DNA from: Vicingus serpentipes
GTDB taxonomy: Bacteria; Bacteroidota; Bacteroidia; Flavobacteriales_E; Vicingaceae
DNA: 64,000 nucleotides
Direction: 5' to 3'
Assembly: GCF_007993035.1 (NCBI RefSeq)
Contig: NZ_VOOS01000004.1
Coordinates: 186,001 to 250,000 of the forward strand
Shown: one piece after another, positions 1-64,000 of the stretch
Numbering within the stretch: position 1 is the stretch's first letter
Layout: each line of letters opens with the position of its first letter
The notes under the pieces: model-generated
Databases searched by the model: none
Seen by the model: the letters and a program-made list of their open reading frames with translations, nothing else
What the model was told of the DNA's origin: nothing
Program-made: the position numbers and the translations under genes

Positions 1-2
1 AC

Positions 3-179
3 ACAGCACTTCCTGTATGGGGTTATTACATGCAAAAAGTAAAAGCAGATAAAAAATTAAATTATCCTGATAAGGATTTTGAAAAACCTGAAAAACCATT
101 GGTAATAGAATTGGATTGTGTAAAATACAATTTAGGAAACTCTGTTGGCGGTGGTTATAATGATGATGTACCATATTAA
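3..179 (+). CDS. Penicillin-binding protein 1A-like, C-terminal end (partial)
   Basis: The reading frame is open from the window edge to a TAA stop and has no start inside the window, so this is the last 58 codons of a gene beginning upstream. It starts with TALPVWGYYMQKV, which resembles the end of the transpeptidase domain of bifunctional class A penicillin-binding proteins (family knowledge: '...ALPIWGYFM.KVYADK'). A short polar tail ending GGGYNDDVPY follows, as in Bacteroidota PBP1A proteins. Such proteins polymerise and cross-link peptidoglycan at the outer face of the inner membrane. None of the catalytic motifs lie in the visible part, so the call rests on one conserved block. The stop lies 10 bp before the CoA-transferase genes. 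Confidence 0.7.
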   Translation, partial: TALPVWGYYMQKVKADKKLNYPDKDFEKPEKPLVIELDCVKYNLGNSVGGGYNDDVPY

Positions 180-189
180 AAAGTAAACT

Positions 190-894
190 ATGGCAATAAA
201 CAAAGTAGTGGCAAATGCCAAAGAAGCAACAAAAGACATAAAAGACAACATGACATTAATGTTAGGTGGTTTTGGTTTATGTGGAATACCTGAAAACTGT
301 ATTAGTGAATTGGTTAACATGAATGTGAAAGGGTTAACTTGTATTTCAAACAATGCTGGTGTTGATGATTTTGGATTAGGTCTTTTATTGCAAAAAAAGC
401 AAATAAAAAAAATGGTCTCTTCTTATGTTGGAGAGAACGATGAGTTTGAAAGACAAATGTTAAGTGGCGAACTTGAAGTTGATTTAATTCCCCAGGGATC
501 TTTGGCTGAGAGATGTAGAGCTGGAGGCGCAGGAATTCCTGCATTTTATACTCCTGCAGGATACGGAACTGAAGTAGCTGACGGAAAAGAAGTAAGAGTA
601 TATAATGGAAAACCTCATATTTTAGAAGAAGCACTAACTGCTGACTTTGCAATTGTAAAAGCATGGAAAGGAGACACAGCAGGAAATTTAATTTACAAAG
701 CTACTGCACGAAACTTTAACCCTATGATGGCGATGGCTGGTAAAATTACCATAGCTGAAGTAGAGGAATTAGTTCCTGAAGGAGAATTAGATCCAAATTT
801 TATTCATACTCCAGGGATATTTGTACAACGAATATTCAAAGGAGAGAATTACGAAAAAAGAATTGAACAACGCACTGTAAGACAAAAAGGATAA
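190..894 (+). CDS. scoA: 3-oxoacid CoA-transferase subunit A
   Basis: A 234-residue protein of normal length for the alpha subunit of succinyl-CoA:3-ketoacid CoA-transferase. The N-terminal block [16 protein letters not shown] is the CoA-transferase family I signature of the A subunit, and the central [20 protein letters not shown] block is also typical. Together with the B subunit two bases downstream it moves CoA between succinyl-CoA and acetoacetate, which lets the cell use ketone bodies and products of fatty-acid or amino-acid breakdown. The two genes are almost certainly co-transcribed and translationally coupled. An alternative substrate (butyrate/acetoacetate CoA-transferase, AtoDA) cannot be excluded from sequence alone. 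Confidence 0.93.
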
Positions 895-896
895 TT

Positions 897-1556
897 ATGG
901 CTTTAGATAAAACAGGAATTGCAAAGAGAATTGCACAAGAATTAAGAGATGGTTGGTATGTAAATTTAGGAATAGGCATTCCTACATTGGTTGCCAACTT
1001 TGTAAATAAAGATATTACAGTAGAATTCCAATCAGAAAATGGAATTTTAGGTATGGGGCCTTTTCCATTTGATGGGGAAGAAGATGCAGACATGATTAAT
1101 GCAGGAAAACAAACTGTTACCCTTCAGCCAGGGGCTTCTATTTTCGACTCAGCAACAAGTTTTGCAATGATTAGAGGGCAGCATGTTCAATTAACTGTAT
1201 TAGGAGCAATGGAAGTAGCTCAAAATGGAGATATTGCCAATTGGAAAATACCAGGAATGATGGTAAAAGGAATGGGGGGTGCTATGGATTTAGTCGCTTC
1301 TGCAAAAAACATTATTGTTGCCATGATGCACACCAATAAAAAAGGAGAAAGCAAACTTTTAAAAGCATGCTCGTTACCTTTAACTGGTGTTGGTTGTGTA
1401 ACTAAAGTAGTTACAAATTTAGCTGTTTTAGACATTAAAGATGGTGCTTTTCATTTAGTTGAACGTGCGCCTGGAGTAAGCGTAGAAGAAATACAAGCAG
1501 CTACAGAAGGAACCCTGATTATTCCTGACCATGTGCCAGAAATGAAGTTGGATTAG
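897..1556 (+). CDS. scoB: 3-oxoacid CoA-transferase subunit B
   Basis: A 219-residue beta subunit. It carries the SENGILGMGP motif, in which the glutamate forms the covalent acyl-CoA intermediate in this family. The expected YVNLGIGIPTLVANF block is near the N terminus, and a conserved C-terminal region with VTNLAVLDI follows. Its start is two bases after the stop of the A subunit. Length, order and spacing all match the usual scoAB pair. Nothing odd is visible. Confidence 0.94.
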   Translation: MALDKTGIAKRIAQELRDGWYVNLGIGIPTLVANFVNKDITVEFQSENGILGMGPFPFDGEEDADMINAGKQTVTLQPGASIFDSATSFAMIRGQHVQLTVLGAMEVAQNGDIANWKIPGMMVKGMGGAMDLVASAKNIIVAMMHTNKKGESKLLKACSLPLTGVGCVTKVVTNLAVLDIKDGAFHLVERAPGVSVEEIQAATEGTLIIPDHVPEMKLD

Positions 1557-1603
1557 ATATTATAAATCAATAAACATTTCATTTAATATATTTTAGAATA
1601 AAA

Positions 1604-2143
1604 ATGAATATGAAAAATAAAGTGTTTATTGCAACTAGTATAGATGGTTACATTGCTGATAAAAATGGTAAAATAGACTGGTTACACTCTATTCCAAACC
1701 CAGAAAATAATGATATGGGTTATGCCGCTTTTATATCTAAAGTTGATGCCCTAGTTATGGGTAGAACTACATTTGAAACAATATGCAATTTCGATATTGA
1801 ATGGCCTTTTCAAAAACCCGTTTTTGTATTAAGTAATAGTCTCACCAACTTGCCAATAAAGTATTCGGGCAAAGCCGAGCTTTTATTGGGTTCTATAACT
1901 GAAATTCTAGAAAAAATTCATAGTAAAGGCTTTTTTAATCTTTACATCGATGGAGGAAAAACAATCCAAAATTTTCTAAAGGAAGATTTAATTGATGAAA
2001 TGACCATAACTACAATTCCTTATTTGTTAGGAGGAGGAACTCCTTTGTTTACAGAAATGCCTAAAAAATTAGATTTTGAATGTATTCATTCTAAAATCTA
2101 CTTAGAAAAAATTGTTCAAAATTTTTATATAAGAAAAAGATAG
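1604..2143 (+). CDS. RibD C-terminal/dihydrofolate reductase-like protein
   Basis: A 179-residue protein that starts KVFIATSIDGYIADKNGKI, the typical opening of the RibD_C/DHFR-like fold (NADPH-binding reductases such as B. subtilis YwjB and YyaP). LVMGRTTFETI and LYIDGGKTIQNFL correspond to the NADPH-phosphate and C-terminal 'GG' regions. The family uses NADPH, but substrates of these stand-alone members are mostly unknown, so I do not call it folA or ribD. Two in-frame ATGs (1604 and 1610) are possible starts. It is followed after two bases by the yitT-like gene, so the two probably form one transcript. Confidence 0.8.
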   Translation: MNMKNKVFIATSIDGYIADKNGKIDWLHSIPNPENNDMGYAAFISKVDALVMGRTTFETICNFDIEWPFQKPVFVLSNSLTNLPIKYSGKAELLLGSITEILEKIHSKGFFNLYIDGGKTIQNFLKEDLIDEMTITTIPYLLGGGTPLFTEMPKKLDFECIHSKIYLEKIVQNFYIRKR

Positions 2144-2145
2144 CC

Positions 2146-3003
2146 GTGAATAATTTTAAACAAATATTATCTGAGAGTTTTCAAATTTGCCTTGGAATAT
2201 TATTAGCCAGTATAGGCTTAAAAGCATTTTTATTACCCAATGGATTTTTAGATGGTGGAGCAACAGGAATTGCAATCCTTATCAGCCAACTTTATAATTT
2301 GAATATTTCCATCGTACTTTTAATTGTGAGCATACCATTCTTATTAATTGCATGGAAAAGTATGACAAAAAAAATTGTTCTAAAATCCTTCTTATCCATA
2401 ACCACATTAGCAATATTTATTCATTTCGAAAACTTTACTTCTGTAACAGATGACAAATTATTGATTGCAATTTTTGGAGGTTTATTCCTTGGTGCTGGAA
2501 TAGGACTAACTATTAAAAATGGTGCTGTTTTAGATGGCTCTGAAATACTTGGGATATATATTAATAATCGATTTGGAATAAGCATTGGAAAAGTTATTCT
2601 CTTTTTTAATATTATTCTTTTTTCAATTACCGCTTTATTAATTTCTATCGAAGTTTCAATGTATTCAATTTTAACATTTCTTATTACAGCTAAAGTAATA
2701 GACTTAATGATTGAAGGTTTTGAAGATTATGTTGGGTTAATGATTGTTTCAGAAAAATCTGATGAAATTGAGTCTGGACTAATTAAAGAAATTGGCGTTG
2801 GTATAACTATTTACAAAGGAGCAAAAGGTTACGGACAAAGAGGTATAAAAGATCATAATGAAATTATTCATACTGTTATTAATAGAATAGATATCAACAG
2901 AACCTATCGTTTAATTGAGCAAAAAGACGAAAAAGCATTTATTATTGAGTTTGATGTAAACAGCGTTAAAGGAGGTATTTTAAAAAAATACTTAAGTAAA
3001 TAA
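2146..3003 (+). CDS. YitT family membrane protein (DUF161 + DUF2179)
   Basis: A 285-residue protein with about five to six hydrophobic segments in residues 10-190, including GGATGIAILI and a second half-repeat with LDGSEILGIYI. These are the two halves of the YitT/DUF161 fold. The last 90 residues are soluble and include EIGVGITIYKGAKGYGQ, the usual DUF2179 tail. The start is a GTG two bases after the preceding stop. YitT proteins sit in the inner membrane and their transported substrate is not established. Convergent with the LysR gene; no clear terminator is seen in the 28 bp between them. Confidence 0.85.
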   Translation: MNNFKQILSESFQICLGILLASIGLKAFLLPNGFLDGGATGIAILISQLYNLNISIVLLIVSIPFLLIAWKSMTKKIVLKSFLSITTLAIFIHFENFTSVTDDKLLIAIFGGLFLGAGIGLTIKNGAVLDGSEILGIYINNRFGISIGKVILFFNIILFSITALLISIEVSMYSILTFLITAKVIDLMIEGFEDYVGLMIVSEKSDEIESGLIKEIGVGITIYKGAKGYGQRGIKDHNEIIHTVINRIDINRTYRLIEQKDEKAFIIEFDVNSVKGGILKKYLSK

Positions 3004-3031
3004 TCTTTGCCACTCTATTGATATTAATCTG

Positions 3032-3925
3032 TTAATAATTTAAACACCAACGAAAGTTCGCCTCCTTAATTTTTTGCTTTTCTTCTCTTAAAAAATTGAG
3101 GTAAGCCTGACTAACTGGCGAGAGTTTTTTTCCTTTTAACCATATTAAACGCCAATCAGTTTTTATAGGTAACCCTTCTGCTTCTAGAACATACATTTGC
3201 TGCTGTTCAAGCTCATTTTGTACACCAATAAGTGGCATAATAGAATATCCTAACCCTGCAATTACTGCTTGCTTAACAGCCTCGTTAGAAGTAAGTTCCA
3301 TTCGCTTTCTTTGCTTAGTTTTATCTTTTTCAAAATAATTTTCCATAGCCATTCTGGTCGCTGAACCTTCTTCTCTATATATTAATGGTTTATTCTCGTC
3401 TTTTATAGGTTCGCTTCCTAATAAATATAACTTGTTTTCAATTAGTATTTCTTCTTCAATATTTAGATTTTCAGGAACTGTTGAAACAAGAGCAAAATCT
3501 ATTTCATTGTTTTTAAGACTTTGTATTACCATACTTTTATTGGTAACATCAAGCACCAAATCAATCCCTGTATGCTGAGCTAAAAAATCGGATAAAAAGA
3601 AAGGAAGAACGTACTTACCAGTAGATGCAGCTGAAATAGAAAGCTTACCTGTCATCATACCCTGAAAAGCTTGTGTTTTATAATTTAGGTTTTCTAATTC
3701 TATCACAACTCTTTCAGCAATTTCAGCAATTTCTTTACCAAAATCAGTAACATATAACTGCCTACCTATCACTTCTGTTAAAGGTATATCAAACTGGTCT
3801 TGTAAGTTTTTTAACTGAATCGAAACTGCTGGTTGAGTCATAAAAAGCTCTTCCGCCGCTTTTGTAATGCTCTTTTTTTGAACCACTTTAAGAAATATTT
3901 GAAGTTGATGAATAGTATAATTCAT
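3032..3925 (-). CDS. LysR-type transcriptional regulator next to the dab operon
   Basis: A 297-residue LysR protein. The winged helix-turn-helix spans about residues 1-60 (HQLQIFLKVVQKKSITKAAE, then MTQPAVSIQLKNL). An effector-binding domain with the usual SISAASTGKYVLPFFL opening of the first subdomain follows. The overall look is that of CbbR/CysB-like regulators. It is transcribed divergently from the operon starting at 4017, the classic arrangement for a LysR protein that controls its neighbour. LysR regulators are often found beside DAB operons (family knowledge), so control of inorganic carbon uptake is the natural inference. The effector is unknown. Confidence 0.92.
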   Translation of the reverse strand: MNYTIHQLQIFLKVVQKKSITKAAEELFMTQPAVSIQLKNLQDQFDIPLTEVIGRQLYVTDFGKEIAEIAERVVIELENLNYKTQAFQGMMTGKLSISAASTGKYVLPFFLSDFLAQHTGIDLVLDVTNKSMVIQSLKNNEIDFALVSTVPENLNIEEEILIENKLYLLGSEPIKDENKPLIYREEGSATRMAMENYFEKDKTKQRKRMELTSNEAVKQAVIAGLGYSIMPLIGVQNELEQQQMYVLEAEGLPIKTDWRLIWLKGKKLSPVSQAYLNFLREEKQKIKEANFRWCLNY

Positions 3926-3927
3926 AA

Positions 3928-3970
3928 ATATATTTTATGTGTTTAATAACAAATATAAATAAAAATATAT
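3928..3970. promoter_or_regulatory. Imperfect inverted repeat in the LysR/dab intergenic region
   Basis: The arms ATATATTTTAT (3928-3938) and ATAAAAATATAT (3959-3970) are reverse complements with one indel, separated by 20 bp. The position between divergent start codons fits a LysR operator. The whole stretch is extremely AT-rich, so a chance palindrome is quite possible. Confidence 0.25.
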
Positions 3971-3982
3971 GAATATGTTTTT

Positions 3983-3991
3983 TAAACTTTG
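3983..3991 (+). promoter_or_regulatory. Possible -7 element for the dab operon
   Basis: TAAACTTTG resembles the Bacteroidota -7 box TAnnTTTG, but with a spacer one base longer than consensus. A start point near 3996 would give a leader of about 20 bases to the ATG at 4017 and would exclude the upstream ATG at 3969. There is no clear -33 TTG. Confidence 0.35.
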
Positions 3992-4016
3992 CAGAATAAA
4001 TAAAAAATTAATTGAA

Positions 4017-4322
4017 ATGAATAAAACAAAAATAGCAGAACCCTTAGTAGTTGAAAATTTTACATTTGATTTTATTAAAGGGGCTTTTACACCAGAGGAT
4101 GCTCAAGAAATTATGAGTGATTTACTTACTAAAAAAATAAGTTTTCATGAGTTGAAAAGTTTCAGCAACAACATTCGATTTGGAAGCACAGACGAAAACT
4201 CTTTAGAAAGAATAAAGGAGCTAACAGAGTGCAAAAAAGTTATAGAAGATCAAGTTTTGTTGGCAAAAAATATGGGTAAAAGTCTACGTATTAGTTCACA
4301 AATTAATATCGATATTATTTAA
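4017..4322 (+). CDS. Small protein of unknown function heading the dab operon
   Basis: A 101-residue, mostly charged protein with no signal peptide or membrane segment. I do not recognise a named family. Visible features are a FTPEDAQEIMSDLL segment, a basic/polar middle, and a predicted helix rich in E and K, followed by a beta-like IDII ending. An earlier in-frame ATG at 3969 would add 16 residues, but it lies upstream of the likely -7 element, so 4017 is preferred. It ends 28 bp before dabB, so co-transcription is likely. Its place at the head of the operon suggests an accessory or regulatory role in bicarbonate uptake, which is only inference. Confidence 0.6.
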   Translation: MNKTKIAEPLVVENFTFDFIKGAFTPEDAQEIMSDLLTKKISFHELKSFSNNIRFGSTDENSLERIKELTECKKVIEDQVLLAKNMGKSLRISSQINIDII

Positions 4323-4350
4323 TCTAGAATCAGAAAACAAACTCAAAAAG

Positions 4351-6021
4351 ATGAACGATCAAACTATTGCTTTAATTTCTTTACTTTCTCCAATAGCTTT
4401 TATTGCTACAGCTCTTGTTTCAAGGTTTCAGCCTGGGATGAGACCAATTTTAGTTAAAAAAATGAGTATTTCAGCAACTTTAATTAGCATTATTATTTCT
4501 GCAATCTGTAGTCTATTAGTTTTCCAACAAAACCTTTTAGAAGTATCATTATTTGAATTTAACAAAATCGGCATAAGCATTAGGCTTGACTCACTAAGTA
4601 TGCTTATGTTTTCTATGATTGCATTGTTAAGCTTTATTGTTACAAAATATAGTCTTAATTATTTAGATGGAGATTCTCAACAAGGCCGTTTTATAGGAAG
4701 GCTTTCAGCAACAATTGCATCTGTTCAGTTACTAGTACTTTCGGGTAATTTAGGATTGGTTTTTATTTCGTGGGTATTAATGAGTCTGTCACTTCATCGC
4801 TTACTTATTTTTTATAAAGAAAGACCTGGAGCGATAATCGCTGCACGTAAAAAATTTATAGTTGCACGTATAGGAGATGCTTGTTTATTAGCTGCTGTTG
4901 CTCTCTTATATCTTCAATTTGGAACGGGAAATTTAGAAACCATTTTCCAAACTATAAAAAACAACTTGTTGCTAGGTGTTAGCATGCATGGTGTTGAAGC
5001 TGCTGCAATACTATTAGCTGCAACAGCATTATTAAAATCAGCTCAATTTCCTACCCATGGTTGGTTAATTGAAGTAATGGAAACCCCAACTCCAGTTTCT
5101 GCTTTACTTCATGCAGGGTTACTTAACGCTGGTCCTTTTCTAATTGTAAGGATGGCTTACATTATGGAGGCTAGTTTTTATGCTTCTATAATATTAATTG
5201 TTTTAGGAGGATTTACAGCTTTATTTGCATCTATTGTTTTCATGACTCAAACATCTATTAAAACAACTTTGGCATACTCTAGCGTTGCTCATATGGGCTT
5301 TAGTTTGTTAATTTGTGGTTTGGGTGTTTATCCTGCTGCAATGCTACACTTAGTGGCTCATTCATTTTACAAAGCTCATGCTTTCTTATCTTCGGGAAGC
5401 GTAATTGATAGTATCAGAGCTGCAAAAGTAACTGCAACTAAAAGAGTTGGAAGCATAATTAGAATTGTTCTTGGTATTCTTTTAGCTTTAAGTGTTTATG
5501 GTGGGTTTGCACTTTTATGGGGCATTGATTTTGAAAAAGAAATTGCACTTCTGGCAATTGGAGGAATTATAGTTCTCGGATTATCAAGGTTGTTTACTTC
5601 TGCAATTGACTCTAATGGTAGCTTAAAACTTATGCTTAGAGCTTCGTTATTGTCAATAATTGTAACAACAGCTTTTTTTACATTAGAGTCAGGGACTCAC
5701 TATTTGTTATCTTCCCAAATACCAGATTTAATAGTACCAAACTTTATAGAATTTATTCTAATAAGCATTCTTCTTGTTGCATTTACAACCGTAGTTTTAA
5801 TTCAAATAGCTGCTCCATTAATTTCAGCAAGCCAATTCTCAAGAGCTTTAGCAATCCATTTAAGAAATGGCTTATATGTTAATACAGTTTTTGACAGAAC
5901 AGTTCGAGCTTTATATTCTCATGATAAAGAAAGAAAGCCTAAAGTAATAGAAAACATTGAAAAGATAACCTCTGAAAATAGCTTAAGAAATGTAAACACA
6001 TTTGAAAAACAAACTGCTTAA
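4351..6021 (+). CDS. dabB: DabB: proton-conducting subunit of the DAB inorganic carbon transporter
   Basis: A 556-residue polytopic membrane protein of the NuoL/MrpA (ND5) family with about 13 hydrophobic stretches. The block PTHGWLIEVMETPTPVSALL is the conserved lysine/histidine/proline-rich proton channel region, and the 'METPTPVSALLHAG' form is typical of DabB rather than true complex I subunits. No other complex I or Mrp genes are nearby, and dabA follows after 30 bp. In the characterised system, DabB is thought to use cation flow across the inner membrane to drive DabA, which hydrates CO2 to bicarbonate in one direction. The length is normal for DabB and no disruption is visible. Confidence 0.88.
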   Translation: MNDQTIALISLLSPIAFIATALVSRFQPGMRPILVKKMSISATLISIIISAICSLLVFQQNLLEVSLFEFNKIGISIRLDSLSMLMFSMIALLSFIVTKYSLNYLDGDSQQGRFIGRLSATIASVQLLVLSGNLGLVFISWVLMSLSLHRLLIFYKERPGAIIAARKKFIVARIGDACLLAAVALLYLQFGTGNLETIFQTIKNNLLLGVSMHGVEAAAILLAATALLKSAQFPTHGWLIEVMETPTPVSALLHAGLLNAGPFLIVRMAYIMEASFYASIILIVLGGFTALFASIVFMTQTSIKTTLAYSSVAHMGFSLLICGLGVYPAAMLHLVAHSFYKAHAFLSSGSVIDSIRAAKVTATKRVGSIIRIVLGILLALSVYGGFALLWGIDFEKEIALLAIGGIIVLGLSRLFTSAIDSNGSLKLMLRASLLSIIVTTAFFTLESGTHYLLSSQIPDLIVPNFIEFILISILLVAFTTVVLIQIAAPLISASQFSRALAIHLRNGLYVNTVFDRTVRALYSHDKERKPKVIENIEKITSENSLRNVNTFEKQTA

Positions 6022-6051
6022 TAAATACACCTCAATTTATCACTATAAAAA

Positions 6052-8544
6052 ATGGAAAATATATCTTCACAAAAATTGAATACTGAACAGTTAACAACTG
6101 TGTTAAGAGAAGCGAGTAAAAAAATTGCTCCTGTTTGGCCACTTGAAAACTTTGTTGCAGTAAATCCTTATTTAGGCCATACTGATAAAAAATTTGACAA
6201 TGTAGCGCAAGAATTAGCAGCTGCAGGAGGTATTCAAATGACCTTACCAAGCTCTTTTTACATAGAAAAATTAAAAAATGGTAAAATTAAAGTAGATGAT
6301 ATTGCTGCCGTTTTAAAGAAAAGAAATAATAAAATAAATGCAACCGCATTTATTAATTCATTAGACCACAATAATGAAGCAAATGAAGTAGCTACTACAG
6401 TTGCTTCTATAGCTGATGTAGCTACCCAAATAACTGATAAAGATTGGAGTAGATTTATTATTGCAAGAGTTTCAAATTGGGCTGCATCATATTATGACAA
6501 TGGTCAAGCGTTTTGGGTTACTGCCAACAAAAACGAGAGCCCTTTTAAATCATGGAAAGCTGAAGCTGAAGTAGATCGAACTCCAGAACTAACAGGGTTA
6601 AATAATTTTAGAAAAATTGTAAAATCCTTACCAAACAATCCTATTGAAGCAGCACATATTGCATTAGAAAAACTTAACCTGTCTCAAGAAGAACTCCCTT
6701 TATACCTTCATAAAATTTTACTTAGAGTTGGAGGTTGGGCAGCTTATGCAGCTCGAATAGATTGGGATAATGAATTATATGGAGGGAAAGATGGACAGCT
6801 TATTGAATTTTTAGCAATACTGATTTGTTGGGAATCTTCTCTTTTAGAAAGTTTAAATAATAATAAGCTAACTGAAAAGTGGAATGATGCAAAAGAAATA
6901 TTATCACTTACAAATATTCAAAAAGAACTCAACAAACAATTAGAACAAAATCTAATTCTTCAAGAAGCTTTTGATATGTCTTCACAACGTAACATTATCA
7001 ATAAGTTTAAAGGACAACTTCCTTTAAAAAACTCAACTAATGAACAAGCAAAAGCTCAAGCTATTTTTTGTATTGATGTGCGTTCTGAAGTTTACCGTAG
7101 AAACTTAGAATTAGTAGACAACACCATTGAAACGCTAGGTTTTGCTGGTTTCTTTGCTTTCCCTTTAAAGTATGTACCAATAGGACATGAAAATGGAGAA
7201 GCTCAATGTCCAGTTCTTTTAAAAACAGGACCAACAATAATGGAAAAAATCTCTGATGAAAAAGAACATCAAAAAGTCTTAGATAATCGAATACTTGATA
7301 GACACATTGGGCAGGTATGGAAATCATTTAAATCAGGAGCGGTAACTTGCTTTAGTTTTGTTAGTCCAGTTGGCCTTTCATACTTACCAAAACTTTTTAC
7401 AGATTCATTCGGGCTTACTAGACCTGTTCCTCATCCTGATAAAATAGGAATGTTAGATCGTTTTTCAGCAATGAAAACTATTGATTTAAATTATAATCCA
7501 TCAAATAACGAAGCAACTGGCATTCCTATAGACCAACAGATAGAAATGGCTAAAAATGCACTAACAGCAATGTCGTTAACAGAAAACTTTGCAAAGTTTG
7601 TGCTTATTGTTGGGCATGGTTCAACCATGGTAAACAACCCTCATGCAACTGGTTACGATTGTGGAGCATGTGGAGGTCATACTGGAGAAGCAAATGCAAA
7701 AGTAGTTGCTGCTGTTCTTAATAACAAAGCCGTTAGAGAAAGGTTAGAAAAACAAAACTTTTTAATTCCTGAAAACACTATTTTCCTTGCTTGCTTGCAC
7801 GACACGACTACTGATGAAGTTAGTGTTTTTAATGAATTTGATGTGCCTTCAGAAAGAATAAATGAACTTAAAAATCTTAAAAAATCATTATCGTTAGCTG
7901 GTCATTCAGCAAGAACTGAACGTTCAATTAAACTAATAACAGATGGTAAATCAAATATTGATAAATCAATAATTGGAAGAAGTAAAGACTGGGCGCAAAC
8001 AAGACCTGAATGGGGGCTTGCAGGATGTTCAGCTTTTGTAGTTGCTCCTCGACATAGAACAAAAGATATCAATCTAGAAGGGCAATCATTCTTACATTCT
8101 TATGATTGGAAAAAAGACAAAACATTTTCAATTCTTGAACTAATAATGACAGCCCCGATGGTTGTTACAAGCTGGATAAATTTACAATACTATGGATCTA
8201 CTGTTGACAATAAAACCTTTGGTTCAGGTAATAAAACACTTCACAACGTAACTGCTGGAGTAGGTGTATTAGAAGGTTTTTCTGGTGATTTGAGAGTTGG
8301 GTTGCCTCTTCAAGCGATACATGATGGGGAAAAATACCAACATGAACCACTAAAACTAAATGTAATAATAGAAGCTCCATTAGAAGCAATGAATAATATC
8401 CTAGAAAAACATAAAATGGTAAGAGATTTATGCGATAATGGATGGATATACCTCTTAGCAATGAATGAGGAAGGAAAAGTATCTCATCGATACAATGGCA
8501 ATTTAACCTGGGAGAAAATATCCTCGCTTGATGCGGCAGCTTAA
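6052..8544 (+). CDS. dabA: DabA: carbonic anhydrase-like subunit of the DAB transporter (DUF2309)
   Basis: An 830-residue soluble protein of the DUF2309/UPF0753 family. The zinc-site residues known for Halothiobacillus DabA are all visible: Cys340 and Asp342 in IFCIDVRSE, His522 in VGHGST, and Cys537 in YDCGACGGHTG. The His-to-Cys spacing of 15 matches the known protein. The N-terminal block WPLENFVAVNPYLG is also a family hallmark. DabA binds the membrane subunit DabB on the cytoplasmic side and converts CO2 to bicarbonate in a vectorial, energy-driven way. In a heterotroph, bicarbonate would feed carboxylases such as the biotin-dependent acyl-CoA carboxylase at 30.9 kb (inference). Confidence 0.93.
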   Translation: MENISSQKLNTEQLTTVLREASKKIAPVWPLENFVAVNPYLGHTDKKFDNVAQELAAAGGIQMTLPSSFYIEKLKNGKIKVDDIAAVLKKRNNKINATAFINSLDHNNEANEVATTVASIADVATQITDKDWSRFIIARVSNWAASYYDNGQAFWVTANKNESPFKSWKAEAEVDRTPELTGLNNFRKIVKSLPNNPIEAAHIALEKLNLSQEELPLYLHKILLRVGGWAAYAARIDWDNELYGGKDGQLIEFLAILICWESSLLESLNNNKLTEKWNDAKEILSLTNIQKELNKQLEQNLILQEAFDMSSQRNIINKFKGQLPLKNSTNEQAKAQAIFCIDVRSEVYRRNLELVDNTIETLGFAGFFAFPLKYVPIGHENGEAQCPVLLKTGPTIMEKISDEKEHQKVLDNRILDRHIGQVWKSFKSGAVTCFSFVSPVGLSYLPKLFTDSFGLTRPVPHPDKIGMLDRFSAMKTIDLNYNPSNNEATGIPIDQQIEMAKNALTAMSLTENFAKFVLIVGHGSTMVNNPHATGYDCGACGGHTGEANAKVVAAVLNNKAVRERLEKQNFLIPENTIFLACLHDTTTDEVSVFNEFDVPSERINELKNLKKSLSLAGHSARTERSIKLITDGKSNIDKSIIGRSKDWAQTRPEWGLAGCSAFVVAPRHRTKDINLEGQSFLHSYDWKKDKTFSILELIMTAPMVVTSWINLQYYGSTVDNKTFGSGNKTLHNVTAGVGVLEGFSGDLRVGLPLQAIHDGEKYQHEPLKLNVIIEAPLEAMNNILEKHKMVRDLCDNGWIYLLAMNEEGKVSHRYNGNLTWEKISSLDAAA

Positions 8545-8561
8545 CTAAAAATTAGATTTAA

Positions 8562-9401
8562 ATGAGTCTTTTTTTAGGTCGGGAATTGGTTATTGCAACC
8601 ATGCATAAAAAAGAAAATGTTATTGGTCCTTTAGTAGCTTCCAAACTTGGAGTACGACCTTTTGCTCCTGAAAATATTAATACAGATTGTTTAGGTACTT
8701 TTACTGGAGAGGTTGAACGCAAAGCTGACCCTTTAACTACAGCGAGGCAAAAGTGTGAAATAGCAATGGAGCTGACTGGTTGCGATTTAGCTATTGCAAG
8801 CGAAGGTTCTTTTGGAATGCACCCTTCTTTAATTTTTGTTCCTGGAAATGAGGAATTAGTTATTCTTATAGACAAAAAAAACAATCTTGAAATTATTGGA
8901 AAAAAGCTAAGCACTGAAACCAATTTTGATGCACAACTTTGTGAAAGTTGGGAAGACCTAGAAACTTTTGCAAAAAAAGTACACTTTCCTGAGCATGGCT
9001 TAATTATAAGAAACACTCAAAATGATATTACCCAAATCCATAAAGGAATTAGTAATTGGGTAGATTTAAAAAAAGCATTTGAACAAATTAAGAAAAACTA
9101 CAACCATGCCTATGTAGAAACTGACATGAGAGCTTTATATAACCCTACAAGAATGAATGTCATTTCTGAAGCAACCGAAAACATGCTGTATAAAGCGCTA
9201 ACAACATGTGAAAAATGTAATACTCCAGGGTTTGGTGTTATTGACATTATACAAGGGTTACCATGCGAAAGTTGTAATGAACCAACACAATCTATAATGT
9301 TTTTTGTTAATGGTTGTACTAAATGTGGGTTTAGTATAAAGTCACCAAATCCTGATAAAATATCAGAAGATCCAATGTATTGTAACTATTGTAATCCTTA
9401 G
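8562..9401 (+). CDS. DUF6671-like protein with C-terminal CxxC zinc knuckles
   Basis: A 279-residue cytoplasmic protein starting 17 bp after dabA, so probably the last gene of the dab operon. Residues 1-200 form one compact domain with ATMHKKE, a TARQKC segment and LAIASEGSFGMHPSL. The last 75 residues hold four CxxC pairs (CEKC, CESC, CTKC, CNYC), which suggests one or two zinc ribbons. I believe this is the family called DUF6671, but I cannot check. The pattern 'NP-like K ... E...A..K ... D.AIASEGS' is loosely reminiscent of the inosine/xanthosine triphosphatase (DUF84/YjjX) fold. That resemblance is speculative. No function is assigned. Confidence 0.6.
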   Translation: MSLFLGRELVIATMHKKENVIGPLVASKLGVRPFAPENINTDCLGTFTGEVERKADPLTTARQKCEIAMELTGCDLAIASEGSFGMHPSLIFVPGNEELVILIDKKNNLEIIGKKLSTETNFDAQLCESWEDLETFAKKVHFPEHGLIIRNTQNDITQIHKGISNWVDLKKAFEQIKKNYNHAYVETDMRALYNPTRMNVISEATENMLYKALTTCEKCNTPGFGVIDIIQGLPCESCNEPTQSIMFFVNGCTKCGFSIKSPNPDKISEDPMYCNYCNP

Positions 9402-9504
9402 GCCAGTAAACTTAACTGAAAAAATAAGTCTTTAACTCTTTTAAAAATACTGAAATATATTCTATTTGAAAATTTTGTACCTTAGTAGGTTATAACTTGT
9501 TGAT

Positions 9505-12500
9505 TTGAAGTTAATAGCTTGCATATTTTTCCTTTTTTTATGTCAATTTACATTGGCACAAAATACCTATTTATCGTTTACCGAAAATAAAGGACAATGG
9601 AACAATAACGTACAGTATAGAGCTAAACTGCCTGCAGGAGATTTATTTTTAGAATCAAATAAATTAACATATCAGTTTTATAGAGAAACTGATTTAGAAA
9701 GAATTGATGACCTACACCATGGAACACTAGTGAACCCTTCAAAAGAAGATTCAATAATTAATTTACATGCTTTTAATGTAACATTTGTAAATTCATTAGT
9801 TCCAAAATTAACAGCAACCAAACCATTATCAACCTACGAAAACTATTATTTAGGTAACGATAAAAATAAATGGGCTAGTAATGTAAAGAAATATCAAGAA
9901 GTAGAGTATCGAGAACTTTATAAAGGAATTAACTTAAAGTTTTACCAAAGCAACAACACGCTTAAATACGACTTTATTATAGCTCCAAATAAAGATGTAA
10001 CTCAAATAAAACTTAAATATAAAGGAGCTGAAAGTACAACTATCAAGGATGGTCACTTATACATTAAAACATCAGTAAACACCTTAATCGAAAATAAACC
10101 TTTTGCTTATCAAAAAATTAATGGAACAAAAAAAGAGGTTCCGTGTAATTATGTATTAAAAAACAACACTCTCTCATTTGAGTTTCCAAAAGGATATGAT
10201 AAAAACTTCACTTTAATAATTGACCCTGCGCTAATCTTTGCTTCATATTCTGGAGCAGAAGTTGGAAATTGGGGTTTTACATCTACTTATGATGAAACTG
10301 GCCATTTGTATGGGGCAGGTGTAGTGTTTGGTGTGGGTTACCCAGTAACAACAGGAGCTTTGCAGTTGTTTTTTAATGGTGGTTCAAGAGATGCTTCTAT
10401 CTCTAAATTTTCACCAGACGGAACTACACTAATTTACTCCACCTACCTAGGTGGTATTGGAGAAGATAATCCTCATAGTTTAATTGTAGATAATAATGAT
10501 AATTTAGTTGTTTTTGGTACAACTGCATCTCCTAACTTTCCAGTATATTCAACAGCATATGACGATACCTTAAATGGTACTTATGATATTTTTGTTTCAA
10601 AAATTAGTAGTGATGGAACCGCTTTATTAGGCTCATCATTTATTGGCGGTAGTGGTATTGATGGCTTAAACAAAGGGAACCCTTTAAAATACAATTATGC
10701 TGATGATTATAGAGGAGAGGTTGTCGTAGATGAAAACAACAATATTTTTGTTGCTAGCACGACCCTTTCAACTGATTTTCCAACAACGGCTGGTGTGATT
10801 AAACCTAACTTTATAAGCGGAGACAATGGACAAAATGCTTGTGTTTTTAAATTAAATCCTTCTCTTGATTCGCTCATATGGTCAACTTATTTTGGTGGAA
10901 ACATGGATGATGCTGCTTATTCTCTTCAGTTTGATAAAATAGGGAATATTCTTTTTACTGGCGGCACAAAAAGTTGGGATTTGCCTACATCTGCTAGCGC
11001 TATAAATCCAATTCTTGGTGGTATAATGGATGGTTATATTGTTAAAATGACTTCTGATGCCACCTCGCTAATAGCTTGTACTTACATAGGAACTGAAGAA
11101 TTAGATCAAACCTATTTTGTTCAGCTGGATACAGCTGATAATATTTATGTTGTTGGTCAAACTGAGGGAGTTTACCCAATAACTCCTGCAACAGTTTATA
11201 ACGATAGTAATAGCGGCCAGTTTATCCATAAATTAACACCTGATTTATCTTCAACTGTTTTTTCAACTACATTTGGAACAAGTTCAGGGGAAGTTGACAT
11301 CTCTTTATCTGCATTTTTAGTCAATAATTGTAATTATATTCTAATCTCTGGATGGGGAGGATCTTTAAATGCAACTTATGCTCTAGCAGATTACAGTACT
11401 ACTAATGGGTTGCCTATCACTCCAAATGCAGTTCAAAATACAACTGATGGTAACGATTATTATTTAGCTATGTTTAGTGAAGATGCTAACCAATTATTAA
11501 TGGGCACTTTTTTTGGTGGCTCAGACAGTAGAGAGCATGTTGATGGTGGAACTAGTCGTTTTGATAAAAAGGGAATAGTATATCAAGCTGTTTGCGCAGG
11601 TTGCTTTGGAAACAACGATTTTCCGACCACTCCAGGTGCTTACTCAAACATAAATGGAACATCCTTACCTGGGATTAGCTCTCAATGTAATTTAGGTGTA
11701 TTCAAAATAAACTTAACTAAGCTAACTGTTGATGCAGAAGTATATACCACTCCCTATTATTGTGTTGGTGATACAGTGCATTTTCAAAACTTAAGTATTG
11801 GTGGGTATAATTATTACTGGGAATTCGATGATGGCAATTCATCTACAGAATTTGAGCCATTCCATGTATTTGACTCCGCCGGAACTTATCATGTTATGCT
11901 TACTTCTATAGATTCTATTGCTTGTATATTAACCGATTCCGATTACGTTGATATATATATTTCTCCTCCCCCAACAGCTTCTATTACACCAGTTGTTGGT
12001 GTTTGTAAAGGTGATAGTATAGAATTAAATGCTACCGGAGGTGAGTTTTATTATTGGTTATCATCCTATCACATTTCCGACTCATTAATCGAAAATCCTA
12101 TCGTTTGGCCCGATACATCAACCACTTACACTGTTGTTGTTGGAGACTCTTGCGGTATTGATACTGCTTCTATTTTCATCGAAATTTTAAATCCATCAGG
12201 AAGTATAATTCCTGACACCAGTATTTGTAGAGGTGACTCTATAGAAATAGAGGCTTTTTATGGTAAATATTATTTATGGTCTCCTGATTCCACATTAAGT
12301 TTAAACGATATTTCCAACCCTATTGCATCACCTTATTATACAACAAATTATAATGTTAGCATCACTGATTTAAATAATTGTGTGAAAGATACATTCATGA
12401 CCCTTTATGTAGATACTTTATTGCCTCAAGCAGTTGCATCAAACGATACAAGTTTGTGCTTTGGACAAGAAGTAGAGTTATATGTAGATGGAGGGCAAAA

Positions 12501-13383
12501 CTATAACTGGAGTCCTTCAAGCTCACTAAACAACCCATCTTTTTCAAACCCCATAGCAAGCCCAACAAACACAACGTTATATACAGTTTCTTCATCAAAC
12601 GGATGTGGAATTGCTTATGACTCTGTTTTAGTATCAGTTCACCAAGTTATAGCTTCAATTGTAAGTGATTCAGCAGTATGCATTGGAGAAACTGTTAGCC
12701 TTTGGGCTTCTGGAGGAGATTCCTATTTTTGGGAGCCTAGTTTTTTATTTTCAAACCCAACATACGCTTCAGTAAATACAAACCTCTTTTTACCAACATT
12801 ATTTAGTGTAGAGGTTTTTAAAAATATTAACTCTTCATTAATCTGTTCTCTTTCTTTGTCTGTATTTATGGACACACTTCCTTTACCTTATGTAGAATTA
12901 GGAAATGATATTAATACAAGTTGGGGGAACATAGTTACCTTATATCCTGAAACAAATGCTAATAATTATATTTGGTCTCCAAGTCAAGGATTAAGTTGTA
13001 TTAATTGCTTAAATCCAGAAGTAGATACAGAAGAAGTTAGCACCTATTCTTTAACGGTAACCTCTGATGAAGGGTGTATTAACACAGATACCATTACCAT
13101 TTCCTTCGATGGCGTCATTTATGTGCCAAACGCATTTACTCCAGATGGTGATGGGGTTAATGATGTTTTTTATGTTTATGGAAAAGATATTGTTGAGTTT
13201 GAGCTTTTGATTGTAGACCGTTGGGGGGAAGAATTGTTTTACACAAAAGATATAGATGAAGGTTGGGATGGCTACTACAGAGGAACTTTGTCAAAAGTCG
13301 AAACGTATGTCTGGAAAATTAAATATAAAGATATTCAAGGAAATCCAGGAGAACAAATAGGAACTGTTTCATTAATTCGTTAA
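9505..13383 (+). CDS. Large secreted beta-propeller/PKD protein with T9SS type B sorting domain
   Basis: A 1292-residue protein. It starts with a TTG; no ATG or GTG in frame gives the signal peptide MKLIACIFFLFLCQFTLAQ. After the signal, an ENKGQWNNNVQYRAKLPAG block of about 220 residues is followed by several SBBP-like propeller repeats (YSTYLGGIGEDNPHSL; WSTYFGGNMDDAAYSL). A PKD-like domain near 760-820 (YYWEFDDGNSSTEFEPFHVF) and several short Ig-like repeats with LCxGxxVxLxxxGG come next. It ends in a gliding-motility (CHU_C) type domain: VPNAFTPDGDGVNDVF to GTVSLIR. That domain directs export through the type IX system. Likely cell-surface or secreted, with adhesion as a possible role; the substrate is unknown. 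Confidence 0.87.
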   Translation: MKLIACIFFLFLCQFTLAQNTYLSFTENKGQWNNNVQYRAKLPAGDLFLESNKLTYQFYRETDLERIDDLHHGTLVNPSKEDSIINLHAFNVTFVNSLVPKLTATKPLSTYENYYLGNDKNKWASNVKKYQEVEYRELYKGINLKFYQSNNTLKYDFIIAPNKDVTQIKLKYKGAESTTIKDGHLYIKTSVNTLIENKPFAYQKINGTKKEVPCNYVLKNNTLSFEFPKGYDKNFTLIIDPALIFASYSGAEVGNWGFTSTYDETGHLYGAGVVFGVGYPVTTGALQLFFNGGSRDASISKFSPDGTTLIYSTYLGGIGEDNPHSLIVDNNDNLVVFGTTASPNFPVYSTAYDDTLNGTYDIFVSKISSDGTALLGSSFIGGSGIDGLNKGNPLKYNYADDYRGEVVVDENNNIFVASTTLSTDFPTTAGVIKPNFISGDNGQNACVFKLNPSLDSLIWSTYFGGNMDDAAYSLQFDKIGNILFTGGTKSWDLPTSASAINPILGGIMDGYIVKMTSDATSLIACTYIGTEELDQTYFVQLDTADNIYVVGQTEGVYPITPATVYNDSNSGQFIHKLTPDLSSTVFSTTFGTSSGEVDISLSAFLVNNCNYILISGWGGSLNATYALADYSTTNGLPITPNAVQNTTDGNDYYLAMFSEDANQLLMGTFFGGSDSREHVDGGTSRFDKKGIVYQAVCAGCFGNNDFPTTPGAYSNINGTSLPGISSQCNLGVFKINLTKLTVDAEVYTTPYYCVGDTVHFQNLSIGGYNYYWEFDDGNSSTEFEPFHVFDSAGTYHVMLTSIDSIACILTDSDYVDIYISPPPTASITPVVGVCKGDSIELNATGGEFYYWLSSYHISDSLIENPIVWPDTSTTYTVVVGDSCGIDTASIFIEILNPSGSIIPDTSICRGDSIEIEAFYGKYYLWSPDSTLSLNDISNPIASPYYTTNYNVSITDLNNCVKDTFMTLYVDTLLPQAVASNDTSLCFGQEVELYVDGGQNYNWSPSSSLNNPSFSNPIASPTNTTLYTVSSSNGCGIAYDSVLVSVHQVIASIVSDSAVCIGETVSLWASGGDSYFWEPSFLFSNPTYASVNTNLFLPTLFSVEVFKNINSSLICSLSLSVFMDTLPLPYVELGNDINTSWGNIVTLYPETNANNYIWSPSQGLSCINCLNPEVDTEEVSTYSLTVTSDEGCINTDTITISFDGVIYVPNAFTPDGDGVNDVFYVYGKDIVEFELLIVDRWGEELFYTKDIDEGWDGYYRGTLSKVETYVWKIKYKDIQGNPGEQIGTVSLIR

Positions 13384-13400
13384 ATATTCTTTTGTTTTTA

Positions 13401-13408
13401 TACTTTTG
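13401..13408 (+). promoter_or_regulatory. -7 promoter element of the TPR lipoprotein gene
   Basis: TACTTTTG matches the Bacteroidota -7 box TAnnTTTG exactly. A start point near 13413 would make the ATG at 13414 leaderless and supports the ATG at 13444, which opens a proper lipoprotein signal. No good -33 element is seen. Confidence 0.5.
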
Positions 13409-13443
13409 GAATAATGATTGTACTTAAAATCAAAACTAAAATT

Positions 13444-14595
13444 ATGAGAACTCTTTTTATACTTTTTTTATCCTTATCAACTATTATTGCTTGTAAATCA
13501 TCTTCTAAACATTTAGCTAAAGGTGATTATGATGCTGCGATGCAAAAATCAGCAAAAAAAATAATGAAAGATGCTGGGAATTTTGAAGAAGTAGATGTGT
13601 TTAATGATGCATACAGAATGGCATACATCCAAGATAACGCAGCAGTAACTCGTTTAAAAAAACAAGGAAATCCAGCTAATTGGGCAACCTTATTTACAAT
13701 TTATACTCGCATGAATAAAAGGCAATTGTTGGCTGAATCTTTACCTGTTGTTGGTATTAATTTCGATAAACAAGACTTTATTTCTGAAATAGAAAATGCC
13801 AGACTAAAAGCAGCGGAGTATGCTTATGCGAAAGGAACTGAACTTTTAGCTACAAATGATAAATTAAAAGCAAGAGAAGCTTACGAACGCTTTTTAGAAA
13901 CAAAAAGATTTGCCGATAACTTTAAAGATGTTGATGCAAAAATTGAGGAATCAAAATATTTAGGAACAACAAATGTATTTTTTACTATTGAAGACAATGC
14001 CGATGTTGTTGCTCCAAAACAATTAATTGATGAACTTCAAATTATTGAAGTAAATGATTTAGATCAAGGGTGGTTAAACTATGATAATTATGTTGACACT
14101 TCAATAAATTACCACTACTCTATTATCTTATCAATGGAACAAATATTAGTATCCCCTGAAGAAGTAAAAGAAAGTGTAAGCATAGAAACAAAAGAGGTAG
14201 AAGATGGGTTTAGTTATATGTTAGATCAAAATGGAAATGTTAAAAAAGACAGCTTAGGAAATGATATTAAACTTCCTAATTACAAAACAATTAGATGTAA
14301 TGTTACTAGGGTTCATCAACGAAAGTCTGCAAGAATTTCTGGAAACATTAATTATTACGATAACATGAATAATAAATTAATGAAAAAAGAGCCGATTACT
14401 TCTGATGCTTTATTTGAACATTTTTACACTATAGCAAGGGGAGATTTAAATGCGTTAAGCCCTAAAACTGCTAGTGAACTTCAGAGTGAACCAGTTCCTT
14501 TTCCTCCAAGCGAAGGTTTAATTATTCAGGCTGGCAATGTACTTAAAGGAATGACTAAAGATATTATTATAAACAATAAAACATATTTGAAGTAA
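13444..14595 (+). CDS. TPR-like lipoprotein of unknown function
   Basis: 383 residues from the ATG at 13444. That start gives a clean lipoprotein signal (MRTLFILFLSLSTIIAC) with the lipobox cysteine at the end. The earlier ATG at 13414 adds ten residues ahead of it and lies on top of the promoter. After the lipid anchor come KHLAKGDYDAAMQKSAKKI and EAYERFLETKRFADNF, which look like tetratricopeptide helices. The second half is beta-rich with a CNVTRVHQRKSARISGNINY segment. Similar lipoproteins are common in Bacteroidota but have no established role. Probably anchored in the outer membrane facing the periplasm. Confidence 0.75.
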   Translation: MRTLFILFLSLSTIIACKSSSKHLAKGDYDAAMQKSAKKIMKDAGNFEEVDVFNDAYRMAYIQDNAAVTRLKKQGNPANWATLFTIYTRMNKRQLLAESLPVVGINFDKQDFISEIENARLKAAEYAYAKGTELLATNDKLKAREAYERFLETKRFADNFKDVDAKIEESKYLGTTNVFFTIEDNADVVAPKQLIDELQIIEVNDLDQGWLNYDNYVDTSINYHYSIILSMEQILVSPEEVKESVSIETKEVEDGFSYMLDQNGNVKKDSLGNDIKLPNYKTIRCNVTRVHQRKSARISGNINYYDNMNNKLMKKEPITSDALFEHFYTIARGDLNALSPKTASELQSEPVPFPPSEGLIIQAGNVLKGMTKDIIINNKTYLK

Positions 14596-15375
14596 TTAGA
14601 TGTAAACTTCAAAATCATCAGCGTCTAAACCTACAGGAAACTTTTCTCGAAAATCTTCTAGTGCTTGTTTATTGAGCTCTATTGTTACAGTTTCGTTTAA
14701 CTTTGTTTTAATATTGCTAATTGAATTTCCTTTAGGATCAATTACTGCAGAATTACCAGAATAACTGATGTCTTTACCGTCAAACCCTACTCTATTGACT
14801 CCAACAACATAAACTTGATTTTCAATCGCTCTTGCTTCTAGCAACTTATACCAAGGCTCTTTTCTTGCCTCTGGCCAATTTGCTACATAAATTAAGCAAT
14901 CAAATGCAGGTAAAGAATTTCTGCTCCATACTGGAAATCGTAAATCATAGCAAATCAAAGGACATACTTTCCAGCCTTTCCATTCAACAATCAATCGTTC
15001 TTCACCAGCAGTAAAATGTTTGTCTTCTTCTGCCATTCTAAACAAATGCCTCTTATCATAAGTAAGAACATTTTCATCAGGTTGTACCCAAAGTAAACGA
15101 TTAAAATATTTACCTTCTTCCTCAATTATTATACTCCCAGTTATTACAGCATTTTTTTTAACAGCTAATTGTTTCATCCATTTTACTGATTTGCCATCCA
15201 TTTTTTCAGCCAATTTTACTGACTCCATAGAAAATCCAGTAGTAAACATTTCGGGCAAAACAACAATATCTGTTTGCTCATTAATAGCTTCTATTTTCTT
15301 AGCAAACATTGCTAAATTTTCTTCAACATTTTCCCAGTGTAATTCCGATTGTATTATTGTAATTTTTAAATTCAT
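14596..15375 (-). CDS. Nitrilase-superfamily amidohydrolase, omega-amidase-like
   Basis: A 259-residue protein with the full nitrilase-superfamily triad: Glu42 in LPEMFTTGFSM, Lys108 in TYDKRHLF, Cys142 in LICYDLRFPVWSR. The 'FTTGFSM' and 'YDLRFP' forms match YafV/omega-amidase (Nit2-like) enzymes, which hydrolyse alpha-ketoglutaramate or alpha-ketosuccinamate. Its start overlaps the end of the upstream TPR/PD40 gene by four bases, so it is translationally coupled. An aminotransferase of the methionine/glutamine type lies at the head of the same gene set. That fits removal of the keto-amide made when glutamine serves as amino donor (family knowledge plus inference). Confidence 0.85.
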   Translation of the reverse strand: MNLKITIIQSELHWENVEENLAMFAKKIEAINEQTDIVVLPEMFTTGFSMESVKLAEKMDGKSVKWMKQLAVKKNAVITGSIIIEEEGKYFNRLLWVQPDENVLTYDKRHLFRMAEEDKHFTAGEERLIVEWKGWKVCPLICYDLRFPVWSRNSLPAFDCLIYVANWPEARKEPWYKLLEARAIENQVYVVGVNRVGFDGKDISYSGNSAVIDPKGNSISNIKTKLNETVTIELNKQALEDFREKFPVGLDADDFEVYI

Positions 15376-18323
15376 TCTTCTACATAAAATATATCATCAA
15401 AAGGAGAATTAATAGGAGCACCTAAATTTTTTGGCCGATCCCAAGTATTTAACTTTTCGTTCCAATCCGATTTAAAAATATCGTATCCTCCCATGCTTCC
15501 ATGTTCAGTTGAAGAAAAATATAAGGTTTTACCATCTGGTGTTAAAAAAGGAAAATCTTCGTCTCCTAAAGAATTTATCGCCCCCCCTAAATTAGTAGGT
15601 GTTGACCATGTATTGTCAGGCAATTTTTTCATTAAAAAGATATCTTTCCCATTCTCCCCATTTTCTCCATAGCTAGCATAATAAATAACTGTTTTATTTT
15701 TGTCTAAATACATTGTTGGTTTAAATCCTTCTTTTTTATCTTTTGCGGTTGTCATGTCATCAGGTGCTAATAAAAATTTTGCTTCAACATCTAACGAACC
15801 ATAAACAGTGTGAATCAACTCTTTTTTAAACTCTTTTTTAGATAATACTTCTATAGGTTTAGGAGTATTAACGATTTCTTTACCAAATAGACTTAAATTA
15901 ATAAGAGCATCTATATTATTCTTTTCTTTCTCTTTTTCGTTCGCTAATTCTTGATATTTTTTATACGCAATTACAGCCCTTTCAAATCGGTAGGCATTAT
16001 GGTTAGTTTTACCCAACATAAAAAAAACATCATAAGGTGTTGTTTTATTTTCACCTGCTTTTTCTAAAAATTTTAGCGTTTTTTCATAGTCTTTAGTTGT
16101 GTTATATAAACTTTTTCCATAATAATAACTTTGCTTAAAGTTGAGGTCAATTAATGGTGCTACTTTACTAAATTGCTCGGCACACTTTAAGTATTGCTTA
16201 TTAATAAAAAACTGTTCTGCTGAAGCTAATATTTCTTTCTGTGCAGTTGAGGGCTGATTAAACTGTTCTCTAATTGAGTTTGGCTGTATTTCAACTAAAG
16301 CAACTTTCTCTACTTCAAAATCTTTTATAGTTTTATTATAAACAGGTGCATTATCAGCTTCTTCTTTTGTAAAGTAATTATCAATATTTAATATTTCAAA
16401 AGTGCCTTCTTTTTTTAGTCTAATGTTTTGTCTTAACGCAAAAGATTCTGTTTGTGTAGGAACTGTAACATAAGCTAAATGTTGATTAAACCCATCAACC
16501 ATTACTTCAAATTCATATTTTATCCCAGGTATTAGAGCCATTAAAAAATTACCATTGTTTGCGTTTGTGTTATAAATTCCAACTACTTCTTGATTATTGG
16601 TGTTATAAACTGCTATTGAAGCACTAAAGTTTGGAATAGAATCATTTGTCATAAAATGTCCTTTTACAATTGTTAATGGAAGTGGAGACTTAGGCATATT
16701 TATATGAATTAAATTATATCCTCCTGTTGGACTTCTTCTATTGGAAACAAAATAAGCCTCATTCCCTGATAAACTAGGCATAAACATAAAATCATCATAA
16801 GGAGAGTTGATTGGGTATCCCATATTTTTAGGCTTACTCCAAACATCATTTACCGTTTCTCTTGTTGACACAAAAATATCGTAACCTCCAATGCTATTAT
16901 GTCCTTTTGAAGCAAAATAGAGTGTTTTCCCATCTAGAGTTACATAAGCATAATCTTCATCAAAAGTTGTATTAATATTTTCGCCTAAAGTTTTAGAAAT
17001 ACTCCATTTATCTCCCCCCAACAGCATGTTATAAAATAAATCTTTTCCATTTTTTTCATCTATTCCATAACTAGTTTGAATCATCTCATTTTGTTCTGTT
17101 TTAAACATTAAAAATTTTTCTTTCTTTTTCCCATCTAATGGAGAGATAAAAAAGTCTGTTTTATAACTCAACTTTTCTGATGTTAATGATGATGGTAATT
17201 CTTTAACTAGCTTACTATAATCAATGGGTGTTTTATTTAAAATTTGCATATCAAACTGCTCCTGAGTTATTAATTTGCCATTAATACAATTTTCAATGAG
17301 TCGATCTATATTGTTAACGATAATTTCATTGGGTTTTGCTTTTGCTTTATATTTCGCAAAAGCTTGCTGAGCTTTATCAAAATCTGCCCAAGAATGATAA
17401 GTCATTCCTAAATAATAATATACATCATAAGGCGTTGAATTAGATAGCGCTGCTTTTTTTAGGTATTGTAAAGAAAGCAATTTGTTTTGCTCAGTATAAT
17501 AAACCGAGACTCCTTTTCGGTAATTCACTAATTCATCATCTGGGTCAAGCATAAGTAATTCTGAATAAATTGCAGATGCTGTTTTGTAGTCTTTTTTTAA
17601 AAACGCTTTTTCAGCTTGTTCTGGTTTTTTACTTTCTGCTTCGGCTTCATTTTTTAATAATTCATCAATATTACCGAAGTCTGTTTCTGATAATTGCTTT
17701 CTTTTCTCATCAAGTAACTCTTCATTTGCTTCATAAAGCTCCACGCGACGATTGTTTTCGTTGGTTTCATCGTAAACTGTTAACAAAAATAAAGTTGGTT
17801 CTTTCTCCTCAACAAGCAATGTGTTTAAGCTTAAATTAATTCTAGAAGAATCAACCGACAACAAGATTTTTTGGGTTGAGATTTCATCATAAACATTTGT
17901 ACTTGAATAATTCGGTATTTCAACTATTTTTTTAATTGGAGCATAACCATAAGTATTAATTACAAACTCATATTTTACATTTGGAACTAATATTATTAGG
18001 TAATTACCTGTTTTAGGGTGCGTGTTATAAATTCCTACTAATTGGTCGTTTGAGATATTATAAACAGAAATTTCAGCTTTACGCATATGGCTAAAATCTT
18101 TAATTTCAAAATTACCTTTAATTACACATGAGGAAATACCACTTTGATTGGTACGAGCTTTATACATTGCCAATTTATCATCAGCACAATCTCTGTTCGA
18201 AATAAAATAATAAGCCTCTTTTTCGACAGAATCAGGCTTAATTACATTAGTTCCTATAGTAAATAATGGGAATATTTGAATAGCTATAACAACAAAACAA
18301 TGTAGTAAATTCTTCATTTTCAA
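15372..18323 (-). CDS. Secreted TPR + PD40 beta-propeller protein made of two permuted copies
   Basis: A 983-residue protein with an N-terminal signal-like stretch (residues 1-25). It consists of two copies of a unit of about 480 residues (36-521 and 522-983). Each copy runs: a single propeller strand set (EAYYFISNR / EAYFVSNRR), a carboxypeptidase-regulatory-like domain (VGIYNTHPKTGNYLI / VGIYNTNANNGNFLM), TPR repeats (PYDVYYYLGMTYHSW / PYDVFFMLGKTNHNA), then PD40 blades (LDGKTLYFASKGHNSIGGYD / PDGKTLYFSSTEHGSMGGYD). The C terminus stops just before the strand set that starts each unit. It resembles T9SS-associated PorE-like proteins but lacks their C-terminal OmpA peptidoglycan-binding domain. 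Likely periplasmic or outer-membrane associated scaffold; function unknown. Confidence 0.75.
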   Translation of the reverse strand: MKMKNLLHCFVVIAIQIFPLFTIGTNVIKPDSVEKEAYYFISNRDCADDKLAMYKARTNQSGISSCVIKGNFEIKDFSHMRKAEISVYNISNDQLVGIYNTHPKTGNYLIILVPNVKYEFVINTYGYAPIKKIVEIPNYSSTNVYDEISTQKILLSVDSSRINLSLNTLLVEEKEPTLFLLTVYDETNENNRRVELYEANEELLDEKRKQLSETDFGNIDELLKNEAEAESKKPEQAEKAFLKKDYKTASAIYSELLMLDPDDELVNYRKGVSVYYTEQNKLLSLQYLKKAALSNSTPYDVYYYLGMTYHSWADFDKAQQAFAKYKAKAKPNEIIVNNIDRLIENCINGKLITQEQFDMQILNKTPIDYSKLVKELPSSLTSEKLSYKTDFFISPLDGKKKEKFLMFKTEQNEMIQTSYGIDEKNGKDLFYNMLLGGDKWSISKTLGENINTTFDEDYAYVTLDGKTLYFASKGHNSIGGYDIFVSTRETVNDVWSKPKNMGYPINSPYDDFMFMPSLSGNEAYFVSNRRSPTGGYNLIHINMPKSPLPLTIVKGHFMTNDSIPNFSASIAVYNTNNQEVVGIYNTNANNGNFLMALIPGIKYEFEVMVDGFNQHLAYVTVPTQTESFALRQNIRLKKEGTFEILNIDNYFTKEEADNAPVYNKTIKDFEVEKVALVEIQPNSIREQFNQPSTAQKEILASAEQFFINKQYLKCAEQFSKVAPLIDLNFKQSYYYGKSLYNTTKDYEKTLKFLEKAGENKTTPYDVFFMLGKTNHNAYRFERAVIAYKKYQELANEKEKEKNNIDALINLSLFGKEIVNTPKPIEVLSKKEFKKELIHTVYGSLDVEAKFLLAPDDMTTAKDKKEGFKPTMYLDKNKTVIYYASYGENGENGKDIFLMKKLPDNTWSTPTNLGGAINSLGDEDFPFLTPDGKTLYFSSTEHGSMGGYDIFKSDWNEKLNTWDRPKNLGAPINSPFDDIFYVEE

Positions 18324-18386
18324 TCTTTAAGAAAAGATGAAAATAATAAAATTAAAAAAGAATACAGAAAAAGAGGTTAATGAGTT

Positions 18387-19547
18387 TTAAACAACCTTGT
18401 TTAAAATCTCGGCTGCTTTAAGTAGTGTTTCATTTTCTTTAGCAAAACAAAAACGCAACATTTTCTCATCAATATTTTTTTGGTAAAATACTGAAACAGG
18501 AATTGAAGCTACTCCATACTCCTTAGTTAAACGAATTGCAAAGTCAGTATCCTTTTCATCACTAATGCCTTTATAGTTCAGAAGTTGAAAATAAGTACCT
18601 TTAGATGGAAGTATTTCAAATTTTGAACCTTTAATTAAATCAACAAAAAAATCTCGCTTTTGCTGATAAAAATGATTTAAAGACATGTAATTGTTTTCAT
18701 TTTTCAGGTACTCAGCTAAAGCATATTGCATAGGAGTGTTTACCGAAAATACAATAAACTGATGTGCTTTTCTAAACTCTTTCATTAAGTTTTTAGGCGC
18801 TACACAATAGCCTATTTTCCAACCTGTATTATGAAATGTTTTACCAAAAGAAGAAACGATAAATGATCGTTCCATTAATTTTGGATATTTAGAAGCGCTT
18901 TGGTGTGTTTTATCATCAAAAACAATATGCTCATAAACCTCATCACTCAAAACGATAATGTCAGTGTCGGCAACAATTTTTTCAAGAGCAAGCATGTCTT
19001 TTTCTTTTAAAATAGTTGCCGTTGGATTGTGAGGTGTGTTTATGATAATCATTTTTGTGCGCTGATTAATCATCTTTTTAACATCCTCCCAATCAATTTT
19101 ATAACTTGGAGCATGCATTTGAATAAACACTGTTTTTCCTCCGTTCAATTCAATTGCTGGTTCATAACAGTCATAAGCTGGAGTAAATATAATTACCTCA
19201 TCTCCTTCTGTTATTGTTGAGGCTATTGCAGTATAAATTGCCTGAGTAGCACCTGAAGTAATCGTTATTTCAGATTCAGGATGATATTTTGCGCCATGTA
19301 AATTCTCAATTTTTTGAGAAATTTGCTCTCTTAACTCAAGGACACCTGACATTGGAGCATATTGATTTAGTCCTTTTTTCATGGCTTGAGTTACCAAGTT
19401 TATCAATTCATCCGAGCTCTCAAAATCAGGAAATCCTTGTGACAAGTTAATTGCCTTAGTTTCATTGGCAAGTTGACTCATTACTGTAAAAATGGTTGTT
19501 CCAACTTTTGGTAATTTCGATTTTATTAAACTTGGGTATTCTGTCAT
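18387..19547 (-). CDS. PLP-dependent aminotransferase, methionine aminotransferase (YbdL)-like
   Basis: A 386-residue class I/II aminotransferase. Lys236 in SSFGKTFHNTGWKIGY is the pyridoxal-phosphate lysine, and INTPHNPTATIL plus LSDEVYEHI supply the other cofactor contacts. The motif 'SFGKTFHNTGWKIGYC' is typical of the YbdL/kynurenine-glutamine transaminase K group, which acts on methionine and aromatic amino acids and can use glutamine as amino donor. A nitrilase of the omega-amidase type lies two genes downstream in the same direction, which supports that reading. The intervening TPR/PD40 gene is 63 bp away, so one transcript is plausible. Confidence 0.85.
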   Translation of the reverse strand: MTEYPSLIKSKLPKVGTTIFTVMSQLANETKAINLSQGFPDFESSDELINLVTQAMKKGLNQYAPMSGVLELREQISQKIENLHGAKYHPESEITITSGATQAIYTAIASTITEGDEVIIFTPAYDCYEPAIELNGGKTVFIQMHAPSYKIDWEDVKKMINQRTKMIIINTPHNPTATILKEKDMLALEKIVADTDIIVLSDEVYEHIVFDDKTHQSASKYPKLMERSFIVSSFGKTFHNTGWKIGYCVAPKNLMKEFRKAHQFIVFSVNTPMQYALAEYLKNENNYMSLNHFYQQKRDFFVDLIKGSKFEILPSKGTYFQLLNYKGISDEKDTDFAIRLTKEYGVASIPVSVFYQKNIDEKMLRFCFAKENETLLKAAEILNKVV

Positions 19548-19641
19548 GCCTTATTTTTGAAGTTGGCAAATGTAATAAAAGCCTTTTATTGAAAGCGTGT
19601 GAAATAAATTTTTAGACGAACTTTAATTTATGCTTGATGAA

Positions 19642-20115
19642 CTAAAATAGCCCTTCTGATGATTCTTTTTCATACCCTTCGTCTATTAATAAATTTTGAC
19701 CTTCTGCAGCCTGAACTGCCAGTTCATCGCATCGTTCATTGTAGAGGTTGCCAGCGTGACCTTTTACCCAATTAAATTTTACTTGATGTTTTGGGTAAAT
19801 TTTTAAAAACCTCTGCCACAAATCAATATTTTTTTTTCCTTTAAATCCTTTTTTCTGCCATCCAAACACCCATTTTTTTTCTACAGAATCAACAACATAC
19901 TTAGAGTCTGAAAAAATCTCAACCTGTGCATTCGTTGTTTTTATGGTTTCTAGGGCAACAATTACACTTAAGAGCTCCATTCTGTTGTTTGTCGTTAAAC
20001 GAAAGCCTTCTGATAGCTCTTTTTTATGATGTCCGCTCATCATTACAACTCCATAGCCCCCATTTCCTGGGTTTCCTTTTGCAGCTCCGTCTGTATAAAT
20101 TGTAATAACTGACAT
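19642..20115 (-). CDS. rnhA: Ribonuclease HI
   Basis: A 157-residue protein with all RNase HI catalytic residues: Asp9 in YTDGAAKGNPG, Glu47 in NNRMELL, Asp70 in FSDSKYV, and His120 and Asp130 in VKGHAGNLYNERCDELA. The basic handle region (KKWVFGWQKKGFKGKK) is present. It degrades the RNA strand of RNA-DNA hybrids, acting in R-loop and primer removal. Its start follows the marC-like stop by two bases, so the two genes are one operon with rnhA second. Confidence 0.96.
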   Translation of the reverse strand: MSVITIYTDGAAKGNPGNGGYGVVMMSGHHKKELSEGFRLTTNNRMELLSVIVALETIKTTNAQVEIFSDSKYVVDSVEKKWVFGWQKKGFKGKKNIDLWQRFLKIYPKHQVKFNWVKGHAGNLYNERCDELAVQAAEGQNLLIDEGYEKESSEGLF

Positions 20116-20117
20116 TT

Positions 20118-20684
20118 TTAAAACCCAACATTTGTTTTAAATAGTTTGATTGCAATCGCTAATAATATTACCCCAAAGACCTTTCGAAGCACAGCCAATC
20201 CTCCACTTCCAAGTATTTTCTCAATTTTTACTGATAATTTAAGTACTGCATAAACTAAAATAATATTAACGATAATCGCTACAATAATATTTTCTACTGC
20301 ATATTCTGACCTTAAAGATAAAAGAGAGGTCATCGTTCCTGCTCCTGCAATTAAAGGAAAAGCTAAAGGAACAATAGATGCTGTGTTTGGTGCATCATCT
20401 TTGTATAGCTGAATACCTAATATCATTTCTATTGCTAAAAAGAAAATAATTAATGATCCTGCTATAGCAAATGAGTTCACATCAATACCAATCAAGTTTA
20501 AAATAGATTCTCCCACAAACAAAAAAACAATCATTATTATCATTGCTACAACACTAGCCTTTTCAGACTGTATATGTCCTACTTTTTGACGCAAGTCTAT
20601 AATAATTGGTATTGATCCAACTATATCTATAACAGCAAACAAAATCATTGATGCTGTTGCTATTTCTTTAAAATCTAAATGCAT
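20118..20684 (-). CDS. MarC family membrane protein
   Basis: A 188-residue protein with six hydrophobic segments. The opening (ILFAVIDIVGSIPIIIDL) and PLAFPLIAGAGTMTSLLSLR are the conserved MarC blocks. MarC proteins sit in the inner membrane; despite the name they are not shown to give antibiotic resistance and their substrate is unknown. It is the first gene of a two-gene unit with rnhA. Confidence 0.88.
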   Translation of the reverse strand: MHLDFKEIATASMILFAVIDIVGSIPIIIDLRQKVGHIQSEKASVVAMIIMIVFLFVGESILNLIGIDVNSFAIAGSLIIFFLAIEMILGIQLYKDDAPNTASIVPLAFPLIAGAGTMTSLLSLRSEYAVENIIVAIIVNIILVYAVLKLSVKIEKILGSGGLAVLRKVFGVILLAIAIKLFKTNVGF

Positions 20685-20818
20685 TTTTATCGTTTTAAAG
20701 TGCGAAATTATAATTTATAGTTTAAACAAAACTAAAGATTCCACGAATCATGGTAATTTTATTTACTCTGCCAATTTATTTTCACTATCTTCATTGTGAA
20801 AACTAAACAATATCTATT

Positions 20819-23800
20819 ATGAAACTAATCTCTAAATTCGCAGTTGCATCCATTTTTATGGGGGCGTTTTCTTTATCATTATTAGGTCAATCAAGCTCTC
20901 CTTTATGGAAAAAAATTGAGGCTTCAACCCTCAATTCTAAAGAGAAAGTACACCGAAATAACATACCAACAAAAGCTCAATATTTTGCTCTAGACTTTAA
21001 TCAACTAAAAACAAAATTAACTGCAGCACCAAATAGAGAAGGTTTTACTGGTAAATCAAATTTAATTATTGAATTCCCTACTTCAGAAGGTAAAATTGAA
21101 CACTTTAGAGTATGGGATTCTCCTATAATGCACCCAGATTTAGCTGCTAAGTTTCCAATGATTAAGACTTATGTTGCTCAGGGTATTGAAGACCCTACTG
21201 CTTATATGAGATTTTCTGTTACTCAGTTTGGCCTTCATACAATGACTCTTTCTGGAACTAAAAGCACAAATTATATTGATCCATATACTAGTGATTTAAA
21301 CAACTATGTAGTTTATGATAGAAACTCTTTAGGGCCAGACACACAACCCTTTGAATGTTTAACAAAAGAAGATGATGCTAAATTAAGATCTATTGAGAAA
21401 GATAGAAATTCAGGCAATACATTTAAGGCTGATGCTGATGATATGAAAATGCGTAAATATAGATTAGCTCAAACATGTACTGCTGAATATGGAAATATCT
21501 TTACTACTGGTGGTGGTTCTGATGCTGCAAACAAAGCAGAAATTCAAGCTCAAATGACCATTACCATTAATAGAGTTAATACTGTTTATGAAATAGATCT
21601 TGGTGTTACTTTAGAATTTATTGCAAATAATGACGATTGTATTTTTTATGGAGCGACAAACTCTGATCCTTGGAATGGAGAATATAATACAGCAACACAA
21701 AACTTCTTAAACACTAATATTGGAGACGCAAATTATGATATAGGACATAACTTCAATACTTCTGGAGGTGGTAATGCTGGGTGTTTAGCTTGCGTATGTA
21801 CTGATGGCTCTAAAGGAAGTGGGATGACTGGACGAGGAAACCCAACAGGAGATCCTTTTGATATAGATTATGTTGCACATGAAATGGGTCATCAATTTGG
21901 AGGGTACCACACAATGAACACTTGTAGTAGAAGTGGTAATGGACAGACAGAAGTAGAACCATGTAGTGGCAGCTCAATAATGGGATATGCAGGAATCTGC
22001 TCTGTAAATGTTCAAAATAATAGTGATGCCCATTTCAACTATGTTAACATAAGAGATATTTTGGCAAACATTAAGCCTGGAGGAAATAGTACTTGTAGTG
22101 TTAATACCGACCACACTAACAACCCTCCAACTGCAGACGCGGGAGATGATTATATTATTCCTCAAGGTACCGCTTTTGTTTTAGAAGGTACCGCTACAGA
22201 TCCTGATGGAATGGGATCTTTAACTTATAATTGGTCTCAAAATGACCCAGCACAAGCTCCTAGCTCTTCTTCTCCTGTATCTACCTGGACTTCTGGTCCG
22301 TTGTATAGAGCTAAAATGCCTATTTCCTCGCCAAATAGATATATGCCTGTTTTAAGCAGTGTTATTGCTGGCGACTTATTTCCAACTTGGGAAAAAACAC
22401 CTACTGTTGGTAGATCTCTTAATTTCTCATTTATTGTTAGAGATAATGACCCTCTTGGCGGGCAAACTGCTTCTGATTTAATGAAAGTAACAGTAGATGG
22501 AGCATCTGGTCCTTTTGCTGTTACCTCTCAAAATACAACAGGTATCACATGGAATTCAGGAGGTACTGAAACCGTTACTTGGAATGTTGCAAACACAAGT
22601 ACTGGGAACGTAAACACTCCAAATGTTGACATCTTTTTATCGGTAGATGGAGGTTATACATATCCTTATACTCTAGCGTCGACAGTTCCAAATAATGGAT
22701 CGGCAAGTGTAACAGTTCCAACTGGCGCAGCTACAACAACAGCTAGAATTATGGTTAGAGGAAGTGGAAATATATTTTATGCATTAAATAGTAATAATTT
22801 TGCTATTGAAGACGCTGAATTCGTGATGAATTTTTCTAGCACATCAGCAACTCCCTGCCCAACAGAAAATGCTGTTTATAATTTTAATTATAATACATTT
22901 TTATCTTTTAGCGAGACGACAACATTTTCAGCTTCAGGAAATCCTGCGGGGTCAATTGTAACTTTTAATCCAACTACAGCTTCAGTTAATGGAACTCCAG
23001 TTACAATGACCGTGAGTAATCTAAATTCTGGCATGGTAGGTTCTCATACTATTACCATTACTGGAACTTCAACATCTGTAACAAAAAATAATAATGTAAG
23101 CCTAGAGATTATAGACCCGGCACCACTAGCTGCGGCTTTAGCTCTACCTGCAAATGCCGCAACAGGCATTGACCCTGGAATTACATTTACTTGGTCTGCT
23201 GGAGGAACAGGAACAATGTATAACATCGATATTGCAACTGATGCCGCTTTTAGTTCTATTATAGATAATGCTTCAGGGCTTACATCGAACAATTACACTT
23301 CATCTTCTTTGGTTGGAGAAACTACTTATTATTGGAGAGTTAGTAGCTACAACAATTGTGGCTCAGCACCAACTTCTTCTGTGTTTTCTTTTACAACTTC
23401 TAGTTGCTCAACAATTGCAAGTACAGATGTTCCTGTGACTGTTTCTGCAGCAACTCAAACATCAACAATTACTGTTCCAAATTCGGGAACAATAGCTGAT
23501 GTAAATTTACTAGGCTTAGTGTTACCTCATACCTGGGTAGGTGATTTAGGAGCAACTTTAACTTCTCCACAAGGCACAACCGTTCAGTTGTTTGATGGTC
23601 CTGGAATCCCTAGTTCGAACTTTGGTTGTGATGGTGATGATTTAGATGTTTCTTTTGATGATGACGCAACATCAACTAGCGCTACTTTTGAAAATACTTG
23701 TAATAACGCCCCTGCAATTAATGGTTTTTTTCAACCCCTAAATGCTCTTTCTGCTTTTAACGGTGAAAATATGGCTGGTGTATGGACATTAACAATTTTA

Positions 23801-24136
23801 GACAGTTATCCAACAGAAGATGATGGGTCTTTAGATGCGTGGTCATTAGAAATATGTACCGAACCTATTCCGACAGGAATAAACAATAGTTATTTGATTA
23901 ATAATATAGCTATTTATCCTAACCCTACTAACAATTTATTAAATGTTACTCTTGGAAAAGATAACACTGCAAATGTCTTAGTATTAACTGATTTACAAGG
24001 TAAAGTAGTTTATGAACTAAACAACATAAATAGCAATACTATTCAAATTGATATGTCTAATTACGGAAAGGGAATTTATCTTTTACAAGTTAAAGGACAA
24101 AACGAGTCAAAAGTATTTAAGGTAACTAAACAGTAA
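20819..24136 (+). CDS. Secreted reprolysin-like zinc metalloprotease with T9SS type A sorting domain (copy 1)
   Basis: A 1105-residue protein. It has a signal peptide (MKLISKFAVASIFMGAFSLS), a prodomain to about residue 200, and a metzincin catalytic domain. Zinc ligands are in HEMGHQFGGYH (His354, His358, His364; Glu355 catalytic) and the Met-turn is in SSIMGYAGIC. Ig/PKD-like and fibronectin III-like regions follow (residues about 430-860). Next is a proprotein-convertase P-like domain (HTWVGDLGATLTSPQGT; AFNGENMAGVWTLTI) and a C-terminal T9SS type A signal (IYPNPTNNLLNVTLGKDN to FKVTKQ). It should be exported across the outer membrane and digest extracellular protein. A close paralogue follows in tandem, with a terminator between. 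Confidence 0.92.
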   Translation: MKLISKFAVASIFMGAFSLSLLGQSSSPLWKKIEASTLNSKEKVHRNNIPTKAQYFALDFNQLKTKLTAAPNREGFTGKSNLIIEFPTSEGKIEHFRVWDSPIMHPDLAAKFPMIKTYVAQGIEDPTAYMRFSVTQFGLHTMTLSGTKSTNYIDPYTSDLNNYVVYDRNSLGPDTQPFECLTKEDDAKLRSIEKDRNSGNTFKADADDMKMRKYRLAQTCTAEYGNIFTTGGGSDAANKAEIQAQMTITINRVNTVYEIDLGVTLEFIANNDDCIFYGATNSDPWNGEYNTATQNFLNTNIGDANYDIGHNFNTSGGGNAGCLACVCTDGSKGSGMTGRGNPTGDPFDIDYVAHEMGHQFGGYHTMNTCSRSGNGQTEVEPCSGSSIMGYAGICSVNVQNNSDAHFNYVNIRDILANIKPGGNSTCSVNTDHTNNPPTADAGDDYIIPQGTAFVLEGTATDPDGMGSLTYNWSQNDPAQAPSSSSPVSTWTSGPLYRAKMPISSPNRYMPVLSSVIAGDLFPTWEKTPTVGRSLNFSFIVRDNDPLGGQTASDLMKVTVDGASGPFAVTSQNTTGITWNSGGTETVTWNVANTSTGNVNTPNVDIFLSVDGGYTYPYTLASTVPNNGSASVTVPTGAATTTARIMVRGSGNIFYALNSNNFAIEDAEFVMNFSSTSATPCPTENAVYNFNYNTFLSFSETTTFSASGNPAGSIVTFNPTTASVNGTPVTMTVSNLNSGMVGSHTITITGTSTSVTKNNNVSLEIIDPAPLAAALALPANAATGIDPGITFTWSAGGTGTMYNIDIATDAAFSSIIDNASGLTSNNYTSSSLVGETTYYWRVSSYNNCGSAPTSSVFSFTTSSCSTIASTDVPVTVSAATQTSTITVPNSGTIADVNLLGLVLPHTWVGDLGATLTSPQGTTVQLFDGPGIPSSNFGCDGDDLDVSFDDDATSTSATFENTCNNAPAINGFFQPLNALSAFNGENMAGVWTLTILDSYPTEDDGSLDAWSLEICTEPIPTGINNSYLINNIAIYPNPTNNLLNVTLGKDNTANVLVLTDLQGKVVYELNNINSNTIQIDMSNYGKGIYLLQVKGQNESKVFKVTKQ

Positions 24137-24154
24137 AATTATTACTCATACATT

Positions 24155-24188
24155 AAAAAAGCCCTTTGCGAAATCATTGGGCTTTTTT
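24155..24188 (+). terminator. Rho-independent terminator after metalloprotease 1
   Basis: The arms AAAAAAGCCC and GGGCTTTTTT flank a loop of about 14 bases and end in a T run. The symmetric A/T tails allow function on both strands, but only the plus gene needs it. Confidence 0.75.
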
Positions 24189-24276
24189 AAATTCTTTTGA
24201 AAAATAAATATTATTGATTAATTTAAACTCCGATAAAAAGGACTTCATAAACTTTATTATTTCAAACCTTTAAAAC

Positions 24277-27200
24277 ATGAAAAAAACAAACTCATTAATA
24301 GCGATAATAATCATTATTAGCTGTTTAGGTAATATTTTTGCTCAAAGCAAAACATCATCAATCTGGATTAAAGCTTCAGCAAATCAAATTGCTACAAAAA
24401 GCTTACTTAATAATAATTCTTATGAAAATTCGGAATTTTATGAACTAAATGTTAACCTACTTAAATCAGCGCTTCAAAATGCACCTTTAAGAGAAAAGGC
24501 AAATGGATTCTCTAATATTATTGTCGACTTCCCAATTGGAAATGGAGAACTTGTTAGTTTTAAAATTATGGAAGCCCCTGTTATGCATCCAGATTTAGCA
24601 GCAAAGTACCCATCAATAAAATCATATGTTGGATATGGTGTTTCAACCCCTCATGTAATCAGATTTAGTTTATCTAACCAAAAAGGTCTTAGCTGTATGT
24701 TAATCCCTGGTGTTAAAAAGCCTGTTTTTATTGAGCCCTTCACTTCTGACATGAAAACATATGTGGTTTATTCTAGAACAAATGAAACAAGAAAAAACAC
24801 TTTTGAATGTTTAACTGATGATGTTCCTTATTATTTAAAGAAGAATATTTCTTCACCATCAAATCAAAAAGATGCGAACGATCAAACACTTAGAAAATTT
24901 AGGCTTGCAATGTCTGCAACTGGAGAATATACCGCATATCATGGAGGAACTAAAGCTGGAGCTTTAGCTGCAATTAATACAACTATGACAAGGGTAAATG
25001 GTGTTTATGAAGCTGATTTTGCGATTACAATGGAATTAATTGCAAATACTGATGATGTAATATATACAAATGGAGGAATAGACCCTTATGGCTCTAACCT
25101 AAATAGTGAATTACAGTCAACTTTAACGAGTGTTATTACAGAAGCAGCTTATGATATTGGACATTTAGTTCATCAAGAATCAAATAGCAATGGAAACGCT
25201 GGGTGTATTGGTTGTGTTTGTGTTGATGGAAGTAAAGGAAGTGGTTTCACATCTCATGTAACCCCTGAAGGCGATGATTTTGATATCGATTTTGTAGCTC
25301 ATGAAATGGGGCATCAATTTGGAGGAAATCATACTTTTACACACAGTAGTGAAGGTACTGGTGTTCAAATGGAACCAGGAAGTGGTAGTACGATTATGGG
25401 GTATGCTGGAATAACTGGGGCTTCAGATGTTCAACCACACAGTGACCCTTATTTTCATTTTGCTACAATAGAACAAGTAACAAATTATGTTGGAACGACT
25501 AGCTGTCAAACTACTACCTCTTTAACAAATAATGTTCCAACTGCAGATGCTGGTAATGATTATATTATTCCTAATGGAACTGCATTTATTCTTGAAGGTG
25601 CAGGAACTGATGCTGACTTATCAGATGTGCTAACTTTTTGTTGGGAACAAGCTGATGAAGGTTTTGGAAGTAGTACCTCTGTAAGCCCAACTAGCGCAGG
25701 GAGCCCTTCTTTTAGGTCTTTTTTACCTATCACCTCTCCAAATAGATATATGCCTAAACTTGATGATGTTGTTAACGGAACTCTTTCAACACAATGGGAA
25801 ACAGTTTTAACTGTTCCAGGAACTATGAATTTTGCATTAACTGTTCGTGACAACGTTACTGGAGGCGGTCAAAATAAAATAGACAAAATGATTGTAACTG
25901 TTGATGCGAATGGACCTTTCGTTGTTACATCACAAAACACTAGTGGGTTAACATTAAACTCTGGAGCTTCTGAAACTATAACTTGGGATGTTGCTGGAAC
26001 AAATACTGGTGCGGTGAATACTCCAAATGTTGATATTTTCTTATCAATAGATGGCGGGTTTACTTACCCTTTCACTTTAGCAACTGGCGTTCCTAACAAC
26101 GGGTCAGCAAGTGTCACTATCCCAACAGGTGCAGCAACAACTAATGGAAGGATAATGGTTCGAGGATCTGGAAATATTTTCTACGCCTTAAATAGTAATA
26201 ATTTTACCATTGAAGATTCGGAGTTTGTTATGAACTTCTCCAATACAAATGCTTCCCCTTGTCCTACTCAAGATGCTGTATACAATTTTACATACAACAC
26301 CTTTTTATCATTCAGTGAAAACACTACATTTTCTGCAAGTGGAAATCCTGCTGGTTCTACTGTAACATTTAACCCAACAACAGCAACAACAAATGGCACT
26401 CTTGTTACAGTTACTGTAAGCGGATTAAACGCTTCAATGGTTGGATCTTATTCGATTGCTGTAACAGGAACCTCATCTTCCGTTACTAAAATTGCTGACT
26501 TAACATTAGATGTAATAGACCCTTCTCCATCATCGGCAGCCCTTACAAGTCCTACTGATGCCTCTACTGGTATTGATCCTGGAGTTACCTTTAACTGGAC
26601 TGCATCAGGCGTAGGAGCTATGTATGACATTGACATTGCTACAGATGCTGCTTTTACAACCATAATCGATAATGCTACTAGTTTAACAACAAACTCCTAT
26701 GTTTCTTCATCTTTAGTTGGACAAACAACATATTATTGGAGAGTAACTAGTTATAATAATTGTGGTTCTGCTCCAGCTTCAACAGTTTTTTCATTTACTA
26801 CATCTAGCTGTACAACGGTTGCAAGCACAGATATTCCTGTCTCTATTTCTGCATCTGGAACACCTACAATTACATCAACTTTAAATGTAGTCACTTCTGG
26901 TAACATTGTAGATTTAAATGTTCTTAATTTAACAGGCACACATACTTGGATAAATGATCTAACTGTAACACTAACAAGCCCTCAAAGTACAACTGTTACG
27001 CTTTGGGATGGAATCTGTAACAGTGAAGATAATTTTAATTTAAATTTAGATGATGCTGCAGCTCCTGGGGCTCTTCCATGCCCTCCTGTTGGTGGGGGAA
27101 CATATCAGCCATCCAATCCTTTAAGTGTATTTAATGGTGAAAACATGAACGGAATATGGACCTTATCTATTACAGATGGAGCTAACCAAGATGGTGGTTC

Positions 27201-27507
27201 TTTAGATGGGTGGGGATTAGAAATTTGTGCTGATGCTATTACTGTTGGTATCGATCAAAACAATACTATCAACAGTTTAAACATCTACCCTAACCCAACA
27301 AGCAATATCTTAAATGTTGCTCTTGGTAAATACAACTCTGTAAATCAATTGGTTTTAACTGATTTACAGGGAAAAATAGTTTTTGAACAAAACAATATTA
27401 ATACAAGTCCATTACAAATTGATATGTCTGGATATGGTAAGGGTGTTTATCTTTTACAGCTTAAAGGACAAGATGAATCAAAAATATTTAAAGTAACTAA
27501 ACAGTAA
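24277..27507 (+). CDS. Secreted reprolysin-like zinc metalloprotease with T9SS type A sorting domain (copy 2)
   Basis: A 1076-residue paralogue of the preceding gene with the same domain order. It has a signal peptide (MKKTNSLIAIIIIISCLGNI), a prodomain, and a metzincin domain with HEMGHQFGGNH (His342, His346, His352) and Met-turn STIMGYAGI. PKD/Ig and fibronectin-like regions, a P-like domain (HTWINDLTVTLTSPQST) and a type A sorting domain ending FKVTKQ follow. The middle (TPNVDIFLS.DGG, RIMVRGSGNIFYALNSNNF) and the end are nearly identical to copy 1. The catalytic-domain surroundings and prodomain have diverged more. This suggests shared export and anchoring parts with different substrate range (inference). 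Confidence 0.92.
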   Translation: MKKTNSLIAIIIIISCLGNIFAQSKTSSIWIKASANQIATKSLLNNNSYENSEFYELNVNLLKSALQNAPLREKANGFSNIIVDFPIGNGELVSFKIMEAPVMHPDLAAKYPSIKSYVGYGVSTPHVIRFSLSNQKGLSCMLIPGVKKPVFIEPFTSDMKTYVVYSRTNETRKNTFECLTDDVPYYLKKNISSPSNQKDANDQTLRKFRLAMSATGEYTAYHGGTKAGALAAINTTMTRVNGVYEADFAITMELIANTDDVIYTNGGIDPYGSNLNSELQSTLTSVITEAAYDIGHLVHQESNSNGNAGCIGCVCVDGSKGSGFTSHVTPEGDDFDIDFVAHEMGHQFGGNHTFTHSSEGTGVQMEPGSGSTIMGYAGITGASDVQPHSDPYFHFATIEQVTNYVGTTSCQTTTSLTNNVPTADAGNDYIIPNGTAFILEGAGTDADLSDVLTFCWEQADEGFGSSTSVSPTSAGSPSFRSFLPITSPNRYMPKLDDVVNGTLSTQWETVLTVPGTMNFALTVRDNVTGGGQNKIDKMIVTVDANGPFVVTSQNTSGLTLNSGASETITWDVAGTNTGAVNTPNVDIFLSIDGGFTYPFTLATGVPNNGSASVTIPTGAATTNGRIMVRGSGNIFYALNSNNFTIEDSEFVMNFSNTNASPCPTQDAVYNFTYNTFLSFSENTTFSASGNPAGSTVTFNPTTATTNGTLVTVTVSGLNASMVGSYSIAVTGTSSSVTKIADLTLDVIDPSPSSAALTSPTDASTGIDPGVTFNWTASGVGAMYDIDIATDAAFTTIIDNATSLTTNSYVSSSLVGQTTYYWRVTSYNNCGSAPASTVFSFTTSSCTTVASTDIPVSISASGTPTITSTLNVVTSGNIVDLNVLNLTGTHTWINDLTVTLTSPQSTTVTLWDGICNSEDNFNLNLDDAAAPGALPCPPVGGGTYQPSNPLSVFNGENMNGIWTLSITDGANQDGGSLDGWGLEICADAITVGIDQNNTINSLNIYPNPTSNILNVALGKYNSVNQLVLTDLQGKIVFEQNNINTSPLQIDMSGYGKGVYLLQLKGQDESKIFKVTKQ

Positions 27508-27522
27508 ATAAACCACATCTTT

Positions 27523-27557
27523 AAAAGCCCTTTATTATTTTAGTAAAGGGCTTTTTT
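27523..27557 (+). terminator. Rho-independent terminator after metalloprotease 2
   Basis: A perfect 12-bp stem (AAAAGCCCTTTA / TAAAGGGCTTTT) with an eight-base loop, followed by Ts. It separates the protease pair from tyrS. Confidence 0.88.
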
Positions 27558-27596
27558 GTTGCCTTTTTTAAGCTTAATTTTTAAAAACTTAATCTG

Positions 27597-27604
27597 TATT
27601 TTTG
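27597..27604 (+). promoter_or_regulatory. -7 promoter element of tyrS
   Basis: TATTTTTG matches TAnnTTTG exactly and lies 20 bp before the tyrS ATG. No clear -33 TTG. A T-box is not expected in Bacteroidota and none is seen. Confidence 0.5.
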
Positions 27605-27623
27605 CCAAAAAAATTGAACTAAA

Positions 27624-28904
27624 ATGAACTTTATAGAAGAATTAAGATGGAGAGGGATGATTCACGACATCATGCCTGGAACAGAAGAAGAATTTGCTAA
27701 AGGAATGACATCAGCATATATTGGTTTTGACCCTACAGGAGATTCTCTACATATTGGAAGTTTAGTTCAAATTATGATTTTGGTTCACCTACAACGAGCG
27801 GGACACAAGCCTTTTGCTTTGGTTGGTGGAGCAACTGGTATGGTGGGTGATCCTTCAGGAAAGTCGCAAGAACGAAACTTATTAGACAACGAAACACTAC
27901 AACATAATTTAGCTTGTATTCAAAAACAATTAGAACAGTTTTTAGATTTTGGTTCAATTAACAACTCTGCAGAGGTAGTTAATAATTACGACTGGTTTAA
28001 GAATATGAATTTTCTTGACTTTATTCGTGATGTAGGAAAACACATTTCTATAAACTACATGATGAGTAAAGATTCTGTAAAGTCTAGACTTGAAACAGGA
28101 ATGTCGTTTACAGAGTTTAGCTATCAACTGGTTCAAGGTTACGACTTCTACTGGTTATGGAAAAACAAAAATTGTAAAGTCCAATTAGGTGGTTCAGATC
28201 AATGGGGAAATATTGTTACAGGAACTGAATTGATTAGAAGAAAAGGCAGCGGAGAAGCTTTTGCTTGTACAACCCCTTTGATTAAAAAAGCTGATGGAAC
28301 TAAATTTGGTAAAACTGAAGGTGGTAATGTGTGGTTAGATAAAACGAAAACATCTCCATATAAATTTTACCAATATTGGATAAATGCTTCTGATGAAGAT
28401 GCTGCTAATTACATAAGAATCTTTACTTTGTTAAACAAAGAAGAAATTGAAGCGATTGAAAAAGAACACAATGAAGCTCCTCATTTAAGATTATTGCAAA
28501 AAACTTTAGCTAAAGATATTACCATCCGAGTTCATTCAGAAGAAGATTATAATGCGGCATTGAGTGCTTCAGAAATTTTGTTTAAAAACGGAGAAGAAGC
28601 TATAGCTGGATTAAAAGCCTTGCCTGAAAATATTTTTAATGACGTTTTTGAAGGTGTCCCTCAAGCAGAAATTAGTCTAGCTGAGCTTGAATCTGGTCTT
28701 GGAATTATTGATGGGCTTTCTGCCAGAACTAACTTTTTAGCTTCTAATGGAGAAGCTAGAAGAGCATTAAAAGAAAATGCAATAAGCGTTAATAAAAACA
28801 AAGTAGCTGAAGACAAACTGTTAACTACTGAAGATTTAATTAATGGGAGATCTATTTTAATTCAAAAAGGGAAAAAAAATTATTATCTAATTAATGTTGT
28901 TTAG
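27624..28904 (+). CDS. tyrS: Tyrosyl-tRNA synthetase
   Basis: A 426-residue class I synthetase. The HIGH-type signature is HIGS (residues 43-46) in GDSLHIGSL, and the KMSKS-equivalent is KFGKT (227-231). [11 protein letters not shown] forms the tyrosine/ATP pocket. The C-terminal 80 residues form an S4-like RNA-binding domain ([17 protein letters not shown]). It charges tRNA-Tyr with tyrosine in the cytoplasm. The end overlaps the start of the next gene by 11 bases. Confidence 0.97.
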
Positions 28905-29568
28905 GTTAAAACACTTCTTTCTTTTTACTTTCTTGGTTGCTTCGCTTTCAAGTTCTTTATTTGCTCAAAATAAACGCGTTTTAGTTGTTCCCTATACTCG
29001 GTTTCAATTTGTTTCAGAGTTTAGTTTAGAAGAAATAGCTATGCACAACGATGTTAAATCAGATGAAGTTTTTTCTGTTTACCAAAGCGAATTAAATACT
29101 GCTTTTACTGGATATGAAAATTTAACGTTTATTCCCATAAGCTCTGAAGACTATGGTGAAATAAAAAAATTTATTAGATACAATATTGATAAATTTAAAG
29201 GGAGGAAGTATAATGCTAGTAATTTATCTCTTCTTCCTGATGAGGCTTATAAATCCCTTTTAGAAGAAAACAACGCATCATATATTTTGTTTATAAACTG
29301 GTATAAGATTTCAAAATCTGTTCACACGGTTTATGTTGGAGATCGAAACAAAAGAACAAAATATTCAACCCACTTAATTGACTATGACATTTATAATCGT
29401 GAAAAAGTTAAAATATCTGGAAAAGCAAATTACCCATTAAAATGTGGCGATTTCCCTTCACAATCTGTTATTAATCATAAATCTTTAAATGCAAAAGAAT
29501 TAACTGTTTGCTATAAAAGTTTGCTCGATGAATTAGCAAAAGAACTTTCAAACTCAACAAACAAATAG
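28894..29568 (+). CDS. Secreted protein of unknown function coupled to tyrS
   Basis: A 224-residue protein with a signal peptide ([18 protein letters not shown]) ending in the AQ cleavage form common in this genome. I do not recognise the family. The mature part begins [20 protein letters not shown] and has alternating helices and strands. Two cysteines near the C terminus ([17 protein letters not shown]) could form a disulphide. Its start lies inside tyrS in another frame, so translation is probably coupled to tyrS, although a periplasmic protein has no obvious link with tRNA charging. Confidence 0.7.
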
Positions 29569-29601
29569 TCATTTTTATTCTCTTATTTTTTTTGTTCTGG
29601 C

Positions 29602-29609
29602 TAAATTTG
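29602..29609 (+). promoter_or_regulatory. -7 promoter element of plsC
   Basis: TAAATTTG is an exact TAnnTTTG match, 22 bp before the plsC ATG. No convincing -33 element. Confidence 0.5.
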
Positions 29610-29631
29610 CAACCCTAAATATAGAATATAA

Positions 29632-30330
29632 ATGTCTCTTATTCGTCTGTTTTTTTTGTTTGTGTGGACATTCTTGTTAATGCTAATTGCTCCATTATTT
29701 ATTCCTTTTACTTTCAATCGTCAATTCCCTTTATTTGTAGCTCGAACTGTTTTTTCTCCGGGTTTATTATGGATAGCAGGAATCAAATTAGAAGTAAATG
29801 GAAAAGAAAATGTTCCATTAGATCGTCCAGTAATTTTTATCGCAAACCACTGTTCTCATTTAGATATAGGAACACTTTGCCGAAGCTTACCCGTAAACCT
29901 ACATTTTATTGGCAAAAAAGAATTGGCGTGGGTCCCAATTGTGGGTTGGTACATGTGGGTTGCTGGACATATTTTTATTGATAGAAGTAATAAAAAGAAA
30001 GCGATAAAAAGCCTTGAGGTAGCTTCTCAAAAAATAAAGTCAGGAAAGAGTGTTGTAATGTACCCTGAAGGAACCAGAAGTAAAAATGGCAAACTTGGCA
30101 ATTTCAAAAAAGGAGCATTTCATTTAGCAATGCAGTCTGGAGTTCCCATAGTACCTGTTAGTATAAAAGGTACGTATAATGTTTGGCCAGCAAACAGCAA
30201 TAAGATTACCCCAGGAAATGTTAGTGTAGAAATAGGAAAACCTATTGAGTCATCAAACTATAGTAATGAAACAATTAAAAATTTTATTTCTGATGCCAGA
30301 ACAGTTATTCTTGAAATGCATCAGAAATAA
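29632..30330 (+). CDS. plsC: 1-acyl-sn-glycerol-3-phosphate acyltransferase
   Basis: A 232-residue membrane-bound acyltransferase. The N terminus is hydrophobic (residues 1-55). Motif I is NHCSHLD (NHxxxxD catalytic dyad), motif III is YPEGTRSKNGKL, and VPIVPVSIKGTY is motif IV. It adds the second acyl chain to lysophosphatidic acid, forming phosphatidic acid at the inner membrane. Stand-alone gene with its own -7 element. Nothing unusual is visible. Confidence 0.92.
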   Translation: MSLIRLFFLFVWTFLLMLIAPLFIPFTFNRQFPLFVARTVFSPGLLWIAGIKLEVNGKENVPLDRPVIFIANHCSHLDIGTLCRSLPVNLHFIGKKELAWVPIVGWYMWVAGHIFIDRSNKKKAIKSLEVASQKIKSGKSVVMYPEGTRSKNGKLGNFKKGAFHLAMQSGVPIVPVSIKGTYNVWPANSNKITPGNVSVEIGKPIESSNYSNETIKNFISDARTVILEMHQK

Positions 30331-30365
30331 ATCCAAAAAAAGCTAAAACAACAGATTATAAGACC

Positions 30366-30800
30366 CTAATTTAAAGGGATAGTTAACACTGGAATATTAG
30401 ATTGCTCAATCAGAGATTCGTCTGTGCCTGCCATAAATAAATTATATAAAAATCCATGTTTATGGTGACCGATAACTATTAAATCAACATTTAGCTTCTC
30501 AGACTCTTTGATAATAGTTTCTATAGTACTACCTTGAACTAATAACCCTTCAGCTTCAACGCCTTTTGTTTTCATATCATCAGCATACCTTTGCAATGTT
30601 CTATGCTCCTCTCTTAAATCTTGAGCTAATGTATCACGAATATATTGTGGGCCGGTACCATAACCAATAAAATCTGGTTCAGGTGCTGCGATATGAACCA
30701 ACCATACTTTAGCTCCAAATTTTGCAGCTATTTCTGTTGCCTTTTCTAAAATTATATTTGATTGATCTTCAAGCTCAATAGTTACTAATATATTTTTCAT
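30366..30800 (-). CDS. Universal stress protein (UspA family)
   Basis: A 144-residue single-domain Usp protein starting NILVTIELEDQSNIILEKA. The C-terminal nucleotide-loop region is LIVIGHHKHGFLYNLFMAGTDESLI and is followed by NIPVLTIPL, as in the ATP-binding class, although the glycine spacing differs from the strict G2xG9xG(S/T) pattern. Usp proteins act in stress survival and sometimes regulate membrane transporters. It is downstream of the carboxylase gene, separated by a terminator, so it is expressed on its own. Confidence 0.9.
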   Translation of the reverse strand: MKNILVTIELEDQSNIILEKATEIAAKFGAKVWLVHIAAPEPDFIGYGTGPQYIRDTLAQDLREEHRTLQRYADDMKTKGVEAEGLLVQGSTIETIIKESEKLNVDLIVIGHHKHGFLYNLFMAGTDESLIEQSNIPVLTIPLN

Positions 30801-30875
30801 CGCACTTTAATTTTAATGGTAATTAATACTTATTAAATTTAGTTCTTTTTATTCGTTTATTAAAAGATTTGTAAC

Positions 30876-30900
30876 AAAAAAGCCACTAAAAATAGTGGCT
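30876..30900 (-). terminator. Rho-independent terminator of the acyl-CoA carboxylase gene
   Basis: An 8-bp stem (AGCCACTA / TAGTGGCT) with a four-base loop. On the minus strand it is followed by TTTTTTG. It lies nine bases after the carboxylase stop. Confidence 0.85.
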
Positions 30901-30908
30901 CTTGTTTT

Positions 30909-32450
30909 TTATAAAGGAATATTTCCATGTTTCTTTTTAGGCAATGTATCAACCTTGTTTTCAAGCATTTTAAATGCTTTTATCAGTTTTTCTCTAGTTT
31001 GTTCTGGTTTTATTACCTCGTCTACATAACCTCTTGCTGCAGCATTATAAGGGTTTGCAAACATTTCGGCATATTCTGCTTCTTTTTCCTGCCATTTAGC
31101 ATCAGGATTTGAAGCTTCTTTAATTTCGTTTTTGAATATAATTTCGGCAGCACCTTTAGCTCCCATTACTGCAATTTCGGCAGAAGGCCATGCATAATTT
31201 AAGTCAGCTCCAATGTGCTTTGAATTCATTACATCATAAGCTCCTCCATAAGCTTTACGAGTAATTACCGTAATACGAGGCACTGTTGCTTCACTAAAAG
31301 CATACAATAGTTTCGCTCCGTTTGTAATAATTGCATTCCATTCTTGATCTGTTCCTGGCAAAAAACCTGGTACATCTTCAAAAACCAATAATGGTATATT
31401 AAACGCGTCACAAAAACGAACAAATCTAGCTCCTTTTTGAGATGATTTAATATCTAAAACGCCAGCTAAAAATGCAGGTTGATTAGCAACAATTCCTATA
31501 GACCTTCCAGCCAATCGCGCAAAACCAACAACTATATTTTCTGCAAAATCTTTATGAATCTCATAAAAACTATCTGCATCTACTGTCCCTTCTATTACTT
31601 CTTTAATATCATAAGGTTGATTAGCACTAGCAGGAACTATTGTGTTTAAATTTTCTCTTTTTTCGTTTCCTGCTTCATAAGGAAGCATTAACGCTTCTTC
31701 TTCACAATTTTGTGGCATATAAGAAAGCAATGTTTTAATGCCATTGATACACTCTATCTCGTTTGCATAAGTTAAATGTGTTACTCCTGATTTTGTTGAA
31801 TGAGCAGACGCACCACCCAAGTCTTCTGAGCTTACCTCTTCATGTGTGACAGTTTTTACAACGTTTGGCCCTGTTACAAACATGTATGATGTATTTTCAA
31901 CCATCATTATAAAGTCTGTTAATGCTGGAGAATAAACAGCCCCACCAGCACACGGCCCCATTATAGCAGATAATTGAGGAATTACACCACTTGCTTGAGT
32001 GTTTTTATAAAAAATATCGGCATAACCACCTAAACTTACAACACCTTCTTGAATTCGAGCTCCCCCTGAATCATTCAACCCTATTACTGGAGCTCCATTC
32101 TTCATGGCCATATCCATAATTTTACATATTTTCTCAGCATGGGCTTCAGCTAACGAACCTCCTAAAACTGTAAAATCTTGAGCAAAAACATAAACTAGTC
32201 TTCCACTTATTGTTCCGTATCCAGTTACAACTCCATCGCCCAAAAATTTAGTTTTATCTAATCCAAAGTTTGTTGAGCGATGTGTAACCAACATACCTAT
32301 CTCTTCAAAAGAACCATCATCTAATAAAAAGTGGATTCGCTCTCGAGCGGTTAACTTTCCTTTTGCGTGTTGCGATTCTATTCTCTTTTCTCCTCCGCCT
32401 TTTTTTGCTTCTTCAATTTTCGATTCTAGTGTTTCAAACTTGTTTTGCAT
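30909..32450 (-). CDS. pccB: Acyl-CoA (propionyl-CoA) carboxylase beta subunit
   Basis: A 513-residue carboxyltransferase of normal length. The N-terminal half has [19 protein letters not shown] and [13 protein letters not shown] (acyl-CoA oxyanion site). The C-terminal half has [19 protein letters not shown] (biotin site) and ends HGNIPL. It transfers the carboxyl group from carboxybiotin to propionyl-CoA (or another acyl-CoA), giving methylmalonyl-CoA. The biotin carboxylase and carrier subunits are not in this window. It may instead work in a methylmalonyl-CoA decarboxylase (MmdA); the sequences are hard to tell apart. The reaction consumes bicarbonate. Confidence 0.9.
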
Positions 32451-32489
32451 ATCTTTTCATTTTTCAGATAGTAAAAATAAAAAATACTG

Positions 32490-32501
32490 CTAATATATTA
32501 G
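32490..32501. promoter_or_regulatory. Perfect 12-bp palindrome between divergent genes
   Basis: CTAATATATTAG lies in the 93 bp between the carboxylase gene and the DUF389 gene, close to both likely promoters. It could be an operator for a dimeric repressor. The composition makes chance palindromes common, so this is weak. Confidence 0.25.
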
Positions 32502-32543
32502 GGGAAATGTTAATTTAGTATGCGACAATTAATTTGTTTTACT

Positions 32544-33995
32544 ATGCAAGAGGAGAATATTACCCCTGAAGACTCAGCAAACAAAGAAGAAAGAGCTCAA
32601 AATGAATTAAAGTTTAGCTTTTTAAAATTCTTTGTGCTATTTATCGATTATTTTAAAACCATTGTAAATATTCGTGATGAGGTTGATTATGAAGGTTCTG
32701 TTGAAGCAATACAAAAAGATATCGATTTTAAGGGGGTTAATGTTTGGGTTCTTGGTGCTTCTATCGTAATTGCTTCTATCGGTTTAAATGTAAATTCTAC
32801 AGCTGTAATTATAGGCGCTATGTTGGTTTCTCCGTTAATGGGACCAATTGTTGGTATAGGATTATCTATTGGTATTAATAATTTCCGAATGCTTACTCGC
32901 TCACTGAAAAGTTTAGGTACGGCTGTTTTAATTAGTGTAATTGTCTCTACAATTTATTTCTTATTAACACCTTTTGGAGAAGTACAATCAGAATTAATCG
33001 CAAGAACAAAACCTAACTTGCTAGATGTTTTGGTGGCTGTATTTAGTGGAATAGCTTTAATTGTTGCGAAAACACAAAGAGGAACTGTTGCCAGTGTAAT
33101 TTTTGGTGTTGCAATTGCAACAGCATTAATGCCTCCTTTATGTACTGCCGGTTATGGTTTGGCTAATGGAAATTGGCAATTCTTCTTAGGTGCTTTTTAC
33201 CTGTTTTTAATCAACTCAGTTTTTATTGCTTTATCTACCTGGTTAATTGTTAAGTACTTAAAATTTCCTTTAGCAAGCTACATGGACCCAGTTAAAGAAA
33301 AACGTGTAAAAAACTATATATTTATTATCTCATTAATTATTATTATCCCAAGCGGTTTCACTTTTTGGTCAACAATACAAGAAAGTATTTTTGAAAGTGA
33401 AGCAGAATCATTTATCTCCGAAAACTTTGTGTTTGAAGGAAGTCAAGTAATAAATAAAAACATAACTTATTATACAGATAAGCCTTCTGTTATTGAAGTT
33501 TTTTTGATAGGAGAAATCATTAATTCTAAAAGTGAAAAAGAACTTAATAACAAGCTTGAATCTTCTGGAATTAAAAATGTTAGTTTGAAAATTTATCAAT
33601 CGAAAGATAAAACAGATGAGATTGCTGGCAAATTAAGTGCTGAAGTAAAAACTGGAATAATAGAAGAGATTTACCGTAAAAATGAAGATTTAATTAAAGA
33701 TAAAGATCAAAAAATTAACTTTTTAGAAACTGAATTAATGAAGTATAGAAAAGATACAATTCCTTTTACTTCAATAAAAAAAGAAATAAAAATTCAATAC
33801 CCTCAAATTGAAAAATTATCTTATGGAAGTACCATTAGAACGGATTTTGAATCTCAACAAGACACATTACCTGTGTTTTATATATACTGGGGCAATAATT
33901 CTAGTAAAATAAATATTAAAGAAAAATCTAATGCTTTGGAACAATGGCTTAGGGTAAGGTTAGACAACAAAAAAGTAATGGTAATAAATTATTAA
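32544..33995 (+). CDS. DUF389 / TIGR00341 family membrane protein
   Basis: 483 residues from the ATG at 32544; an ATG at 32520 adds eight residues but lies about where a -7-like TAATTTAG (32511-32518) would start transcription. The first 65 residues are cytoplasmic. Then a DUF389 membrane core with about six segments follows (STAVIIGAMLVSPLMGPIVG and GVAIATALMPPLCTAGYGLA are hallmarks). The last 200 residues are a soluble domain with an ISLIIIIPSGFTFW membrane turn before it. The function of the family is not established. Single gene, divergent from the carboxylase. Confidence 0.82.
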   Translation: MQEENITPEDSANKEERAQNELKFSFLKFFVLFIDYFKTIVNIRDEVDYEGSVEAIQKDIDFKGVNVWVLGASIVIASIGLNVNSTAVIIGAMLVSPLMGPIVGIGLSIGINNFRMLTRSLKSLGTAVLISVIVSTIYFLLTPFGEVQSELIARTKPNLLDVLVAVFSGIALIVAKTQRGTVASVIFGVAIATALMPPLCTAGYGLANGNWQFFLGAFYLFLINSVFIALSTWLIVKYLKFPLASYMDPVKEKRVKNYIFIISLIIIIPSGFTFWSTIQESIFESEAESFISENFVFEGSQVINKNITYYTDKPSVIEVFLIGEIINSKSEKELNNKLESSGIKNVSLKIYQSKDKTDEIAGKLSAEVKTGIIEEIYRKNEDLIKDKDQKINFLETELMKYRKDTIPFTSIKKEIKIQYPQIEKLSYGSTIRTDFESQQDTLPVFYIYWGNNSSKINIKEKSNALEQWLRVRLDNKKVMVINY

Positions 33996-34019
33996 AGTTT
34001 ATTTGAACTAATTAAACTT

Positions 34020-35165
34020 CTAATATTTTTCCAAATAATGCTCTTCAATCCCATATTCACTTTTTATAGCTTCAATTTTCGAGTTAAGGTTTTCTAAGTC
34101 AGCTTTCTTGCTTGATTTAGTACCCACCAACATTACATTTTTCCGGGTGTGCTCGTTAGATATAAACTCAAAAATATTGGTGTTGTATTTGTGTTTTTCC
34201 ATAATTAAAGCACGCAAAGTGTCCGTAACCATTTCATATTGGCGTTCTTTAAAAATGCCATACTTTAATATTGGATTTTGTTGCTCCTTTCCTTTAAGTT
34301 GTTGACGTATTTGTTTGTGGCAACAAGGTGCGGTAATAATCAATTCTGAATTAGATGTCAACCCTTTATAAATAGCATCATCAGTTGCTGTGTCACAAGC
34401 ATGCAAAGCAATTAACACATCTATTTTTTTATTGTATTGTTCAATAGGTTTAGCTTCAAATTTTAAGTTCTCAAAACCACATTTTTTAGCCGTTTCATTA
34501 CAAAAATCAACCAACTCTTGTCTTAACTCAATTCCTGTAATTTTTACATCAATTTTTCGTTGGTTAACCAAGTAATCGTATAGCGCAAAAGTTAAATAAC
34601 CCTTCCCTGAACCCATGTCTACAATGCGAGCTTCGTTAGGCAATTTAGTGTTTTTTATTAAGCCCTCTATTATTTCTAAATACTTGTTTATCTGTTTAAA
34701 CTTATCTGCCATTTTTGGAATAACCATTCCGCTTTCATCACAAACTCCCAAAAGTGTTAAATACTTACCTAAAGCTGCTCTTTTAGTTTTAGGTTTGTCA
34801 TGTGTTTGTGGTGGTTTATTTTTAAAGCTAGGGTGAGTAGTTCGTGTGCTCACTTTTCCTTTTTTTGATAATTGAAGAGTAAAATCTTCGTCTAGAGTAA
34901 ACAAAATTGCAGCTCTAAATTTTCCGTCTAGCAACTTATTTATTTCTTCTTGCGCACCCTTTAAATTGTAATTTTTTACTTGGTCGTTAGTTTGATAGTG
35001 GTATGTAAAAGAAAGTTGCTGCTCTCCTTTTATCTCTATTAGTCTCACATAAACATTTAACAAGCCATCACTTTTATAAGCTGGCTTACTTAGGGTAATT
35101 TTTACAAAAGTTTCATTATTAAAACTTTCTGAAATTTTTTCAAAAAAAGGAGTTCTATCATTCAT
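34020..35165 (-). CDS. SAM-dependent methyltransferase (Methyltransf_32, METTL25-like)
   Basis: 381 residues from the ATG at 35165; six more from 35183 would lack support. The N-terminal 130 residues are a separate domain with no recognised family. Residues about 165-330 form a Rossmann methyltransferase: VDMGSGKGYLTFAL is the SAM glycine loop, TGIELRQELVDFC motif II, and LIALHACDTATD motif IV. The block ITAPCCHKQIRQQL is characteristic of the Methyltransf_32 group, which includes eukaryotic METTL25/RRNAD1-like and bacterial rRNA/tRNA-linked proteins. The substrate is unknown. Stand-alone gene, divergent from the metal-efflux locus. Confidence 0.8.
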   Translation of the reverse strand: MNDRTPFFEKISESFNNETFVKITLSKPAYKSDGLLNVYVRLIEIKGEQQLSFTYHYQTNDQVKNYNLKGAQEEINKLLDGKFRAAILFTLDEDFTLQLSKKGKVSTRTTHPSFKNKPPQTHDKPKTKRAALGKYLTLLGVCDESGMVIPKMADKFKQINKYLEIIEGLIKNTKLPNEARIVDMGSGKGYLTFALYDYLVNQRKIDVKITGIELRQELVDFCNETAKKCGFENLKFEAKPIEQYNKKIDVLIALHACDTATDDAIYKGLTSNSELIITAPCCHKQIRQQLKGKEQQNPILKYGIFKERQYEMVTDTLRALIMEKHKYNTNIFEFISNEHTRKNVMLVGTKSSKKADLENLNSKIEAIKSEYGIEEHYLEKY

Positions 35166-35198
35166 CTTACAAATGTAACCCAATTGTTATATTTTTAG

Positions 35199-35206
35199 TA
35201 ACTTTG
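35199..35206 (+). promoter_or_regulatory. -7 promoter element of the metal-efflux operon
   Basis: TAACTTTG matches TAnnTTTG exactly. A start point near 35212 favours the ATG at 35223 over the GTG at 35211. A TTG at 35184-35186 is too close to be a normal -33 element. Confidence 0.55.
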
Positions 35207-35222
35207 TTATGTGTTAAAATTG

Positions 35223-35594
35223 ATGAAATATAGTTTTGTTTATTTAGCAGCATTTATAATGTTGCTACACAATTTTATTCCTCACTCTCACAAAAGTGAG
35301 CTAAGCAACTCTGAACATCAGCAAATACATCAAACAGAATCTTCTTCTCCAATTGATTTGTTGGCACTTGTTTTTCATGAGTTTACAGAAGATGGAGAAA
35401 TGGAAGAGGTTTTACCAAACACAAACACCGCGTTTGCTGCAACATTTTTTTTGTTTCCTATTATTACTAATTCGTATAATTTTTCTCTAGAAATTGAAAG
35501 CGAGTTACTTCAACACCCTTTACCTAAAGATGAGCGACTTCAATTTGCTGGTTTTTTACCTACTCAAAGCGTTCGCCCACCCCCTTCTGCTTAA
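35223..35594 (+). CDS. Small His-rich secreted or membrane-anchored protein before czcA
   Basis: 123 residues from the ATG at 35223. The first 20 residues are hydrophobic (MKYSFVYLAAFIMLL), either a signal peptide or anchor. Right after it is a histidine-rich stretch, HNFIPHSHKSELSNSEHQQIH, with six histidines in 21 residues. It ends with a proline-rich VRPPPSA tail. Short proteins of this shape are often seen ahead of CzcA/CusA genes in Bacteroidota. The histidines and position suggest a periplasmic metal-binding or metal-sensing role (inference). The gene is 58 bp before czcA and probably in the same operon. Confidence 0.65.
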   Translation: MKYSFVYLAAFIMLLHNFIPHSHKSELSNSEHQQIHQTESSSPIDLLALVFHEFTEDGEMEEVLPNTNTAFAATFFLFPIITNSYNFSLEIESELLQHPLPKDERLQFAGFLPTQSVRPPPSA

Positions 35595-35652
35595 TGTTTT
35601 AGCCTAACAATAGGCTTTTCTAAATCATTAAGTAACTTATAATACAACACAC

Positions 35653-38600
35653 ATGTTTGAAAAAATAATTGCTTATTCATTAAAGAATAAGTTAATAGTG
35701 CTACTTCTAATTATAGCACTTATACTTGGCGGAATATTTTCTTTAAAAAATATTGCTGTTGATGCTGTTCCTGACATCACCAATAATCAGGTTCAAGTAG
35801 TAACCTCTTCTGCAACATTGCCAGCTGAAGAAGTTGAAAAGTTTATCACCTTTCCTGTAGAAATGGCTGTTGCCAACATTCCAAATGTAACTGAGGTTAG
35901 AAGTATTTCAAGATATGGACTATCCGTAGTTACCATTGTATTTGAAGACAATGTTGACATCATGAAAGCCCGTCAATTTGTTGCAGAACAATTAACCATC
36001 GCTAGAGAAGAAATTCCTACAGCGTTTGGAACACCTCAAATGATGCCAATTACAACTGGTCTTGGAGAAATCTATCAGTATGTATTACAAGTAAAGCCTG
36101 GCTATGAAGCACAATTCGATATTATGAAAGTAAGAACCATACAAGATTGGATTGTAAAACGACAATTAACAGGGTTAAAAGGAATAATAGAGGTAAGTAG
36201 TTTTGGCGGTTTAGTAAAACAATACGAGGTTAGTGTTAACCCTCTTCAACTTATGGCCTACAACATTACTATTAATGATGTTGAACGAGCTTTAACTGTC
36301 AACAACAACAATAGTGGCGGCAGTTATATTGAAAAAAATGACCAAGCGTTTTATATAAGAACCGAAGGACGAGCAGAAACATTTAGTGACATTGAAAATA
36401 TTACCATTAAAAACGAAGGTTCACCAATAAGAATAAAGGATGTTGCAGTAGTTAAGCTAGGCAGCCCTAAACGATATGGGGCAATGACAATAGATGGAAA
36501 AGGTGAAGTTGTTGGAGGAATTACTTTAATGTTAAAAGGAGCTAACTCTTCGGAAGCTGTAGACAATGTGCATGAACGAATGGAACTAGTAAAAAAATCT
36601 TTGCCTGAAGGGCTTGAGATTTACCCTTATTTGGATCGTTCTGTTTTGGTTGGAAAAACAATTAACACTGTAGTTAAAAACTTAATAGAAGGAGGGTTAA
36701 TCGTAATTTTTGTTTTAGTGCTTTTCTTAGGAAATTTCAGGGCAGGACTTATTGTTTCTTCTGTTATTCCATTATCTATGCTGTTTGCTTTAATTCTAAT
36801 GAATTTATTAGGTGTTTCAGCAAACTTAATGTCTTTAGGAGCTATAGATTTTGGAATTGTTGTTGATGGAGCAGTAATTATTGTTGAGGGGGTTTTACAT
36901 ATTCTTCATAAAAAACACAAAGGAACAACCCTTACCAAACTTCAAATGAATAACGAAATAAGAGATGCTAGTGGGCAAATTTATAATACTGCAGCTTTTG
37001 GTGTCTTAATCATTTTAGTTGTGTTTGTTCCTATTTTTACTTTAGAGGGAATTGAAGGTAAAACCTTTTTGCCAATGGCTCAAACCGTAAGTTTTGCCAT
37101 TTTAGGCTCACTTATTCTATCAGTAACATATGTTCCTGTAGCGGCTGCTTTGTTTTTAAAGAAAAAAATAAGCGACAAAATAACTTTTGCCGACAAAATT
37201 GTAATGGCATTGCAAAAACGTTATTTACCTAGCTTAAAATATGCGTTAAATAATCCTAAAAAAATACTTGTAATGGCTGTTTCTGGGTTAGTTGTTTCAT
37301 TTTTTATCTTTTCAAGAATGGGTTCTGAGTTTATACCTACACTAGAAGAAGGTGATTTAGCAATGCAAATGGCGGTAGAACCAGGAAGTTCTTTGGAAAA
37401 AAGCATTGCAACCTCAACTAAAGCTGAGAAAATTTTAAAAGATAATTTTTCTGAAGTAAAACATGTTGTCTCGAAAATAGGAACAGCAGAGGTTCCAACT
37501 GACCCAATGGCCATAGAAGATGCAGATATTATGATTATTCTAAAAGAAAAAGGCGAGTGGGAAAATGCTGAAACAAGAGAGGAATTAATCGATTTAATGA
37601 AAGAGAAGTTAGCTGTTATTAAAGACGCTTCTTTTGAATTTACACAACCTATTCAACTTCGTTTTAATGAGTTAATGACAGGGGCTAAAACAGATATTGC
37701 CATCCAAATTTTTGGAGAAGATGTTAAGCTTTTAAAAACATTAGCTGATAACACCGCAAAAGAAATTCAAAATATAAATGGTGTTGGTGATGTAAAAGTT
37801 GAACAAACAGACGGGTTAAAACAGCTTAGTGTTATTCTAGATAGAAAAAAGCTATCATTAAATCAAGTAAATGTTGATGATGTAAACAACACAATTAAAT
37901 CAGCATATGCAGGGTCTACTGTAGGCTCTATTTATGAAAACGAACGAAGTTTTGATTTAGTTGTTAGATTAAATCAAAAAAGCATACGGTCATTATCCCT
38001 AAACGGATTATTTGTTAATGACATAAATGGACATCCTGTTTCTTTAGACCAAGTTGCTAGCATAAAAGAAACTATTGCTCCAATGCAAATTTCTAGAGAG
38101 GATGCCAAAAGAAGAATATCTGTTGGTGTAAATGTGCGTGACAGAGATATTGCTTCTTTAGTTGAAGAAATACAATCAAAAATTAAAAGCAATGTTACCC
38201 TTCCTCCTGGTTATACGGTAAAATACGGAGGGCAGTTTGAAAACTTACAAAATGCTTTAAAACGACTGAAAATTGTTGTTCCTGTTGCTTTATTTCTAAT
38301 ACTATTTTTACTTTACATTGCTTTCAATTCAATAAAAGAATCTCTCATCATTTTTATGGCTGTTCCTCTTGCCTCTATTGGTGGTATTTTAGCGTTATGG
38401 CTAAGAGATTTGCCTTTTAGTATATCAGCAGGGATAGGTTTTATAGCCTTATTTGGTGTAGCTGTTTTAAATGGAATTGTATTAGTAAATGAGTTTATCC
38501 GATTAAAACAACTAAACACCTATCCAAACATGAAAGATTTAATTTTAGCTGGAGCAAACACTCGTTTACGACCTGTTTTAATGACCGCTCTTGTTGCCTC

Positions 38601-39948
38601 TTTGGGATTTTTACCTATGGCTTTAGCAACTTCTAACGGAGCAGAAGTTCAAAGACCTTTAGCAACAGTTGTTATTGGCGGACTAATAACATCAACACTA
38701 CTTACATTGCTAGTTTTACCTGCTTTGTATTTTTTATTCCACACGTTTAAAAACGGTACTAAAAAACCCTCAATAATAGGAGCTGTTGTTACTATTGGCT
38801 TTGTATTGTCTTCAATTAATGTTGGAGCACAAAACAAAGTTGGTTTGTCAGAATTAATTGTTGCTGCAAAACAAAACCAACTAGAAGTAAAAATGGTTGA
38901 AATTGAAAAACAACAATGGGAAAATGAAAAGAAAAACGCTTACGTTTTAAACCCGCTTCAAATTGGATTGCAATATGGACAAATTAGTGATAATAATACC
39001 GATATGTTTTGGGATGTAATGCAGGATTTTGGAAGGCCATGGAGTATAAAAACAAATAAAAATTATGCTCAATTAGGGGTTGATTATGCAAAACAAAAAA
39101 GCAAAACAATTCATCAAGAAGTTGAGTATAATATAACGTCTACTTATTATGGGTGGTTATTTTATAAAAATGCTTACCAGCAATTGCTCCAAATAAACGA
39201 AGCTTTAAATGCGACGCTAAAACACGCCCAACAAATGTTTGATGCTGGAGAAATTAACACCACCGATTTGTTGTTAATTAAACAGATTCAAAATAGTGTT
39301 TTACAAAAAACAAGCGGATTTTTTAACAAAGAAAAAACAAGCGAAGCAAATCTTATTTATTTGTCTGGCTTAAACCAAGCCGTTATAAAAGATACCGCTT
39401 ATACTGTATTGCCTTATGAAAAAAACCAAGAATTAAGCACAAACTTATATCAAGAAAATGATTTATTAATTCAACAATTAACACAAAAAGAAAAGGTGAT
39501 AAAAGCAAGTTATTCTCCTTCTTTTCAGTTGGGCTATTTTAATCAATCTATTTCAACAAACAAAGGTTTTCAGGGCGTACAAGGGGGATTATCTATCCCG
39601 TTGTTTTTTGCGGGGAAAAAAAATCAACTACAAACAAATCGCTTACAAACTGATATTGTAACCCAAAAACAAAACAATCTAAAAAATCAACTTAAAAGCG
39701 AGTTGATTAGTTTGGAAAAAACTATTGCTTTACTTGAAGGTTCTGTTTCTAATCAAAATAGAACAGACAATATTTCTGCAAAAGGGTTAAAGCAATTACA
39801 AGAAAAATTAAGTTTAGGAGAAATCAGTTTTATCGATTTTTTGAAGTTAAGCTCAATAATTATTGACGGAACAATTGGCGAACTAGAATTATTAAACAAC
39901 TACAATCAAGCAGTTATAAAATACAATTATTTAACAACTAACTTTTAA
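35653..39948 (+). CDS. czcA: CzcA/CusA-type heavy-metal RND pump fused to a TolC-like outer membrane factor
   Basis: A 1431-residue fusion. Residues 1 to about 1030 are a complete heavy-metal-efflux RND transporter. It has 12 membrane segments, DFGIVVDGAVIIVEG (proton-relay signature in TM4), porter loops, and ANTRLRPVLMTALVASLGFLPMAL near the end. Residues 1061-1431 are a TolC/CusC-like outer membrane factor with long coiled-coil helices (AKQNQLEVKMVEIEKQQ; LLIKQIQNSVLQ) and beta-strand blocks (FQLGYFNQSIS; GGLSIPLFFAGKKNQLQ). Between them, residues 1037-1060 look like an internal signal peptide (KKPS, then IIGAVVTIGFVLSSINVGAQ). The metal could be copper/silver or cobalt/zinc/cadmium. The partner adaptor follows. 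Confidence 0.93.
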   Translation: MFEKIIAYSLKNKLIVLLLIIALILGGIFSLKNIAVDAVPDITNNQVQVVTSSATLPAEEVEKFITFPVEMAVANIPNVTEVRSISRYGLSVVTIVFEDNVDIMKARQFVAEQLTIAREEIPTAFGTPQMMPITTGLGEIYQYVLQVKPGYEAQFDIMKVRTIQDWIVKRQLTGLKGIIEVSSFGGLVKQYEVSVNPLQLMAYNITINDVERALTVNNNNSGGSYIEKNDQAFYIRTEGRAETFSDIENITIKNEGSPIRIKDVAVVKLGSPKRYGAMTIDGKGEVVGGITLMLKGANSSEAVDNVHERMELVKKSLPEGLEIYPYLDRSVLVGKTINTVVKNLIEGGLIVIFVLVLFLGNFRAGLIVSSVIPLSMLFALILMNLLGVSANLMSLGAIDFGIVVDGAVIIVEGVLHILHKKHKGTTLTKLQMNNEIRDASGQIYNTAAFGVLIILVVFVPIFTLEGIEGKTFLPMAQTVSFAILGSLILSVTYVPVAAALFLKKKISDKITFADKIVMALQKRYLPSLKYALNNPKKILVMAVSGLVVSFFIFSRMGSEFIPTLEEGDLAMQMAVEPGSSLEKSIATSTKAEKILKDNFSEVKHVVSKIGTAEVPTDPMAIEDADIMIILKEKGEWENAETREELIDLMKEKLAVIKDASFEFTQPIQLRFNELMTGAKTDIAIQIFGEDVKLLKTLADNTAKEIQNINGVGDVKVEQTDGLKQLSVILDRKKLSLNQVNVDDVNNTIKSAYAGSTVGSIYENERSFDLVVRLNQKSIRSLSLNGLFVNDINGHPVSLDQVASIKETIAPMQISREDAKRRISVGVNVRDRDIASLVEEIQSKIKSNVTLPPGYTVKYGGQFENLQNALKRLKIVVPVALFLILFLLYIAFNSIKESLIIFMAVPLASIGGILALWLRDLPFSISAGIGFIALFGVAVLNGIVLVNEFIRLKQLNTYPNMKDLILAGANTRLRPVLMTALVASLGFLPMALATSNGAEVQRPLATVVIGGLITSTLLTLLVLPALYFLFHTFKNGTKKPSIIGAVVTIGFVLSSINVGAQNKVGLSELIVAAKQNQLEVKMVEIEKQQWENEKKNAYVLNPLQIGLQYGQISDNNTDMFWDVMQDFGRPWSIKTNKNYAQLGVDYAKQKSKTIHQEVEYNITSTYYGWLFYKNAYQQLLQINEALNATLKHAQQMFDAGEINTTDLLLIKQIQNSVLQKTSGFFNKEKTSEANLIYLSGLNQAVIKDTAYTVLPYEKNQELSTNLYQENDLLIQQLTQKEKVIKASYSPSFQLGYFNQSISTNKGFQGVQGGLSIPLFFAGKKNQLQTNRLQTDIVTQKQNNLKNQLKSELISLEKTIALLEGSVSNQNRTDNISAKGLKQLQEKLSLGEISFIDFLKLSSIIIDGTIGELELLNNYNQAVIKYNYLTTNF

Positions 39949-40033
39949 CTCACCATCATGAAGCTATCCGTTTTAAAACTTTAAGAAAGAAATAATTGGT
40001 AAGCTCCAAGTAACAAATTAAAAATAAAAACAC

Positions 40034-40894
40034 ATGAAAAATATAATTTTATATAGTATTGTTTTAGCAAGTTTCACTGCTTGTAACGAAACTAAAAAAG
40101 CAGAAAATATAACTGAAGAAGAAACTACAACTTTAATTGAAGAGACTGTTAAAACAGAAAAAAATTCTCCTATTAATCAAAATATCGAATGTTTTGGTGT
40201 TGTCGATGTTCCTCCTTTTGCTGTTCATGAAATTTTCGCAAAAACCTCTGGTTACATCTTAGATTTAACCATTTTAGAAGGACAACATGTAAAAAAAGGA
40301 GAGGTAATTGCCGAAATTGAGTCTCCTGATTTTGCTAACTTACAAAAAGAATATAAATCGGCTAAAGCTACTTTCGATTGGCATGAACAAAACTTTAAAC
40401 GAAATGAAAAGCTTTATGAAAGCAATGCTATTGCTGATAAAGATTTTCAGCTTATCGAAAAAGAATATAAAATTGCCAAAGCCAATTATATTGGCCTTAA
40501 AGAAGAAATAAAATCTATTGGTTTTGATGAAAATGCCATTTTAAACACTAATGATGTTCGCCTAAAAATTAGAAGCAAAACTAGCGGAACTATTGTTAAA
40601 ATTAATGTTAAAAACGGTTCAATGGTATCTCCTCAAATGCATCTGTTCACATTGCTAGATAAAGCTCATCTTCATGTTGAAATGAGTGTTGCTGCGGCCA
40701 ATATTACAAACGTAAAAGCCGAACAACCTTTCTTCATTATGAACGGAAACGACAGTATCGCAGGCACGGTTCATTTAATTAACGAAATGATTGAAGAAGA
40801 TAATACTGTAAAAGTGCATGGCCACTTTAACAACGTAGAAGACGAAGAAAAGTTAATTGTTGGGCAAAAAGTTTTTGTAAATATTGTGCAGTAA
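40034..40894 (+). CDS. czcB: RND efflux periplasmic adaptor lipoprotein
   Basis: A 286-residue membrane fusion protein. The lipobox is SFTAC (cysteine near residue 17), so it is a lipoprotein. After an acidic linker come the biotinyl-lipoyl halves (GYILDLTILEGQHVKKGEVIAEIESP and SKTSGTIVKINVKNGSMV), separated by a short alpha-helical hairpin (residues about 95-165), and a beta-barrel domain. It bridges the CzcA pump and the outer membrane factor. The short hairpin and the absence of a metal-binding N-terminal domain are noted. The gene follows czcA by 85 bp. Confidence 0.9.
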   Translation: MKNIILYSIVLASFTACNETKKAENITEEETTTLIEETVKTEKNSPINQNIECFGVVDVPPFAVHEIFAKTSGYILDLTILEGQHVKKGEVIAEIESPDFANLQKEYKSAKATFDWHEQNFKRNEKLYESNAIADKDFQLIEKEYKIAKANYIGLKEEIKSIGFDENAILNTNDVRLKIRSKTSGTIVKINVKNGSMVSPQMHLFTLLDKAHLHVEMSVAAANITNVKAEQPFFIMNGNDSIAGTVHLINEMIEEDNTVKVHGHFNNVEDEEKLIVGQKVFVNIVQ

Positions 40895-40900
40895 AACCAT

Positions 40901-40908
40901 TATTTTTG
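40901..40908 (+). promoter_or_regulatory. -7-like element just before the GNAT gene
   Basis: TATTTTTG matches TAnnTTTG exactly and ends five bases before the GTG start at 40913. If used, the transcript would be leaderless. It may be fortuitous, because the gene also lies close behind czcB. Confidence 0.3.
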
Positions 40909-40912
40909 GTGT

Positions 40913-41404
40913 GTGAATATTTCGTTTAAACCCATAGAAAAAATAGATCTGCCATCAGTTACGGCTATTTACAATTATTATGTAGAAAATAGCACCGCAA
41001 CCTTTCATTTGGCACCTGTTTCTGAACAAGAAATGGAGACAACCCTTTTATTGGGTCATAGGCTATACAAGTCTTTTGTTATTTTGTCAGAAGGTGCAAT
41101 TGTTGGTTTTTGCTATTTGGGTCAGTTTAGAAAAAAAGAAGCTTACGACATTAGTTCTGAAGTTACTTTGTACATTAAACATGATTTCACAGGCAAAAAA
41201 ATAGGAGGATCTGTTTTGGCTTTTATGGAACAAGAAGCTAAAAAATTAGGCTTAAAAAACCTGGTTGGTGTTATAACATCCGAAAACAAAGGAAGTCTCA
41301 AGTTGTTTGAGCGAAACGGTTATTTTAAATGTGGACATTTAAAAAATATTGGAATTAAGTTCGGAAAAGCTTTAGATGTTATTTCTTATCAAAAAGAAAT
41401 TTAA
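40913..41404 (+). CDS. GNAT family N-acetyltransferase (phosphinothricin acetyltransferase-like)
   Basis: A 163-residue GNAT enzyme. The opening VTAIYNYYVENSTATFHLAP matches the PAT/MddA (L-amino-acid N-acetyltransferase) subgroup. DFTGKKIGGSVLAFMEQEAK contains the acetyl-CoA loop, and VGVITSENKGSLKLFERNGY is the typical C-terminal motif. The start is GTG. Its stop overlaps the next gene start (TAATG), so the pair is translationally coupled to the LysE exporter. An enzyme that acetylates amino acids next to an amino-acid exporter is a sensible pairing (inference). Confidence 0.85.
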   Translation: MNISFKPIEKIDLPSVTAIYNYYVENSTATFHLAPVSEQEMETTLLLGHRLYKSFVILSEGAIVGFCYLGQFRKKEAYDISSEVTLYIKHDFTGKKIGGSVLAFMEQEAKKLGLKNLVGVITSENKGSLKLFERNGYFKCGHLKNIGIKFGKALDVISYQKEI

Positions 41405-42024
41405 TGGAATACTTGCCACTATTTGGATCTGTTTTGTTTATTCATTTGTTGGCTGTTATGAGTCCAGGTCCTGATTTTATTATGGCCCTAAGAAACTCCC
41501 TAACCTATTCACGAAAAACTGGGGTTTATACAGCAATTGGTTTTGGGCTGGGTATTGGTGTTCATGTTTTTTACTGTGTTTTCGGGTTGGCATTAATTAT
41601 ATCAACCTCTCAAGTTGCTTTTAACATTATAAAATTCTTGGGGGTTGCTTATTTAGCATACATTGGGGTCGTTTCAGTTTATTCTAAGACAAAAGACATA
41701 AGCGCAGGAAACCAAGCCCACAAAAAAGATATTAGTGCATTAAAAGCAATTAAAATAGGTTTTTTAACCAATGTGTTAAACCCTAAAGCTACATTGTTTT
41801 TTTTAAGCTTATTTACCTTTGTAATTGGCCCCAATGTACCCAAAAGCATTGCGTGGGTTTTAGGGGTAATGATGATGATAAATACTGCTTTATGGTTTAG
41901 TCTTGTTGCGATTTTTTTTACTCAATCCCGCATTAGAGCGATATTTAATAAATATCAAAAAGCATTTAATATTGTTTTCGGTGTTTTACTAATTGCAATA
42001 GCTATTAAAATTGTTTTTACTTAA
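41404..42024 (+). CDS. LysE/RhtB family amino-acid exporter
   Basis: A 206-residue protein with six hydrophobic segments. The MSPGPDFIMALRNSL block is the family signature near the end of TM1, and LTNVLNPKATLFFLSLF is the second conserved block. It should export a neutral or basic amino acid, or a derivative, across the inner membrane. The start overlaps the stop of the GNAT gene by one base, and the peroxidase gene follows after nine bases. Confidence 0.9.
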   Translation: MEYLPLFGSVLFIHLLAVMSPGPDFIMALRNSLTYSRKTGVYTAIGFGLGIGVHVFYCVFGLALIISTSQVAFNIIKFLGVAYLAYIGVVSVYSKTKDISAGNQAHKKDISALKAIKIGFLTNVLNPKATLFFLSLFTFVIGPNVPKSIAWVLGVMMMINTALWFSLVAIFFTQSRIRAIFNKYQKAFNIVFGVLLIAIAIKIVFT

Positions 42025-42033
42025 ATTTATAAA

Positions 42034-42576
42034 ATGAAAAAAATATTCCTTTCACTCGTAATATTAACTGTAATATCCGCAAACTCGCAAACTATGAAAG
42101 AAAGCATACACCAATTTAAAGTAACAGACCTTTACGGCGAAGAATTTGATTTTAGCTCTTTGAAAGGGGAAAAAATAATAATGGTAAACACGGCTAGTGA
42201 GTGTGGTTTAACTCCTCAATACGAGCAGCTGCAAGAGGTTTATGAAAAATACAAAGACCAAAACTTTGTTATAGTTGGGTTTCCTGCAAATAACTTTGGT
42301 GCTCAAGAACCCGGTAGCGATGAAGATATTGCCACTTTTTGTAAAAAGAACTATGGCGTTACTTTTCCGATGATGAGTAAAATTTCTGTTCAAGGACGAG
42401 ACCAACATGAAGTTTATAAATTCTTAACTCAAAAAAGCAAAAATGGATTAGAAGATTCTGAAGTAGTTTGGAATTTTCAAAAATACTTGGTTGATGAAAA
42501 TGGGTTTTTGGTAAAAGTATTGCATCCTAAAACTCTTGTTACTGAAGATGATGTTATAAAATGGATTGAAGAGTAA
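42034..42576 (+). CDS. Secreted glutathione peroxidase-family thiol peroxidase
   Basis: A 180-residue protein with a signal peptide (MKKIFLSLVILTVISANSQ), so it acts in the periplasm. Cys57 in NTASECGLTPQY is the peroxidatic cysteine (not selenocysteine), Cys103 in TFCKKNYGVTFP is at the place of the resolving cysteine, and Trp146-Asn147 in VVWNFQKYL complete the active site. The usual FPxNQF block reads FPANNF, replacing the catalytic-tetrad glutamine by asparagine. I believe this variant is common in Bacteroidota. Such enzymes normally use thioredoxin rather than glutathione. Confidence 0.9.
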   Translation: MKKIFLSLVILTVISANSQTMKESIHQFKVTDLYGEEFDFSSLKGEKIIMVNTASECGLTPQYEQLQEVYEKYKDQNFVIVGFPANNFGAQEPGSDEDIATFCKKNYGVTFPMMSKISVQGRDQHEVYKFLTQKSKNGLEDSEVVWNFQKYLVDENGFLVKVLHPKTLVTEDDVIKWIEE

Positions 42577-42589
42577 ATAATTGTTTGTC

Positions 42590-43618
42590 CTACCCCAGCC
42601 AATTTAAAACATTATCCTTCCAAATTAACTTAGAATCGTTTTCTGTTAAAATATTAAGGTTAACCGCGTCGTCAATTACTTTTCCAGGATAACAATCGCC
42701 AACAGATTCCATTTCTCCTAATGGATATGGGTCGTCCAATCCTGATACGATTTGTGAAACCCCAACCCTATGTTTTAGTAATTGAAGAGTATAAGGATCG
42801 TGAACCAGTGTATCAAAAAATAAGTTTGGATGCCCAAGTGTGGTTTTCGGATGTTCTGCTCCTTTAAATAAATCTGGACGTCCTTCAAACCCTTGAACTC
42901 TTCGCCCATAATTTGCTTGTCCCAGCATACATCCATGTGCAAAACATACCCTAACATTCGGAAATTTGTTGGGAATATTTTTAAGCGTAAATAAATGTAA
43001 TGTGTCAGCTGTTTGTGCCATCATCCATACCAAATGAAATCTCCAGTTTTCATCTTTAAGTTTAATCATTTTAGGGGCGTCGTAGGGATGAATTTCAATG
43101 GCTAATTTATATTTGTTGGCTAATTCATAAATTGGAAAACAGGATTCATCTGCTACAGAAACCCATTCTTCATTCTTGTTTAAATAATGGGTTGGTAAAC
43201 ATAAAAGTTTCATTCCTAGCTCAACAACACATCTTTCAATTTCAGCTAATGCCTCGTCCATAAAGTTAGGTTGAACAACAAACCCACAAGTGAATTTTGT
43301 AGGGTTTTCATTTTGAACAAAAGCATTAAAGTCATTTTGCCAGCGAATAGCGTCAATAGCGTCTTGTCTTGACCAACCGTTACAGTAAACCTGTGAAAGG
43401 TTTAACATTACACCATGGTCTATCTTGTTTTTTTCCATCCAAATCAATTTATCTTTTAGAAAAAAACTTGGGTCAGTTATTGGCCTAGACCAACTCCCTT
43501 GGCGCATAAACTTTTTATCATCATCAATCCAAAACAGTTTCTTATCCTTCATAAATTGAGGGATTTGTTTTGGTTCAGGCAAAATGTGACCATGACCGTT
43601 AATTCTAGTAAAACTCAT
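42590..43618 (-). CDS. Amidohydrolase, 2-amino-3-carboxymuconate-6-semialdehyde decarboxylase (ACMSD)-like
   Basis: 342 residues from the ATG at 43618, one base after the upstream stop; a longer frame to 43669 would overlap the dioxygenase. The HxH metal motif is at the start (RINGHGHILPEP). IEIHPYDAP and ARCFAHGC-like RVCFAHGCML give further ligands, and VSGLDDPYPLGE near the end holds the conserved aspartate. This is the ACMSD branch of the amidohydrolase superfamily. Together with the 3-hydroxyanthranilate dioxygenase in front of it, it would turn 3-hydroxyanthranilate into 2-aminomuconate semialdehyde and divert it from quinolinate/NAD synthesis. Confidence 0.88.
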   Translation of the reverse strand: MSFTRINGHGHILPEPKQIPQFMKDKKLFWIDDDKKFMRQGSWSRPITDPSFFLKDKLIWMEKNKIDHGVMLNLSQVYCNGWSRQDAIDAIRWQNDFNAFVQNENPTKFTCGFVVQPNFMDEALAEIERCVVELGMKLLCLPTHYLNKNEEWVSVADESCFPIYELANKYKLAIEIHPYDAPKMIKLKDENWRFHLVWMMAQTADTLHLFTLKNIPNKFPNVRVCFAHGCMLGQANYGRRVQGFEGRPDLFKGAEHPKTTLGHPNLFFDTLVHDPYTLQLLKHRVGVSQIVSGLDDPYPLGEMESVGDCYPGKVIDDAVNLNILTENDSKLIWKDNVLNWLG

Positions 43619-43619
43619 C

Positions 43620-44153
43620 TTAATCTGTAAACTTTGGGTCTGTTTCCATTGTATGCCCACAGTTATCACAAGTTCTTAATTCTTCTGAATTATAAAAGCG
43701 TTTGAACACTGGCAAAAAGTCTTTTTCTACATTAGATAAGTCAAACTTTTCTTCATATAGCTGATGATTACATTTGTCACAAAACCACATTAAACCATCC
43801 TTAAGTCCTGTTCCTTTTCTTTTTCTTTCTATCACAAGCCCGACAGAACCTTCAGATCTTCCTGGTGAATGAGGAATGTTTGCTGGCAACAAAAACATTT
43901 CTCCCTCTTTAATGGGCACTTGAACTGCTTTTCCGTCTTGTTGAATGGTAACACAAATGTCTCCTTTAACTTGATAAAACAATTCTTCCGTTTCGTTGTA
44001 ATGATAATCTTTTCTTGCATTTGGACCACCCACAACCATTACAATATAATCTCCTGATTCTGTGTAAAGGTTTTTGTTTGCTACTGGCGGTTTTAATTTA
44101 TCTTTATTATCTTCAATCCATTGATTGAAATTAAACGGGGGTATAATCGACAT
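43620..44153 (-). CDS. nbaC: 3-hydroxyanthranilate 3,4-dioxygenase
   Basis: A 177-residue cupin dioxygenase. The iron ligands His51 (KDYHYNETEE), Glu57 and His95 (ANIPHSPGR) fall at the same residue numbers as in the known bacterial enzyme. The C-terminal rubredoxin-like metal site has two CxxC pairs (CDKC, CDNC), typical of bacterial forms. It opens the ring of 3-hydroxyanthranilate, a tryptophan-derived intermediate of the kynurenine pathway. The ACMSD-like gene follows after one base, so they are one operon. Other kynurenine genes (kmo, kynU, tdo) are not in the window. Confidence 0.95.
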   Translation of the reverse strand: MSIIPPFNFNQWIEDNKDKLKPPVANKNLYTESGDYIVMVVGGPNARKDYHYNETEELFYQVKGDICVTIQQDGKAVQVPIKEGEMFLLPANIPHSPGRSEGSVGLVIERKRKGTGLKDGLMWFCDKCNHQLYEEKFDLSNVEKDFLPVFKRFYNSEELRTCDNCGHTMETDPKFTD

Positions 44154-44223
44154 ATTTTTATTTTTTAAACACCCTAAAGGTAGTTAAGTTGCTTGATTTA
44201 TAAAAGAAAAATAACGATCAAGT

Positions 44224-45249
44224 CTATAGTCCTAGCATAACTTTTATATTTGTTTCCAAAACCTCCCCCATATTCTTACATGAAAGAAATGCTGAAGAAG
44301 AATGAAATTTACCTAACTCCAACTTTAAATTCTCTACGTTATCATCAAAAGAAATTTTATCTTTTTTAAGTACGTCAATCAGCGAATCAATTTGATACTT
44401 ATCATTTAAATATCTTTTTCTTAACAATGATTTTTCTTCTTTTTTGTATTGCTCAATGGTTTCCAATGGAATGGCATTTTGTATTAATTGAACATAAAAA
44501 GCGTTTTCAATATAAAACTGCGGAAGGTAAATTCTACATCGCTTTTCAAAACTTTGTTGGTCAAAATCTATTGCCCTAACCCGATATTGAATTTGGTCAA
44601 AATCTTGAGTGACAACAACTACATAGTTATATGCTCTCATATCTCCTAAAAGTCTAACAAAACACTGCTCGTTAAATTTAACAAATTCTTTAGACAGCCT
44701 TACCGGGTTTATGTTTCGTTGGCCAGATTTTACTTCATTAATAAATTGATCTCCTGGTATTCCAATAATATGCTCCTCTATAAGCGTGTCTTTGTAGTAG
44801 ATATAATTTATTTTGTTGGGAGAAAAATGATGTTCTAACTCTAACCCATAAACTCTAGATGCGTCAGCTTTCTTAACATAATAGTAATCGTAATTATCGT
44901 TTAATTGATTTAAAATTTTTATTCGAAAAGGTTTAGAATTTCCATAACCACAAAAGTCAATACCATCAACCGTTAAGTGGTCTAATTTTGTTCCGTCAGA
45001 AATTAGTAATCGGTATATTTCAACAAGTCCTGCATATAAATAATCCATCTCATTAGGACCATAAACACACCTGTTCCATAATGTTGGCTCTCCTGAAAAA
45101 TCTTCTAATGGAATTAAACTAGCATACCTCAGCAAATCTTCATACTGCAAAGGTATTTCTATGCTTCTTGATATTTTTACTAAATAGTCGTTGAGTTCTT
45201 TGCCAATTTTAAAAAAAGGCTTTTTGTATTCTATATTGTTAAGTCGCAT
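44224..45249 (-). CDS. Unrecognised kinase-like protein in the polyamine operon
   Basis: A 341-residue soluble protein I cannot assign to a named family. A set of motifs in the right order suggests a protein-kinase-like fold: VKKADASRVYGLELEH (125-140, possible ATP lysine and helix-C glutamate), LIEEHIIGIPGDQF (156-169, hinge-like), LLGDMRAYNYVV (200-211, like the GDxxxxN catalytic loop) and VRAIDFDQQSFE (224-235, like the metal-binding DFD/DFG). The N-terminal 110 residues and the helical C terminus have no visible motif. It follows the agmatinase gene by six bases in a tight operon, so a link with polyamine or arginine metabolism is possible. The fold is inference. Confidence 0.55.
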   Translation of the reverse strand: MRLNNIEYKKPFFKIGKELNDYLVKISRSIEIPLQYEDLLRYASLIPLEDFSGEPTLWNRCVYGPNEMDYLYAGLVEIYRLLISDGTKLDHLTVDGIDFCGYGNSKPFRIKILNQLNDNYDYYYVKKADASRVYGLELEHHFSPNKINYIYYKDTLIEEHIIGIPGDQFINEVKSGQRNINPVRLSKEFVKFNEQCFVRLLGDMRAYNYVVVVTQDFDQIQYRVRAIDFDQQSFEKRCRIYLPQFYIENAFYVQLIQNAIPLETIEQYKKEEKSLLRKRYLNDKYQIDSLIDVLKKDKISFDDNVENLKLELGKFHSSSAFLSCKNMGEVLETNIKVMLGL

Positions 45250-45255
45250 AATTAG

Positions 45256-46260
45256 CTATAAAGCTAAAAAATTACACAACCTATACAAAACTCTTGCTCC
45301 AACATTTGCGTCCCACTCATTGTTTCCAACCTCATTTAAATCAAACCCTATTATTTTTTTGCCCGAAGAGACAAGTTCTCTAATTAAAAAATTGATTTGT
45401 TCAACTTCAAAACCTCCAGCAACCGGCGTTCCAGTATTTGGACAAAGTTTTGGGTCTAAACCATCAATATCGTAACTTATGTAAACTTTTTCTGGCAATT
45501 CATTAATTATTTCTTTGCATTGTTGCTCCCAGGTTTTACCTTCATATTGAGCATTTTTAATATCCCAATCAAAAAAAGTTTTAATTCTGTTTTCAGAATT
45601 ATTTATTAATTCTATCTCTGCTGGACAAATATCTCTAATTCCAACCTGAACCAACTTAGAAACCTTGTTGTTTTTAAGTGCGTTAAACATTATAGAGGCG
45701 TGAGAATATATAAACCCTTCGTAAGCCTCTCTGAGGTCAGCGTGTGCGTCTATTTGAAGTATTCCAAAGCTGTCATGTCTTTTAGACAGGGCGTTTATTA
45801 ATCCTAATGGAGAGTTGTGATCGCCACCCAACAAACAAACTGTTTTGTTTTGGTTTATATAAGTTAACGCTGTTTCTTCTACTTTTCTATTTAGCTCTTC
45901 ACAATGCAAATTGATTTTTTCATATAAACCCTTGTCTTCTTCTGTAAACGGGATTTCGTTCTCCAGCTTATCAATAAGAATTGTTGCTATTTCTCCTATT
46001 TCTCTATTCTTTTTGAGTTCTTCTTCAAAAATTGGCAACATAGCAACTTTTGTTTTCCAGGCCTCTTTTTTATAAGGACTATAAAAATCAAGCTGTGTTG
46101 ATGCTTCTAAAATTGCTTTTGGCCCTTCGGCTGTTCCTTTTGAATAAGAACAAGTAATGTCAGATTGAACAGGTATAATAACAATTTGGCTTTCCTCAAC
46201 ACTGTAAGGAAAGCCAAAAATATTGCCATTGTTTATACCAACTTCGTTAGGATTAAACAT
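45256..46260 (-). CDS. speB: Agmatinase/arginase-family ureohydrolase
   Basis: A 334-residue ureohydrolase. The binuclear manganese ligands are in LLGGDHNSPLG, LQIDAHADLREAY and ISYDIDGLDPKLCPNTGTPV. The next gene upstream encodes spermidine biosynthesis, so agmatinase (agmatine to putrescine plus urea) is the best reading. Arginase or formiminoglutamase are possible by sequence alone. An insertion of about 40 residues before the GGDH motif (ELKKNREIGEIATILIDKL) is seen, as in other Bacteroidota members. Three bases separate it from the SpeDE gene. Confidence 0.85.
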   Translation of the reverse strand: MFNPNEVGINNGNIFGFPYSVEESQIVIIPVQSDITCSYSKGTAEGPKAILEASTQLDFYSPYKKEAWKTKVAMLPIFEEELKKNREIGEIATILIDKLENEIPFTEEDKGLYEKINLHCEELNRKVEETALTYINQNKTVCLLGGDHNSPLGLINALSKRHDSFGILQIDAHADLREAYEGFIYSHASIMFNALKNNKVSKLVQVGIRDICPAEIELINNSENRIKTFFDWDIKNAQYEGKTWEQQCKEIINELPEKVYISYDIDGLDPKLCPNTGTPVAGGFEVEQINFLIRELVSSGKKIIGFDLNEVGNNEWDANVGARVLYRLCNFLAL

Positions 46261-46263
46261 TGT

Positions 46264-47556
46264 TTATGCGTTTACTGCTTCTTTTTTTAATAACTTTTTC
46301 ACAAAGTTTGGCATTGCAAAAGCTGCTTTATGAATTTCTTGATTGTAATAATTTAGTTCATTTTTGTTTACAAACGCCTCTATTTTACTTTCGTCAGCAT
46401 TAATAGGATTTATATTCCCTTTCGATGCTATTTGGAAGCTCCACATTCCAGTAGGATATGTAGGAATATAAAACAATAATGTGTTTACTTTTTCTTGACC
46501 AAAAATATTACTCAAACATTGGTTTAACTCAACGAAAACTTTTCCGTTAAACATTGGAGATTCTCCTTGTGCAACAAGTAACCCATTTTCCGATAAAGCA
46601 TTTTTACAGTTTGTATAAAACTCATCTGTAAACAATCCTTCTGCTGGTCCAACAGGGTCTGATCCATCAACCATTATTAAGTCGTATTCTCCAGCTTTTG
46701 CGTTTTTAACAAACTCTATTCCATCGCCAACTATTAGGTTTAGTTTTGGGTTGTCAAACTCACAAGAAATAGATGGCAAATGTTCTTTACATGCTTCTAT
46801 TACAACTCCGTCTATTTCTACCATTGTAACTTTTTCAACGCTCTCGTGTTTTAAAATTTCACGAATTGTTCCTCCGTCACCACCGCCTATTACTAAAACA
46901 TTTTTAGCGTTTCCATAAGCAAGCATAGCTGGGTGAGAAATCATTTCGTGATAATGATACTCATCTTTTTCGGTACACATAACCATATTGTCTATGGTTA
47001 ACATTTTACCATAAGCATGGGTGTCTAAAACTGAAACTCTTTGAAAAGGAGATTCTTTTCTAAACAATACTTCTCCTGTATATCTTAATGAAAGCGCTTG
47101 ATTTTCGTCTTTATCAGTAAACCACACATCTCTTGTATATTTTCCAGGGTTAACACGATCTGTTGTTTGACTTCTCATAGAACTTAAGTCAAAATCCATT
47201 CTCTCCAACAAATTAATAACCCCTCTTCTCATTTCTATAGCTGAATAATTTTTGGCCTTAAACTGATCTTGTAAATAGTCAAACGCAGCCCAGGTGTTTG
47301 TGTCGCCACAAGTAAAAATATCTACTGCAGCATAACCGTATTCTGGCCAAGTATGAATTGCCAGGTGACTTTCTTGAACAACAACAACCCCAGAAACACC
47401 GTAAGGTGAAAAATGATGAAACGTTGAGTTTATCACTGTCATTTCTGCTCTAACAGCAGCTTCAACCATGTCGCGTTCTATTGCTACAACATCGTTCATA
47501 ATTTCAGGTGAACACCCTGTAAATTCAACCAAAATATGGTTCCCTAATGCACTCAT
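46264..47556 (-). CDS. Fused S-adenosylmethionine decarboxylase - spermidine synthase
   Basis: A 430-residue fusion. Residues 1 to about 125 are a prokaryotic S-adenosylmethionine decarboxylase. Ser63 in VVQESHLAIHTWPEYGYAA is the self-cleavage site that becomes the pyruvoyl group, with His68 and Cys83 (DIFTCGD) as processing and catalytic residues. From about residue 140 it is a spermidine synthase: VWFTDKDE, DEYHYHEMISHPAM, VIGGGDGGT (decarboxylated-SAM loop) and LIMVDGSDPVGPAEGLF (catalytic aspartate). One chain would therefore make decarboxylated SAM and pass aminopropyl to putrescine. Such SpeD-SpeE fusions have been described in bacteria. First gene of the polyamine operon. Confidence 0.95.
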   Translation of the reverse strand: MSALGNHILVEFTGCSPEIMNDVVAIERDMVEAAVRAEMTVINSTFHHFSPYGVSGVVVVQESHLAIHTWPEYGYAAVDIFTCGDTNTWAAFDYLQDQFKAKNYSAIEMRRGVINLLERMDFDLSSMRSQTTDRVNPGKYTRDVWFTDKDENQALSLRYTGEVLFRKESPFQRVSVLDTHAYGKMLTIDNMVMCTEKDEYHYHEMISHPAMLAYGNAKNVLVIGGGDGGTIREILKHESVEKVTMVEIDGVVIEACKEHLPSISCEFDNPKLNLIVGDGIEFVKNAKAGEYDLIMVDGSDPVGPAEGLFTDEFYTNCKNALSENGLLVAQGESPMFNGKVFVELNQCLSNIFGQEKVNTLLFYIPTYPTGMWSFQIASKGNINPINADESKIEAFVNKNELNYYNQEIHKAAFAMPNFVKKLLKKEAVNA

Positions 47557-47576
47557 AATGTAAGTTTTATAAAATA

Positions 47577-47603
47577 AAAAAGTGGTTAAAATTAACCACT
47601 TTT
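47577..47603 (-). terminator. Rho-independent terminator of the PAS kinase/LytTR operon
   Basis: A 12-bp perfect stem (AAAAGTGGTTAA / TTAACCACTTTT) with a two-base loop. It lies 26 bases beyond the LytTR stop and just upstream of the SpeDE ATG. The T-rich flanks suit minus-strand termination. Confidence 0.8.
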
Positions 47604-47629
47604 ATTGTTCTTTGTTAGTTTATGTCTTT

Positions 47630-48385
47630 TTATATCAAGTTTATTTTATTAAAGAGATCGTCTTTGTATGAACCCCCTATTGGAATAAGCTTTTTTCCTC
47701 CTTCTATTACAATGTTTGGTTGTTCTATTGCTATTATTTTATCAAGTCTTACTATATAGGAACGGTGCACTCTTTGAAAATCGTTTTTAGGTAACTTTTT
47801 TTCAATGTCTTTCATTGTTGAGTGAATAGTATATTTAGCCTCACCAATATTAATAACTACATAATCTTTAAGTGCTTCTACATATAAAATGCTTGAAGTT
47901 TTTACCTTAACAAGTCTTGAGTTTGATTTAACAAATATAACACCATCATCTCCTTCCTTGTTTTCTACTAAAGAATAAAGAAAATCTCTTTCTTTAATGA
48001 TTTCTGCTTCTTTACTATGTTTGTAAAGAGCCATTTCTATTGAGGTGTGAAGGTCGATTTCTTTAAAGGGTTTAATTATATAGCCATATGGTTCTGTAAC
48101 TTTTGCTTTACTAAGCGTATTTTCATCAGCATAAGCTGTTAAATATATTACAGGAACATTAAGTGTTTCTTTAATTTTTTCTGCAGTATCAATTCCACTC
48201 ATGTCTCCTTTCAACATAATGTCCATCAAAACAAGGTCTGGTTTTGTTTCGTTAGCTAATAAAACAGCTTTTTCTCCTGTTGCTGCCGCTCCAACGATAT
48301 TATAACCAAGCTTTTTTAAGCTTTGTTGAATATCTTTTGAAACTATACTCTCGTCTTCAACTACTAAAATATTGTATTTCGACAT
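47630..48385 (-). CDS. LytTR-family response regulator
   Basis: A 251-residue regulator. The receiver domain (1-120) has the acidic pair Glu10-Asp11 in VVEDES, phospho-acceptor Asp55 in LVLMDIML, Thr in YLTAYAD and Lys in YIIKPFKE. A linker is followed by a LytTR DNA-binding domain (residues about 150-250), with ILYVEALKDYVVINI and FQRVHRSYIVRLDKI. It is three bases downstream of the large histidine kinase and is its likely partner. Targets are unknown; LytTR proteins bind direct repeats near promoters. Confidence 0.94.
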   Translation of the reverse strand: MSKYNILVVEDESIVSKDIQQSLKKLGYNIVGAAATGEKAVLLANETKPDLVLMDIMLKGDMSGIDTAEKIKETLNVPVIYLTAYADENTLSKAKVTEPYGYIIKPFKEIDLHTSIEMALYKHSKEAEIIKERDFLYSLVENKEGDDGVIFVKSNSRLVKVKTSSILYVEALKDYVVINIGEAKYTIHSTMKDIEKKLPKNDFQRVHRSYIVRLDKIIAIEQPNIVIEGGKKLIPIGGSYKDDLFNKINLI

Positions 48386-48388
48386 TTT

Positions 48389-51300
48389 TTATACTTGTTT
48401 AAATTTTATTGTATATGTTGTTCCTTTTGTGCTTTTCATTTCAATCGTTCCATCAATTTGTTCAACCAGTGTTGTTACTAATTGAAGTCCTAGAGAGTTT
48501 GTTTCTCTAAAATTTATGTCTTTAGGAAATCCTACTCCATTATCAGAAACCGTAAGAACAATATTTTTTCTATTAAGAGACAAATTTATCCTTATTTTTC
48601 CTTCTTTCCTTCCTTCAAACGCATATTTTAATGCATTAGAAACCAATTCATTAATTATCAACCCGCACGGAATAGATGTGTCTAGATTTAAAGAAACATC
48701 TTCAATTTGATGTGTTAAGTCGATAAACTTATCTAAAGAACTGTATGAATGTACTAAATTTTTAGACAAACTTACAACATATTCCGAAAAATTTATTTTA
48801 GAAAAGTCATTTGTCTGGTATAAACTTTCGTGTATAATAGACATTGATTTTATTCTGTCTTGACTTTCTTTTAGTATTGAAAGTGTTTTTTTATCATCAA
48901 TATATGATGATTGAAGGTTTAAAATGCTAGAAATAACCTGCAGGTTATTTTTTACCCTGTGATGAACCTCTTTAAGCAGAATTTCTTTTTCTTTTAAAGA
49001 GTCTTTCAACTGTTCTTCTGCTAATGTTTTTTCTGTAATGTCATGAGCAATTCCCGAAACCTGTGTTACTTTGTTGTTTTCATCAAATATAGGATTCAAA
49101 AAAATGTTTCTAATTATTCTGTTTCCCTTTAAGTTTGTTTTTGATGTTGTAAACTCTACTTGTTTGCCAGAAAATGCTTGTTTATATTGTTCGTCCCAAA
49201 AAGAATAAACATCCTTTTTAGCTTCTTGAGGTCGCATTTTTAGCTCTTGATTTATTTTTAATTCTTTACCGTATAAGTCAAAAATGGCATCAGAATAGTT
49301 TTTATTATATGTTGTTATTCCTTTGTTTTCTTCATATATCCAAAACAAATGAGAGCTGCTTTCAATTATCGATCTTAATTTTGAACTTTGGTCAAAAAGC
49401 ATTTGCTCATCATACTTTTTCTGAACAGCTAATGCTAATGCTCCTGAAATAAAATCTAATATTTCAAGAGATTGATCGTCAAATTGATTTTCATTTTTAT
49501 ATGATTGTACAGATAATACACCTACTACTTTGTTTTTTGTTTTTAATGGAATTCCGATAAATACTTTACATTTAGGCCCTAAAACTTCATATTTTCCATC
49601 TTCAATAATCTTATCTAATTCTTTTCTTTTTAAAAGTTTACTTTTCTTTTCTTTTAAAAAATATTCATTTATTCCTTTCTTTCTTTTCCTGTCCTCTTTA
49701 TAAATTCTTCCCCCTCTTTCAATATCATAATAATAAGGAAACGAAATAGATTCATCGTTAATTGCATAAGAAATAACAAAAACATCAGTATTTAACACCT
49801 TTCCTAATTCTATTCTTATGGCTTCATATAGTTCTTCAGCATTAGTTTTCTCAGCAATTATTTTTGAAATATTATTATAAACAGTTTGTCTTTTATTTGC
49901 TTTCTTTTCTTCTGTTACATTTCTAAGTATTGCTCTTGTAGATATAGGTTTTCCTTTATTATCAAATTTGCAACTAATATCTCCCTCTACTGTTATTTTT
50001 TCTCCCTTATTTGTTTTTAAATCAAATGTTTTTCTAACTGATTTTACCGTATTATTTTTAATAATTTCTTTAAAAAATATATTACAAGAATCAACACTAT
50101 CTTCGTGAATGAAATCAAAAATATTTTTGTTATATATTTCTTTTTGATTGTATCCTAATGTTTTTAACCAAGATTTATTTACATATACAATATTACCTTC
50201 TACATCTATGCTTTGAATTAAATCCGTAGCATTTTCAAATATATCTCTATATCTTTCTTCACTTTCTATTAGTTGTTGCTCTGCAAGTTTTATATCTGTT
50301 ATATCTCGAGAAACACCCATTGCTCCTTTGGGTTTCTTATTTTCATCTAATAAAACAGAAGCTGAAAGAAATGAAGTAAACTCCTCACCTCTTTTGTTAA
50401 CATTTATAATTTCACCTGTAAAAAATCCTTGCTTTTTTAGTTCATTTTCTACTCTTAAAAGAGTGTCTAAATTTTTATAAAGTATGCTAATAGGTTTATT
50501 TAAAACTTCTTCTTTTTTATATTCAAAAGCACGTTCTGCAGCTTTATTAAATTCTTTTATATTTCTATTTTCATCTGTAGCAACAATAATATCTAATGAA
50601 CTATAAATAATATTATTTGTATAGTTCTGATTTATTAATAATTGTTTCTCTACTCTTTTCCTTTCTTCAATTTCTTTTTGAAGTATTTTGTTTGATTCCT
50701 CTGCTATTTGTGTTTTAAGCCTTTCTATTGATAATTGCTTTTTATCAGATATATCTTGAAAAACAACCTGGATTGCTTTTTTACCTTCATAGTTAAAAAG
50801 CATTGATTTTGTTTCTAAATCAATTATTTCTCCTGTTAGTGGTTTTTTTACTCTTACTTCTTGAAAAATAACTTCTTCTCCGTTTAAAACCTGTTTTCTC
50901 CTTTGTAGGGCATTTTCATGATATTCCTCTAGTAAATAATTAAAAATATTTATTTTTTGATTAACTTGATTTATACTTTTTAAACCTAAAATTTCATAAG
51001 ATTTTGGGTTAGCATAAACTACATTTCCATCTATATGTATTAAATTACCATAAGGAGAATTTTCAATAAGATTTTTAAAATTTTCTTCGCTTTGTTTTAA
51101 TTGTTTTTCCTTTAATATTTGCTCTGTAATATCAATTAAAGTTCCTTCAATTCTATTTGTTTTTTTATCAGTAATAGAAACATTTGTTAATATCCAAATT
51201 TCTTCACCTTTCTTATTTTTATGTTTTAAAGTATAATTAGATAAAAATCCTTTTTTAGATAATTCTTTAATATAATTATCTCTATCCTTTTTTGAAAAAT

Positions 51301-52300
51301 ATAATAGTTCTGCTTTTTTACCTATTAAATCACTACTTTTTTCGTAACCAAAAATTTTAGCAAATGAATCATTACATTCTTTTATTAATCCTTTTTCTGT
51401 ATAAAAAACTCCTGCTAAATTATTTGTAAATATATTCTTATATAATTGTCTATTTTCTATTAATTTTTGTTGTTGCTCTTTTTCTCTAGTTACATTTCTT
51501 AAAACAGTTGTTGTTTCTACTATTTCTCCTTTTTCATTATATTTTGCATGAACAGTTTCATCTATCCATATATATTCTTTTTTACCTTTTGGTTTAAATC
51601 TAAAAACAGAATTTATGTATGTTTTTCTTTTTTTATATAATCCTTCTGAAATGTTTTTATCTATTTTTTTTATATCATCAGGATGAATTCTACTTGATAA
51701 TTTACCTGTATTACCTAGCTCGTTAAATTCTTCAATTGAATAACCTAATAATTCTTTTATTTGAGGGCTTATGTAAGTTAGTGTTTTATTTTTTTCAGAA
51801 AACTTTACATTATAAATACATTCATCAATATTTTCTAATAAAAATGAAAGCTGATTTTCTTTTTCTTTTTTTTCAGATATATCTCTAGCGGTACCAAATA
51901 ATCCTTTTTGAGTTCCATCATTATTATATAAAGTATTGATAGACTCTTCTATCCAAACATATTTTTCTTTTATTTTATTATAAAAACGATATGTAATTGA
52001 CCATTCTTTGGTTTCTTTATTTAAACTTTTTACTTTCTCCTTTATAAATTCTATTTCCTCTGGATGAAAATATTCAAAAAGCTTATTTTGATTTTTTATA
52101 TAATTTTCAACTGATAATCCAAATACATTTATTACTTGTGGACTTATATAATCTAATATTTTTTTTCCTTTTTCATCAAAAGAAATTTTATAAAACATTT
52201 CACTAACATTATCCATTAATAAAGATAAATTAGCTTCTTTGCTTTTAAGGTTTTCTATTTCCTTAATTAACTCTTCTTTTGATTTTTTTGAGTAATCCAC
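48389..52300 (-). CDS. Soluble multi-PAS/GAF sensor histidine kinase (HisKA_2 type)
   Basis: A 1303-residue kinase without visible signal peptide or membrane segments. Six PAS domains with PAC tails run from about 20 to 800 (for example YISPQVINVFGLS, YISPQIKELLGYS, YANPKSYEILGLK, YVNKSWLKTLGYN). A GAF domain (about 810-965) and a seventh PAS (about 975-1095) follow. The dimerisation/phosphotransfer part is EVHHRVKNNLQVISSILNLQ (His1113/His1114; HWE/HisKA_2 type). The ATPase has NELVSNALKYAF and SDNGVGFPKD. It should phosphorylate the LytTR regulator three bases downstream. The signal is probably cytoplasmic, such as a redox, heme or small-molecule cue; none can be named. Confidence 0.93.
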   Translation of the reverse strand: MDYSKKSKEELIKEIENLKSKEANLSLLMDNVSEMFYKISFDEKGKKILDYISPQVINVFGLSVENYIKNQNKLFEYFHPEEIEFIKEKVKSLNKETKEWSITYRFYNKIKEKYVWIEESINTLYNNDGTQKGLFGTARDISEKKEKENQLSFLLENIDECIYNVKFSEKNKTLTYISPQIKELLGYSIEEFNELGNTGKLSSRIHPDDIKKIDKNISEGLYKKRKTYINSVFRFKPKGKKEYIWIDETVHAKYNEKGEIVETTTVLRNVTREKEQQQKLIENRQLYKNIFTNNLAGVFYTEKGLIKECNDSFAKIFGYEKSSDLIGKKAELLYFSKKDRDNYIKELSKKGFLSNYTLKHKNKKGEEIWILTNVSITDKKTNRIEGTLIDITEQILKEKQLKQSEENFKNLIENSPYGNLIHIDGNVVYANPKSYEILGLKSINQVNQKINIFNYLLEEYHENALQRRKQVLNGEEVIFQEVRVKKPLTGEIIDLETKSMLFNYEGKKAIQVVFQDISDKKQLSIERLKTQIAEESNKILQKEIEERKRVEKQLLINQNYTNNIIYSSLDIIVATDENRNIKEFNKAAERAFEYKKEEVLNKPISILYKNLDTLLRVENELKKQGFFTGEIINVNKRGEEFTSFLSASVLLDENKKPKGAMGVSRDITDIKLAEQQLIESEERYRDIFENATDLIQSIDVEGNIVYVNKSWLKTLGYNQKEIYNKNIFDFIHEDSVDSCNIFFKEIIKNNTVKSVRKTFDLKTNKGEKITVEGDISCKFDNKGKPISTRAILRNVTEEKKANKRQTVYNNISKIIAEKTNAEELYEAIRIELGKVLNTDVFVISYAINDESISFPYYYDIERGGRIYKEDRKRKKGINEYFLKEKKSKLLKRKELDKIIEDGKYEVLGPKCKVFIGIPLKTKNKVVGVLSVQSYKNENQFDDQSLEILDFISGALALAVQKKYDEQMLFDQSSKLRSIIESSSHLFWIYEENKGITTYNKNYSDAIFDLYGKELKINQELKMRPQEAKKDVYSFWDEQYKQAFSGKQVEFTTSKTNLKGNRIIRNIFLNPIFDENNKVTQVSGIAHDITEKTLAEEQLKDSLKEKEILLKEVHHRVKNNLQVISSILNLQSSYIDDKKTLSILKESQDRIKSMSIIHESLYQTNDFSKINFSEYVVSLSKNLVHSYSSLDKFIDLTHQIEDVSLNLDTSIPCGLIINELVSNALKYAFEGRKEGKIRINLSLNRKNIVLTVSDNGVGFPKDINFRETNSLGLQLVTTLVEQIDGTIEMKSTKGTTYTIKFKQV

Positions 52301-53815
52301 TTATTTTAGTTTAGTACCATCAATTTTATATTCCTTACCATCTTTATAATTGATGTTTAACACTATTTCTCCTAATTCATTATAAGTTTTCCAGGTATCA
52401 ACTTTATTTCCCATTAAAAAATGTTCTTCTCTCCATAATTTACCTGATTTAAAATAAAATTTATGTTTTCCATCAGGTACTCCATCAATAAAATTACCTT
52501 CAAAATTTAATTTATTATTATCAAAATAATAATTCCATACACCACTTCTAACACCATTTCTATATTCTCCTTCTTCTCTATGATCACCCATTTCATAAAA
52601 CCAAGGACCTTCTTTTAATCCATCAATAAATTCACCTTTAGTTATTAATGTTCCATCATCATAATATTCATATAAAAAACCATCTTCTAATCCTTTTCTA
52701 AAACTTTCTTCCCTTAATAGTTCACCATTTGGATGATACCATTTCCATAAACCAGTAAATTTTTCTCCTTCTAAATATTTTCCTTTTTGCTCTAATTCAC
52801 CATTATTAAAATAATATTCCCATTCTTCAATTTTTAAACCATCTAAATATTTTCCTTTTGACTTTAATTGACCATCAAAATAATATTCTTCCCAATAACC
52901 CTGTCTTCTATCCATCTCATCAGTTAATCCTTTTGCAACTAAAATTCCATGATGATATATTTCTGTTTTTTCAACATTTCCATTTTTATCATAATAATTA
53001 AAATTTCCATGCTCTTTACCATTTACATCATAAGCACCTTCTTTTTTAATAGAAGCATCATCATAAAATTCTCTTCTAATATCTAAAGCTTCTACTGATT
53101 CATCAAAACTTTGTGGAACACCATTTATATATAAAATAGCATTTATAAGTTTTCCTTGCTTATCGTAATCTTTTAAATAGCCATTCAATAAATCATTTTT
53201 GTAACGGCATTCTTGTTTAAGTTTTCCTGATTCATAAAACTGTTTCCAAATACCATCTTTTTCATTTCTTTTATTAAATCTATTTATTTTTTCATTTCCA
53301 ATAAAAGTTCCTTTTTTATATACACTTATTGTAATTATTCTTCCATCTTTTCCATATTCATAAGAGATACCATCTTCAACACCATCTATAAAAGGAATTT
53401 TTTTACTAATTAATTTACCTGGTTCATCATAGTAATAAATTGTAAAATTTTGCTTTATATCATTATTAAAATGTTCTTCTAAAATAATATTACAGCTATC
53501 ACTGTAATAGATTTTTAAACCATTTTTTAAGCCATTTTTATAATTAATTTTCGTTTTAAATTCACCTTTTTCATTATAAAAAATCCAGGTACTATCTAAA
53601 ACATAATTTTTTCTATTACCCTCCGATTTTATCAGACCTGAAGGATAATAAGTGAACCAATAACCTTCTGGCTTACCATTTTTTATTAATCCCTCGCTAG
53701 ATAAATTGCCATTTTCAAAGTAAAATTTAGTAACACCATCATTCAATTTATTTTGAGTAAAACTACAGATAGAAATACAGCAAAAAAATAAATTTAGAAT
53801 GAACACTTTATACAT
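52301..53815 (-). CDS. Secreted YwqK/MORN_2-repeat protein
   Basis: A 504-residue protein with a signal peptide (FILNLFFCCISICSFTQ) followed by about 20 copies of a 22-24 residue repeat of the type 'YYENG.L..EG.Y.nG...G.W'. This is the YwqK/MORN_2 repeat. Databases sometimes label such proteins 'toxin-antitoxin system YwqK antitoxin', which is not supported here because there is no toxin gene. The stop directly abuts the start of the PAS kinase, so the two are translationally coupled. A periplasmic or surface beta-repeat protein in front of a cytoplasmic kinase is unusual; its role is unknown. Confidence 0.82.
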   Translation of the reverse strand: MYKVFILNLFFCCISICSFTQNKLNDGVTKFYFENGNLSSEGLIKNGKPEGYWFTYYPSGLIKSEGNRKNYVLDSTWIFYNEKGEFKTKINYKNGLKNGLKIYYSDSCNIILEEHFNNDIKQNFTIYYYDEPGKLISKKIPFIDGVEDGISYEYGKDGRIITISVYKKGTFIGNEKINRFNKRNEKDGIWKQFYESGKLKQECRYKNDLLNGYLKDYDKQGKLINAILYINGVPQSFDESVEALDIRREFYDDASIKKEGAYDVNGKEHGNFNYYDKNGNVEKTEIYHHGILVAKGLTDEMDRRQGYWEEYYFDGQLKSKGKYLDGLKIEEWEYYFNNGELEQKGKYLEGEKFTGLWKWYHPNGELLREESFRKGLEDGFLYEYYDDGTLITKGEFIDGLKEGPWFYEMGDHREEGEYRNGVRSGVWNYYFDNNKLNFEGNFIDGVPDGKHKFYFKSGKLWREEHFLMGNKVDTWKTYNELGEIVLNINYKDGKEYKIDGTKLK

Positions 53816-54288
53816 ATATATATATTATTTATTTTAAAATTAAAAAAAGTATGTTATTACTATTAAGGTGTTAATTGTGTTTAAAATTAACAAATAGTTT
53901 ATTCGTTTATTTAATTAATAAAAAGATATGCCTATTAATTAACAAAAAATGAGTTAATTATAATACTGATTTTGTTTTACTTACTAAGTTAATTAACATT
54001 TGTTAGTTTCTTTAATTAATAATAAGTTTTTGTAAAAGTTATTAGTTCTTTTATTCTTTTAGTTGTTTATAAAAAGAGTGTTTAAAAACATAAAAAATAC
54101 TTGCAATATTCAATCTAAAATTTCATTATATTTTTATTTGATATATCCTATTATAAAAAGTTAGTTTTTATCAATACTTAATTTATTTATAAACATGATT
54201 ATGGTTAATTTTATAGCCTTTAAAATCAACCATTTAAAAATAGTAATTAACATAGATGTTGATAACCTTAATTTAATATAAAATAACA
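53816..54288. other. 473-bp very AT-rich non-coding region with TTAATTAA motifs
   Basis: No gene is supported here. It separates the minus-strand ywqK operon from plus-strand rpiB, so it should hold two divergent promoters. Four exact TTAATTAA sites are visible at 53911, 53935, 53989 and 54012, in two pairs about 23-24 bp apart, with a near match at 53954. No terminator is seen and no exact TAnnTTTG was convincing. Confidence 0.6.
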
Positions 54289-54723
54289 ATGATAGTAAAC
54301 AATATTGCAATAGGTAGCGATCATGCTGGTTTCGAATTAAAAGAATTTTTAAAAGATTATTTATTAAATATAAATATAAAAGATTTTGGACCTGATTCTG
54401 ATGCTAGAGCAGATTATGCAGATTATGCTCACCCGGTTGCTAATTGTGTTGAAAATAACCCTGATTATTTAGGTATATTAATTTGTGGAAGTGGTAATGG
54501 AATTAACATGACTGCAAACAAACACCAAGCAATAAGAAGTGCACTGTGTTGGAATGCAGAAATTGCTGAACTAGCTAGACTTCATAATAATGCTAATATT
54601 TTGGTTTTACCGGCTCGATTCATAACAAAAGAAGAAGCAATTAAATGTGTTGACATATTCTTTAATACTCTATTCGAAGGAGGAAGACATACAGATAGAG
54701 TTAATAAAATTGCTTGTAAATAA
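54289..54723 (+). CDS. rpiB: Ribose-5-phosphate isomerase B
   Basis: A 144-residue RpiB/LacAB-type sugar isomerase. IAIGSDHAGFELKEFL, the ICGSGNGINMTANK loop with the active-site region, and HNNANILVLPARFI are all present. Cys in the canonical GTGIG loop region is replaced by the 'ICGSGNG' form seen in many bacteria. It interconverts ribose-5-phosphate and ribulose-5-phosphate in the pentose phosphate pathway. The porin gene behind it has its own promoter with TTAAC repeats that begin seven bases after this stop. Confidence 0.93.
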   Translation: MIVNNIAIGSDHAGFELKEFLKDYLLNINIKDFGPDSDARADYADYAHPVANCVENNPDYLGILICGSGNGINMTANKHQAIRSALCWNAEIAELARLHNNANILVLPARFITKEEAIKCVDIFFNTLFEGGRHTDRVNKIACK

Positions 54724-54729
54724 AATCAC

Positions 54730-54773
54730 ATAACATTTTCTTAACATTGAATTAATTTAAAGTTAACTCTTTA
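54730..54773 (+). promoter_or_regulatory. Candidate PHO box: four 11-bp repeats before the porin gene
   Basis: Four consecutive 11-bp units start ATAAC (54730), TTAAC (54741), TTAAT (54752) and TTAAC (54763). The last unit begins 26 bp before the TA of the -7-like element, and the others 37, 48 and 59 bp before it. Tandem pentamers at 11-bp spacing are how OmpR/PhoB-type regulators bind, one per helical turn. Confidence 0.6.
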
Positions 54774-54788
54774 GCTTATTTATAGGTT

Positions 54789-54796
54789 TACTTTCG
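54789..54796 (+). promoter_or_regulatory. -7-like element of the porin gene
   Basis: TACTTTCG differs from TAnnTTTG at one base. It lies 26 bp downstream of the last TTAAC unit and 38 bp before the ATG. Confidence 0.45.
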
Positions 54797-54833
54797 CTAA
54801 ATATTAGAATTTAGATAACAAAAAGTAAATATT

Positions 54834-56042
54834 ATGAATAAGATTAAATTAATGTTAACATCAGCTTTTTTTACAATAGCTATTTATTCTTTTTCTCAAG
54901 AAGTAACCAACACTAAATTTGGTAAAGGCCTTTATAATGTTGTTGCAGCAGACAGTTCTTGGAGCATGAAGTTTGGAGCAAGATTTCAAACATTATTTAT
55001 AGGTGAATGGAATTTAAATGAAGATGATGGAATTACAGAAGGTACTTCTAAGTTTTTAACTAGAAGAGCAAGGTTAAAATTTGATGGTTTTGCTTACTCG
55101 CCAAAATTGCAATATAAACTTGAGTTGGGCTTAAGTAATAGAGATATTTCAGGAGCAAGCGCATACACAAGTAATTCGCCAAGATATATTTTAGATGCAG
55201 TTTTAAAGTGGAACTTTTATAAAAACTTAACCTTATGGGTTGGACAAACTAAACTACCAGGAAATGTTGAAAGGGTTATTTCTTCAGCAAACCTCCAATT
55301 AGTAGATCGTTCTTTATTAAATAGTAGATTTAATATTGATAGAGATATGGGAGCTCAATTAAGACACCATTTTAAATTAGGAAATGTTGTTATTAGAGAA
55401 ATTATTTCTGCTTCTCAAGGAGAAGGAAGAAACATTACTTCTGATAATTTAGGGGGTTACCAATGGACTAGTAGATTAGAAATTTTACCTTTTGGTAGTT
55501 TTAAAAATAAAGGAGATTATTCAGGAGGAGATTTAAAAAGAGAAGAAAAACCAAAACTAGCTTTAGGAGGTACTTTTGATTACCATGATAGAGCAGTAAA
55601 AAATAGAAGTAATCAAGGAAGTTATATGACCAACGATGTTGGTTTTTATCAAACGGATGTTTATACATTATTTATTGACGCAATGTTCAAATATAAAGGG
55701 TTTTCATTAATGGCAGAATATGCTGATAGAACTGCTGAAGATGCGATAGCAAAAAACTCTGATGGAACAGAAACAGGAGATGTAGTTTCTGTTGGTAATG
55801 GATTAAATGCTCAAGTAGGTTATTTATTTAAAAACAATTGGGAAGTAGCTACCCGTTTTACACAAATTCAATTAGATAAAAAAATTACAGGAAAAGATGT
55901 TGAAACCCAATATACTGTGGGTGTTTCTAAGTATTTATCAGGGCATAAGTTAAAAATACAGTCAGATGTTAGTTATTTAACTGTTGAAAATAGTAAGGAT
56001 AGTGGGTTAATGTATAGGCTTCAAATCGATGTTCATTTCTAA
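54834..56042 (+). CDS. OprO/OprP-type phosphate-selective porin
   Basis: A 402-residue outer membrane beta-barrel. The signal peptide is KIKLMLTSAFFTIAIYSFSQ, and strand-rich sequence follows to a C-terminal aromatic residue (LQIDVHF), as needed for barrel assembly. Blocks such as WSMKFGARFQTLFIGEWN, TRRARLKFDGFAYSPKLQYK and LTLWVGQTKLPGNVERV are typical of the Porin_O_P family. In Pseudomonas these channels bring phosphate or polyphosphate across the outer membrane. The neighbouring Na+/phosphate cotransporter and the TTAAC repeats support a phosphate role here. Confidence 0.85.
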   Translation: MNKIKLMLTSAFFTIAIYSFSQEVTNTKFGKGLYNVVAADSSWSMKFGARFQTLFIGEWNLNEDDGITEGTSKFLTRRARLKFDGFAYSPKLQYKLELGLSNRDISGASAYTSNSPRYILDAVLKWNFYKNLTLWVGQTKLPGNVERVISSANLQLVDRSLLNSRFNIDRDMGAQLRHHFKLGNVVIREIISASQGEGRNITSDNLGGYQWTSRLEILPFGSFKNKGDYSGGDLKREEKPKLALGGTFDYHDRAVKNRSNQGSYMTNDVGFYQTDVYTLFIDAMFKYKGFSLMAEYADRTAEDAIAKNSDGTETGDVVSVGNGLNAQVGYLFKNNWEVATRFTQIQLDKKITGKDVETQYTVGVSKYLSGHKLKIQSDVSYLTVENSKDSGLMYRLQIDVHF

Positions 56043-56044
56043 AA

Positions 56045-56066
56045 TTAACATTAATTTAACACCCTA
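56045..56066 (+). promoter_or_regulatory. Candidate PHO box: two 11-bp repeats before the Na/Pi cotransporter
   Basis: TTAACATTAAT (56045) and TTAACACCCTA (56056) begin 48 and 37 bp before the TA of an exact -7 box. They start two bases after the porin stop. This is the same register as at the porin promoter. Confidence 0.6.
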
Positions 56067-56092
56067 AAAAAACCTCATTAAAAAAGACACTT

Positions 56093-56100
56093 TAGATTTG
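56093..56100 (+). promoter_or_regulatory. -7 promoter element of the Na/Pi cotransporter gene
   Basis: TAGATTTG matches TAnnTTTG exactly, 17 bp before the ATG. The porin and cotransporter genes therefore appear to have separate promoters despite the 75-bp gap. Confidence 0.6.
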
Positions 56101-56117
56101 CTAAAAATTAAATAATT

Positions 56118-57812
56118 ATGGAATTCGGAATAATAGAAATTTTAAAATTAATAGGAGCTCTTGGTTTTTTCATTTACGGAATGAAAATAATGAGTGAAGG
56201 AATTCAAAAAGCTGCTGGTAGTGGCATGAGAAAAATACTTAGTACCATGACCAAAAACAGGTACATGGGCGTATTAACAGGGTTTTTAGTAACCTGTTTA
56301 GTACAGTCGTCTTCTGCCAGCACAGTAATGGCAGTAAGTTTTGTTAATGCAGGACTACTTTCTTTAGTTGAGTCAGCAGGTATAATGTTAGGAGCTAATA
56401 TTGGAACAACAATTACTGGTTGGTTAGTTGCTGTATTAGGGTTTAAAGTGAAAATGGCGGCAATGGCACTTCCTCTTTTAGCTTTTGGTGTTCCAATGAT
56501 GTTTATGAAGAAAAACAGAACTAAAAGTATTGGCCAATTTATAGTTGGTTTTGCTATATTGTTTTGGGGTTTATCTGAGTTAAAACATTCAGTTCCAGAT
56601 ATTAAAAATAGCCCTGAAATTCTTCATTTTTTAGGTGATTATGCTCATACAGGATTTTTAAGTAACATATTCTTTATTATAGTAGGAACTATTTTAACAA
56701 TTGTTGTACAATCTTCTAGTGCATCTATGGCATTAACACAAACATTATGTTTTAGTGGTATTATTCCTTTTGAAGTTGCAGCAGCTATGATTTTAGGTGA
56801 AAATATTGGAACGACAATTACTGCAGAGTTGGCGTCTTTACCAGCAAATGTTCATGCAAAAAGATCGGCAAGAATACACTCTATGTTTAATATTGTTGGG
56901 GTAAGTTGGGCTGTTCTTTTAATAACTTTTACTCCTGCTCTAGACGGGGTTAGAGCTATTGCAATGAACTGGTTAGGTTCAGCAGACCCAATGACAGCAG
57001 AAGGAGCCCCAATGGGATTAGCTATATTCCACACAGCATTTAATGTGGTTAATGTGGGTATCATGATTTGGTTTGTACCGCTTCTAGTAAAATTAGCTAT
57101 TAAATCTGTTAAATCTAAAGGAGAAGCAGACGAGGAATACCATCTAGAATATATCAGCACAGGTATAATGTCTACACCAGAGATGTCTATTATGGAGGCA
57201 CAAAAAGAAATAGCTAAATTTGGTGAGGTAGTAAAAAGAATGAATGGATTTCTTAAAAGTTTAATAATTACAACAGACTCAAAAGAAATTAGCAAAACCC
57301 TTGCTCGTGTTAAAAAATACGAAGACATTACTGATAGAATAGAAGTTGATGTTGCTGATTATTTAGCTAAAGTTGCTGAAGGTGAAATGAGCGAAAACTC
57401 TAGTATTCGAGTTAGAGGTATGTTGCGTATTATAGGAAACCTTGAAAGAATGGGAGACATTTATTATCAAATGTCAAAAGGAATTGAAAGAAAGAATGAA
57501 CAAAAAGTTTATTTTACTCCTGAACAAAGAGAAAAATTATTAAACATGTTTGAATTAGTTGAAACAGCACTGGAAAACATGGTTAAAAACCTAGATGGAC
57601 ATTACGAAGATATTTCTTTAACCAAAGCAACAGAGCTTGAAAACAGTATTAACGCTTATAGAAAAACAATAAGAAAAGAACATTTCGAAAGCGTAGAGCG
57701 AGGTGATTATAATTTCCAGAGTGCTACAGTTTATAGCGAATTGTTTAATTCTTTAGAGAAAATAGGCGATCACACTATTAATGTTACCGAAGGAGTTACT
57801 GGGGAACATTAA
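56118..57812 (+). CDS. Na+/phosphate cotransporter with C-terminal PhoU-like domain
   Basis: A 564-residue protein of the NptA/Na-Pi cotransporter II family. Two inverted membrane halves carry the paired QSSS motifs (LVQSSSASTVMA near 65 and VVQSSSASMALT near 198). Each is followed by a GANIGTT / GENIGTT block, which line the transport path. Residues about 350-564 are a helical PhoU-like domain (MLRIIGNLERMGDIYYQM; LFNSLEKIGDHTINV). It imports inorganic phosphate with sodium at the inner membrane, and the PhoU part probably regulates it. It follows the phosphate porin and has its own TTAAC-repeat promoter. Confidence 0.93.
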   Translation: MEFGIIEILKLIGALGFFIYGMKIMSEGIQKAAGSGMRKILSTMTKNRYMGVLTGFLVTCLVQSSSASTVMAVSFVNAGLLSLVESAGIMLGANIGTTITGWLVAVLGFKVKMAAMALPLLAFGVPMMFMKKNRTKSIGQFIVGFAILFWGLSELKHSVPDIKNSPEILHFLGDYAHTGFLSNIFFIIVGTILTIVVQSSSASMALTQTLCFSGIIPFEVAAAMILGENIGTTITAELASLPANVHAKRSARIHSMFNIVGVSWAVLLITFTPALDGVRAIAMNWLGSADPMTAEGAPMGLAIFHTAFNVVNVGIMIWFVPLLVKLAIKSVKSKGEADEEYHLEYISTGIMSTPEMSIMEAQKEIAKFGEVVKRMNGFLKSLIITTDSKEISKTLARVKKYEDITDRIEVDVADYLAKVAEGEMSENSSIRVRGMLRIIGNLERMGDIYYQMSKGIERKNEQKVYFTPEQREKLLNMFELVETALENMVKNLDGHYEDISLTKATELENSINAYRKTIRKEHFESVERGDYNFQSATVYSELFNSLEKIGDHTINVTEGVTGEH

Positions 57813-57818
57813 TTTTTC

Positions 57819-57840
57819 TTAACATTAATTTAATATAGGT
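57819..57840 (+). promoter_or_regulatory. Weaker TTAAC repeat pair after the cotransporter
   Basis: TTAACATTAAT (57819) and TTAATATAGGT (57830) are 11 bp apart and nearly identical to the box at 56045. The nearest -7-like sequence (TACTTTG at 57899) is far away and two bases out of register, so function for the next gene is doubtful. Confidence 0.25.
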
Positions 57841-57883
57841 AACACATCTTTAACAATTAGATAAAAATGTGTTACCTTTTTTT
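57837..57883 (+). terminator. Rho-independent terminator after the Na/Pi cotransporter
   Basis: A perfect 11-bp stem (AGGTAACACAT / ATGTGTTACCT) with a 19-base loop and a run of seven Ts. Confidence 0.8.
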
Positions 57884-57921
57884 ATGTTTCAATGTTGTTA
57901 CTTTGCTTAAAAATTCAAACT

Positions 57922-58239
57922 ATGAAACAGACAATATTTTCAATCCTTTTTTTACTTTCAGTTATTGCTTTTGCAAACAACAACGAAACAACAAAAATTA
58001 AAACGACAACACTTCAAGGAAAGGTTGTTGATAACACAGAAAGCTTAACAGGAGTAAAAGTTACTATTGACAACCAAGAAACAGTTGTATACACGGATTT
58101 TGATGGAAACTTTTCTTTAGAAAACATTCCTGTTGGAACTCATAAAATAGAATTAAGCTTAATTACTTATAAAAACAAAGAAGTAAGTGTTGATTTATCT
58201 CAAGAGAATAAAATTGAAATAAAGTTAGAGGCAAAATAA
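57922..58239 (+). CDS. Small secreted CarboxypepD_reg-like domain protein
   Basis: 105 residues from the ATG at 57922, which opens the signal peptide MKQTIFSILFLLSVIAFA; ten more residues from 57892 would spoil it. The mature part is one carboxypeptidase-regulatory-like Ig domain (LQGKVVDNTESLTGVKVTI; VYTDFDGNFSLENIPVGTH), the module normally found at the N terminus of SusC-type TonB receptors. Here it stands alone, with no plug or barrel after it. Flanked by terminators on both sides, so it is a single-gene unit. Function unknown; a periplasmic binding or scaffolding part is possible. Confidence 0.75.
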   Translation: MKQTIFSILFLLSVIAFANNNETTKIKTTTLQGKVVDNTESLTGVKVTIDNQETVVYTDFDGNFSLENIPVGTHKIELSLITYKNKEVSVDLSQENKIEIKLEAK

Positions 58240-58255
58240 AAAAGTATTTAAAAAC

Positions 58256-58285
58256 AAAAAAAACCTCGCTTTGCGGGGTTTTTTT
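58256..58285 (+). terminator. Rho-independent terminator after the small CarboxypepD_reg protein
   Basis: AAAAAAACCTCGC and GCGGGGTTTTTTT pair around a three-base loop (one G-T pair), with a T tail. Confidence 0.85.
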
Positions 58286-58343
58286 GTTTAAAAAACATAA
58301 CAAATAATTTTTTTAAACGTAATGTATTAAAAAAACAAGAAAC

Positions 58344-58805
58344 ATGCATAAAAGAATAGCTTTAATAATATTAATTACTTCAATATCTCTGTTTAGTTAT
58401 TGTCAAAAAATAAATAAGATAGATGGTTTTTTTGTTGATGAAAAAGGACAAAAATATAGTGGAGATTTGATTTCTTATTATGAAAACGGAAACAAAGAAT
58501 TTGTTTATTTAATAAATGATGGTGTTGAAGATGGCGTCGTTTTGTTTTATTATGAAAACGGAAACATTATGGAAGAAGGGTTTTATAAGGAGGGATTAAA
58601 GTCTGGAAAATGGGTAAAATGGGGAGAAAACGGAAACAAACTAGCAGAAGCAAATTATGATAAAGGAATAAAACATGGAAGCTGGTTGGTTTGGGATGAA
58701 AAGGGTGTTAATAGATATGAAATGGAATACAATAATGGAAATAGATCGGGTACATGGATAAGTAGAAATGAATCAGGGGATGTTGTTAGCAATAAAACAT
58801 ATTAA
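58344..58805 (+). CDS. Small secreted YwqK/MORN_2-repeat protein
   Basis: A 153-residue protein with a signal peptide (RIALIILITSISLFSYCQ) and about five repeats of the type 'YYENGN...EG.Y..G...G.W'. The same repeat family makes up the 504-residue protein at 52.3-53.8 kb. The repeat is visible in the DNA too: a 20-bp block is identical at 58475-58494 and 58547-58566. Start at the only ATG before the signal. It lies between the phosphate transport genes and the response regulator. Function unknown. Confidence 0.78.
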   Translation: MHKRIALIILITSISLFSYCQKINKIDGFFVDEKGQKYSGDLISYYENGNKEFVYLINDGVEDGVVLFYYENGNIMEEGFYKEGLKSGKWVKWGENGNKLAEANYDKGIKHGSWLVWDEKGVNRYEMEYNNGNRSGTWISRNESGDVVSNKTY

Positions 58806-58827
58806 TGTGTTTATTTTTAATACTACC

Positions 58828-58849
58828 TTAACCTTCTGTTAACCACAAA
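58828..58849 (+). promoter_or_regulatory. Candidate PHO box before the response regulator gene
   Basis: TTAACCTTCTG (58828) and TTAACCACAAA (58839) are 11 bp apart. The second begins exactly 26 bp before TAATTTTC (58865-58872), a one-mismatch -7 box placed 18 bp before the ATG. The register equals that of the porin promoter, which suggests autoregulation. Confidence 0.55.
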
Positions 58850-58864
58850 ATAGAAATGTAAAGT

Positions 58865-58872
58865 TAATTTTC
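58865..58872 (+). promoter_or_regulatory. -7-like element of the response regulator gene
   Basis: TAATTTTC differs from TAnnTTTG only in the last base. Its choice rests on its fixed distance from the TTAAC repeats. Confidence 0.4.
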
Positions 58873-58890
58873 TAGTAAAATTACTTTACA

Positions 58891-59571
58891 ATGTCCTCTA
58901 GTATAGCGGTTCTTTCTAACAACAAAAACGAAAGTTTAGATTTAATTTCTCTTTTAAATAAAGAGGGTTATGACGCTTTATTTTATTCCGACGCTAAAAA
59001 GCAAACTTTAGAAAATATATTGAACTCTTCCCCTAGAATTGTTTTAATTGACTTAGACCTTGAAATAACAGACGGGATTGAAGTCTGTCATTTTTTGAAA
59101 AACGAAAAGAAGATTAACTCTTTTCTTTTTATTTTTTCAGATAGAAATGAAGAATATATTGAAATAGAAGCTTTTAAAGCAGGCGCAGACGATTATATTT
59201 TAAAGACAATTAATCCTCGTTTGTTATTAAAAAAAATAAGCGCTATACTAAATCGAAGCAAACAAAATAAGGCTAATTTTGAACAAAAACAACTTGTTTT
59301 TAAGGATGTAATTGTTGACTTATATAGTTATACGGTTTATAAGAAAAATACAGCAATATATCTTCCTAGAAAAGATTTCGAAATCTTACAGCTTTTTATA
59401 TTAAACCCTCAAAAAGTTTATTCTAGAGAAGAAATACACAGGATAGTGTGGTCTACAGAAGATAACTTTAACCCAAGAATAATAGACGTTCACATTAGAA
59501 AAATAAGAGAAAAAGTTGGCAACTATTTTATTGAAACGATAAAAGGTGTTGGTTATCGCTTAGCAGCATAA
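58891..59571 (+). CDS. OmpR/PhoB-type response regulator with degenerate acidic pocket
   Basis: A 226-residue regulator. The receiver domain (1-120) keeps the phospho-acceptor Asp54 (VLIDLDLEITDG), Ser83 (FIFSDRN) and Lys105 (DDYILKTINP). The N-terminal acidic pair is missing: residues 5-13 read IAVLSNNKN where typical proteins have ILIVDDE. The C-terminal winged helix (125-226) is normal for the OmpR/PhoB family (PRKDFEILQLFILNPQKVYS; IIDVHIRKIREKV; IKGVGYRL). No histidine kinase gene is adjacent. Its position and the PhoB-like DNA-binding domain make it the candidate regulator of the phosphate genes here. Phosphorylation may be weak or absent. Confidence 0.88.
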   Translation: MSSSIAVLSNNKNESLDLISLLNKEGYDALFYSDAKKQTLENILNSSPRIVLIDLDLEITDGIEVCHFLKNEKKINSFLFIFSDRNEEYIEIEAFKAGADDYILKTINPRLLLKKISAILNRSKQNKANFEQKQLVFKDVIVDLYSYTVYKKNTAIYLPRKDFEILQLFILNPQKVYSREEIHRIVWSTEDNFNPRIIDVHIRKIREKVGNYFIETIKGVGYRLAA

Positions 59572-59584
59572 GAGTTTAATTAAC

Positions 59585-59620
59585 AAAAAAGGGAGCAAGT
59601 TTTTTCTTGCTCCCTTTTTT
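59585..59620. terminator. Bidirectional terminator between response regulator and TonB receptor
   Basis: A perfect 15-bp stem (AAAAAAGGGAGCAAG / CTTGCTCCCTTTTTT) with a six-base loop lies between convergent genes, with T runs on both strands. Confidence 0.93.
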
Positions 59621-59636
59621 GTTTTGTATTCTATTC

Positions 59637-62483
59637 TTATTTGAAAGTATAGCTATATCCTACTCCAAAAAACCTTCCTTCACTATATGATGAAAATATT
59701 TCGTCGTTCGCGTTAAACGAGCTATATATACGCTGTCTTTTTTGATTTAGCACATTTCTTACGTTAAAGCTAATTTTATGACGTTTAATCTCTCCTCCTA
59801 AGCTTTTAGATAGTTTAATGGTTAAATCATGAAAAGCTTTGTCATAAACATCAGGAATTCTTCCTATACCTACAATAGCTAAGCTTTTCCCTTGTACGTT
59901 ATAACTAAGTGTTGCGTCGATTCCTTTATCTCGATTTGTATAGCCTAAAAAGCTATTAATTAAAAATGGTGCTTGACCTTGAAAGTCTCTTGTCTTTTCA
60001 ACTGTTTGTCCATCTCTAGCTTCTAATGTTCTTGATTGAAACTCAATATCGCTCATTTCAACTTCTGATTTTGCAAAAGTTACGTTAGATCCAATTGAAA
60101 TGTTTTTAAGTTTTTCACTGATAAATTCTAGGTTCTTTTTTACTTCAAACTCAACACCCAAAACAGTTGCTTTATCAACGTTTCTAGGCGTAATGTTGTC
60201 GGCACTTGTTGCGTTGTAAGAAACAACTTCTATTGGGTTAGTAAATGTTTTATAAAAACCACTTACTGAAACAATGTCTGTTGAACCCATGTATTTTTCA
60301 AAACGTAAGTCGTAATTGTTAATGTGTGTTTGAACTAAATCAAGATTTCCAATAAAAGTAATCTGCGTAACTGCATCGTAAATTTGAGCGCCCGACTTTT
60401 CCTTAAAAGATGGTCTTGCTAGCGTTCTACTAAAGTTACCTCTAATGTTTATGTCTTTTGCTACAGCATAAACCATACTAACAGCAGGAAGGAAGTCTAA
60501 TTCATCTAAAACCACACGGTCTTTATACACGTCTTCATTAGGGTCAATTACAGTTTGTCTTTGCCCAGTATATTTCATCTCTGCTTTTTCAACACGAGCA
60601 CCATAAATTACTTTAAATGAACTATCAATTGGTAGTTCGTTCATAATATAACCAGCAAGAACAGTTTGTCCTGCAACGTAAATGTTTGAAGAGTCAACCT
60701 GTCCTATTGCATAAATACCCTCTCCTGTAACTGGTGAGTTAGCAGCACTAAACAAGTATTCGCTTGTAAAAAGCTGATCTGGATTTCCTGAGTATTCTGG
60801 CTGCCCAATATTTCTAAAGTTGTATTCAACAACATCAAAAGAGCGTTCTTTAAAAACATAGTTAACACCTGTTTTAAGTGTGCTTTTCATTTCCGACCAT
60901 TGGTTAAAATCCCATTTTAAGTCTGCTTTTGCGTTTAAATTTATTTCTTCAAGATTTCTGTATGCTCTATTTACAAGGGCGCCTTCACCATAAGCTAAAG
61001 TGTATTCTCCAGCATCAGAAATTACATAAATAGTTTGCCTTAAGTCTGGCTCTTTGTTTAAAGCGAGAGATGGAGATATGGCTGTTTTTAATTCCAGTTT
61101 TTTATTAAATTGGTGTTTTGATGACAATAATATATTGCTAATACTTCTTTGGTTATAATAAAGGTTTGTTTTATCCAACGTAACGTTGTTGTCTGAAAAA
61201 TCGGTGTTTTCTTGCAATAATCTTGTGGCTGTTTTTATTCCGTTTTGCGTATGAAATAAAGTTAATGAGTATTTACTTTTCTCTCTTTTTAAAGAAGTGC
61301 TTAATAATCCATTCCAAAGAACTTCTTGCTTGCCTACCGAACCATTATTTTGTTCAACCAACTCAAGATTAAACTTAGAGGTTGTATCACTGTTTTGGAA
61401 GGTGTTAAATTCAAAATCGTCATAGAAAGTATATTGCATACTATAACCTAATGAAGCAACAAACCCTATCGTGTTTTTCTCTCCATCAAACTGATTACCA
61501 TAAGTAATGTTGTATCGTTGGTTCAATAAACTGTTTGCCTCTATTGCAGACATATCTCTATCAAAAGCTCTAGTTGCCTTTTGAACAGAAATGTCATTTT
61601 GTTGACTAATTAAAGGTCTTGGTATTTCACTTTTTGGGTTTATTGGGTTTACTCTCCACCCTGCACCGTCTGCCCAGAGATCAGAAGTGTATCCGTTATA
61701 GGATAAGAAGTCACTTTTAAAGTGCATGTTTGGGTTATAACTAAAAGAAGTTGAAATGCTAAAAAATTTGCTTTCAGGAAAGTCTTTAGTAACAATATCA
61801 ACCATGCCGCCAGTAAAATCTCCTGGAAGGTCTGGTGAAAATGTTTTATACACCACAATATTATCTACCACACTAGTTGGAAATATATCTACTTGTACTG
61901 AATTTCTATCAGGGTCTAAACCAGGAATGGTTATTCCGTTTAATATTGTTTTTGTGTATCTGTCCCCTAAACCTCTTACATAAACATTTTTTCCTCCTTG
62001 AATTGAAACTCCGGTTACTCTTTTTAAAGCCCCCGCAGCTGAGTTATCGCCTGTTTTTGCAAATGTTTGAGCAGAGATACCATCAATTAAATTAACAGAC
62101 TTTCTTTTTATTGTTGAAATAGCAGCTTCGTTATTTCTTACTTGTTTTGCTGTTAATTCAAATGTTTCTCCTGTAATTGATTGGTCTTTCATTCTTAACG
62201 GAACAATTGTTACCCCACCATCTTTAACCACAACATCGCTAACTTTTTGTGTTGCAAACGACACATAAGAACTAACAACGGTATAAGTTCCTGGGGCAAC
62301 AGAAATAGTATAATTTCCATCAAAATCAGTTATTCCTCCTGTTGTTGTTCCTTCAATTATTACACTACAACCTATAAGAGGCAAGCCTGTTGCATCCTCA
62401 ATTACTGTCCCTCTAATTTTTCCAGTTTGAGCAAAAACTCCAAAACTTAAAACTGTTAATGTTACTGCTAAAATATTTTTCAT
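59637..62483 (-). CDS. TonB-dependent outer membrane receptor with CarboxypepD_reg domain
   Basis: 948 residues from the ATG at 62483, which starts the signal peptide MKNILAVTLTVLSFGVFAQ. A start at 62519 would fall inside the terminator hairpin. Domains are a carboxypeptidase-regulatory-like domain (25-110, GTTTGGITDFDGNYTISV), a plug (about 125-250, VYVRGLGDRYTKTILNGITI and DLPGDFTGGMVDIVTKDFPE) and a barrel to the C terminus. The GLGDRYTKTILNG/PGDFTGG plug is typical of a Bacteroidota receptor group distinct from SusC, and there is no SusD gene. A beta-helix lipoprotein gene lies directly upstream. The TTAAC repeats suggest expression under phosphate starvation, so the cargo may be a phosphorus compound. 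Confidence 0.9.
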   Translation of the reverse strand: MKNILAVTLTVLSFGVFAQTGKIRGTVIEDATGLPLIGCSVIIEGTTTGGITDFDGNYTISVAPGTYTVVSSYVSFATQKVSDVVVKDGGVTIVPLRMKDQSITGETFELTAKQVRNNEAAISTIKRKSVNLIDGISAQTFAKTGDNSAAGALKRVTGVSIQGGKNVYVRGLGDRYTKTILNGITIPGLDPDRNSVQVDIFPTSVVDNIVVYKTFSPDLPGDFTGGMVDIVTKDFPESKFFSISTSFSYNPNMHFKSDFLSYNGYTSDLWADGAGWRVNPINPKSEIPRPLISQQNDISVQKATRAFDRDMSAIEANSLLNQRYNITYGNQFDGEKNTIGFVASLGYSMQYTFYDDFEFNTFQNSDTTSKFNLELVEQNNGSVGKQEVLWNGLLSTSLKREKSKYSLTLFHTQNGIKTATRLLQENTDFSDNNVTLDKTNLYYNQRSISNILLSSKHQFNKKLELKTAISPSLALNKEPDLRQTIYVISDAGEYTLAYGEGALVNRAYRNLEEINLNAKADLKWDFNQWSEMKSTLKTGVNYVFKERSFDVVEYNFRNIGQPEYSGNPDQLFTSEYLFSAANSPVTGEGIYAIGQVDSSNIYVAGQTVLAGYIMNELPIDSSFKVIYGARVEKAEMKYTGQRQTVIDPNEDVYKDRVVLDELDFLPAVSMVYAVAKDINIRGNFSRTLARPSFKEKSGAQIYDAVTQITFIGNLDLVQTHINNYDLRFEKYMGSTDIVSVSGFYKTFTNPIEVVSYNATSADNITPRNVDKATVLGVEFEVKKNLEFISEKLKNISIGSNVTFAKSEVEMSDIEFQSRTLEARDGQTVEKTRDFQGQAPFLINSFLGYTNRDKGIDATLSYNVQGKSLAIVGIGRIPDVYDKAFHDLTIKLSKSLGGEIKRHKISFNVRNVLNQKRQRIYSSFNANDEIFSSYSEGRFFGVGYSYTFK

Positions 62484-62498
62484 AAATCTTTTAAAATA

Positions 62499-62530
62499 AA
62501 AATTGCCGCAATGTTTCATGCGGCAATTTT
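62499..62530 (-). terminator. Terminator hairpin between beta-helix lipoprotein and TonB receptor
   Basis: A perfect 12-bp stem (AAAATTGCCGCA / TGCGGCAATTTT) with an eight-base loop. On the minus strand it is followed by TATTTT. It should end the lipoprotein transcript. The -7 box of the receptor gene overlaps its upstream arm. Confidence 0.75.
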
Positions 62531-62531
62531 A
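62524..62531 (-). promoter_or_regulatory. -7-like element of the TonB receptor gene
   Basis: On the minus strand TAAAATTG differs from TAnnTTTG at one base. It is 37 and 48 bp downstream of the two TTAAC-like units, the same distances as at the cotransporter promoter. Confidence 0.45.
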
Positions 62532-62557
62532 AGACTGTAAAATGTTGTAAGTATTAC

Positions 62558-62579
62558 TTCAACATTAACTAATTGTTAA
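62558..62579 (-). promoter_or_regulatory. Candidate PHO box before the TonB receptor gene
   Basis: On the minus strand TTAACAATTAG (from 62579) and TTAATGTTGAA (from 62568) are 11 bp apart. They lie just after the stop of the lipoprotein gene. Confidence 0.55.
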
Positions 62580-62583
62580 TTAG

Positions 62584-63864
62584 TTATTGCATTTTGTATT
62601 GAGCAGTATTTGAAGCTAAAGACCACCCTGCAAATTGACTCATATCAATTCCGTTTGTAATACCAGTATTGGTTGTGTTTGAACCATTAAATGTTGTCGC
62701 ATCAAAACCAGCTTGGTCTGAATTCAACACTCCTGACAAAGAAGCCACATTAAAAGTGTTGTTTGTAATAGTTAGTGTAGAAGCGCCCGTTCCTGCATAA
62801 TTACCATAAGCATCAGCACCAAGAATCCTAACTAAAGCGCCAGATTTAAAACCTGTAAAATGTATGTTTTGTAAAGTACCTTGAGCTTTTGATTTAAATA
62901 CCGCAAAGTTTCCGTTAGAAATTGTTGATGAAGCACCAGAACCAACAACATACCCTTTGTTAAATGTAAACAAACCAGAGCTGTTTGCAGACCCTTCTGG
63001 ACCATCTATTTCAAAAGCGTCACCATCTTGATTAGGACCTAAAACAGCAACAAAGTTTGAAATAGTTCCACTATAAGATTGATCAACATCATAACAATCA
63101 TCGTCAATTTTAATAACAATAGCATCAGTAACATTAACAGCACCACCAAAAAACTCAATACCATCATCTAATCCTGCATAAATTTCAACGTGATTTATTG
63201 TTGTGCCACTTCCAACACCTCCAAGTGTTAAGCCATTTATTTCATTACCTCCAGACAAAACAATTCCACCATGTCTAATTGAGCAATACTGAAACTCTCC
63301 AGAGTTATCAGCAACATCTGAACCACCATAAGTAGTTCCTGCTGTTCCTGCAGGAATACCTTCAACTTCTGCTGTTGTTCCAGAGCTTGGTGAAACAGGA
63401 GCATCTCCTAAGATGATAACACCCCCCCACAAACCTTTGTTGGCAACTGTTAAGTTTGGACTTTCTATTTGTCCAGGAAGAATTTGATCATCTTCTCCAG
63501 TAAAAATTATTGGGCTTGAAGCTGTTCCTGTAGCATGAATTTTAGCGCCAACACCTACTATTAAAACAGAAGCACTAGCACCATCTCCTGCTTTCCCCTT
63601 AATTACTGTTCCTGCTTCAATTGTTAATTCAGCTGGAGCAACAACAACAACACGACCATCTAACAATACTACTTTGTCTTTTGTCCATATTGTGTTTGTA
63701 GTTATGTTTCCTGATACTGTTATTGAGGGAAAAGAAGCTTCAGGAGTAGTTACAGGCAATATAATTTCCTCGTCGTTACTATCTTTTTTCTTCGAACAAG
63801 AAGTAAACACTAAGCTTGTTCCAAGTATTAAGGCTGAAGCAAATAATAGTTTTTTTGTTTTCAT
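62584..63864 (-). CDS. Beta-helix outer-membrane lipoprotein upstream of the TonB receptor
   Basis: A 426-residue lipoprotein. The signal MKTKKLLFASALILGTSLVFTSC ends in a lipobox cysteine, followed by a lysine/acid-rich linker. The rest is a repetitive glycine- and beta-rich chain (LTIEAGTVIKGKAGDGASAS, ALVRILGADAYGNYAG, INHVEIYAGLDDGIEFFGG). It looks like a right-handed parallel beta-helix. Several acidic clusters (GLDDGIEFF, KIDDDCYDVDQ, GDAFEID) could bind cations. I do not recognise an enzyme signature. As the partner gene of a TonB receptor it may play a SusD-like surface capture role (inference). Confidence 0.75.
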   Translation of the reverse strand: MKTKKLLFASALILGTSLVFTSCSKKKDSNDEEIILPVTTPEASFPSITVSGNITTNTIWTKDKVVLLDGRVVVVAPAELTIEAGTVIKGKAGDGASASVLIVGVGAKIHATGTASSPIIFTGEDDQILPGQIESPNLTVANKGLWGGVIILGDAPVSPSSGTTAEVEGIPAGTAGTTYGGSDVADNSGEFQYCSIRHGGIVLSGGNEINGLTLGGVGSGTTINHVEIYAGLDDGIEFFGGAVNVTDAIVIKIDDDCYDVDQSYSGTISNFVAVLGPNQDGDAFEIDGPEGSANSSGLFTFNKGYVVGSGASSTISNGNFAVFKSKAQGTLQNIHFTGFKSGALVRILGADAYGNYAGTGASTLTITNNTFNVASLSGVLNSDQAGFDATTFNGSNTTNTGITNGIDMSQFAGWSLASNTAQYKMQ

Positions 63865-63921
63865 TTTAATTTAGATTTTAAATTTGATTAATTAGATTTT
63901 CGTTTTATAATTTTTTACAAT

Positions 63922-63929
63922 GCAAAATA
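63922..63929 (-). promoter_or_regulatory. -7-like element of the beta-helix lipoprotein gene
   Basis: On the minus strand TATTTTGC contains TA and TTTG with a spacer one base short. Its TTTG is 52 bp from the last TTAAC-like unit, in phase with the other promoters (30, 41, 52). Confidence 0.35.
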
Positions 63930-63967
63930 AGTTCCTTAAGGTTATGTGTTAATGAAAGCAACTTTAC

Positions 63968-64000
63968 AATTGCTTTAACTTCGTGTTAAGTAAACATTAA
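63968..64000 (-). promoter_or_regulatory. Candidate PHO box before the beta-helix lipoprotein gene
   Basis: On the minus strand three 11-bp units begin TTAAT (64000), TTAAC (63989) and TTAAA (63978). The series may continue beyond the window edge. Confidence 0.5.

Follow-up and report, generated by a model that had tools for sequence, protein, structure and literature searches.

A CusA/CzcA-type RND pump and a TolC/CusC-type channel in one reading frame, joined by a predicted internal signal peptide

Pump, channel and neighbouring genes

The window analyzed here, a 64,000-nucleotide stretch of the Vicingus serpentipes genome, contains a forward-strand open reading frame (35653-39948) that encodes 1,431 amino acids in a single unbroken frame. 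The initial annotation had described it as an RND pump fused to a TolC-like protein, with the CzcA domain ending near residue 1030, and profile searches confirmed both points. Specifically, PF00873 (ACR_tran) matched residues 5-1030 (E 6e-272, 905.3 bits against a Pfam cut-off of 28), TIGR00914 matched residues 1-1037 (1,132.8 bits against a cut-off of 701.45), and PF02321 (OEP) matched the C-terminal part from residue 1065 (E 1.1e-13, 57.9 bits against a cut-off of 22). ZneA and CusA were the closest solved structures to the pump domain, while the channel part had profile matches to SilC, OprM, CusC, and TolC, and PF02321 was found in 29 of 29 members of alignment A2. The channel as modelled had a TolC fold, and its TM-scores by target were about 0.62-0.73 against TolC, SilC, and CusC. 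The protein is thus a CusA/CzcA-type RND pump (about residues 1-1030) fused to a TolC/CusC-type outer membrane factor. A simple hydropathy scan gave 12 hydrophobic segments in residues 1-1030 and one additional segment at the junction. The locus comprised the following features:

35211..35594, + strand: small His-rich protein directly upstream of the pump gene, possible operon member (homologues upstream in other loci)
35653..38742, + strand: RND pump domain of CusA/CzcA type, residues 1-1030 (PF00873, TIGR00914, closest structures ZneA and CusA)
38743..38772, + strand: linker and n-region, residues 1031-1040, with K1033, K1037 and K1038, predicted cytoplasmic (codon table; K/R in fused linkers)
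38773..38817, + strand: putative h-region of the internal signal peptide, residues about 1041-1055 (hydropathy; low-confidence stretch of the model)
38818..38829, + strand: putative c-region N-V-G-A, residues 1056-1059, with a predicted signal peptidase I cut after A1059 (-3/-1 rule)
38830..38832, + strand: Q1060 (CAA), where the mature channel is predicted to begin (Q-rule)
38830..39948, + strand: predicted mature outer membrane factor of TolC/CusC type, residues 1060-1431 and stop codon (PF02321; profile; fold)
40034..40894, + strand: separate periplasmic adaptor of CzcB/CusB type (PF16576, TIGR01730)

An adaptor gene was located within 1.5 kb downstream in 80 of the 90 fused loci with enough sequence. 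Homologues of the His-rich protein were upstream of the pump in seven other loci, and searches of Pfam and NCBIfam returned no match to it. In its components the locus resembles the Czc, Cus, Sil, and Zne tripartite efflux systems, having a CusA/CzcA-type pump, a channel matching SilC, CusC, OprM, and TolC, and an adaptor gene that follows. Pump and channel are separate genes in the classical heavy-metal RND systems, whereas here they form one reading frame with a predicted internal signal peptide. Such fusions were common in Bacteroidota, annotated only as "CusA/CzcA", and no description of an RND-TolC fusion was found in the literature searched, a body that left most subscription journals outside.

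The junction and its predicted cut site

At the junction, K1033, K1037, and K1038 precede a hydrophobic stretch (about residues 1041-1055), which is followed by N-V-G-A|Q. This thirteenth hydrophobic segment reads as a signal peptide with a probable cut at A1059|Q1060. Residues 1033-1060 carry a positive n-region, a hydrophobic core, residues that conform to the -3/-1 rule, and Q at +1, while the usual N-terminal placement is missing, the segment lying about 1,040 residues into the chain. Residues 1037-1060 had previously been read as a signal peptide, with the mature part starting near 1061. The comparisons below support that reading, but under the -3/-1 rule and the Q-rule of Bacteroidetes Q1060 would be the first mature residue rather than the end of the signal peptide, which moves the start by one residue.

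According to one survey, signal peptidase I substrates of Bacteroidetes tend to have Q at +1 after the cut, with predicted Q-values above 48% in 332 of 334 species and a mean of 71% (PMC5837995). The window junction is like the substrates described in the parts consulted of PMC5837995 and PMC10653852 in its small -1 residue, permitted -3 residue, and Q at +1, and a glutaminyl cyclase homologue (6qro, E 7.8e-109) is encoded in the same genome, as are signal peptidase I family matches (PF10502). It differs from them in being internal, after 12 membrane segments, and those passages of the two papers made no mention of internal signal peptides.

We compared 93 fused proteins, which share ancestry and were gathered by similarity to the window protein, among the matches listed; their genes were counted from stop-to-stop open reading frames. 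A count of fused genomes by open-frame length was dropped, that value spanning a stop codon in L129 and L134. L001, the same gene as L006, was removed before counting, and the fused count leaves out five loci at a contig end (L043, L045, L094, L105, and L135), one cut inside the pump (L115), and one with a broken frame (L059). By eye, the junctions of the five contig-end loci each had [AGS]Q.

[AGS]Q followed the junction core in all 93 fused proteins, against 28 of 1,110 RND membrane segments from the same proteins; when the set was thinned at 85% RND identity, all 59 proteins that remained had it. A permitted -3 residue was present in 92 of the 93, and each linker had at least two K/R residues. 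When a cut-site caller with hand-set -3/-1 weights was kept blind to residue +1, Q still fell at +1 in 74 of 93 fused proteins (48 of 59 thinned) versus 10 of 1,110 RND segments, and a non-Q residue was placed there in the other 19. Shuffling residues within each junction window gave [AGS]Q in a mean of 37.5 and a maximum of 50 of 93. From composition alone, [AGS]Q is expected in about 40% of 17-residue junction windows.

The alternative that the junction is a further RND helix present in unfused pumps failed, in that the ZneA and CusA alignments to the window protein stop at residues 1031 and 1033. The alignment of the junction-plus-channel profile with the TolC precursor 5ng5_F begins at residue 5 of that chain and hence runs through the TolC signal peptide. 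In the structure model, pLDDT was below 50 at residues 1034-1048 and 1050-1059, and the first channel helix begins five residues past Q1060; the structure alignment covered 28 of 29 chosen loci, L099 being omitted as its frame runs to a contig end. Sequence identity was 0.18 in the h-region, 0.22-0.23 in the channel, and 0.73 in helix 12. Weak conservation of the junction was considered as proof of a signal peptide and found to be weakened by the channel being hardly better conserved, so that the h-region value tells little beyond its contrast with helix 12; the c-region value is not meaningful because MAFFT left the Q column unaligned.

Unfused relatives and alternatives to a cut chain

In the comparison with unfused homologues, which the initial annotation had proposed, the junction corresponded to the signal peptide at the start of a separate channel protein, whose gene comes after that of the pump. 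This gene came directly after the pump gene in 21 of 30 unfused relatives, starting between 59 nt before and 249 nt after the end of the pump stop codon, with a 4-nt overlap in four of the relatives, and [AGS]Q followed its signal peptide in 20 of the 21 (the exception being L125). The 21 derive from 22 rows less L059, which is not truly unfused, and include one gene present twice (L017 and L134) and a near-identical pair (L113/L114). In four of the 30 the channel gene was upstream of the pump, and for five no channel open reading frame was found in the locus DNA examined. These comparisons of sequence support the junction being a counterpart of the separate channel's signal peptide and not a further RND helix.

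On a pump-domain tree, the state changed between fused and unfused about 10 times, at least seven of these being forced by starred branches; the tree was built by a quick method, its starred branches are the less trustworthy ones, and the composition of two rows was odd. L017, L103, L106, and L114 were omitted from it, and the fused set was reduced at a threshold of 72% identity. Pump and channel distances were correlated (Mantel r = 0.77, n = 49, 0/999). Adjacent genes were probably the origin of the fused form.

Could the chain instead stay whole, the junction being a true thirteenth membrane helix (a signal anchor) and the channel working while tethered to its pump? With a mean core hydropathy of 2.80 over the 93 proteins, the junction is sufficiently hydrophobic to cross the membrane, and topology would allow a thirteenth helix that ends in the periplasm. 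Yet a tether would have no use for a cut site, with Q at +1, that every fused protein carries, and the recurrent change to split genes speaks against any need for the link. Moreover, OprM has its helix H1 in the equatorial ring, halfway up a periplasmic domain of about 100 Å (PMC8277102), such that an uncut, membrane-anchored chain could hardly place the first channel helix, only five residues past Q1060, at the corresponding height of the barrel. We regard an uncut chain as very unlikely.

Equally improbable, in our assessment, is that the channel is also made separately from an internal translation start near the junction, the fused product being minor or degraded. Split relatives do begin the channel at that place, and in 42 of 93 fused genes the stretch from helix 12 to the core contains an ATG (62 of 93 when GTG and TTG are included). 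Against this, the remaining 31 lack all three codons there, for which reason an internal start was rejected as a general mechanism, and in the window gene residues 1027 to 1051 are free of them, the closest being TTG codons at 1019 and 1025 inside helix 12. A linker Met, present in 45 of 93, was also considered as a remnant of the former gene start and set aside, its frequency being judged too near that expected of Met in general. Least credible of all is a cut by another protease, for example a periplasmic enzyme that attacks the loop beyond the helix, the resemblance to a signal peptide being inherited and disused: a relic would be expected at first if the fused form came from neighbouring genes, but it would decay, whereas the site persists in all 59 thinned proteins despite variable surroundings.

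Predicted processing and its meaning

With pump and channel in one chain and an apparent signal peptide mid-way, the protein is very probably divided into two working parts in equal numbers. We consider it highly likely that signal peptidase I cuts it as a polyprotein, an event that would free the channel and leave the spent signal peptide on the pump. Cutting by this enzyme is strongly implied by the Q-rule site and the repeated switching. What the sequence itself shows is the fusion, the anatomy and conservation of the apparent signal peptide, the changes of state, the TolC fold as modelled, and the enzymes encoded in the genome.

In the proposed sequence of events, the ribosome would make the 12-helix pump first, leaving its C-terminus cytoplasmic, and a short lysine-bearing loop would lead into the thirteenth hydrophobic segment, which, acting as a signal peptide, would send the remaining chain into the periplasm. 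Signal peptidase I would then cut at A1059|Q1060, and the Q at the start of the freed channel may be converted to pyroglutamate by glutaminyl cyclase. The channel would proceed to the outer membrane and trimerise, while the pump would retain the spent signal peptide, at least initially, as a possible C-terminal thirteenth helix. Production of pump and channel would be 1:1, and together with the separately encoded adaptor they would form a tripartite efflux system, presumably for metal. Equal synthesis suits a 3:3 pump-channel assembly.

A comparable case is FbcH, the cytochrome b/c1 precursor of Bradyrhizobium japonicum, in which a polytopic membrane protein and an exported partner share a single precursor that is divided at an internal signal peptide, as proposed for the window protein. 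Both FbcH products remain in the inner membrane, whereas the freed part here belongs in the outer membrane, and here fusion or fission has recurred.

A further idea, which we offer as speculative and on balance unlikely, is that Bacteroidota repeatedly turn the pump-channel pair into a processed polyprotein and back, the uncut channel being held beside its own pump, so that the action of signal peptidase I would time tripartite assembly, and the spent signal peptide serving as a working thirteenth helix without counterpart in unfused pumps.

In many Bacteroidota genomes an outer-membrane channel goes unseen under the label "CusA/CzcA family heavy metal efflux RND transporter", and surveys of tripartite pumps will therefore score the channel as missing. 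A further prediction is that a signal peptide lying about 1,040 residues into a membrane protein with 12 helices serves as a substrate of signal peptidase I. Finally, the junction represents a natural experiment, repeated about ten times, on fixing the pump-to-channel ratio, which would be set by neighbouring or overlapping genes in one state and by a single cut chain in the other.

Pump and channel in a single reading frame

The fused gene joins an RND pump of the CusA/CzcA type to an outer membrane factor, and lies between two smaller genes.

35211-35594, + strand: small protein, rich in His and with a hydrophobic stretch at its N-terminus, immediately 5′ of the fused pump gene
35653-39948, + strand: fused pump-channel ORF, single frame, 1,431 codons
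40034-40894: adaptor gene, 3′ of the fused gene

In the fused protein, PF00873 covers residues 5-1030, TIGR00914 (the CusA/CzcA model) spans residues 1-1037 with a score over the cut-off, and the C-terminal part matches PF02321 (OEP). The nearest solved pumps were ZneA (aligned over 1-1031) and CusA (1-1033), and a profile search built on 29 junction-plus-channel sequences found SilC, OprM, CusC, and TolC. PF00873 had four matches over the cut-off in the genome, the fused gene and three others, the latter all unfused with C-termini within ~40 residues of the last hydrophobic stretch. The component families are already known, and public records already contain fused proteins, named there without mention of the channel; no description of an RND-TolC fusion was found in the literature searched, which took in few subscription journals.

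The His-rich protein had no Pfam or NCBIfam match. Seven other loci (L036-L039, L042, L044, and L110) carried a homologue 5′ of the pump, and five of these homologues had an RPPP motif near the C-terminus. The window also contained very long ORFs at 9505-13383 (+ strand, 1,292 aa) and 48389-52300 (- strand, 1,303 aa).

The junction as a probable signal peptide

By hydropathy, the RND part has 12 segments and the junction adds another; there, K1033, K1037, and K1038 were followed by a hydrophobic stretch (1041-1055) and then N-V-G-A|Q, giving a predicted cut at A1059|Q1060 (Q codon, 38830-38832). In-frame ATG, GTG, and TTG were absent over residues 1027-1051, with TTG at 1019, 1025, 1052, and 1065. 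According to PMC5837995, Q forms the new N-terminus of most Bacteroidetes signal peptidase I substrates, with predicted Q-values >48% in 332 of 334 species (mean 71%), and the exposed Q is described as then being cyclised by glutaminyl cyclase (PMC10653852).

Across the comparison set of 93 fused proteins, [A/G/S]Q was present near the end of the junction core (from 3 residues before to 14 after) in all 93, with a permitted -3 residue in 92, while the same test on the 12 RND membrane segments of those proteins returned 28 of 1,110. A -3/-1 caller with hand-set weights and blind to +1 placed Q at +1 in 74 of the 93 junctions versus 10 of 1,110 membrane segments. After thinning at 85% RND identity, these junction counts were 59/59 for [A/G/S]Q and 48/59 for the blind caller. 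When residues were shuffled within each junction window, [A/G/S]Q still turned up in 37.5 of 93 on average and in 50 at most, such that composition accounts for part, but not the whole, of the signal. Every linker also had at least two K/R (93/93).

AlphaFold2 applied to residues 859-1431 (29 sequences; mean pLDDT 83, pTM 0.59) gave moderate confidence for the pump helices and higher for the channel, with pLDDT <50 at residues 1034-1048 and 1050-1059; Foldseek placed TolC, SilC, and CusC structures first, and ZneA and CusA next. The first channel helix of the model starts 5 residues past Q1060, and helix H1 of OprM is reported at the equatorial ring, the midpoint of a ~100 A periplasmic domain (PMC8277102). 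By this analogy, the first channel helix could scarcely reach the equatorial position if the chain stayed uncut and anchored in the inner membrane.

The genome had signal peptidase I family matches and five M28 family matches, one of which (334 aa) starts like a lipoprotein and has a glutamine cyclotransferase as its closest solved relative (6qro, E 7.8e-109). From sequence, the fused product is best read as a polyprotein that signal peptidase I cuts; unless trimmed off, the spent signal peptide would stay on the pump as a 13th helix, and one chain would give 1:1 synthesis of pump and channel. A 1:1 ratio fits a trimer on a trimer, and the adaptor is required in about twice that number; it was fused in 0 of the 93 proteins, and 80 of the 90 fused loci with enough sequence had it no more than 1.5 kb downstream. 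The proposed arrangement resembles that of cytochrome bc1, where a membrane protein and its exported partner come from one cut precursor.

Distribution in Bacteroidota

Matches at E ≤ 1e-50 were present in 294 of 296 genomes drawn from the phylum, a figure that counts pumps rather than fusions. The best 30 matching loci of this draw (L006-L035) included 29 fused genes, the exception (L017) having its pump and channel separated by a stop codon, while 80 loci from named genomes comprised 64 fused, 10 unfused, five cut by a contig end, and one frame-broken; both sets were collected by similarity to the fused protein and are thus biased toward fused genes. In L059 (3270-5205 and downstream), the fused gene was broken by a frame change inside the pump, possibly an assembly error.

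Among plasmid records, 3,227 of 72,556 matched the fused protein, and 32 covered ≥80% of the query, as judged by coverage and not by a single frame. Their names are all those of Bacteroidota genera. Annotations read 'CusA/CzcA family heavy metal efflux RND transporter' in 27 and 'heavy metal efflux pump, CzcA family' in one, with four lacking annotation. Runella slithyformis plasmid pRUNSL02, typed as conjugative, carries a full-length relative (L145), a 4.3-kb pump gene with an adaptor gene after it and two P-type ATPase genes flanking; the fused form may therefore be transferable between Bacteroidota. Separately, the BT_3968-3972 operon of Bacteroides thetaiotaomicron, as listed in PMC10434189, comprises an adaptor and a CusA/CzcA pump, with no TolC-family gene in that list, making this well-studied species a candidate place for a hidden fused channel.

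Split relatives and the gene boundary

Of 35 pump ORFs lacking an intact fused channel, five were fused genes truncated at a contig end, which leaves 30 unfused relatives. The channel gene was just 3′ of the pump in 21 and upstream in four, all distant (L130-L133); none was seen in the available locus DNA for five (L080, L112, L121, L123, and L127). In 20 of the 21 split loci (exception, L125), [AGS]Q followed the channel's own signal peptide, so that the junction of the fused form corresponds to the N-terminal signal peptide of the split form. The initial annotation had suggested a signal peptidase cut between pump and TolC-like domain, naming comparison with unfused homologues as a possible refutation; that comparison supports the idea.

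Relative to the end of the pump stop codon, the start of the split channel ranged between 59 nt upstream and 249 nt downstream, and it overlapped the stop by 4 nt in L110, L117, L122, and L125. Two loci, L129 (G206) and L134 (G257), are intermediate between fused and split, having pump and channel ORFs in the same frame with a single TAA between them and an ATG 21 nt and 15 nt past it, respectively.

On a quick tree of pump domains (32 fused, 26 unfused), the fused/unfused state needed 10 changes, at least seven of them forced by starred branches, which deserve less trust, and these counts do not distinguish fusion from fission. Shuffled labels required a mean of 19.1 changes (0/500 as low as 10). 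Pump and channel distances were correlated (r = 0.77, 49 pairs; 0/999 permutations, maximum 0.21); the coefficient was 0.69 between fused and unfused members and 0.47 within the fused set. Together, the correlated distances and repeated state changes indicate that the channel is largely inherited with the pump, although the boundary between the two genes has repeatedly appeared or vanished. This supports the view that the fused and split states yield one and the same pair of products.
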